A DNA stretch of 34,532 bases from Anaerolineales bacterium (GTDB lineage: Bacteria > Chloroflexota > Anaerolineae > Anaerolineales > DRKV01), in NCBI GenBank assembly GCA_024763355.1, contig JANTFR010000008.1, positions 1 through 34,532 on the forward strand. Reading direction: 5' to 3'. The notes below the pieces were generated by a model, which worked only from the letters and a program-made list of their open reading frames with translations, was not told where the DNA came from and did no database searches. Positions 1 through 34,532 of this stretch are shown here, piece by piece. Positions within the stretch are counted from its first letter, which is position 1. Each line of letters begins with the position of its first letter. The position numbers and the translations under genes were made by a program.

Positions 1-23
1 GCGAGGGTTGGGTAGTTCATCGG

Positions 24-55
24 TTGGCCGAAATTGAACATGAGTGCGGTATAAT
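24..55 (+). promoter_or_regulatory. Candidate glmS promoter
   Basis: A perfect TATAAT lies at 50-55, with a poor -35 candidate TTGGCC at 24-29 (20-bp spacer). Transcription would start near 62, giving about 28 nt of RNA before the ribozyme cleavage site at 90/91. The -10 is convincing and the -35 is weak. Confidence 0.5.
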
Positions 56-90
56 CACGCCTGCTCAATGCAGAGCACCAGGGAAAGCAA

Positions 91-333
91 GCGCATGGGC
101 CGGGGCGACACGCTCCGGTTGACGAGGATGAGGGTTCCTCCCCGCGATGGGAGGCTAACTTCGGGGAGGCGGTATCCCCGAAGGAAAATCGAAAGGTCAG
201 CGGAAGCCCTCCGGGGGCGCCACCCCCCGACACTTTCCCTCCCACCCCAAAGGGAGTTTGCCCCTTTGGGGTCTTGAACGCAGGGGCCAAATCCCGCCGG
301 CAACCGCGGGGACAAATCCCCTGACGAGTGGCA
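91..333 (+). ncRNA. glmS self-cleaving ribozyme / GlcN6P riboswitch with two insertions
   Basis: The leader of glmS matches the glmS ribozyme core in order and register. The predicted cleavage is between A90 and G91 (A|GCGCATG). P1 pairs 98-106 with 112-120. It is followed at once by G121-ACGAGG, where G121 corresponds to the catalytic guanine. P2 pairs 130-134 (GAGGG) with 207-211 (CCCTC), enclosing ATCGA (188-192) and GCGG (200-203). P3 pairs 212-217 with 224-229. Its loop GCCAC (219-223) can form the P3.1 pseudoknot with GTGGC at 328-332. P4 pairs CAGGGG (281-286) with CCCCTG (318-323), with a distal helix 293-297/306-310. The family senses glucosamine-6-phosphate, the product of GlmS, and cleavage lowers the mRNA. 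Unusual points are a 50-nt insert (137-186) with hairpins 137-142/149-154 and 160-166/176-182; a hairpin 245-254/262-271 between P3 and P4; and A95 where the known core usually has C. The family is best known from Firmicutes. Confidence 0.87.
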
Positions 334-345
334 CAACCCGTCTCG

Positions 346-362
346 CCGCGCGTCCCGCGCGG
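346..362 (+). other. GC hairpin between ribozyme and glmS start
   Basis: CCGCGCG (346-352) pairs perfectly with CGCGCGG (356-362) across a 3-nt loop. It lies just after the ribozyme 3' end and before the glmS Shine-Dalgarno GGAGGG (386-391). There is no T-run, so it is probably not a terminator. It may insulate the ribozyme fold or protect the cleaved mRNA. Confidence 0.45.
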
Positions 363-398
363 GGAGCGGCATCCTGTTCTCAATCGGAGGGAAGTTCC

Positions 399-2240
399 AT
401 GTGTGGTATCGTCGGATACATCGGGCCGCGCGACGCGACCCCCATCATCTTGCAAGGTCTCAAACGCCTGGAGTACCGCGGCTACGATTCGGCAGGCGTG
501 GCCGTGCTCCAGAACGGACACATCGAAGTGCGGCGGGATGCGGGGAAACTCTCCCGCCTGACGAAACTTGTCGAAGAAAAACCCCTTTCAGGGCATATCG
601 GTATCGGGCACACCCGCTGGGCCACCCACGGAGAGCCAAACGCCCGCAACGCCCACCCCCACATCGGGATGACCGGTGAAGTGGTGGTGGTGCACAACGG
701 CATCGTGGAAAACTTTCTCGAACTGCGCGAGGAACTGGCCGCCGAGGGGGCCGAATTCCATTCCGATACGGATACCGAGACGATTGTCCATCTCGTCGAG
801 CGGTTGATGGGCGCCCAGCAGGGCCTGGAACAGGCCGCCATGCAGACTTTCCACCGCCTGAAGGGGCATCAGAGCGTAGTGCTGCTCTCCTCCCGCGAGC
901 CGGACAAAATCGTGGCCGCCCGCCTGGGGAACGCCGGCGGCGTGGTGATTGGCTTCGGCGAAGACGAGATGTTCGTGGCCTCCGACCTGCCCGCCATTCT
1001 GGAGCACACCCGCGAGGTGGTCTTCCTGGAAAACGGGGAGATGGCAATCGTGACCCGGGAGGGAGTGCGCTTGCAAACACTGGACGGCGCCCCCATCGAA
1101 CGCGCCCCCCAGACGGTCCCCTGGGACCCCGTCGCTGCCGAAAAGGGCGAATACCGCCACTTCATGCAGAAGGAAATTCACGAGCAGGTACGCTCCTTGA
1201 CGGATACTATCGCCGGGCGGGTGGATTTTGAAGCCGGACGCGTCTACCTGCCGCAACTCAATCTGACTCCCGAACTGGCGCGGCGCATCAAACGCATCGT
1301 GATTACGGCCTGCGGCACGGCCTACCACGCCGGGCTGGTGGGCAAGTATCTCATCGAACACATCGCCCGCCTGCCCGTGGAAGTGGACGTGGCCTCCGAA
1401 TTGCGCTATCGCGACCCCATCATTGACGAGGACACCGTCCTGCTGGCAATTTCACAATCCGGCGAGACGGCGGACACGCTGGCAGCCATGGCCGAGGGGC
1501 GGACACGCGGGGCGACGCTGTGGGCCGTCGTCAACGTGATTGGTTCGCAGGCCATGCGCGTCGCTGACGGCTACATTTCCATGCAGACCGGGCCGGAAAT
1601 AGGGGTGGCGTCCACCAAGGCTTACACCGCTCCCCTGGTAGACCTTTACATGCTGGCAATCCTGCTGGCCGATTTGCGCGGCATTTTGGACGAGCAGGAA
1701 CGCCGTCGGTTGGTCGCGGCGCTGCGGCTGGTGCCGGACCTGGCCGGGCAGGCCCTTGAACGCGAACCGGAGGTGGAGGCCGCGGCCCGCTCCCTGCTGG
1801 AGACCAAACACTGCCTGTACCTGGGGCGCGGCATCAATATGCCCACCGCTTACGAAGGGGCGCTCAAACTCAAAGAAATCTCCTACATCCACGCCGAGGG
1901 CTACCCTGCCGGCGAGATGAAGCACGGCCCCATCGCCTTGATTGACCGCGACATGCCCGTAGTGGTAATCGCCACCCAGGACAGGTGGTATGAGAAAATG
2001 CTCAGTCAGATTGAACAGGTCAAATCGCGGGGAGGGCCGGTGGTCGCCGTCGCAACCGAAGGCGACGAGATGATTGCTTCCCTGGCCGACCACGTGCTCT
2101 GGGTTCCCGAAACGCCGTGGATGCTCAGCCCGGTGGTCAACGTCATCCCGCTTCAAATGCTGGCCTACCACATCGCCGCCCTTCTCGGCCTGGACGTAGA
2201 CCAGCCGCGCAACCTGGCGAAGAGTGTGACGGTCGAATAG
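399..2240 (+). CDS. glmS: Glutamine--fructose-6-phosphate aminotransferase (isomerizing)
   Basis: GlmS makes glucosamine-6-phosphate from fructose-6-phosphate and glutamine in the cytosol, the entry step to UDP-GlcNAc and cell-wall synthesis. The 613-residue product has the usual family length. The start at 399 gives MCGIVGYIG, exposing the N-terminal nucleophile cysteine of the class II glutamine amidotransferase domain (about 1-240). HTRWATHG (71-78) is the glutamine-binding region. Two SIS isomerase domains follow, with SQSGET in the first, and the typical LAKSVTVE tail ends the protein. GGAGGG at 386-391 gives a good ribosome-binding site 7 nt before this ATG. The open frame extends upstream to 258, but that start would lie inside the ribozyme and bury the catalytic cysteine. 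Expression is probably feedback-controlled by the upstream ribozyme. ligA follows after 154 bp containing repeats. Confidence 0.97.
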   Translation: MCGIVGYIGPRDATPIILQGLKRLEYRGYDSAGVAVLQNGHIEVRRDAGKLSRLTKLVEEKPLSGHIGIGHTRWATHGEPNARNAHPHIGMTGEVVVVHNGIVENFLELREELAAEGAEFHSDTDTETIVHLVERLMGAQQGLEQAAMQTFHRLKGHQSVVLLSSREPDKIVAARLGNAGGVVIGFGEDEMFVASDLPAILEHTREVVFLENGEMAIVTREGVRLQTLDGAPIERAPQTVPWDPVAAEKGEYRHFMQKEIHEQVRSLTDTIAGRVDFEAGRVYLPQLNLTPELARRIKRIVITACGTAYHAGLVGKYLIEHIARLPVEVDVASELRYRDPIIDEDTVLLAISQSGETADTLAAMAEGRTRGATLWAVVNVIGSQAMRVADGYISMQTGPEIGVASTKAYTAPLVDLYMLAILLADLRGILDEQERRRLVAALRLVPDLAGQALEREPEVEAAARSLLETKHCLYLGRGINMPTAYEGALKLKEISYIHAEGYPAGEMKHGPIALIDRDMPVVVIATQDRWYEKMLSQIEQVKSRGGPVVAVATEGDEMIASLADHVLWVPETPWMLSPVVNVIPLQMLAYHIAALLGLDVDQPRNLAKSVTVE

Positions 2241-2253
2241 GTCCACGGATAAA

Positions 2254-2302
2254 CACGAATAGACACGAATAGGTCCACGAATGGGCACGAATAAACACGA
2301 AT
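2254..2302 (+). repeat. Five phased CACGAAT short repeats
   Basis: CACGAAT occurs five times, starting at 2254, 2264, 2276, 2286 and 2296, so the copies are spaced 10-12 bp, about one helical turn. The tract lies directly downstream of the glmS stop and before a long hairpin. It looks like a dispersed intergenic repeat; a protein-binding array is possible but unsupported. Confidence 0.6.
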
Positions 2303-4572
<2,270 letters not shown>

Positions 4573-4594
4573 GTCCTTGCCCCCTTACGATTGC

Positions 4595-4631
4595 GCGGGC
4601 ATCGTGGCTTACGGGACGCCCGCTTTCTTTT
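4595..4631 (+). terminator. Intrinsic terminator after ligA
   Basis: GCGGGC (4595-4600) pairs with GCCCGC (4618-4623) and is followed by TTTCTTTT. The loop is 17 nt with some further internal pairing. It lies 22 bp after the ligA stop. The remaining DNA to 4808, up to the convergent dppC-like gene, shows no gene I can support. Confidence 0.65.
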
Positions 4632-4808
4632 GGGGAGGCGTGCGGCGATTCCCACTTCTCCGGATTCGTCCCGGCAGAGAGACGGAAGAACGCCGCAATA
4701 TCCACGCTCGCCGCACGATAATCCCCATGCACATGGTACTGCCAGTCCTTCCACGTGGCTCTGCCACAACCGCACCAGGGGCGCAATCTGCCAGACCCTG
4801 CAACGGAT

Positions 4809-5711
4809 TTACCTGTCTTTCAAACGGGGGTCGAGGGCATCTCGAAGCCCATCACCGAGCAGGTTAAACCCCAATACTGTCAACATAATGGCAATCCCCG
4901 GAAAGGTGGTGACCCACGGGGCGAGTCGTAAATAGGCGCGTCCACTGGCAAGGATTGACCCCCAACTGGGCGTAGGTGGTTGTGCTCCCATGCCCAAAAA
5001 ACTCAACGTGGATTCGATAAGAATTGCGTCACCCATTAACAGAGTAGCCATTACAATTACCGGAGAAAGTAAGTTCGGGATGATGTGACGCAGAATAATC
5101 CGCGAATCACGGGCACCAATGGCATGCGCGGCGGTTACAAATTCCCACTCTCGCAACGTGAGCACCTGACCACGCACCACGCGCGCAAATGCTCCCCAAT
5201 AAACCAGCCCCACTGCAAACATCAGATTAACCAGTCCGGGTCCAAGTACCGCAATCAAAAATATAGCCATCAACACGGTGGGGAATGCCCAACTGACATC
5301 TACCAATCCTTGAACGATATAGTCTATCCATCCGCCGTAATAACCGGCCAATACGCCAAGGGTAATGCCCATCAATGCGGCAACTGAGGTAGTAATAATC
5401 CCAACTTCCAGAGAAATTCGTGACCCATAGATGATACGGCTGAGCATATCTCGCCCAAATTCATCGGTTCCCAACACGAACGCACTGCCAGGCGGTTGTA
5501 GTGCATTGCGTAAATCCTGGTCATCAATACCTTGCGGGGCAATGTGATTTGCCAGTATAGCCGTGAGCAACAGCAAAATTATGAGCACCAAACCAATCAT
5601 TGCGCCTGGACTACGGCGTAATCGCTTCCAAAGGCTGGGGTTTTTGCCGCGTTCCGGGAATTCAAGGGTTTTAACATCATTTTCAATCGAGTCGGTTTTT
5701 GTTTCGGCCAC
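4809..5711 (-). CDS. Dipeptide/oligopeptide ABC transporter permease, DppC-type
   Basis: This is an inner-membrane permease subunit of a peptide-type (family 5) ABC importer, paired with the DppB-like protein upstream. About six hydrophobic segments are visible; the N-terminal cytosolic tail is followed by GLVLIILLLLTAIL, and FVLGTDEFGRDMLSRI is typical of DppC/OppC. The EAA loop that docks on the ATPase is intact (TAAHAIGARDSRIILRHI). A GTG at 5720 opens the frame, but the AAGGAG Shine-Dalgarno (5720-5725) overlaps it. GTG 5711, 8 nt downstream of that site, is the better start and gives 300 residues. It is the last gene of the operon; the DppD/DppF ATPases that usually follow are absent. 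GC is much lower than in ligA (about 48% in a sampled line). Confidence 0.93.
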   Translation of the reverse strand: MAETKTDSIENDVKTLEFPERGKNPSLWKRLRRSPGAMIGLVLIILLLLTAILANHIAPQGIDDQDLRNALQPPGSAFVLGTDEFGRDMLSRIIYGSRISLEVGIITTSVAALMGITLGVLAGYYGGWIDYIVQGLVDVSWAFPTVLMAIFLIAVLGPGLVNLMFAVGLVYWGAFARVVRGQVLTLREWEFVTAAHAIGARDSRIILRHIIPNLLSPVIVMATLLMGDAILIESTLSFLGMGAQPPTPSWGSILASGRAYLRLAPWVTTFPGIAIMLTVLGFNLLGDGLRDALDPRLKDR

Positions 5712-5752
5712 TGAAGACACTCCTTAAATAAGCACTGTTCAGTTGCAAGTAA

Positions 5753-6670
5753 TCAATACCGAATTCTGGGGTCTACAAGCGCATAAAGTAAATCTGCAAA
5801 TATATTTCCCAAGATGATGGCAAATGCGAGGACGAACATGCACCCCTGCAACACCGGAAAGTCGCGAGAGTAAATGGATTGCAGCATCATGTTGCCAATG
5901 CCGGGTCGAGCAAACACATTTTCTATCACCACCGAGCCACCAATGATGTAACCCAAATCCAACCCCATTAGCGAAATGATGGGGATAAGCGAATTGCGCA
6001 TGATGTGGCGAAACACTACAACGTGTTCCGCCAACCCTTTCGCGCGTGCGGTTCGGACATAATCTTGTCCAATAACCTCTAGCATACTTGAGCGGGTAAT
6101 TCTGGCAATTCGCCCAACCCGCGGTAATCCAAGCGCCAGTGCAGGTAAAATGAGTTTGTCAATGCCGCCATATCCGGTAGGAGGCAGCCACTTCAGCGTT
6201 ACGGCAAAAAACAAAATCAGTATCAATCCCAACCAAAAATCGGGCATTGAAACACCAATCAATGCCATTATCATAGAGAACCAGTCAATAATTGAATTTC
6301 GGTTAATAGCCGCAATAGCGCCCAATGGCACGGCGATAATATATTGCAGTAAAAATGCCGCAAGCCCCAATTCTGCCGTGATGGGCAGTTTTTCCTTCAG
6401 CAATTCGATGACCGGACGCTTGTTTAAGATTGAGGTTCCTAAATTCCCGCGCGCCAGGTTGCCCATATAAATGAAAAATTGGACAGCAAGCGGTTTATCC
6501 AGCCCCAGTTCGGTGCGAACCCGTTGTCTCACACTTTCCGGAGCAATCGGGCTGACCAAAACATCTACGGGGTCACCGGGCGAGAGTTGCAGTGCCAGGA
6601 ACACCAGCAATGCTGTTGCAATCAGCACAGGAATGGCAAACAAAAGCCGTTTGGCGAGATATGCAGTCAT
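5753..6670 (-). CDS. Dipeptide/oligopeptide ABC transporter permease, DppB-type
   Basis: This 305-residue integral membrane permease subunit of a peptide-type importer is the partner of the DppC-like protein 41 bp downstream. The start at 6670 gives MTAYLAKRLLFAIPVL, the classic DppB/OppB beginning, and is preceded by GGAGGA. The longer frame (to 6754) lacks such a site. Family landmarks are the first transmembrane helix, LSPGDPVD, the loop with LGLDKP, and the EAA motif VRTARAKGLAEHVVVFRHI, followed by VIENVFARPGIG. The protein ends DPRIRY. Its substrate cannot be read from sequence. A hairpin separates it from the upstream solute-binding gene, which may lower permease expression relative to the binding protein. 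Confidence 0.94.
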   Translation of the reverse strand: MTAYLAKRLLFAIPVLIATALLVFLALQLSPGDPVDVLVSPIAPESVRQRVRTELGLDKPLAVQFFIYMGNLARGNLGTSILNKRPVIELLKEKLPITAELGLAAFLLQYIIAVPLGAIAAINRNSIIDWFSMIMALIGVSMPDFWLGLILILFFAVTLKWLPPTGYGGIDKLILPALALGLPRVGRIARITRSSMLEVIGQDYVRTARAKGLAEHVVVFRHIMRNSLIPIISLMGLDLGYIIGGSVVIENVFARPGIGNMMLQSIYSRDFPVLQGCMFVLAFAIILGNIFADLLYALVDPRIRY

Positions 6671-6722
6671 ATATTCCTCCTCCCAAAATCCATACTGAAA
6701 TGGGAGCATGTACCATGGTTTC

Positions 6723-6758
6723 GCGAGTGCCAGAGTAAATATACCCTCCGGCACTCGC
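6723..6758 (-). terminator. Intra-operon hairpin between binding protein and permease genes
   Basis: GCGAGTGCC (6723-6731) pairs perfectly with GGCACTCGC (6750-6758) around an 18-nt loop. It lies between the solute-binding gene and dppB. Without a clear U-tract it is best read as an attenuating or 3'-protecting stem-loop, as is common after binding-protein genes in ABC operons. Confidence 0.6.
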
Positions 6759-6772
6759 TGCTCATTCAGAAG

Positions 6773-8479
6773 TTACGGCTCTACATCAATTGTGGTCCAT
6801 ACTGCGGTGTACAAGCCCTTCAGCGGAATGGGGTGGAAGTTTTTGACGGTCGAACGCCCGACAAAGACTTTGGCTCGCTGGCGAATTGGCGCCCACGGAT
6901 ACCATTTTTCGATAAGGTACTTGTGGATAGGAATGTATTTTGCATCGCGTTCTGCCCATGTCGGGGTTTGATAGTTAGCATCGTCGAGCATCGCATCAAA
7001 CTCGGGGTCGCTGACACCCAGATAGTTGGGATAGGGCAGATATTTGGAATGATGGAACCATTCGAGAATATCGTTGTTGTCCCATTGGTAGTAGCGGAGA
7101 ATCATCTGCGTTTTGTCACTGTGCAGGGCATCACTATAGGTGGCATTGTCCATCAATTGGATGTTCGCCTTGATGCCGATGTCTGCCAGCATTTTTTGCG
7201 TGACTTCCGCCAGCCGCTTGTATTCATCTTGCTGGTACGTCCAGTACGTTACCTCAAATTTCGTACCCGGGTCGACGCCTTCCACATTCTTGGCCACCAA
7301 GATACCATCGTCACCCATTTCCCAGCCGACTTCGGCCAACAGCGCCTTGGCTTTTTCGGGATCATAACTGGGTGCAACATCGGCTACGCCTTTATCGCCG
7401 CCCAATTCTGCCGGCAGGTACGTGGTGCGTACATTGCCAATGCCCTGATACACGGTTTCCAAAATCAGGTCACGGTCAATTGCATAACCGACAGCCTGGC
7501 GCGTGCGCAAATCGGCGAACAAGGGGAAGTTCACATTCATTCCGATGAACTGCACCGAGGGGTCAGGCCCTGTGATAACAAAGTAATCCGGATTGTTCTG
7601 GTATTGAGACAATTCCTGCGGCAACGGTGGATCAATGAGAAGTTGGACATTCCCGGCCTGTAGCTCGATGGTGCGGGTGGCATCTTCGGGAATGATGCGA
7701 TACACGATTTTGTCAACGTTGGCCGGACCTTCATGGTTGGTCCATTCCGGAGCCCAGTTGTAGTCAGGGTTTTTCACCAAGGTCAGGTGGTCATTCTGCA
7801 CCCATTCCTTCAAGATGAAGGGGCCCGTGCCGGCTGTGCATTCCGGTGTCGCGCCGTAAGCCTCGCCGCATTTTTCGTACAGTTCCATACTGGGAATGCC
7901 GGCGAAGGATGAGGCGATATTGAAGAGCAAGTTGGGGTAAGGTCCATTGAAAGTCATCTCGATGGTGTAGTCATCAATAACTTTCAAATCGGTGAGCGGC
8001 TCGAAGACATAATCATTCGCGCCGGTTTTCATTTTGTTGACCCACCACTCGACAACCTTGGCGTTAAAATCGCTGCCATCGTGGAATTTGACGCCCTTGC
8101 GCAGGTGGAAGGTCCAGACCGTGCCGTCATCAGAGATGTCCCAACTTGTCGCCAGACCGGGGCCAAAGTTGTAATCGTAGTCGATGGTCACCAGTTGTTC
8201 GTAAACCATAAAGTGTGGTTCCATCGTCTGCGAAACATTGAGAATATCAAAACTTTCACCCGATTGGTTGGCGGCGGCAACGACCAACACTTTCTCCGGT
8301 GCGGGTGCTTCGGTCGCTTCCGGCGCCTTAGTTGGGGCAGGCGGTTGTGTAGGCTGTTGTGCGGACTCGGACCCTTGCGCTTCTTGTGTCGGCGCGGCGG
8401 TGGGCTGGGCTTTGCAACCAGTTGCCACCAATGCCACAATAACGAGTAGGAATATCAGAGTCTTCCAATGCGTTTTCAT
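6773..8479 (-). CDS. ABC transporter solute-binding lipoprotein, family 5 (peptide type)
   Basis: The extracytoplasmic substrate receptor for the DppBC-like permeases. The start at 8479 gives a 568-residue precursor with a lipoprotein signal peptide and lipobox LVATGC (Cys22), then a Pro/Thr/Ala/Gln-rich linker. The family 5 fold is recognised from LRKGVKFHDGSDFNAKVV, the GTGPFILKEW region and the RQAVGYAIDRDLI segment. A Shine-Dalgarno AAGGAG lies 7 nt before this ATG. The frame stays open upstream to 8593, but that would place about 38 residues before the signal peptide. The leader contains a much longer anti-16S match at 8565-8579. The gene lies between the racemase and the permeases, so the ligand may be a peptide or modified amino acid; this is inferred only. 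Confidence 0.94.
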   Translation of the reverse strand: MKTHWKTLIFLLVIVALVATGCKAQPTAAPTQEAQGSESAQQPTQPPAPTKAPEATEAPAPEKVLVVAAANQSGESFDILNVSQTMEPHFMVYEQLVTIDYDYNFGPGLATSWDISDDGTVWTFHLRKGVKFHDGSDFNAKVVEWWVNKMKTGANDYVFEPLTDLKVIDDYTIEMTFNGPYPNLLFNIASSFAGIPSMELYEKCGEAYGATPECTAGTGPFILKEWVQNDHLTLVKNPDYNWAPEWTNHEGPANVDKIVYRIIPEDATRTIELQAGNVQLLIDPPLPQELSQYQNNPDYFVITGPDPSVQFIGMNVNFPLFADLRTRQAVGYAIDRDLILETVYQGIGNVRTTYLPAELGGDKGVADVAPSYDPEKAKALLAEVGWEMGDDGILVAKNVEGVDPGTKFEVTYWTYQQDEYKRLAEVTQKMLADIGIKANIQLMDNATYSDALHSDKTQMILRYYQWDNNDILEWFHHSKYLPYPNYLGVSDPEFDAMLDDANYQTPTWAERDAKYIPIHKYLIEKWYPWAPIRQRAKVFVGRSTVKNFHPIPLKGLYTAVWTTIDVEP

Positions 8480-8564
8480 TTCATTCTCCTTAAGTGTGTA
8501 AAGTTGCTTGCGAAAACACCTAACAAAACGTAATGCTGACCACTGTTTTTTAAGTTGGCAGGCC

Positions 8565-8579
8565 ATCACCTCCTTTCTA
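8565..8579 (-). promoter_or_regulatory. Extended Shine-Dalgarno far upstream of the binding-protein gene (STAB-SD-like)
   Basis: The minus strand reads TAGAAAGGAGGTGAT, complementary to nearly the whole 3' tail of bacterial 16S rRNA. It lies 85 nt before the actual start at 8479, which has its own Shine-Dalgarno. An ATG overlaps it only 2 nt after GGAGG, too close for normal initiation. A weak -10-like GATAAT (8592-8597) would put an RNA 5' end just ahead of it. Confidence 0.55.
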
Positions 8580-8596
8580 CCAACATTCGGCATTAT

Positions 8597-9688
8597 CTAA
8601 ACTCCCACAGATTTAACGGTAGATATTGCCGGCGTGACAATGTGCGATACGCTATAACTAGCCATCGCAGTGGCTAACGCGGCATAGTTCGGCAAAAACT
8701 TCAACGTTTCGCCTAACTGTACCGGTGGTTGCGCATCAGTAACATCCACGACCAAATGGTCGGAACTGGCACCCACGATGGTCACCCCCCGACGAATTGG
8801 CGTAAGTCCCGAGATACGGAGGTCTTGCTCGCCAATGTCTAGAATTGCCCTACGACGCACGCCTAAATCTTCCCAATGCGGCTTGCGACCGAATGCGTCA
8901 AAAAGAATCGGACCTTGCGGCAACGATGGTTTGTCTTCCAATTCGATGACTTCGGCAATAATGTGGACGGCATCTTGATAGGGCGCAGGCAAATCCCAAG
9001 GGACATTCGGGTCTGCGCCGCGCAATATACCCTCCCCGATACGCAATTGGTTGACCCGCGCGGGCATTTCCTCATTAGCCAACAAACGCAAACTGGATGT
9101 GTTACCCCCAGAGATGACGGGCAATGAAACACCCAAACTCTGTTCGATGTCCTCTGCAACATCGACGAGCATTTGAGTATTTTCGCGTGTCGGTTGGACG
9201 CCGCCAATGCAACTGACATTTGTACCAACGCCAACCAACTCGATAGCCGGCAAGTGTGCCATCTGTTTAGCAACGGAAACTGCCTTTTCGGGCATTACGC
9301 CCTCGCGGCGGTCGCCAACATCTATCATTAAAATAACTTGATGGGTGATACCCTGCGCCAGAGCCGCATCTGACAGCGCTTGCACGGTTTTTGTTTGAGA
9401 GTTCAAACTGACTTGTGTCAAATGCACCACGTCTTCCACCTCACTGAGGCTGGGCAAGCGCAACATCATAATGTCGGCATTAATCCCGGCATTTCGCAAC
9501 CGCCGAATGTGTTTGAGGCGCGACTCGCCTAAAAGTTGCACGCCCCCCGCCAGCATTGCCCGGGCCACATCCGGATGTCCGCACATACCCTTTGTAACGC
9601 CAACGACGTTGATATGGTGGGCTGCGCAAAATTGGACAATACTTGCAGCATTGTCTCGAATGCGCTCACAATCGACTTCAATTCTCAC
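8597..9688 (-). CDS. Alanine/ornithine racemase-family PLP enzyme
   Basis: Predicted cytosolic pyridoxal-phosphate amino acid racemase of the fold type III alanine/ornithine racemase group. The PLP lysine lies in GVTKGMCGHP (about residue 33 from this start). The TIM-barrel part includes GESRLKHIRRL, LMIDVGDRREGV, GVGTNVSCIGG and VISGGNTSSL, and a C-terminal beta domain follows. A TTG opens the frame at 9703, but GGAGG overlaps it; the GTG at 9688, 8 nt after that site, gives 363 residues and matches family starts. It follows gntR by 59 bp and precedes the binding-protein gene by 117 bp, suggesting that the imported compound is, or releases, an amino acid needing stereo-inversion. Ornithine, alanine or another substrate cannot be distinguished by eye. 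Confidence 0.86.
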   Translation of the reverse strand: MRIEVDCERIRDNAASIVQFCAAHHINVVGVTKGMCGHPDVARAMLAGGVQLLGESRLKHIRRLRNAGINADIMMLRLPSLSEVEDVVHLTQVSLNSQTKTVQALSDAALAQGITHQVILMIDVGDRREGVMPEKAVSVAKQMAHLPAIELVGVGTNVSCIGGVQPTRENTQMLVDVAEDIEQSLGVSLPVISGGNTSSLRLLANEEMPARVNQLRIGEGILRGADPNVPWDLPAPYQDAVHIIAEVIELEDKPSLPQGPILFDAFGRKPHWEDLGVRRRAILDIGEQDLRISGLTPIRRGVTIVGASSDHLVVDVTDAQPPVQLGETLKFLPNYAALATAMASYSVSHIVTPAISTVKSVGV

Positions 9689-9747
9689 ACCGGCTACCTC
9701 CAAACTGGCGGATTGGACGAGATTCTGCGGTGAAAATACTTGCGAGA

Positions 9748-10473
9748 TTAAAGTTCCTCAAGGGGTTTCACAACTTCTTCGGGAATACCGAGAATTTCAG
9801 TGAGTTCTTGTGACAGATTTTGAATGTGGCGGCGCACTTCTCGTTCTGCTAACTGCGGATCTCGCTGTTGCAAAGCATGCAAAATTGCGCGATGTTCTTT
9901 TTCTTCCCGCTCTAATCGGCTCGGTAATAGTTCTTTTTGGCGAAACATTCCTTCATACAAAAGAACGCTGGGAAACCATTTCCACACCGATTCAATCAAA
10001 CGCACCAAATAAACCCGCTTGCTTGCTTTGCAAATAGCCGTATGAAACTCGGTGTTCAACTCCCGCCGGCGAGCCATGCCAGATTCTCCGGATTGCTGCT
10101 CGGATTCGGTCAGGATTGCATCAAGATGGGCCAGTTCCTCGTCGGTAATCACCGGAGCAGCCAAACGAACTGCCAGACTCTCCAATACCAGCCGGTTCGT
10201 GCTGATGTCAATGATATCTTCCGGCGAAAACTCAACAACTTTTACCCCCTTATATGGAATACGCTCGGCTAATCCCTCGGCAACTAGCCGCTTCAAGGCT
10301 TCTCGAACCGGCATCTGACTTACTCCGAGTTCTTCTGCCAATGTCGCTTGACGCAGCCAAACGCCCGGCTTTAAATCACCCTGAATGATGGCATCACGCA
10401 GTTTTTCAAAGACCAGGTCAGCCAGAGGAAGATGCCGCAAAGACGGTTGAGATAAATTGGAATCTTGCTTCAT
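9748..10473 (-). CDS. GntR-family transcriptional regulator with FCD ligand domain
   Basis: A 241-residue DNA-binding regulator. The N-terminal winged helix-turn-helix spans about residues 15-82 (LREAIIQGDLKPG-like LRDAIIQGDLKPGVWL, LAEELGVSQMPVREALKRL). The C-terminal FCD domain binds a small carboxylate and often a metal; H144, H194 and H216 fall at the expected ligand positions. AAAGGTGAGG provides the ribosome-binding site upstream of the ATG. It is the first gene of the operon it presumably controls (racemase, importer) and is divergent from the amidohydrolase. The shared region contains a strong promoter on this strand plus AT-rich inverted and direct repeats, likely its operator. GC is low (about 45% in a sampled line). 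Confidence 0.93.
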   Translation of the reverse strand: MKQDSNLSQPSLRHLPLADLVFEKLRDAIIQGDLKPGVWLRQATLAEELGVSQMPVREALKRLVAEGLAERIPYKGVKVVEFSPEDIIDISTNRLVLESLAVRLAAPVITDEELAHLDAILTESEQQSGESGMARRRELNTEFHTAICKASKRVYLVRLIESVWKWFPSVLLYEGMFRQKELLPSRLEREEKEHRAILHALQQRDPQLAEREVRRHIQNLSQELTEILGIPEEVVKPLEEL

Positions 10474-10498
10474 ATTGAAGCCTCACCTTTGGGAAAAG

Positions 10499-10552
10499 TT
10501 TGACTAAATATCTAATATAAGATATTATATCTAATATATTAGCGGAAGTCAA
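10499..10552. promoter_or_regulatory. Overlapping divergent promoters with GntR operator-like repeats
   Basis: The minus strand has TTGACT (10552-10547), a 17-bp spacer and TATAAT (10529-10524), serving gntR. The plus strand has TTGACT (10499-10504), an 18-bp spacer and TATTAT (10523-10528), serving the amidohydrolase. The two -10 boxes overlap almost completely, so polymerase could occupy only one at a time. Repeats cover both: a 12-bp direct repeat ATATCTAATATA at 10508-10519 and 10527-10538, the palindrome AGATATTATATCT (10520-10532) and CTAATATATTAG (10531-10542). Confidence 0.8.
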
Positions 10553-10651
10553 ATTCAGAAATCGCGAAAATTTCATTGCACACATCTCCCGTCCACCAGT
10601 GTCTACTGACTCAAGTGTGGACGTTTTCCCTTTTTCGCAGGAGTTTTTTCC

Positions 10652-12265
10652 ATGCCAAGACTCGTCTTGTACAACGCCCGCATTCTGACTCAATGGGAAA
10701 ATCTGCCCCAAGCCGAGGCGATTGCTGTTCAACATGACCGCATTATCGCCGTTGGCAAAAACGCCGAGGTGCTGGCACTGGCAACTCCGGACACCCACAT
10801 CATCGACCTGCAGGGCGCTCGGGTAGTACCCGGATTTGCAGACGCTCATATTCATTTTTATGATTTGGCTCGTCGCCGGGCGCAAGTTTCTTTATACGAG
10901 GCGACCAGTTTGGAAGATTTACTGCGCCGAGTGGCTGACTTTTCATCGACTCTCCCCAAAAAAGCATGGCTGCTGGGCTATGGCTGGAACGAGAGCGCCT
11001 GGCCTGTTCCCCGCTTTCCAAATCGCCACGATTTGGATGCTGTGACCGGTAACAGGCCCGCGGTTATCTGGCGTGCCGACTTGCACGCCGCGGTCGCCAA
11101 TAGCGCAGCGCTTCGTGCCGCCAACATAACCGCCGACACTCCCAACCCGCCCGCCGGCGCGATTGACAAGGACTCGCAGGGACAGCCCACCGGCGTTTTG
11201 CGCGAGTTTGCCATCACCATGCTGCAAAATATCATCCCGCCGATGGATGCAGCAGTTGCAACCGCCAATTTGTTAAAAGTTGCCGCCGACCTGCATCGCA
11301 TGGGTATTGTCTCGGTTCACGACCAGCGTATGGAAGACACGACCGGGGAGGGGCCAGAAGCCCTTCGGCTTTACACCCGCTTGAGCGCTGGCGGGCAGCT
11401 ACCCATGCGGGTCAGTTGCAATTTTGAAGCCGCCCAGCTCGACAATTTGATACGGCTGGGCATCCAGAGCGGCTTCGGAAATGAATGGGTGCGCGTTGGA
11501 CACATCAAACTTTTTGCCGACGGCTCGCTGGGGTCACATACCGCCTGGATGCTGGAGCCATTTGAAGACGACCCCGAAGATTACGGCATGGTGTTGACGC
11601 CCCCTGACCAGGTTTCGGCAATTATTCAGAAAGCGCACCGGCACGGATTAGCCATTTCCATCCACGCTATCGGCGACCGCGCCAATCGGACGGTGCTGGA
11701 TATTTTTGAGGAGACGCTGGCGACAGGCAGCGACAGCGCGCCCCTCATTCCACACCGTATTGAACATGTGATAACCATCCAGCCGGATGACCAGCCACGG
11801 CTGGCGCAAATGGGGCTGATTGCCTCGTTGCAGCCCATTCATTGCACCGATGATATGGTCAAAGTGGATAGACTCTGGGGAGAACGGGGAAAGAATACCT
11901 ATCTCTTTAAAACATTACGCCGCACAGGAGCAATCCTGGCATTTGGCTCTGATGCGCCGGTTGCCAGCCCCAACCCATTGTGGGGCATCCATGCCGCCGT
12001 CACCCGTCAAAATCGAGACAATGAACCGGCAGGCGGCTGGTATCCGTCTGAGCGGCTTTCAGTCGCGGAAGCCGTCGAAGCCTATACCCTTGGACCCGCG
12101 ATAGCCGTCGGGCAGGCACACCAGCAGGGGCGTCTTGCGCCGGGTTACCTGGCTGACATAGTCGTACTCGACCGTGACATTTTCGCCATTCCCCCGCAGG
12201 AAATTGCCGACGCACAAGTCACCATGACCATCGTTGGCGGCAAAATCGTATATCGCACCGAATAA
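10652..12265 (+). CDS. YtcJ-like metal-dependent amidohydrolase
   Basis: A 537-residue amidohydrolase-superfamily enzyme of the YtcJ/NfdA type, predicted to hydrolyse an N-acyl, N-formyl or imide-type amide bond. The N-terminal beta-sandwich leads to VVPGFADAHIHF with the metal ligands H66 and H68. Later landmarks are KLFADGSLGSHTAWM, ISIHAIGDRAN with another metal-binding histidine, HRIEHV, FGSDAPVASPNP with the catalytic aspartate, and the closing segment LAPGYLADIVVLDRD. AGGAG lies 9 nt before the ATG. It is transcribed away from gntR and shares its promoter region, so it probably acts on the imported compound or its degradation product, for instance removing an acyl group before or after racemisation. 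No signal peptide is seen. The exact substrate is unknown. Confidence 0.9.
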   Translation: MPRLVLYNARILTQWENLPQAEAIAVQHDRIIAVGKNAEVLALATPDTHIIDLQGARVVPGFADAHIHFYDLARRRAQVSLYEATSLEDLLRRVADFSSTLPKKAWLLGYGWNESAWPVPRFPNRHDLDAVTGNRPAVIWRADLHAAVANSAALRAANITADTPNPPAGAIDKDSQGQPTGVLREFAITMLQNIIPPMDAAVATANLLKVAADLHRMGIVSVHDQRMEDTTGEGPEALRLYTRLSAGGQLPMRVSCNFEAAQLDNLIRLGIQSGFGNEWVRVGHIKLFADGSLGSHTAWMLEPFEDDPEDYGMVLTPPDQVSAIIQKAHRHGLAISIHAIGDRANRTVLDIFEETLATGSDSAPLIPHRIEHVITIQPDDQPRLAQMGLIASLQPIHCTDDMVKVDRLWGERGKNTYLFKTLRRTGAILAFGSDAPVASPNPLWGIHAAVTRQNRDNEPAGGWYPSERLSVAEAVEAYTLGPAIAVGQAHQQGRLAPGYLADIVVLDRDIFAIPPQEIADAQVTMTIVGGKIVYRTE

Positions 12266-12429
12266 CCGGCAAGTCGTGTCTCCTGCCATCACAGGAAGTG
12301 CATTGGCGTCCCTTTCCGGAAAGCCTGGCAAAACGTGGATTTGCGAAATATCAGATGCAGGCTTCTGCTCTCGCCCGCTGGATGGCAGAAAACATCCTCG
12401 AAGGCTTTCTCAGCAATTCGTCTCCTCCA

Positions 12430-12468
12430 AAATAAAAAAAACGACCCGCCCCGGCGTTCCGGGGCGGG
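12430..12468 (-). terminator. Strong intrinsic terminator of the subtilase gene
   Basis: On the minus strand a 10-bp GC stem (12459-12468 with 12445-12454, 4-nt loop) is followed by TCG and a run of eight T, then ATTTT. It lies 53 bp after the subtilase stop codon. The DNA between it and the convergent amidohydrolase (12266-12429) holds no gene I recognise. Confidence 0.92.
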
Positions 12469-12521
12469 CGTCTTCGTTTGCAGCGCACACGTGCAAAGCA
12501 AACGCTTTCGGCAGAAACGCC

Positions 12522-15500
12522 CTACCGACCGATGTACGGCAGGTAGATAACGTGGGTTGTACAACGATTGATGGGCATATCCACGCTGCCAACCGTGACA
12601 TTGCCGTAGTTGTCGGTCACTTCGACGCGCACGGTGTAGGTGCCGCACACATCGTAAGTGTGGCCGATGAAGTCGTCGGCAAACGGGCCGGTATACGCCG
12701 TGCCGTCGCCGAAGTCCCAGCGGTAACTGACCGCCTGCGCGCCCGCAATGTTGGAAGCGTAGGTGGCTTTCAACTGGGTCACATCGGAGGTTCCCGCCAG
12801 GCTGCCGGAGTCATCAGTGATGGCAACCGTCGGTTCATCGAAAGCCCAATCCAGGAAGGTGCCCAACAGGTCGGCGCGGTCACTTGCGCCGTTAACGCCC
12901 TCCAGGCCGAAGGTGGTGTACACCGAGCGGCCCATGTAGGAGATGCCGGGGCGCTCCAGGCTGGGCTGGTCGCGGTGCGCCATAGCCACGACGCCGTCAC
13001 GCATCACGTAGGGGCCCTGGTAACGCAGCAACGGCACGAAGGTCGGGTCGCCGCCAGGGCTGCCGTCCTCACTGGCATTGGGGTCAATCTTAATTTCGTC
13101 AATGTAGAACTGATTCTCGGCCCCGTCACCGGCCACGCCGGCCATCACCTGACCGCGCAGTTCACCGCTGGGATTATCGGTAGTGTGCACGTTGAAGTAC
13201 ATCCCGCCGCTCAGCAGTTGCTGCGTTTGGGTCACGTTCAGCATCACATCCCCCGACCATGAGTAGGTCTCGGTGATGTACGTGGGGCTGGTGAAAGGCG
13301 CGATGTCGAACAACACCCCGCCGTTGGTGCCCATCGTACCGGAATGGATGTGGGCAGCCGTCAGGGTGATAGGCGTAGACGGATAAACATTGACCGTATA
13401 CGCCAACGTGCCGTCAGGGTACAGGAGGGCATCCGCTTCGCCCCAGGCATCCGTAGCCACCGGCGGAGCCTCGTTGACGCCGTACAGGCCGGTCGTCTTG
13501 GGTGCAGAGACGCTCAGGTCGAGAGCAAAGCCCTGGAAGGCCGGTGGAGCGCTGTCCAGCGCAGTAACGGGTGCCGAGGGCGGGTAGAAGCCTGTCACGC
13601 TGTCTTGCAACCAGTTGCCGCCCAATCCATAGGAGTAGAACAGAGTACCGCCATCCGTCTCATCGGATTGCAGTACGGCAGCCATGTCCTGTCCCATCGC
13701 CACAACGATACCGCCGTTGTTGGCGTATTCCATCAACTTCTCCATATCGGACGCGGAGAGCGGTGTATGGACTGTGAAGTGACCGTCCGGGAAATAGTTA
13801 TCGCCGGTGAAGTACAGCACGGCATCATACTGCATCAGGTCAACGGTATCCAGAAGCCCGCTCGGGAAGCCATTGAGGGCGTAGGCCAGGTCGACATCCA
13901 TGATGTCGAAAGTGTATCCCAGCGCGGCCAGGGTCTCGGAGTAGTAGGCGGTGTAATCGGGAAAGCCCACCAGAGTGCTGAAGTCGTTGTCGATGATGAG
14001 CACGTCGGCGGCCTTGCTGGCGTAGGTGACCCGCGCCCAGGCGGGCAGATGTGCGTCGTAGGCGGCGCCATCCAGCACGATATAGCCCTGGTTGTCGCCA
14101 ATACCTGTCCCGGCAGCCGGGTCGAAGGTCACCGCAACTTCGGCGCTTTCTCCCGGCGCGAGGGTGATACTGGCCGGCGAAACGCTGAAACCGGGCAAGG
14201 GGCTGACCCCTACGGTCAGGAAGTTGGTTGCCGTAATCATCACCGCCGAAAGAGAGTACGTCTCACTGGCGGAGGCAACGCTGCGCACCGTGAAGGTGAT
14301 AGTCTGCATCGTGCCGGTAGGCACCAGACCAAAACTCAAACTGGGCGGGTCGAGCATAACACCGGGGTCAGCAGCATTAGTCAGGTCGAGGCGTCCGGCG
14401 CCCATGTCCAGCGGCTGGGCGTGCGAACCGTCACTGACGAAGACGCCCATGTACTTGGAGGTGGACATCAACGCCGATTTGATTTCGGCATTCGTCCAGT
14501 CGGGGTGAATCTGGCGGATGAGCGCCGCCGCGCCGGCCACGTGCGGGGCGGCCATGGAGGTACCGGAGGCCTGTCCCCATCCCAGGTGGCGGGCCTCGCC
14601 GGTTGCGCCGGGAGTGTACCCATGGGAGAGGATGTTCACGCCCGGAGCAGCGATTTCCGGTTTCAAGACGCTGCCCACACCGGGGCCGCGGCTGCTGAAA
14701 TCGGCAATCACATCAGGCGTGTTGCCCACCTGGAAGGCAGTAGTATCCAGGGTGAGTTCGGAAGCATCGCCATTCGCCGCGTACCAGTCCACCATGCCTT
14801 CGCCGTTCGTCTGCCCAACGAAGATGGACGAAATGGTGATGTCGCTGGGGCTGCATCCGACGGCGTAATCGCAACCGAACGCCATACCAACCAGGCCGTC
14901 TCCGGCGTTGTTGTAGATAACCGCGAAGGTAGCGCCGGCCTGCTGGGCATAGTACACCTTGTTCGCAAAGTAACAACCGCCGCGCGAAATCACCGCGGCC
15001 ACGCCATCAAAGGCTCCCGCCGGGAAAGGCGAACAGCCGGTGACGTTGGTCGGGTCCACACTGGCGGCCGTCTTGTACGTATAGGTAAACACTTGTCCCG
15101 CAGGGATGGCAGGGCCAAAGTCAGCCGCAGCATAGGGCATGTCCTGCAGCGTGTCCGTGATGGGTTCCGGAGCGGTAACGCTCAAGCGCCCCAGGGCATA
15201 TGTCCCGGCGGTGGTGCTGGCGGCCACGTTGATGTAATCGTCCGACGGGTGGTCGGTAGTGGCCGTACCGGGGCCGGCGTTGCCCGCCGACATGCTGATA
15301 AACACGCCCGCGGCAGCCGTGTTGATGAGCGCCTGGTCGAGGGGGTCAAATTCGCCGCCCGCGCTGGTGGGACCGCCGCCCCAGGAGTTGTTCAACACGT
15401 CCGCACCGTCGGCGGCGATGTCTTCCAGGGCTGCGATACCTTCGGCATCGTAGAAACTGCCGATACCATGCGAACTGGCGTAGAAAACGCGATAACTCAT

Positions 15501-16436
15501 AATCCACGCTTTGGGAGCCACGCCGCTGATTTGCCCGACTGTAGTCCCGGCATAAGTAGCGGTCACCACGTCGCCGGCCATGATACCGGTGGTGTGGTTG
15601 CCGTGGGGCGTGCCATGCTCACCCGGCCAGGTGTTTTCGTCACCAGGGGCAGGCGGGTCCCACGAGCGGAAGTAGGCGCGCGAAGCGATGATTTTGCCGT
15701 TGTTGTTCTGGGCATCCCCCAGGCCCCCTAGGGGCCAGCCATCCGGATATTTGTAGCCGGTGCCGTCGAACATGGGAGCGGCATGATGTACGCCGCCGTC
15801 CATGGAGGCAATTTTGATGCCCGCACCGGCATTTTCCATACCGCCGATGACGCTGTTATCCCAGGCCGCCGGCGCATTGATGAGCGGAACGCTGGCGTAC
15901 AAATCCTGCTGGTGGGCGTAGTCGTGATACACGCCCTTGACGCCGGGGATGCTGCGGATGGCCTGCATGGCCGCTTTCAAATCGCTGGTACCGGGGTCAA
16001 TCGCCATGCCGTTGAAAACAATTTGGTAGGTGCTTTGCACCTGCATACCGTTTTCGTTGATGTAGGTATCTACACTGGCAGAAGGCAAGACGGTTTGCAG
16101 CGAGTTCAAAAAGGCAGCCTGCTCGGCCTGAAGGCGCGCAATGTATTGCTGCGCTTCCGGGGTATTCACCTTGAGTTTGCCGTTGGCAGCCCGGCTTTTG
16201 CCAGTTTGCTGCGACCAAACTGCCAGGGGCTCCGACTCCAACTCGACAATCAGGCGATGTGAGTAGAGGGAGGTGGAATTTTGCGGCCCGTCTGTGATAT
16301 CCGTCAGGGCAGCGGGCGAGACGTTCTGGCTGCTACCGGTTCCCTGAGAAGGGGCGGCAAAGCCCACGCTGGAACCAAGCAATCCAACAAGCACCAGAAC
16401 AGAAGCCAATACAGCAAGAATGGATTTCTGCTTCAT
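12522..16436 (-). CDS. Secreted subtilisin-like serine protease (S8) with PA, CHRD and PKD regions
   Basis: A 1304-residue exported protease. Residues 1-27 form a Sec signal peptide. The prodomain-like region (about 55-180) precedes the S8 catalytic domain with D213 (IASMDGG), H278 (PHGNHTTGIMAG) and S627 (GTSMAAPHVAG). A PA insertion (about 440-560, GGCYFANKVYYAQQAG) sits inside the catalytic domain. Fn3/ASPM-like beta domains follow, then a ThuA/GATase-like segment (about 820-960), a CHRD domain (AAHIHSGTMG, GELRGQVMAG) and a PKD domain (YRWDFGDGTAYTG). The chain ends HVIYLPYIGR, resembling a C-terminal YLPxx tail often seen on exported Chloroflexi proteins. Initiation at 16436 uses AAGGAGG. 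A long leader carries an extra anti-16S element and a promoter near 16.7 kb. It probably degrades extracellular protein, yielding peptides for importers. Confidence 0.93.
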   Translation of the reverse strand: MKQKSILAVLASVLVLVGLLGSSVGFAAPSQGTGSSQNVSPAALTDITDGPQNSTSLYSHRLIVELESEPLAVWSQQTGKSRAANGKLKVNTPEAQQYIARLQAEQAAFLNSLQTVLPSASVDTYINENGMQVQSTYQIVFNGMAIDPGTSDLKAAMQAIRSIPGVKGVYHDYAHQQDLYASVPLINAPAAWDNSVIGGMENAGAGIKIASMDGGVHHAAPMFDGTGYKYPDGWPLGGLGDAQNNNGKIIASRAYFRSWDPPAPGDENTWPGEHGTPHGNHTTGIMAGDVVTATYAGTTVGQISGVAPKAWIMSYRVFYASSHGIGSFYDAEGIAALEDIAADGADVLNNSWGGGPTSAGGEFDPLDQALINTAAAGVFISMSAGNAGPGTATTDHPSDDYINVAASTTAGTYALGRLSVTAPEPITDTLQDMPYAAADFGPAIPAGQVFTYTYKTAASVDPTNVTGCSPFPAGAFDGVAAVISRGGCYFANKVYYAQQAGATFAVIYNNAGDGLVGMAFGCDYAVGCSPSDITISSIFVGQTNGEGMVDWYAANGDASELTLDTTAFQVGNTPDVIADFSSRGPGVGSVLKPEIAAPGVNILSHGYTPGATGEARHLGWGQASGTSMAAPHVAGAAALIRQIHPDWTNAEIKSALMSTSKYMGVFVSDGSHAQPLDMGAGRLDLTNAADPGVMLDPPSLSFGLVPTGTMQTITFTVRSVASASETYSLSAVMITATNFLTVGVSPLPGFSVSPASITLAPGESAEVAVTFDPAAGTGIGDNQGYIVLDGAAYDAHLPAWARVTYASKAADVLIIDNDFSTLVGFPDYTAYYSETLAALGYTFDIMDVDLAYALNGFPSGLLDTVDLMQYDAVLYFTGDNYFPDGHFTVHTPLSASDMEKLMEYANNGGIVVAMGQDMAAVLQSDETDGGTLFYSYGLGGNWLQDSVTGFYPPSAPVTALDSAPPAFQGFALDLSVSAPKTTGLYGVNEAPPVATDAWGEADALLYPDGTLAYTVNVYPSTPITLTAAHIHSGTMGTNGGVLFDIAPFTSPTYITETYSWSGDVMLNVTQTQQLLSGGMYFNVHTTDNPSGELRGQVMAGVAGDGAENQFYIDEIKIDPNASEDGSPGGDPTFVPLLRYQGPYVMRDGVVAMAHRDQPSLERPGISYMGRSVYTTFGLEGVNGASDRADLLGTFLDWAFDEPTVAITDDSGSLAGTSDVTQLKATYASNIAGAQAVSYRWDFGDGTAYTGPFADDFIGHTYDVCGTYTVRVEVTDNYGNVTVGSVDMPINRCTTHVIYLPYIGR

Positions 16437-16548
16437 GAAAAAGCCTCCTTAGCAAGCAGAAGAAGAGGGGTCAGGAAAAGCGTACCTGGTTACTACAGAG
16501 ATATTACAGAACCTTGCTGGTTCTCAAGCATATCTATCGAGCAAACAA

Positions 16549-16562
16549 ATCACCTCCTCTCT
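16549..16562 (-). promoter_or_regulatory. Extended Shine-Dalgarno far upstream of the subtilase (STAB-SD-like)
   Basis: The minus strand reads AGAGAGGAGGTGAT, able to pair along its whole length with the 16S rRNA tail if one G-U is allowed. It lies 112 nt before the real start at 16436, which has its own AAGGAGG. Only a tiny frame (TTG plus three codons, then TAG) starts at a suitable distance from it. Confidence 0.5.
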
Positions 16563-16686
16563 CATCGGTACGAAAAACCCAATACATCCCCCGGAGATGC
16601 AGACAGAAAAACACCGCACAGGCGCCGTCCTTGTAGAGCGCATCTCTTGGATACCAAGGCAACCGGGGGGAGGGAAAGGCCTTTAA

Positions 16687-16715
16687 ATCATACTAGAAAT
16701 AACCAGCATACACAA
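16687..16715 (-). promoter_or_regulatory. Candidate subtilase promoter
   Basis: On the minus strand TTGTGT (16715-16710), a 17-bp spacer and TATGAT (16692-16687). Transcription would begin near 16680, giving a leader of about 244 nt before the subtilase ATG, with the anti-16S element near its middle. Confidence 0.55.
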
Positions 16716-16745
16716 GGTTAAAAAATCGGCAGGAGGAGCGTGCTG

Positions 16746-17993
16746 CTATCCATCCTCCAGCGCCAGGGAGCGCAGAAAGGCCTGCGCCTCCTCATAGCGC
16801 TCGAAATCGCGCTCGCGGCGGCGGAACTCCGGGGTGTGAGCGTAGCGCCGCCCATTCCGCACCGTCACCCCCAGGGATTTGTGCAGCATCTCGTGGTAGA
16901 GGACGAATTCCACCACGAATTGGGGGACGCTTGCCGCGTCCAGCGTGGGGCTGAGCATGATGGTATCGGTGGCAGGTTCGTAATGACCGAATTTGCGCCG
17001 CGTCAGCCGCCCGCCCCACACCAGCCGGGGACGAGACAGCGCGCCACCGAAGTAGCGAGCGTTGACTCGCTCGAAGAGGGCCGACAAATCGTACACCGCC
17101 CCGCGCCCCTCTCCCTCGGAGACCTGAATCGCGGCCTGCAAAGTTTGCTGGACATTCCGGTAAGCGGGCGATTCTATCCAGGCGCGCACCCGCGCGGTGC
17201 GGGCGGGGGCGTTTTTCCCCAGGAAGATGTACACCAGGGCGCGCAGCACGGGAAGCGGCGCGCCGGCGAAGCCCTCCGAGAGGGTAGCAGAGACTGTTCC
17301 CCCCCGCCGGCGGAAGCGGTAGGCCGCCGCGCTGTGGAAGAGGGTCACTTCCAGGGGGGGCGGGTTGCGCTGCCCGGCGGTTGCCTTCTCCCACAGGCGC
17401 AGCAGGTCGGCAAGGGTTTCCAGGTGGCGACGCAAATTCTCCGGAGCGGAGAGGTAGACCAGCCATTGATAAGCCCGCCGGGACCGGTCGGGCAAGTCGG
17501 CGGGGGAGGCGCCTTGTTCCCCGGCCAGGCGCGCCACGTCCGCCACCGTACTGCGGATGCGCTCCAGCCATGCGCCGAATTCCGCGGATTGCGGGGCAGG
17601 GGGACGTTTCTTTTTGTGCTGCTCGATGGCGGCCTGCATTTGCCGGTGGAGAGCGTTGCAAATCCGCAGCAGGTTGCGCACCCGTACCCGGCCCGGCGAG
17701 GGTGCAGATTCCATTGGGGAAACGGGAGCCTCCGCGGGGGAAGTCCGTTCCGGCAGAGAATCCCAGGGGAGGCTGCACAAAAAATGGTAGGCACGCCGCG
17801 AGGGGGCGGGCAAATCCTCCGGCGTCATCCCGTGTTCAGCGCAAATGGCATCCACCTGGGCAACTACTTTGGCGGTTTTCTCCTGCCACATCCGCTGGTC
17901 ATCGGGCGTAAAACCGCGGGCCATCTGCGCCCGAAGGGAACGCTCGAAGCGCACCAGCCCGCGAATACGTATCGGGGAACTTGCCATATTCAT
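16746..17993 (-). CDS. SprT-like zinc metalloprotease with duplicated N-terminal module
   Basis: A 415-residue soluble protein. The C-terminal SprT-like domain (about 305-412) has the zinc motif HEMLH (H367, E368, H371) preceded by LFERVNARYFGGALSRPRLVW and a downstream histidine in RRYAHTPEFRRRE. Upstream, two related segments appear at about 9-80 and 103-184. They share R(I/V)RxL(V/L)RxxxxLxxQM and later DLPxxSRRAYxxL, indicating an internal duplication of a module I do not recognise. SprT-like proteases can act on DNA-protein adducts, but this role is not established for the bacterial branch. No Shine-Dalgarno is seen before ATG 17993; ATG 17987 is an alternative start. It is divergent from the 757-residue membrane protein gene, with only 81 bp between them. 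Confidence 0.8.
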   Translation of the reverse strand: MNMASSPIRIRGLVRFERSLRAQMARGFTPDDQRMWQEKTAKVVAQVDAICAEHGMTPEDLPAPSRRAYHFLCSLPWDSLPERTSPAEAPVSPMESAPSPGRVRVRNLLRICNALHRQMQAAIEQHKKKRPPAPQSAEFGAWLERIRSTVADVARLAGEQGASPADLPDRSRRAYQWLVYLSAPENLRRHLETLADLLRLWEKATAGQRNPPPLEVTLFHSAAAYRFRRRGGTVSATLSEGFAGAPLPVLRALVYIFLGKNAPARTARVRAWIESPAYRNVQQTLQAAIQVSEGEGRGAVYDLSALFERVNARYFGGALSRPRLVWGGRLTRRKFGHYEPATDTIMLSPTLDAASVPQFVVEFVLYHEMLHKSLGVTVRNGRRYAHTPEFRRRERDFERYEEAQAFLRSLALEDG

Positions 17994-18010
17994 ATTTTAC
18001 TTTACTTGCC

Positions 18011-18067
18011 CACCTTTCCACTCTCTCGTTTGCTCACTTTCCTACTTCCTCACTTCTTTGGTATCAT
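18011..18067 (+). promoter_or_regulatory. Pyrimidine-rich tract and -10 box upstream of membrane protein gene
   Basis: A C/T-rich stretch with loose heptad repetition (TCACTTT, CCTACTT, CCTCACT) runs to TATCAT at 18062-18067, which ends 7 nt before ATG 18075. This geometry would give an essentially leaderless mRNA. No clear -35 and no Shine-Dalgarno are visible. Confidence 0.4.
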
Positions 18068-18074
18068 ACAGGAC

Positions 18075-20348
18075 ATGAAAGCGCGCTTTCTCTTGCCGCT
18101 GCTCTTGCTGCTCGCTCTGAGCGGGATTGTGACGCGCCGCGCCCAGGCCGAAGGGGAGACGCCGGGCATCACGCTGACCGTCTCCGCCGGTTTGGACGGG
18201 CAATGCCGCCAGGATGCCTGGATGCCGGTCTGGGTCACCGTCCAGAACGACAGCCTGCCCCTGGGAGAGGTGCAGATTCGCATTACGCTCGGAGAGAATA
18301 TCTACCAACTCTCCACAGACCTGCCGCCCCACTCCCGCAAATCTTTCGAGACCTATGTGTACACCCCGTGGAACCCCAGGCTCACCGCACGTCTTGTCAG
18401 CGAGGGGGAAGTGCTCGCCCAGGCAACCAGCACGGCTACTTGCGGGAGCCCCGACGACCTGTACGTGGGCGTATGGAGCGGGGATGTGAATACCGCCGCG
18501 ACGCTTCCGCCGCTGACATCTTCCGGCGGAGGTTTGCGCCGCGCTTTCCTTTCGGGTTCAATGATGCCCACCCAAAGCATCGGGCTGGATGCATTCGATG
18601 TGCTGGTCATCGGGGCGGATAGCGACACGCGCACCCTGAGCGAGGCGCAGCGTCAGGCCATCCGCCTGTGGACGCTCTCCGGCGGTCGAGTGCTGGTTTT
18701 TGGAGGCGGCAACTGGGCCTATGCGCTGGGGCTGGATGAGATGCTTCCCTTCCAGCCGCAAGGCAGCCGTCTTGCCTCTCTGCCCGACATGGATACGCCT
18801 CTCACCCTGGCAACGGGCATATTGCGCCGTGAGGCGGACATTCTTTACGGCGACGAGCAAACCCCGCTTCTGCTCACCCGTCCCCTCGGCTCCGGCTGGG
18901 TGACGTACACCACCTTCGACCCGCGCGCCATCCCCGTGGAACGGGCGTGGGAGATACTCTCCCCCCTCTGGCCTGCCGGGGAAAGGGCTTCTTCCACGCA
19001 TTTACTGGCGCCGGGCGCAAACGACGACGGGTATACCGCCCTGCACATTCTCCCTTCCCAGCCCCGGTTTACCTTGCTCTTGTTGTGCCTGATAAGCGGC
19101 GTCTATCTCCTGGCGGTGGGGCCGCTCAATTTTTACCTTTTGCGCCGCCGCAAGGAATGGATTTGGGGGAGCAGCCTTGCCATCGCCGGCGTTTTCACCC
19201 TCGGCGTTCTCACGCTCGGCGGGTTCCTGCACGGACAGCCGCTCGTCAATCAGTTGGTCATCGTCCAATCCTGGCCGGAGAGCGATACGGCCCGCGTCGA
19301 CGGTCTGCTGGGGATTTACAGTCCCCGCCGCGGCACCCACACCTATCAGGCCGACAGCGACCTGTGGGCTTTTCCTCTTGAGTCCTACGGTCCCTTCACG
19401 GATAGATATCCCCGCCCGCTGGTGGAACATACCGACAACGTCCTGCGTTTTCCCGATACCCGGATGAAATCCAACAGCATGACGCACGCCGGCATTTCGT
19501 CCACCCGCGATGCTCCCCGTTACACGGCTGACCTCAGTATGCAGCGCGCCGCTCAGGAACTGCAACTGGAAGGCTCCCTTGCCTGGAACGAAGATTTTCC
19601 CTTGCAGGACGCCGTGCTGATTTGGGGCGACCGCTGGATTGCGCTGGGCGACATTCAGTCGGGCAGTAACACCGATTTGTACCTGAGTACCGGTACGGGC
19701 AACCGCAGCAGCGACCTTGCCCGCCAGATATTGCAGGGCGACTGGCATCCCTCTTACGGGAGCAGCCCCCCCCGACAAAAACAACAATCCGCCATGCTCT
19801 CGGCGCTGCTCGGAGATACCGTCCCCCTGGAAGGCAACCGCGCCATCGTGGCCGGGTGGAGCGATGCGCTCCACGGCTTGCCTCTCACCTGGAAACAGGA
19901 CGGGCGTCCCCTGAAAACCGAGGGGCAGACGCTTTATTTGCTCTCCCTGCCCATCCGGCAAGAGGACGTCCGCGGGGAGGCCTTTTCTTACCGCTACACC
20001 GTGGCGGAATCTTCGTATAGCACCTACCTCTACCCCAGCGACGAGCAAACCATCAAGACCCAACTGCCTTTCGACGTGCCTCCCGGCATGCGTCTTGCCT
20101 CCCTGAGCGTACATCTCAAAACCGATGTGCAGCCTTCTCCCCTGGATGTTTCGCTGTGGAATTACACCACCCGGCAGTACGACCCGTTCATCTTCCAGGA
20201 CGGAGGCATCTACCTGCCTCAGGGAAACCCGCAAGATTATTTCTCCGCCTACAACACCTGCCGCCTGTACATCCGGCTTCCCGAACAAGCCGACTACCTG
20301 CACATCGAAGACATCGAATTGGAAGTAGAATTCGCACCCTCACCCTGA
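18075..20348 (+). CDS. Membrane-anchored extracytoplasmic protein with GATase-like region, unknown function
   Basis: A 757-residue protein I do not recognise as a named family. A signal peptide or anchor (about 1-24) is followed by a beta-rich extracytoplasmic domain (about 30-125). A Rossmann-like, GATase1-like segment comes next (DAFDVLVIGADSD, GGRVLVFGGGNWAY, about 170-300). Two transmembrane helices lie near residues 333-355 and 365-387, joined by the basic loop LRRRKEW. The remaining half is a second extracytoplasmic beta domain. The same frame is open upstream to 16740, but that part is antisense to the SprT-like gene and lacks a credible start. This layout recurs in Chloroflexi and Firmicutes gene clusters with VWA proteins and ABC-2 transporters, matching its neighbours here. 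A role in an envelope complex is inference. Confidence 0.8.
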   Translation: MKARFLLPLLLLLALSGIVTRRAQAEGETPGITLTVSAGLDGQCRQDAWMPVWVTVQNDSLPLGEVQIRITLGENIYQLSTDLPPHSRKSFETYVYTPWNPRLTARLVSEGEVLAQATSTATCGSPDDLYVGVWSGDVNTAATLPPLTSSGGGLRRAFLSGSMMPTQSIGLDAFDVLVIGADSDTRTLSEAQRQAIRLWTLSGGRVLVFGGGNWAYALGLDEMLPFQPQGSRLASLPDMDTPLTLATGILRREADILYGDEQTPLLLTRPLGSGWVTYTTFDPRAIPVERAWEILSPLWPAGERASSTHLLAPGANDDGYTALHILPSQPRFTLLLLCLISGVYLLAVGPLNFYLLRRRKEWIWGSSLAIAGVFTLGVLTLGGFLHGQPLVNQLVIVQSWPESDTARVDGLLGIYSPRRGTHTYQADSDLWAFPLESYGPFTDRYPRPLVEHTDNVLRFPDTRMKSNSMTHAGISSTRDAPRYTADLSMQRAAQELQLEGSLAWNEDFPLQDAVLIWGDRWIALGDIQSGSNTDLYLSTGTGNRSSDLARQILQGDWHPSYGSSPPRQKQQSAMLSALLGDTVPLEGNRAIVAGWSDALHGLPLTWKQDGRPLKTEGQTLYLLSLPIRQEDVRGEAFSYRYTVAESSYSTYLYPSDEQTIKTQLPFDVPPGMRLASLSVHLKTDVQPSPLDVSLWNYTTRQYDPFIFQDGGIYLPQGNPQDYFSAYNTCRLYIRLPEQADYLHIEDIELEVEFAPSP

Positions 20349-20398
20349 TACGGCAGAAATGTCTGTTCACACAGAGACGCGGCGAGCACGGAGTTTCT

Positions 20399-20428
20399 TT
20401 GTAGGGCATCCCTGTGTTCTAGTATGAT
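20399..20428 (+). promoter_or_regulatory. Candidate promoter for the ABC-2 transporter operon
   Basis: TTGTAG (20399-20404), an 18-bp spacer and TATGAT (20423-20428). Transcription would begin near 20435, leaving about 160 nt of leader containing the imperfect inverted repeat at 20483-20549. Confidence 0.4.
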
Positions 20429-20482
20429 AGGGGAGGGTACTCGTGGTTCCCATGCTTCGATTGCACGCACGGCTCTTTTTAC

Positions 20483-20549
20483 CACAAAGGCACCAAGACA
20501 CGAAGAAATCTTTTTCCCTTTTGTGCCTTCGTGACTCTGTGGCTCCGTG
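20483..20549. repeat. Imperfect inverted repeat of the CAC-AAG-GCAC type
   Basis: The left arm (20483-20505) and the reverse complement of the right arm (20527-20549) match at 18 of 23 positions; both end CACGAAG at the inner side. It resembles short dispersed intergenic repeats of environmental genomes. It lies in the leader of the ABC ATPase gene. No coding potential is evident. Confidence 0.55.
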
Positions 20550-20594
20550 TGCCACAACTGGTTTCCAACATCTTTCCTCTAACCTCCCTCCTCC

Positions 20595-21569
20595 ATGACC
20601 GCCATCCTGCAAACCGAAAATCTCACCAAACGCTACGGCAAAGGCCGCAAGAGCCGCTTGGCGCTGGATTCGCTCACCTTCCACGTCGAGGAGGGCGATA
20701 TCTTCGGCTTCGTCGGCCCCAACGGCGCGGGGAAGACCACCGCCATCCGCATCCTCACCACCCTGCTGAAACCCACCGCCGGGGAGGCCTGGGTCGGCGG
20801 ACATTCCGTCCGTGCGGAGCCGAAAGCAGCGCGGCGAATGCTCGGCTACATGCCCGATTTCTTCGGGGTGTACGGCGAACTCACCGTGCAGGAGTATCTG
20901 GAGTTCTTCGCCGGATGCTATTACATCCCGCCCCGAGAGCGCCCTCCCTTGATTGCCGACCTGCTGGAACTGGTGGACCTCGGACACCGCCGGGAAGACG
21001 ACGTGGACAGCCTCTCCCGCGGCATGAAACAGCGTCTCAGTCTGGCGCGTACCCTGATTCACGACCCCCAGGTGCTCATCCTCGATGAGCCTGCCTCCGG
21101 CCTGGACCCTCGCGCCCGCGTCGAAATCCGCGATTTGCTCGTCGAACTGGCCCGCATGGGCAAGACGATTTTCTTCTCCACCCACATCCTGGCCGATGTA
21201 GCCGAAATCTGCACCCGCGTGGGCATCATCGAGGCAGGCAAACTCATCGCCCAGGATACCCTCGCCGCCCTGGGGCTGCAACGGAACACGTATCAGCGCA
21301 CCATCACCCTGGAAGTGCTCGGCGACCCCGCCGAAGCGGAACGCATCCTGCACGCCATCCCCGTCCTGAACGACGTGCGTCCTTCTCCCGAAAACGACCT
21401 GCCTCCCGGACGCGCCCGCTGGGAGGCCGACTTTCGCGGCGACGACCGCGCCCTGAGCGCCCTGCTCAGCGACCTGGTGGAGGCCGGCCTGCCCGTCGTC
21501 CACTTCAGCGAGGAACAAACCACCCTGGAAGAAGTTTTCATGCAACTCACACAAGGAATTGTCTCCTGA
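20595..21569 (+). CDS. ABC-2 type transporter ATP-binding protein
   Basis: A 324-residue cytosolic ATPase that powers the ABC-2 permease starting 1 bp after its stop. Walker A is GPNGAGKT (41-48), the signature is LSRGM (140-144), Walker B is VLILDEP (160-166), the D-loop SGLD follows, and the switch histidine is H197 (STHI). The C-terminal extension (about 235-324) includes TTLEEVFMQLT, typical of the CcmA/NatA-type subfamily. There is no Shine-Dalgarno; the ATG is preceded by the pyrimidine-rich run CCTCCCTCCTCC. Export of a lipid, polymer or envelope component is possible, but the substrate cannot be read. It lies with VWA-type and coiled-coil membrane genes, suggesting a shared envelope role. 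Confidence 0.95.
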   Translation: MTAILQTENLTKRYGKGRKSRLALDSLTFHVEEGDIFGFVGPNGAGKTTAIRILTTLLKPTAGEAWVGGHSVRAEPKAARRMLGYMPDFFGVYGELTVQEYLEFFAGCYYIPPRERPPLIADLLELVDLGHRREDDVDSLSRGMKQRLSLARTLIHDPQVLILDEPASGLDPRARVEIRDLLVELARMGKTIFFSTHILADVAEICTRVGIIEAGKLIAQDTLAALGLQRNTYQRTITLEVLGDPAEAERILHAIPVLNDVRPSPENDLPPGRARWEADFRGDDRALSALLSDLVEAGLPVVHFSEEQTTLEEVFMQLTQGIVS

Positions 21570-21570
21570 A

Positions 21571-22509
21571 ATGAGCGAGACCGCCCTTTCTCCCCGCCGC
21601 CCCGCCTGGCCCCTGCGGATGTGGAACCGCCTGAGCCGCAACCCCATCGTTTACAAGGAGTTCCGCAGCCGAATGCGGCAGCGGCGCGCCTTGTGGTTCA
21701 TCATCCTGCCGCTTCTGGGCGCGGCGGGCCTCGTCCTGCTGGTCAGTCTCATCGTCCTCGAAGAAAACAACACCGCCGATTTCGAGAGCCGCCGGCAGGT
21801 CGGCCAGGCCGTTTTCATCGTTATCATCGGCATCCAGGCTACCCTCGCCATGCTGATTGCTCCCGCCATCAGCGCCGGGGCCCTGGCCTCCGAACATGAA
21901 CACCAGACTTACGACCTGCTACGCGTCACGCTCCTCTCGGCGCGCTCCCTGGTGTGGGGCAAATTCGTCGCTTCGGCGGCTTTCATCCTTCTCCTGATGC
22001 TCCTGCAACTGCCTCTCCTCTCGCTCACCTTCCTGTTCGGCGGCATCGAACCGGCAGAAATCCTGGTGCACACCTCCGTCAACCTCGCCAGCGTGCTGTA
22101 TTTTTGCAGTATCGGCATTCTCATCTCCAGTCTCAACCGCCGCGCCCTGCCTGCCACCATTGGAGCCTATGTTGTCTCCGCGCTGCTGAGCATCTTTCTC
22201 CCCCTGCTTCTGCTCCTCCTGGGCGCGCTTTTCTTCGACGCCCTGGACATTCCCAGTTCTTCCGCCCTTGTGCAGGCCTTCCTGATGGCCGGCGGCCTGT
22301 TTCTCGTCTCCCTCAGTCCGCCGGCTACCATGCTGGTCAGCGAAAATTTTTTGCAGGACGGCGACCTGTGGTACACCAGCACCACGCTGAACAACGGAAC
22401 GACCCTCTACGCCCCGTCCCCCTGGCTGATATTCCTTGCCCTTAGCCTCCTGCTGACCCTCCTCTTCCTGGGACTGACCGTGCGGCGGGTAAAACGCAAA
22501 GAGAGATGA
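21571..22509 (+). CDS. ABC-2 type transporter permease
   Basis: A 312-residue membrane subunit paired with the preceding ATPase; their coding regions are separated by a single base. The N-terminal amphipathic segment RNPIVYKEFRSRMRQRRA is characteristic of this ABC-2 permease group. About six transmembrane helices follow, including LWFIILPLLGAAGLVLL, the helix after SARSLVWGKF and the closing LALSLLLTLLFLGLTV. A TTG at 21559 would extend the frame by four residues and overlap the ATPase gene; ATG 21571 is preferred. The next gene begins 4 bp after the stop, so the three form a tight operon. The substrate is unknown. Confidence 0.92.
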   Translation: MSETALSPRRPAWPLRMWNRLSRNPIVYKEFRSRMRQRRALWFIILPLLGAAGLVLLVSLIVLEENNTADFESRRQVGQAVFIVIIGIQATLAMLIAPAISAGALASEHEHQTYDLLRVTLLSARSLVWGKFVASAAFILLLMLLQLPLLSLTFLFGGIEPAEILVHTSVNLASVLYFCSIGILISSLNRRALPATIGAYVVSALLSIFLPLLLLLLGALFFDALDIPSSSALVQAFLMAGGLFLVSLSPPATMLVSENFLQDGDLWYTSTTLNNGTTLYAPSPWLIFLALSLLLTLLFLGLTVRRVKRKER

Positions 22510-22513
22510 CCCC

Positions 22514-24139
22514 GTGACCGCGAATTTGCCCATTTCCCGCTGGATGACCCTCCTCAGAGTGCGCCGCGCCGCCCGATGGATGCTGCTGGCCCTCCCCGTT
22601 GGGGCTGCCGTTTCCCTGGGTGTTTCGCTGCCCCTCATGTTTACCGCCAACCTCCTCCGGCGGGAGTTTTTCATCCTGGCCGGGCTCCTCATCCTCGGCG
22701 GCTCCCTGCTGGGAGGGGCGCTGGGCTACCTGTGGCCGCTCACCCCCCTGGAGGCGGCCCGCCACGCGGAACGCGTCTTTCGCCAGAAGGAACGCTTCAG
22801 CACCGCTCTGGAATACGCCGACAAACCGGAACATCCTCTCTACGCCGCCTTACAGCGCGACGCCGCCAAAGCCGCCCAGACCGTGACGGCGGAGGGCCTT
22901 CTGCGCTTCAGTCTCCCGCCCCTGCAATTGTGGGTCACGCTGGCGCTCCTGGCCGCCACCGCCGTGACCGGCTCGCTGCGCGTCCCTTTCCAGCGCGCCG
23001 CCCTCCACCGTCAGGAGCAAGCGGCCATCCGCCGCGAAATCGAGGCCGTGGAAGCCTTGCGGGAGGAGATTGTCCAAAACGAGACCCTCTCCCCCGAAGA
23101 GCGCGCCCGCCTGGATGAAATCCTCGCCCAGGCGGAAAGCGCCCTGGCGCAGGCCAAGACCGCCGAGGAAGCCGCCGCCGCCCTGGAAGAAGCGAAGCAA
23201 TCCCTCAAGGCGCTCTCCCCTGCCGAGGCGCAGGCCCTCTCCGAGGGGTTACGCACTGCCGGCGCACAGGCCGCCGCCCGGCCGGATGCCCCTCTGGCCT
23301 CCGTCGGGCAATCCCTGGCCGAGGGGAGTTTGCTGAATGCCGCCCAACAACTGGAAAACCTGAACGTAGCGGGCATGGACGCCGCCGAGCAGGAGGCCCT
23401 CGCCGGGCAACTCAACGCCCTGGCGCAAGCCGTCGCCCAAAGCGACCCCGCCCTGGCCGCGCAGTTGCAGCAGGCCGCCCAGGCCCTCCAATCCGGGGAC
23501 ACCCCTGCCGCGCAGCAGGCGCTCTCTGAGGCGGCGCAATCCCTGCGGCAGGCCAACCGGCAATTGCAGCAGGCAGCCGCCGCTCAGCAGGCCGCCGCCC
23601 AATTGGGAGAAGGCCAGCAGCGCCTGGCCGCTGCCGGGCAGAACGCCCAGGGCAGCGTCGGTCAGCAGGCCGCCGGCGGGAATGGGACGCCAGGCGGCGG
23701 ACAGAATCCCTCCGGCGCGTTGTGGAACGGCCAGCACAATGGCAATCCCGGCGGAAACGCGGGCCAGGGGCCGGGCAGCGGCGGGGCCGGCAGCGGCAGC
23801 GGCGAATCCACTCCCGGCGGCGAGGCCGGAGAGACTCCCATCCAGCCGGGCAGCGCGGGCACCTCCGGCGGCGAGGCAGGGCCTTACGAGCCGCTGTCCC
23901 CCCTCTCCCCGCGGCTGGGCGGCGGCGACGAGACCATCACCCTGCCCGGCAGCGACGCCGAAGGAACGCTCACCGGGGAGGGTGCCGCTCAGCCCTCCGA
24001 GAACGGGACGCTGCAAGTGCCCTACGAAGACGTCCTGCCCCAGTATCTCAACCCCGCCTATCAAGCCCTGGATGATGAAACCATCCCCGCAGACGTGCGC
24101 GAGGTCATCCGGGAGTATTTTGGGTCGCTGGAGCCATGA
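22514..24139 (+). CDS. Coiled-coil membrane protein, DUF4175-like, unknown function
   Basis: A 541-residue protein starting at GTG 22514, 4 bp after the permease. Two adjacent transmembrane helices (about 20-43 and 51-74) and a third (about 136-155) are followed by a long Ala/Glu/Gln-rich helical, coiled-coil region (about 160-360), a Gly/Ser/Pro-rich flexible stretch (about 365-460) and a more ordered tail (PYEDVLPQYLNPAYQAL, then VREVIREYFGSLEP). The layout resembles DUF4175-type proteins found near MoxR/VWA clusters, but the assignment is by shape only. The Gly-rich segment probably spans the extracytoplasmic space, with the conserved tail as a docking end. It is translationally close to the ABC-2 pair and likely works with it. 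Confidence 0.75.
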   Translation: MTANLPISRWMTLLRVRRAARWMLLALPVGAAVSLGVSLPLMFTANLLRREFFILAGLLILGGSLLGGALGYLWPLTPLEAARHAERVFRQKERFSTALEYADKPEHPLYAALQRDAAKAAQTVTAEGLLRFSLPPLQLWVTLALLAATAVTGSLRVPFQRAALHRQEQAAIRREIEAVEALREEIVQNETLSPEERARLDEILAQAESALAQAKTAEEAAAALEEAKQSLKALSPAEAQALSEGLRTAGAQAAARPDAPLASVGQSLAEGSLLNAAQQLENLNVAGMDAAEQEALAGQLNALAQAVAQSDPALAAQLQQAAQALQSGDTPAAQQALSEAAQSLRQANRQLQQAAAAQQAAAQLGEGQQRLAAAGQNAQGSVGQQAAGGNGTPGGGQNPSGALWNGQHNGNPGGNAGQGPGSGGAGSGSGESTPGGEAGETPIQPGSAGTSGGEAGPYEPLSPLSPRLGGGDETITLPGSDAEGTLTGEGAAQPSENGTLQVPYEDVLPQYLNPAYQALDDETIPADVREVIREYFGSLEP

Positions 24140-24143
24140 GGCG

Positions 24144-24212
24144 GGCTGTGCGACGTGCGATTGTGCGATGTGCGGCGTGCGGCGTACAACGTACAGCGTA
24201 CAACCTTGCGGC
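24144..24212. repeat. GTGCG/GTAC short-repeat tract after the coiled-coil gene
   Basis: A run of related short words (GTGCGACGTGCGATTGTGCG, then CGTACAACGTACAGCGTACAA) directly after the coiled-coil protein stop codon. It looks like a simple intergenic repeat; no gene or terminator is seen. Confidence 0.45.
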
Positions 24213-24290
24213 CCACGACAGACCACGCCCCCACCACCAGGCAACTACCCGACTACTCGACTACCCGACTATCAAACTACCAAACTACCC

Positions 24291-24386
24291 AACCACCAAA
24301 CTACCCAACTACCCAACCACCAAACTACCCAACTACCCAACCACCAAACCACCCAACTACCCAACCACCAAACTACCCAACTACCA
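24291..24386. repeat. 24-bp tandem repeat in a G-free leader
   Basis: Four copies of a 24-bp unit beginning AACCACCAAACTACCC start at 24291, 24315, 24339 (one C for T) and 24363 (last base differs). Related CAACTACC words extend it from about 24242 to 24402. The plus strand contains no G from 24268 until the start codon at 24407, so the RNA would be unstructured and rich in C and A. Confidence 0.9.
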
Positions 24387-24406
24387 AACCACCCAACTAC
24401 CTCCCC

Positions 24407-26053
24407 ATGTTCCCTCGTTTCTTCCCACTCATCCTCATCACCCTGCTCCTGAGCGCCTGCACGCCGCAGACGCCCACGCCTGTGAAAGCCTGGAGCGTGG
24501 TCAAACTCCTGACTCAGGAAGAGCAAATCGAAAGCATCACCGACGTGCGTACCGTGCGGCACTGCGGGCCAATCGTCGAGCAGAAGTCCATCTCCTGCGT
24601 GGCGGGGACATCCCGCGAATTGTCCTTCGAAATCGGCGGTTCCGGCGGAGTCAGTTTGGGGGTAGAAGTGACCGTGGACAGCAGTATCGGCAACGCCCTG
24701 GGGCTGAACCGCGAGAGCGGCGAGCAACTGGATTTGCCCGTGCCGCCGGACGGGAGCGTGTACCGCTACATCGTCACCACCGAGTACCGCGTCCTGCACG
24801 GGCAGGCGCTGGCCGTTGCCAACACCGGCGAGGAGAGTACCGCGGACTACGCCTTCCAGGCCACGTGCAGTTTACGCATCGAGGACGTGGAAGAGCAGCC
24901 CTGCCAACAAGCCGTGGCAAGCGGTGGCGAAGAGACACCCACCGCCGCCCCCGAAGCATCCTCAGGCGGTGGGAGTCAGCCGGAGGGCGGCGAACAAATG
25001 GTCATCACCACGACGGCCAACGATTTGCTCGACCAGGCCAACGCCCGCTATCAGGAGGGCGACTTCACGCAGGCGGTGAAACTCTACAGCGAAGCGCTGG
25101 AACTGGAGCCGCAAAACGCGATTGTCTACAACCAGCGCGGCAACGCCTACCGCCAGATGGAGCAATACGACCTGTGCATCAATGACTACACGCAAGCCAT
25201 CCAGTACGCCGCTTCTCCGGCGGAGAAAGCCACCTACTACGCCAATCGCGGAGCGGCCTACGCTTTGCAAGGCGACACCCAGCGCGCCCTGGATGATTTC
25301 GGACAGGCCATCGCCCAAAATCCCGATTTCGCCCGCGCCTACGAAAGCCGCGCTGCTCTTTACGCCCAACTCGGCAACTACGCCCAGGCCATCGCCGATT
25401 ACACCACTTTCCTGAACCTGAAACCCGATACGGCCACCGGCTACGTCCAGCGCGCCCAGGCCTACGCCAACGCGGGCGACCTGCAAGCCGCCATTCAGGA
25501 CTATACCCAGGCCATCGCCCTCCAACCCCTGGCTTCCACTTACTTCAACCGCGGTCTGCTCTACCGCAAACTCGGCGACCTCTCCCGTGCCCTGGATGAC
25601 TACGCCCAGGCGCTGCAACTTGATTCCAACTACGCCCCGGCCTACCTGGCCCGCGGGCTGCTGGAATACGCCCAGGAAAACTACGATGCCGCCGTTCTCG
25701 ACCTGACCCGCGCCATCAGTTTGGGGTACGGGAATTTCAACGCCTATCTCTACCGCGGCATCGCTTACTTGCAGCAATCGCAGGGAGAAGCCGCGGTCAA
25801 CGACTTCACCCAGGCGCTGGCCCTCTCCCCGGATGACGCCGACCTGTACTTCTACCGCGCCCAGGCCTATCTGTTGACCGGCGACCGGCAATCCGCCATC
25901 ACCGACCTGGAGACCTTTCTGAAGTCCGCTCCGCCCGATTCGCCCTTCCTGCCCCAGGCGCGTGACTTGCTCAAATCGCTGCAAGACCAGAAACCGCCCG
26001 AAGGTGAGAAACTTCTGACTGCCCCCACGCCGTCGGTCGGACCTGAAAAATAG
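24407..26053 (+). CDS. TPR-repeat lipoprotein
   Basis: A 548-residue exported lipoprotein. The start at 24407 gives a short signal peptide with lipobox LLLSAC (Cys18). A beta-rich domain follows (about 25-180), with an acidic, Ala/Thr/Gly-rich linker near 170-205. About nine tetratricopeptide repeats (about 205-515) then form a superhelical protein-binding surface, with signature positions such as NQRGNAYRQMEQYDLCINDY and YFNRGLLYRKLGDLSRALDDY. There is no Shine-Dalgarno; the ATG is preceded by a 140-nt G-free repeat tract and CTCCCC. The open frame extends through that tract, but those codons would precede the signal peptide. TPR lipoproteins often scaffold envelope complexes, consistent with the VWA and ABC-2 neighbours. 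Confidence 0.9.
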   Translation: MFPRFFPLILITLLLSACTPQTPTPVKAWSVVKLLTQEEQIESITDVRTVRHCGPIVEQKSISCVAGTSRELSFEIGGSGGVSLGVEVTVDSSIGNALGLNRESGEQLDLPVPPDGSVYRYIVTTEYRVLHGQALAVANTGEESTADYAFQATCSLRIEDVEEQPCQQAVASGGEETPTAAPEASSGGGSQPEGGEQMVITTTANDLLDQANARYQEGDFTQAVKLYSEALELEPQNAIVYNQRGNAYRQMEQYDLCINDYTQAIQYAASPAEKATYYANRGAAYALQGDTQRALDDFGQAIAQNPDFARAYESRAALYAQLGNYAQAIADYTTFLNLKPDTATGYVQRAQAYANAGDLQAAIQDYTQAIALQPLASTYFNRGLLYRKLGDLSRALDDYAQALQLDSNYAPAYLARGLLEYAQENYDAAVLDLTRAISLGYGNFNAYLYRGIAYLQQSQGEAAVNDFTQALALSPDDADLYFYRAQAYLLTGDRQSAITDLETFLKSAPPDSPFLPQARDLLKSLQDQKPPEGEKLLTAPTPSVGPEK

Positions 26054-26099
26054 ATTGCCGCAAACCTCCGGGTGGTGCAAAGCCGTCCGTCCTGCACAA

Positions 26100-26139
26100 A
26101 ACGCCGCGGCTTCCTCCCATGCTGCGAAGCCGCGGCGTT
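26100..26139. terminator. Bidirectional hairpin between convergent TPR and cytochrome genes
   Basis: A perfect 14-bp inverted repeat, 26100-26113 with 26126-26139 (AACGCCGCGGCTTC arms), with a 12-nt loop. On the minus strand it is followed by TTTT, so it best terminates the cytochrome gene; on the plus strand it may end the TPR transcript. Confidence 0.75.
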
Positions 26140-26169
26140 CCATCTCTTCCCCCTCGTCTCCTGCGGTTA

Positions 26170-26595
26170 CTACTTCAATGTCATCAAGAACGCCACCAGA
26201 TTGTTCATATCCTGCTCGCTGAGAGATTGCTCCCAGCCGCCAGGCATTGTACCGGTGACGAAGCCCTCCACCACATAGGCATCCGGCTCAAGCATGGACT
26301 GGCGGATATACTCTTCCGCCCCCATGCCATCCACCCGCTCCGCCGCGGTGGTAGCGATTCCGGCCAATGAGGGGCCAACCATTGTCACGCCCGCATCCAG
26401 CGAGTGACAGGTCGTACAACCGGGATTTGCGCCGATGATACCCCGCTCCCAGATAACTCTGCCCGCTTCCGGCTCACCCTGGGCGGGATAAGCGGAAGTA
26501 TCCACAGGCGGTTCGGGAGATGTTTGAGCAGCCCCGCCGCAAGAGGCCAGCAAAAATACCGTCAGTGCCAATACAAGGTAAAATTTTTTCCGCAT
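26170..26595 (-). CDS. Cytochrome c lipoprotein
   Basis: A 141-residue membrane-tethered electron carrier. The start at 26595 gives a signal peptide with lipobox LLASC (Cys19) and a short Pro/Ser linker. The single class I cytochrome c domain has the heme-binding motif CTTCH (C60 to H64), GPSLAGI and the axial methionine M117 in TGTMPGGW. GGAGG lies 10 nt upstream. The frame is open to 26748, but those 51 residues would bury the signal peptide. Such small monoheme domains donate electrons to terminal oxidases or other envelope redox enzymes; no partner is encoded here. It is the only minus-strand gene between 18 and 34 kb and is divergent from the BatA-like gene across 198 bp in which I see no strong promoter. 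Confidence 0.93.
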   Translation of the reverse strand: MRKKFYLVLALTVFLLASCGGAAQTSPEPPVDTSAYPAQGEPEAGRVIWERGIIGANPGCTTCHSLDAGVTMVGPSLAGIATTAAERVDGMGAEEYIRQSMLEPDAYVVEGFVTGTMPGGWEQSLSEQDMNNLVAFLMTLK

Positions 26596-26793
26596 GATGC
26601 TTTTTCCTCCAGAGAACATACCTGTCTTCGACCGTTTGACCAACGCCACGCGGCTGTGTCCGGGCTCAGATTTCGATTGACGGCCCGACAGCGCCTTTAT
26701 CGCTTGCGCAAGCCGCATAGGCAAAGCAAGTATACGGGAGACTTCCACAAACTGTCAAAGACGCCATTAGCCGCCACCATCTCACCCTTTCCC

Positions 26794-28680
26794 ATGACCC
26801 TGTTGAACCCTTCAGGGCTGCTCTTCGGCCTGCTCGCCATCCCCCTGGTAGCGCTCTACCTGCTCAAGATGCGCCGCCCGGAGATGCCTTTTTCCTCCCT
26901 CTACCTCTGGGAGCGAGCCGTGCGCGACATGCAGGCCAATGCCCCCTGGCAAAAACTGCGCCGCAACCTGCTGCTCTTGCTGCAACTCCTGGCGCTGGTG
27001 AGCCTCACACTGGCGCTGGCGCGTCCCGCCCGCCTCACGCCGGGGTTGACGGGGCAGAACACGGTCGTGCTCCTCGACGCCTCCGCCTCCATGCAGGCCG
27101 ACGACGTGCAGCCCAGCCGCTTCACCGCCGCCGTGGAGGCCGTTCATCAGGCCATCGAGACCCTGCCCGACGGGGCGCGCATGACCATCATCCAGGCCGG
27201 GGCGCGCCCCCTTCCCCTGGTGAGCAGCACGGAGCGGGAGGCCCTCCACGCCGCCCTGGAAGACGCCGCTCCCGAAAACGGCCCCGCCGACTGGCAGGCG
27301 GCCCTGGCCCTGGCCGCGGGAGCGGCCTCCGAAAGCCGCGAAACCGTCCTCCTGATTGTCTCCGACGGCGGGCTGCCCCCTTCCGGCTTGCCTCCCTTCC
27401 CCGGAGAAGTGCGCTATCTTCCCGTCGGGGAAAGGGACGACAATCTGGCGATTGCCGCCTTCACCGCCCAGGTCTCCCGCGGGGAAGTAGAACTCTTCGC
27501 CCGCATCCACAACTACAGCGCGCGACCCGCCCAGGCATTGCTGGCTTTCTACGTCCAGGATACCCTCCTGCACGCCGAAACCGTCTCCCTGCCGGCGGGA
27601 GAAGACCGCGGCGTTACTTACGGCGGCCTCCCCGACCTGCCCGCTGCATACCGCGCCGTTCTGCGCCCCTCCGACGAATCCCAGGCCGACTACCTCACCC
27701 TCGACGACACGGCCTTCGCCGTCTATCAGCCTCGCCCGGAGCGCCGCGTCCTGCTGGTCACCCCCGGCAACATCTTTCTCGAAAACATCCTTGCCGCCCT
27801 GCCTAGCGTGCATGCCTATCGGGCCGATTTGCAGGCCGGCCGCCCGCCTGAACTCTCGCCCGAAGACCATTTCGACGTGTACGTTTACGACGGCCTTCTG
27901 CCCGATACGCTTCCTCCGGAAGGCAACTTCCTATTTATAAACCCGCCCGACAACCCCTACTTTGCCGTGGGTGCGCCCTACACCCCTACCCTGCCCGTCA
28001 CACTGGCGGAACACCCTCTCACCGCCGGCCTGGATTGGGATGCAGTACACGTGGGACGCGCCCGGCGCATCCAGCCGCCCCCCTGGAGCATTCCCCTGGT
28101 ATGGACGGAGGACGGCGCGCTGGTCTTTGCCGGAGAGCGGGAGGGCCGCCGGTTGGGAGTGCTGGCCTTCCGCTTGCAGGATTCCGACCTGCCGTTGACG
28201 GTGGCCTTCCCCGTGTTGTTCACCCGCTTGATGGAGTACCTCGCCCCCGGATTGCCCTTCGAGGCCGGAAGCAGCCTCCTCCCCGGCGAGAGCCTCCGCA
28301 TCCGCCCCGGCGTGGATGCTCAACAGGTAGTCGTCACCGACCCCGCCGGAGAGGTGCATTCGCTCTTCCCGCAGAACGAGAGTCTGCTCTTCACGGACAC
28401 GACCCGTTCCGGCGTGTACGCGGTCAGCATCTACACCGACCCCCAGCAACGCGCCCCGGCGCGGGTGGCGTATTTCACCGTCAACTCCTTCGTTCCGCAA
28501 GAGTCAAGCATCCAGCCGGCAGATGACATCGCCATCCCTGCCCTGACGGAGGAGAGAGAGACGCCCCGCGGACAGCGGGAGACATGGCCCTGGTTTGCGG
28601 CGGCGGCCTGGCTTCTCTTGCTGGTAGAATGGGTGGTAGCGCACGCCCCCCGGCAGCACAAGGCCGTCAGCCCGGCGTGA
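26794..28680 (+). CDS. BatA-like membrane protein with VWA domain
   Basis: A 628-residue protein. The N-terminal BatA-type segment has a first helix at about 5-24 followed by YLLKMRRPEMPFSSLYLW, and a second helix at about 58-77. A von Willebrand A domain (about 90-230) carries the metal-ion-dependent adhesion motif DASAS (D95, S97, S99) and a later SDGG. The rest is extracytoplasmic and beta-rich, including a GATase-like stretch, and a last transmembrane helix lies near the C-terminus (WPWFAAAAWLLLL). Aerotolerance-type BatA/VWA proteins usually pair with a MoxR ATPase and a DUF58 protein; neither is next to it. The start is SD-less, preceded by CACCCTTTCCC. The frame stays open upstream to 26404 but without a credible start. 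Confidence 0.88.
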   Translation: MTLLNPSGLLFGLLAIPLVALYLLKMRRPEMPFSSLYLWERAVRDMQANAPWQKLRRNLLLLLQLLALVSLTLALARPARLTPGLTGQNTVVLLDASASMQADDVQPSRFTAAVEAVHQAIETLPDGARMTIIQAGARPLPLVSSTEREALHAALEDAAPENGPADWQAALALAAGAASESRETVLLIVSDGGLPPSGLPPFPGEVRYLPVGERDDNLAIAAFTAQVSRGEVELFARIHNYSARPAQALLAFYVQDTLLHAETVSLPAGEDRGVTYGGLPDLPAAYRAVLRPSDESQADYLTLDDTAFAVYQPRPERRVLLVTPGNIFLENILAALPSVHAYRADLQAGRPPELSPEDHFDVYVYDGLLPDTLPPEGNFLFINPPDNPYFAVGAPYTPTLPVTLAEHPLTAGLDWDAVHVGRARRIQPPPWSIPLVWTEDGALVFAGEREGRRLGVLAFRLQDSDLPLTVAFPVLFTRLMEYLAPGLPFEAGSSLLPGESLRIRPGVDAQQVVVTDPAGEVHSLFPQNESLLFTDTTRSGVYAVSIYTDPQQRAPARVAYFTVNSFVPQESSIQPADDIAIPALTEERETPRGQRETWPWFAAAAWLLLLVEWVVAHAPRQHKAVSPA

Positions 28681-28709
28681 CAAATGCAGAATGTTGAATC
28701 CTGCCCTTT

Positions 28710-28740
28710 AACTTCTAACTTCTCACTTCTCACCTCTAAC
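28710..28740 (+). repeat. Pyrimidine-rich heptad repeat
   Basis: Four heptads, AACTTCT, AACTTCT, CACTTCT and CACCTCT, run in tandem (28710-28737), then AAC, between the BatA-like stop and the epimerase Shine-Dalgarno GGAGGT. Similar words occur upstream of 18075 and 20595. Confidence 0.7.
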
Positions 28741-28764
28741 CCATCCCCCCGGAGGTAGAACCTT

Positions 28765-29838
28765 ATGAAAATCTTCGTCACCGGCGGCAGCGGATTTATC
28801 GGCCGCCATCTCATCCGTCAACTGGTCGCCAAAAAGCACACTGTCAAAGCCCTGTCGCGCTCCCCCAACAGCGATATGCTCCTGCACCAAATGGGAGCAA
28901 AGCCCGTGCGCGGCCATCTCCACGACCTGCCAGCCCTGCGCACCGGGATGGAGAAATGCGACGCCGTCTTCCACCTGGCCGCCTGGTACGGCCTGGGGAA
29001 ACGCCGTTCCGCTCAGGCCGAGCGCACCAACGTGGCCGGAACGCACAATGTGCTGCATACCGCCTATCAAGCGGGCGTACCGCATATCATCTACACCAGC
29101 ACCATTGCCGTCTTCGGCGACACCAAAGGACGCCTGGTGGACGAATCTTACCGACGCGAGGGCCCCTTCTTGAGTGAGTATGACCGCACCAAATGGCTGG
29201 CGCACTACCGCGTGGCATTGCCGCTCATCGAGCAGGGGGCACCCATCACCATCCTGATGCCGGGCGCGGTGTACGGACCCGGCGATACCAGCATCGTCCA
29301 CGACCTGATGCGTCTCTTCCTGCAAGGACGCCTCCCCTTCATCCCCGGCCCCGAGACCGCCCTGGCATACGGCCACGTGGAGGACATCGCCCGCGGGCAC
29401 GTTCTGGCGCTCGAAAAGGGCAAGCCCGGAGAAAGTTACATCCTGGCCGGGCCGGTCCGCACCATGCGAGAGATGGCGCACCTGTGGGCTGCCCTGGGAG
29501 AACACGCCGCCCCGCGGCTGGAAATTCCGGCCGGGTTGCTGCACCCCTTCGCCCCCTTGATGGGAATGCTGGAAACCCTTGTGGATGTGCCCACCCCCTT
29601 CACTGAGGAAGCCGTCCGCTCCCTGGGGGCCACCTACATCGCCCGCAGCGACAAAGCCCGCGCGGAACTTGGCTGGGAGCCGCGCCCCGTGGACGAGGGA
29701 ATGCGTGAAACCGCCGAGAGCATCTTGCCCTACCTGCCCCCCTCCCCAGACGCCGAAACCCGCCGCAGACGCTCCGCCGCCGCCCTGCTCGCCGCCGCGC
29801 TTTTCACCATCCTGTGGCTGATGAATCGAGAGGAATGA
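28765..29838 (+). CDS. NAD-dependent epimerase/dehydratase (extended SDR) with C-terminal membrane anchor
   Basis: A 357-residue extended short-chain dehydrogenase. The Rossmann motif is GGSGFIG (7-13), the catalytic pair Y139 and K143 lies in SEYDRTKWL, and TSTIAVFG precedes it. Members act on nucleotide sugars, dihydroflavonol-like compounds or sterol/quinone-type substrates; this one resembles the dihydroflavonol-reductase-like branch more than GalE, but the substrate is unknown. A basic run and a hydrophobic segment at the C-terminus (RRRRSAAALLAAALFTILWL) suggest a membrane anchor. It has a good GGAGGT site 8 nt before the ATG, follows the BatA-like gene by 84 bp and ends 28 bp before the double-VWA gene, so it is probably co-transcribed with them. 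Confidence 0.9.
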   Translation: MKIFVTGGSGFIGRHLIRQLVAKKHTVKALSRSPNSDMLLHQMGAKPVRGHLHDLPALRTGMEKCDAVFHLAAWYGLGKRRSAQAERTNVAGTHNVLHTAYQAGVPHIIYTSTIAVFGDTKGRLVDESYRREGPFLSEYDRTKWLAHYRVALPLIEQGAPITILMPGAVYGPGDTSIVHDLMRLFLQGRLPFIPGPETALAYGHVEDIARGHVLALEKGKPGESYILAGPVRTMREMAHLWAALGEHAAPRLEIPAGLLHPFAPLMGMLETLVDVPTPFTEEAVRSLGATYIARSDKARAELGWEPRPVDEGMRETAESILPYLPPSPDAETRRRRSAAALLAAALFTILWLMNREE

Positions 29839-29866
29839 GTGTAGCCTGGTTTTTTTCAAAAGTGTG

Positions 29867-32812
29867 ATGGTTTTCACCCGTCCCATCTGGCTGCTGCTCT
29901 TGCTGTTTCTCCCTCTCATCTGGTGGGCGGCATGGCCGCGGGGGGAAGCGGGACGCCGCCGCCGAGCGCTTGCTTTGGCTATGCGCAGCGTTATCCTGCT
30001 GGGCCTCACCCTGGCCCTGAGCGGTTTCGCCTGGAAACATCCCGCCGACCGCCTGGACGTCGTTTTCGTTTTGGACTGGTCGGATTCCATCCCGGAGAAG
30101 GCCAAAGCCGCTGAAATCGCCTACGTGCAGCGCGCTCTGGAAGCCAAAAACCCCGATGACCGCGCCGCGGTACTCGTCTTCGGGAGCGAGGCTCTCGTGG
30201 AGCATGCCCTTTCCACCGAGGGAACTTTCGGTGACATCACTTCCGAACCGTCTCCCCAGGGCAGCGACCTGGAGGAGGCTTTACGCCTGGCGCTGGCCCT
30301 CCTGCCTCCCGAAAACGCCCGCCGCATCGTGGTGCTCACCGACGGGGCCTACACGGGGGACAACCCGCAAAACATCGCCATCCTGATTCGCAACAGCGGG
30401 GTAGACCTGCGTTTCGTGTGCTCCCCCTTCGATGAGGTGAGCGACCCCCAGCAGTGCCGCACTCCCCTCGGCGGCCAGACGGATGCCGCCGTCACCGCCG
30501 TCCACCTGCCCGACACCGTCCACCGCGGCGAAGCAATGAAAATGGAAATCGTCATCCAGAGCCGCGGCACGGTGACCGGCACGCTGGAAGTGCGCGCCCA
30601 GGACGGTTCCCTGCTCTACGCACAGCCCTACACCGCCCGCAGCGGCAGCGACCACCTCACCATTCCCCTCCTGGCCGAGGGAGAAGACGGGATGCGAACC
30701 TTCCACGTGGAATTTTTCCCTGCCGCGCCCGATTTTTACCCGCAAAACAACAAATTGGATGCCGCCACGCGCCTGCTGGGAGAACCCCGCCTGCTGGTGG
30801 TCGCCCCCCCGGAGGGAGAAGCCCTGCCCTCCGGCAGGGAGCCCCGCCCCGACGAGGCCGCCGCCCTGGTGGCCGCCCTGCAAAGCACCGCCCTGCAGGT
30901 GGAACGCGTCCTGCCTCAGGGGATGCCTTTCTCGCCGGAAGATTTGAGCGCCTACGCCGCCGTCACCCTGGTGGACGTGCCGGCCACGCAACTCACCCTC
31001 CGGCAAATGAACGCCTTGCAGCGTTACGTGCGCGACCTGGGCGGCGGGCTGCTTGCCATCGGCGGGCCGACCGCCTTCGGGATGGGCGGCTACTTCCACA
31101 CCCCGCTGGAAGAGAGCCTCCCGCTGGAGATGCAAATCAAGGACGAGCGCCGCCGTCCCCGCCTGGCGCTGGGCTACGTGATTGACCACTCCGGCAGCAT
31201 GATGGAAACCAGCGGCCAGGGCGGCCCCACCAAATTGCAACTGGCGCAAGAGGCCGCCATCCGCTCGGTGAGCATGTTGATGCCCGGCGACCAGGTGGGC
31301 GTGGTCGCCTTCGACGACAAGGCCTCCTGGGTGGTGCCGATGCAAACCCTGGACGACCCCGCCACAGTGGAGACCGCCATCGCCCACATCGGAGGCGGCG
31401 GAGGAACTGACATCTTCGCCGGGCTTTTCGCCATGTCCAAAGTCCTGCCCGAGGCGGATGCCCAGGTCAGGCATATCATCCTGCTAACCGACGGCGGCGC
31501 AGACCCCACCGGCATCCCCGAACTGGTGAAGCGCCTGTATCAGGAGGAGGGCGTCACCTTAACGGCCATCGGGGTAGGGGCGGACGCCACCCCTGCCCTG
31601 CGCCAGTGGGCAGAATTGGGCGGCGGACGCTACCACTTCGTGCGCGACCCATCCACTTTGCCGGCGCTTTTCACCACCGAAACGGCGCTGGTGAGCCGCG
31701 CCTACCTTGTGGAGGAGACCTTCACCCCCATCCAGCGCGCCGCTTCGCCGCTCGTGCCTCCGGAGGGCCTGCCTCCGCTGCGCGGCTACGTGGCCGCCGA
31801 AGCCAAACAAACCGCTCAGGTCATTCTCCAGTCCCCCAAAGAAGACCCCATCCTGGCGGTGTGGCGCTATGGCCTCGGCAAGGCGCTGGCTTTCACTTCC
31901 GACGCCAGCGGGCGCTGGGCGCAGGACTGGCTGCGCTGGGAAGGCTATGCCCCCTTCTGGCAGACGGCGGTGCGCGCCGTGGTGGGGCGCGTTCAGAGCG
32001 AAGGACTGCATACCGAAATCCGCCTGGAGGGGGAAAACGCCCGCCTGACGGTGCTTCTGCCGGAGGATAGCGAGCCGGAAGCGGGGAGCGCGGCCCGCGT
32101 CCGCGTCAATATCCTGCCGCCGGAGGGAGGGGATGCCGAAGAAATCACGCTGGTGCAGAGCGGGCCGCAGCGTTTCGAGGGCCTCTTCCACCCGACGGAG
32201 AGCGGGGCGTACCTCTTGCACGTCGAGGCGGAGCGCCCCGGCAGCGAGACGCTGGCCTCTACCATCGCCTGGGTACACGGCTATTCGCCCGAATACCGCC
32301 CTCAGGCCGCTGCCGACCGCTTCGCCCGCCTGCTGGCCGCCCTGGAACCGCCCTTCGGAGATGGGCTGCTGTTACGCACCCCTCAGGCATCCTTCCGCCA
32401 CGACCTGCCCGCCACAACGCGGCGCATCCCGGCTGCCATGTTCCTGCTAGGGATGGCCGCCGTGCTGCTCCCCCTGGAGGTAGGCGTGCGCCGTCTGGTC
32501 ATCGGGCGGGAAGACCTGGTGCGCTGGAAGGCGGCCATTGGGAGGCGTATCCGCTCCCCAAAGCGGCAATCCCCCCCTGAGGGGAGCCGGGTGCGGACCC
32601 TTTTACGGGTGAAGCGCACTCCCAAAAAGCGGCAGCCCCTTGAAGGGGGTCCGCCCCCCGCGCCGCCCCCAAAGGCGGTTCCCCCTCCCAAGCCGCCTGC
32701 CCCTCCTGAAAAGCAGCCCCCTCCCGGGGAGCATCCGGCGGCGCCTTTTTCCCGCAAAACGGCCTCCCGCTTGCTGGAACACAAACGTTCCCGTCGCGGC
32801 AAAGAAAAATGA
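29867..32812 (+). CDS. Membrane protein with two VWA domains and a GATase-like region
   Basis: A 981-residue protein. Two N-terminal helices (about 6-23 and 38-55) are followed by a first VWA domain with D70, S72 and S74 (VLDWSDSIP), a beta domain, and a GATase1-like segment (GGGLLAIGGPTAFGMGGY). A second VWA domain starts near D440 (DHSGSM) and includes LLTDGGADPTG. Further beta regions lead to a late helix (MFLLGMAAVLLPLEV). A basic, proline-rich cytosolic tail of about 100 residues (PPPAPPPKAVPPPKPP) ends the chain. Proteins with this layout occur with BatA-like and ABC-2 partners in Chloroflexi. Both metal-binding motifs look intact, so both VWA domains may bind ligands. A GTG three bases upstream is an alternative start; no Shine-Dalgarno is seen. 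Confidence 0.88.
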   Translation: MVFTRPIWLLLLLFLPLIWWAAWPRGEAGRRRRALALAMRSVILLGLTLALSGFAWKHPADRLDVVFVLDWSDSIPEKAKAAEIAYVQRALEAKNPDDRAAVLVFGSEALVEHALSTEGTFGDITSEPSPQGSDLEEALRLALALLPPENARRIVVLTDGAYTGDNPQNIAILIRNSGVDLRFVCSPFDEVSDPQQCRTPLGGQTDAAVTAVHLPDTVHRGEAMKMEIVIQSRGTVTGTLEVRAQDGSLLYAQPYTARSGSDHLTIPLLAEGEDGMRTFHVEFFPAAPDFYPQNNKLDAATRLLGEPRLLVVAPPEGEALPSGREPRPDEAAALVAALQSTALQVERVLPQGMPFSPEDLSAYAAVTLVDVPATQLTLRQMNALQRYVRDLGGGLLAIGGPTAFGMGGYFHTPLEESLPLEMQIKDERRRPRLALGYVIDHSGSMMETSGQGGPTKLQLAQEAAIRSVSMLMPGDQVGVVAFDDKASWVVPMQTLDDPATVETAIAHIGGGGGTDIFAGLFAMSKVLPEADAQVRHIILLTDGGADPTGIPELVKRLYQEEGVTLTAIGVGADATPALRQWAELGGGRYHFVRDPSTLPALFTTETALVSRAYLVEETFTPIQRAASPLVPPEGLPPLRGYVAAEAKQTAQVILQSPKEDPILAVWRYGLGKALAFTSDASGRWAQDWLRWEGYAPFWQTAVRAVVGRVQSEGLHTEIRLEGENARLTVLLPEDSEPEAGSAARVRVNILPPEGGDAEEITLVQSGPQRFEGLFHPTESGAYLLHVEAERPGSETLASTIAWVHGYSPEYRPQAAADRFARLLAALEPPFGDGLLLRTPQASFRHDLPATTRRIPAAMFLLGMAAVLLPLEVGVRRLVIGREDLVRWKAAIGRRIRSPKRQSPPEGSRVRTLLRVKRTPKKRQPLEGGPPPAPPPKAVPPPKPPAPPEKQPPPGEHPAAPFSRKTASRLLEHKRSRRGKEK
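32555..32750. repeat. Palindrome-rich DNA encoding the proline-rich tail
   Basis: Small inverted repeats cluster here (CCCCTGAGGGG near 32575, CCCCTTGAAGGGG near 32637, CCGCCCCCAAAGGCGG near 32663), as in the ligA insert. They encode the basic, proline-rich end of the double-VWA protein. This may be an in-frame repeat insertion or only biased proline codons. Confidence 0.35.
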
Positions 32813-32852
32813 CAGTTCCCGTACAAATCGCTGAACGGGGCCGCGAAAAATA

Positions 32853-32881
32853 TTGCCCTTTCGAGGAAAACTCTGTACAAT
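32853..32881 (+). promoter_or_regulatory. Candidate promoter of the winged-helix AAA gene
   Basis: TTGCCC (32853-32858), a 17-bp spacer and TACAAT (32876-32881). A second -10-like TATCAT lies at 32902-32907 without a good -35. Both are upstream of the Shine-Dalgarno AGGGGAGGAG and ATG 32936. Confidence 0.5.
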
Positions 32882-32935
32882 TTGTGAGCGGCACTTTTCG
32901 GTATCATCCAACCCCTTGTAGGGGAGGAGAACTTC

Positions 32936-34216
32936 ATGGCTTCGGAATTGAAAACCCTGCTCAGAGAACCGCAAACAGTAGAAGATTTACACATTCCTCA
33001 AAACATCGTCATAGACCTGATTTTGCGGCTATTGTTCAGCGAGGGCAACGTGGCGTTGAGCCGTATGGTGCAGGTCATTCGAGTCAACAGCCAGATACTG
33101 GATAAACTGCTTTTGTGGATGCAGCGAGAACATCTGGTCGAGGTCTCGCAGGCTGGCACCGGCCTGGGACGCCTGGGGTACGTGTACACGCTCACCGAAG
33201 CCGGGCAGGAGCGCGCCCGCGCCGCGCTGGACCGCAGTCAGTATGTCGGCCCCGCACCTGTGCCAGTCCACTATTACAACAAGGGTTTGGAACTGCAAAC
33301 CCAGACGGCGCAGCAGGTACGTCCGGAGGCGGTGCAAAAAGCACTCCAGGGCTTGATTCTGCCACAGGATTTTCATCGCCGCATCGGGCCGGCAGTCAAT
33401 TCGGGCTCTTCTCTGTTTCTGTACGGCCCGCCCGGAAACGGGAAAACGACCATCGCGCAGGCCATCGGACGATTGATTGCAGGCACTGAACCCATCTGGA
33501 TACCGTATGCCATCACGGCAGGGGGATACATCATCCAGATTTACGACCGTCTGATTCACCAGCGCATCAACGTCGAAGGAGGAAGGACAGCGGAGTTGGG
33601 ACGCATTGACCGCCGCTGGGGATTGTTCCGCCGTCCCACGGTCATGGTAGGCGGCGAATTAAAAATGGAAGCCCTCGATTTGCGCTACGACCCGGTAGCA
33701 AAATTCTATGAAGCGCCGCTGCAACTCAAAGCCAACGGCGGCATGTTCCTGATTGATGACTTCGGCCGCCAGCAAGTCAGTCCCTCCGACCTTCTCAACC
33801 GCTGGATTGTCCCCCTGGAGAGCCGGGTGGATTTTCTGCGCCTGCGGAGCGGGCAAACCATCGTGGTGCCTTTCCGCCAGTTGATTGTCTTCAGCACGAA
33901 TCTGGACCCCAACGACCTGGTGGACGACGCTTTTCTGCGGCGCATCCAAATCAAGGTCAAGGTGGAGGGTCCCGACCAGCGGCGCTTTTTCCAGATTTTC
34001 GCGGTGATGTGCAAGCAGATGAACATCCGCTTCGACAAGCAGTCTTTCGCCCATCTGCTGCACAAATGGTACATCCAGCCCAAGCGGGTAATGCAGTCGG
34101 TGCATCCCCGCGACATCCTGCGCACGGTGACGGCCATCTGCGAATACGAGGGCACCCAGCCGCGTCTGACGCCTCAGTTGATTGACGAGGCCTGCCGAAA
34201 TTATTTTGTGGATTGA
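32936..34216 (+). CDS. AAA ATPase with N-terminal winged-helix domain
   Basis: A 426-residue soluble protein. An N-terminal winged-helix-like region (about 15-105, ILRLLFSEGNVALSRMVQVI, then YTLTEAGQERARAAL) is followed by an AAA core with Walker A GPPGNGKTT (164-172) and Walker B MFLIDDFGR (D274, D275). An arginine-finger candidate is DAFLRRIQIKV, and a C-terminal helical lid includes SVHPRDILRTV. It is not a typical MoxR and may be a regulatory or remodelling ATPase; related proteins occur in Chloroflexi, sometimes near pilus genes, but no pilus gene is present here. GGAGG lies 8 nt before the ATG. It has its own promoter and an intrinsic terminator, so it is probably monocistronic. Partners and function are unknown. 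Confidence 0.82.
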   Translation: MASELKTLLREPQTVEDLHIPQNIVIDLILRLLFSEGNVALSRMVQVIRVNSQILDKLLLWMQREHLVEVSQAGTGLGRLGYVYTLTEAGQERARAALDRSQYVGPAPVPVHYYNKGLELQTQTAQQVRPEAVQKALQGLILPQDFHRRIGPAVNSGSSLFLYGPPGNGKTTIAQAIGRLIAGTEPIWIPYAITAGGYIIQIYDRLIHQRINVEGGRTAELGRIDRRWGLFRRPTVMVGGELKMEALDLRYDPVAKFYEAPLQLKANGGMFLIDDFGRQQVSPSDLLNRWIVPLESRVDFLRLRSGQTIVVPFRQLIVFSTNLDPNDLVDDAFLRRIQIKVKVEGPDQRRFFQIFAVMCKQMNIRFDKQSFAHLLHKWYIQPKRVMQSVHPRDILRTVTAICEYEGTQPRLTPQLIDEACRNYFVD

Positions 34217-34228
34217 CGCCAAGCCGCT

Positions 34229-34263
34229 CCAGCCGCGGGCTAAAAGCCCACGGCTGGGGTTTT
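34229..34263 (+). terminator. Intrinsic terminator after the AAA gene
   Basis: CCAGCCGCGGGCT (34229-34241) pairs with AGCCCACGGCTGG (34245-34257), with one C-A mismatch and a 3-nt loop, followed by GGTTTT. It is 12 bp after the AAA stop codon. Confidence 0.78.
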
Positions 34264-34296
34264 GCACCCCACACGCCGCGCCTCGCACTTTTCCCC

Positions 34297-34532
34297 ATGC
34301 CTTCTACAGCCACGTTGCTTGCCCTCGTCACGCTGACGCTGTGGAGTTTTCTGGCGTATCTGGCAACGGAATTGCAGCGCATTCCGCCGCTTTTGCTGAC
34401 CGGCCTGGCGCTGACCATCAGCGGGCTGCTGGGAGCGTTCCGCTGGCGAGCCTGGCGGGTGCCGCCCAAGACTTTCCTGATGGGGGTGTACGGGCTGTTC
34501 GGGTATCACGCCTTGTTCTTCCTGGCGCTGCG
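34297..34532 (+). CDS. EamA/DMT-family transporter, partial
   Basis: The first 78 codons of a membrane transporter that runs off the right end. The start MPSTATLLALVTLTLWSF, the pair of short hydrophobic helices and GLFGYHALFFLAL match the N-terminal half of drug/metabolite-type EamA permeases. The ATG is preceded by CTTTTCCCC and no Shine-Dalgarno. The substrate cannot be inferred. The rest of the gene is outside the window. Confidence 0.8.
   Translation, partial: MPSTATLLALVTLTLWSFLAYLATELQRIPPLLLTGLALTISGLLGAFRWRAWRVPPKTFLMGVYGLFGYHALFFLAL

Follow-up and report, generated by a model that had tools for sequence, protein, structure and literature searches.

Introduction

According to published descriptions, ribozymes of the glmS class sense GlcN6P for the control of glmS and exert their effect by cleavage and mRNA decay (PMC9971707; PMC11602151), and the glutamine-II riboswitch regulates the cyanobacterial glutamine synthase (PMC9971707). 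Within the glmS ribozyme, P2.1 and the C2-G56 residues are tied to the active site and the cofactor pocket, and mutants imply that shifted bulges are tolerated, with covariation of positions 4, 5, 6 and 53 as a prediction (PMC7125110). Here we compare with these systems the leader of glmS in an Anaerolineales genome (assembly of 2.76 Mb in 285 contigs), using a window of 34,532 nt, by which we mean the whole stretch of DNA that was analysed. The glmS-class RNA itself is of an already known kind, and a preliminary description of this DNA had recognised it; absent from that description were a helix P0 (80-87/233-240), an anti-Shine-Dalgarno sequence (234-242/386-394) and a glnA-linked copy.

Results

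A glmS-class ribozyme lies immediately upstream of glmS

Positions 89-332 of the window form a glmS-class ribozyme immediately 5' of glmS. That such a ribozyme occurs in a Chloroflexota genome, as first described, is supported by both an RF00234 match and the downstream protein, in which GATase and SIS domains were detected.

399-2240, + strand: glmS, glutamine--fructose-6-phosphate transaminase of 613 aa, ATG at 399 (TIGR01135, 790 bits; cut-off 418)

RF00234 scores 36.1 bits on the window (E 6.2e-7; 8.3e-7 for the leader genome-wide) against a gathering score of 37, and its full-length alignment covers 79-267, with the P4 domain (281-323) returned as a separate partial match to model positions 113-155 (17.1 bits). 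The score is far past chance, though nominally under the cut-off, and an Rfam scan of the window at the gathering threshold listed no family. The preliminary description had named RF00234 as a search that could overturn the assignment: the leader does fall 0.9 bit under the threshold, but a custom Anaerolineales covariance model scores it at 101.5 bits, with the window among its training sequences, and relatives of the same build exceed the RF00234 cut-off, reaching up to 60 bits (G184; 49.9 in G255 and 49.3 in G248). We therefore argue that the miss is a false negative, and because same-build relatives pass, the low score probably reflects the 50-nt double hairpin in J2/2.1 and the altered periphery. 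The same score is what would speak for a decayed or catalytically silent glmS look-alike, a reading that we regard as very improbable, given that throughout the order the A/G cleavage site and the core are maintained, and that the glnA-type copies described below keep A/G even when the search leaves it free.

The core had been placed in exact register, and the RF00234 alignment together with reading of the sequence bears out its coordinates and helices almost base for base. Its parts, and a further hairpin, are as follows.

90-91, + strand: predicted cleavage site A/G, from the RF00234 alignment; identical residues in aligned relatives
92-97, + strand: P2.2 5' strand CGCAUG, A95 probably bulged; pairs with 198-202
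98-120, + strand: P1 hairpin (98-105/113-120, two terminal G-U pairs); two-sided changes at 8/8 pairs in the fitted alignment A5
121-127, + strand: GACGAGG active-site strand, of which CGA (123-125) forms P2.1; ACGAGG invariant in alignment A3
130-134, + strand: P2 5' strand GAGGG, pairs with 207-211; two-sided changes at 5/5 pairs
189-191, + strand: P2.1 3' strand UCG, pairs with 123-125; conserved A[U]CG after the insertion
198-202, + strand: P2.2 3' strand CAGCG, from the RF00234 alignment
207-211, + strand: P2 3' strand CCCUC, covariation with the P2 5' strand
213-228, + strand: P3 (213-217/224-228), L3 at 219-223 (GCCAC), from the RF00234 alignment
244-272, + strand: hairpin of 10-11 bp between the P0 3' strand and P4, read from the sequence
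281-323, + strand: P4/P4.1 domain, partial RF00234 match of 17.1 bits
328-332, + strand: P3.1 3' strand GUGGC, pairs with 219-223 (5/5 pairs), read from the sequence

Specifically, the A/G site continues into GCG (A90 G91 C92 G93), the ACGAGG strand (122-127) is present together with the P2.1 pseudoknot CGA/UCG, and G124 is what we take to be the general base expected in the glmS family. P3, P3.1 and the P4 domain with its inner loop and P4.1 are likewise present, at the location 5' of glmS. P1 ends in two G-U pairs just before G121-ACGAGG and the P3.1 pseudoknot is complete, both as originally proposed. The extra hairpin between P3 and P4 also stands at 244-272; none was seen in the relatives inspected, and it is absent from the same-family locus L202.

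P2.2 natural variants resemble one helix with a moving bulge

In the window, the P2.2 pseudoknot is present as C92-G202, G93-C201, C94-G200, U96-A199 and G97-C198, with A95 as a probable bulge and no C5-G53 pair. The preliminary description had noted A95 in place of a usual C and a matching change at A199. The joint change holds in 77/77 glmS leaders, which carry C/G (19) or A/A (58) at positions 5/53 and no mixed combination (0), whereas A95-A199 as a Watson-Crick pair was rejected, since A-A does not qualify. It is likely from the sequences that A95 is bulged and U96 pairs with A199, a shifted-bulge reading that fits 70 of the 77 leaders; the other seven combine A5 with a C or an A at position 6. 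The glnA-type copies (n=74) have R4, C5, U6 and A53, with C5 and U6 required by the search pattern, and one glnA leader (L243, GCGGGAG) departs from the scheme. Taken together, the P2.2 states appear to fit a single helix whose bulge moves, CGCC[N]G, CGC[A]UG and CG[R]CUG against CGGCG or CAGCG, though not strictly. Positions 4, 5, 6 and 53 thus co-vary in natural sequences, matching the prediction made from in vitro data (PMC7125110).

The double hairpin in J2/2.1 is shared across the clade

The leader contains a double-hairpin insertion in J2/2.1, as first described, and both hairpins covary.

137-154, + strand: inserted hairpin A, 6 bp, GCGA tetraloop region; two-sided changes at 7/7 model pairs in the glmS-type and glnA-type sets
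159-183, + strand: inserted hairpin B, 9 bp; two-sided changes at 3/3 modelled pairs

Of 201 Anaerolineales genomes with a completeness of at least 90%, 176 carry the form, many of them in two copies, according to a core covariance model that was built from 20 relatives, window included, and contains the insertion. Leaders of two further Chloroflexota families, f62 and f26, have the same double hairpin, which also occurs in genomes whose leaders pass the Rfam cut-off; most other Chloroflexota RF00234 matches span about 150-175 nt, too short to hold it. Among 43 aligned leaders, most of them but not all with the insertion, 97.2% of cells are paired, compared with 67.6% when shuffled and a clear loss when slid, in an alignment fitted to the tested structure and hence favouring it. 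What is conserved in the insertion helices is the pairing; the sequence of the stems and the length of hairpin B differ among leaders.

These observations fit a clade-level peripheral module of probably structural role, not an oddity of the window. The preliminary description had listed the insertion as a departure that could alter ligand control or supply a second sensor; neither a ribozyme set apart by its insertion nor a second sensor in 137-186 is supported. A second sensing element that alters ligand control could be imagined from the insertion strand, which adjoins P2.1 near the cofactor pocket, from the conservation of both inserted stems by covariation, and from the frequent GNRA loop in hairpin A. 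However, hairpin B differs in both length and sequence between leaders and in some f2-family genomes contains repeat-like palindromes, the module is the same in kind before glmS and glnA and common to most of an order, and no conserved unpaired pocket was seen apart from the UAAC and GAAAA joints. Since the double hairpin is present and covarying across Anaerolineales and related families, a sensor specific to the window is unlikely, and we hold out little prospect for the second-sensor reading as a whole.

Repeat-like palindromes lie within hairpin B in several f2-family genomes. In the window itself, ligA apparently carries an in-frame insertion of repeat-like palindromes at 2878-3100 (CCCTCACCCC..GGGGAGAGGGG), and six glmS leaders have motifs resembling these in hairpin B.

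A helix P0 spans the cleavage site

RF00234 treats the stretch 5' of the cleavage site as unpaired. In the window, this stretch is complementary to a segment of J3/4, and the two are predicted to form a helix, P0, across the cleavage site.

80-87, + strand: P0 5' strand AGGGAAAG, 5' of the cleavage site; 8 bp with 233-240, duplex -10.4 kcal/mol
233-240, + strand: P0 3' strand CUUUCCCU in J3/4, pairs with 80-87

A MAFFT alignment of whole leaders misregistered P0/P3 and P2; we therefore derived the core model from a clean subset, and judged P0 by whether strands from one leader pair better than strands taken from different genomes. In 77 glmS leaders and in 75 glnA leaders alike, 0 of 1000 permutations paired as well as the leaders' own strands, in a test that ignores relatedness. 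The helix takes different sequences in relatives, such as GGGAAAG/CUUUCCC, GGAGAAA/UUUCUCC, GGGAGAGA/UCUCUCCC and GGGAUGU/ACAUCCC.

About 16 of the 77 glmS leaders are short and keep P0, the P4 domain being absent where inspected. Short glmS leaders (ATG at +154 to +240) with the core, the insertion and mostly P0 are those of L046, L048, L049, L054, L056, L060, L061 and L208, and others of the same kind are L213, L215, L219, L227, L230, L232, L246 and L247; the closely read members of this set lack the P3.1/P4 domain. Locus L202, from the window's own family and its nearest relative with a glmS leader, has the double hairpin and lacks P0 and anti-SD, and no clear P0 was seen in the f26/f62 leaders inspected.

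An anti-Shine-Dalgarno sequence overlaps the P0 3' strand

The same segment of J3/4 is also complementary to the Shine-Dalgarno (SD) sequence of glmS.

234-242, + strand: anti-SD UUUCCCUCC, overlapping the P0 3' strand; 9-bp match to 386-394, -14.1 kcal/mol
386-394, + strand: glmS SD GGAGGGAAG, complementary to 234-242

This match was equalled by 0 of 221 control SD regions, taken from ORFs in the analysed loci, and by 0.3% of the 299 in a second control set. Additionally, the base next to CCUCC changes in step with the one next to GGAGG across relatives (A-U 35, A-C 8, G-C 5, G-U 0; Fisher p 7.5e-4; two-position permutation 0/20000, both tests ignoring relatedness). In the window, the SD/anti-SD helix draws on the P0 3' strand, which makes the two helices mutually exclusive; in most f2-family relatives the overlap is only 2-3 nt, which implies weak competition there. 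Whether or not the 5' fragment is included, pseudoknot-free thermodynamic folding gives the SD/anti-SD helix a probability of about 0.66-0.70, whereas P0 receives only 0.06; nearest-neighbour folding of this kind does not reproduce the proposed release of P0, as nothing changes when the 5' fragment is removed. No intrinsic terminator or sigma-70 promoter was detected in window 1-420.

A second copy precedes glnA

The same genome holds a second RF00234 match of 30.9 bits (contig C93:9281-9495 of G000; 1282-1496 of locus L034), 315 nt 5' of the start of glutamine synthetase (glnA), with an intrinsic terminator between the RNA and glnA. RF00234 is the sole significant Rfam match of this leader, the next having E 0.77 or worse. 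The product of glutamine synthetase is the substrate of GlmS.

A pattern for the glnA-type core matched in 67 of 400 Anaerolineales genomes, with 3 matches for the reversed-pattern control, and a slightly stricter pattern found 77 places in 84,980 genomes; each of these places is in a genome whose title gives Chloroflexota/Anaerolineales or that belongs to the order. Of 78 glnA-type leaders, 68 lie before glnA, the gene following in most cases at +240 to +410 and in five only after other genes. In family f2 the RNA opens an Ada-like/EamA operon that has glnA farther downstream. In a few cases the gene after the RNA is glutamate-synthase-like (PF01645), has a MOSC domain or encodes a small peptide. 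The copies have a distinct P2.2 core, an invariant A/G site and often an intrinsic terminator. A search that does not require A/G returned the same places plus one overlapping internal match, which argues that the cleavage site is conserved in them. At the 3' end of many leaders, though not all, stands GGAAGGG and after it a hairpin with a U-run. The GGAAGGG element is the complement of CCCUUCC in J3/4, and the two sequences change to match each other in L184 (CCCUUCU/AGAAGGG) and in L131/L177.

In L150, L178, L181, L126 and L115, the RNA lies directly or one to two genes before a protein that in L178 has a weak glutamate-synthase domain match, and two of the five start with a MOSC-domain gene. 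In L139 (1102-1239), L188 (5974-6105) and L166 (5053-5226), it stands before tiny proteins that share a motif of about DxETIEILxADKxATGG and have no Pfam match. In L197 and L130, glnA and glmS are adjacent, each with its own ribozyme, of different core types.

Discussion

Taken together, comparison among relatives supports a leader with an intact core (A/G site, ACGAGG, P2.1, P2.2, P3.1, P4), a P0 helix, an anti-SD and an insertion that we read as structural. The best explanation of positions 80-394, which we consider probable, is a GlcN6P-activated glmS-class ribozyme in an Anaerolineales form, with a proposed P0/anti-SD control and a glnA attenuation. When GlcN6P is plentiful, the RNA would cut itself between A90 and G91 and glmS would be turned off, as in Bacillus, through mRNA decay; in addition, once the 5' fragment is gone, the P0 3' strand would be free to pair with the SD at 386-394 and block translation. 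Cleavage, ligand and the P0/anti-SD switch of the glmS leader are what we infer from sequence. In the glnA-linked RNA, the same cleavage core may act with a J3/4 that opposes GGAAGGG ahead of the intrinsic terminator, giving transcription attenuation of glutamine synthetase. As P2.1 and the C2-G56 residues are retained in these copies, GlcN6P would be their likeliest ligand.

It is also possible, if on the whole not what we expect, that this is an ordinary glmS ribozyme in which the hairpins, P0 and the J3/4 complementarity stabilise folding, and cleavage and mRNA decay act alone as in Bacillus. The core is complete, peripheral helices are known to differ among sub-families with the stabilising role retained (PMC11602151), and some glmS leaders have P0 without the P4 domain or anti-SD, so that P0 may replace the P4 clamp. 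However, the anti-SD flanking bases covary with the SD, which a pure scaffold does not need, and the glnA-linked relatives have a dedicated terminator with the GGAAGGG element.

For the glnA-linked branch, we find it rather unlikely that the copies are a new class of riboswitch that arose from the glmS ribozyme, in which a rearranged P2.2 (R4 bulged) and terminator control of glutamine synthetase and glutamate-synthase-like genes would go with self-cleavage and with sensing perhaps a nitrogen metabolite, in place of GlcN6P or alongside it. The branch could be more than a glmS-ribozyme variant if its ligand differs.

On the proposed P0/anti-SD and attenuation reading, one clade would use a helix across the cleavage site to join a cleavage core to expression platforms of the conventional kind (anti-SD, terminator), with glnA as a second gene. 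If true, this would be a natural example of a ribozyme becoming a switch, and the glmS regulon would reach nitrogen assimilation; the question of ligand specificity would be directly testable, and cultured hosts exist (Bellilinea, Levilinea, Longilinea, Thermanaerothrix). In the literature searched, outside which the 2011 glmS survey lies, no report was found of the double hairpin in Chloroflexota glmS RNA, of P0, of an anti-SD in glmS ribozyme leaders or of a glnA-linked glmS ribozyme.

Comparison with known systems

The window shares with the glmS ribozyme of RF00234 (Bacillus subtilis, B. anthracis, T. tengcongensis) the cleavage site, ACGAGG, P1, P2, P2.1, P2.2, P3, P3.1, P4 and the place before glmS. 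Unlike it, the window adds two hairpins in J2/2.1, a predicted P0 across the cleavage site and an anti-SD in J3/4, and has A5/A53 in P2.2 with a bulge that is probably shifted. The f26/f62 glmS ribozymes of Chloroflexota (L029, L033, L301-L304, L307) come closer, with the same double hairpin, the (C/G)UAA joint and A5/A53 where parsed, and differ in that no clear P0 is seen. The glnA-linked copies resemble the glutamine-I and glutamine-II riboswitches as RNA control of nitrogen assimilation genes, whereas their core is glmS-like and their only significant Rfam match is RF00234.
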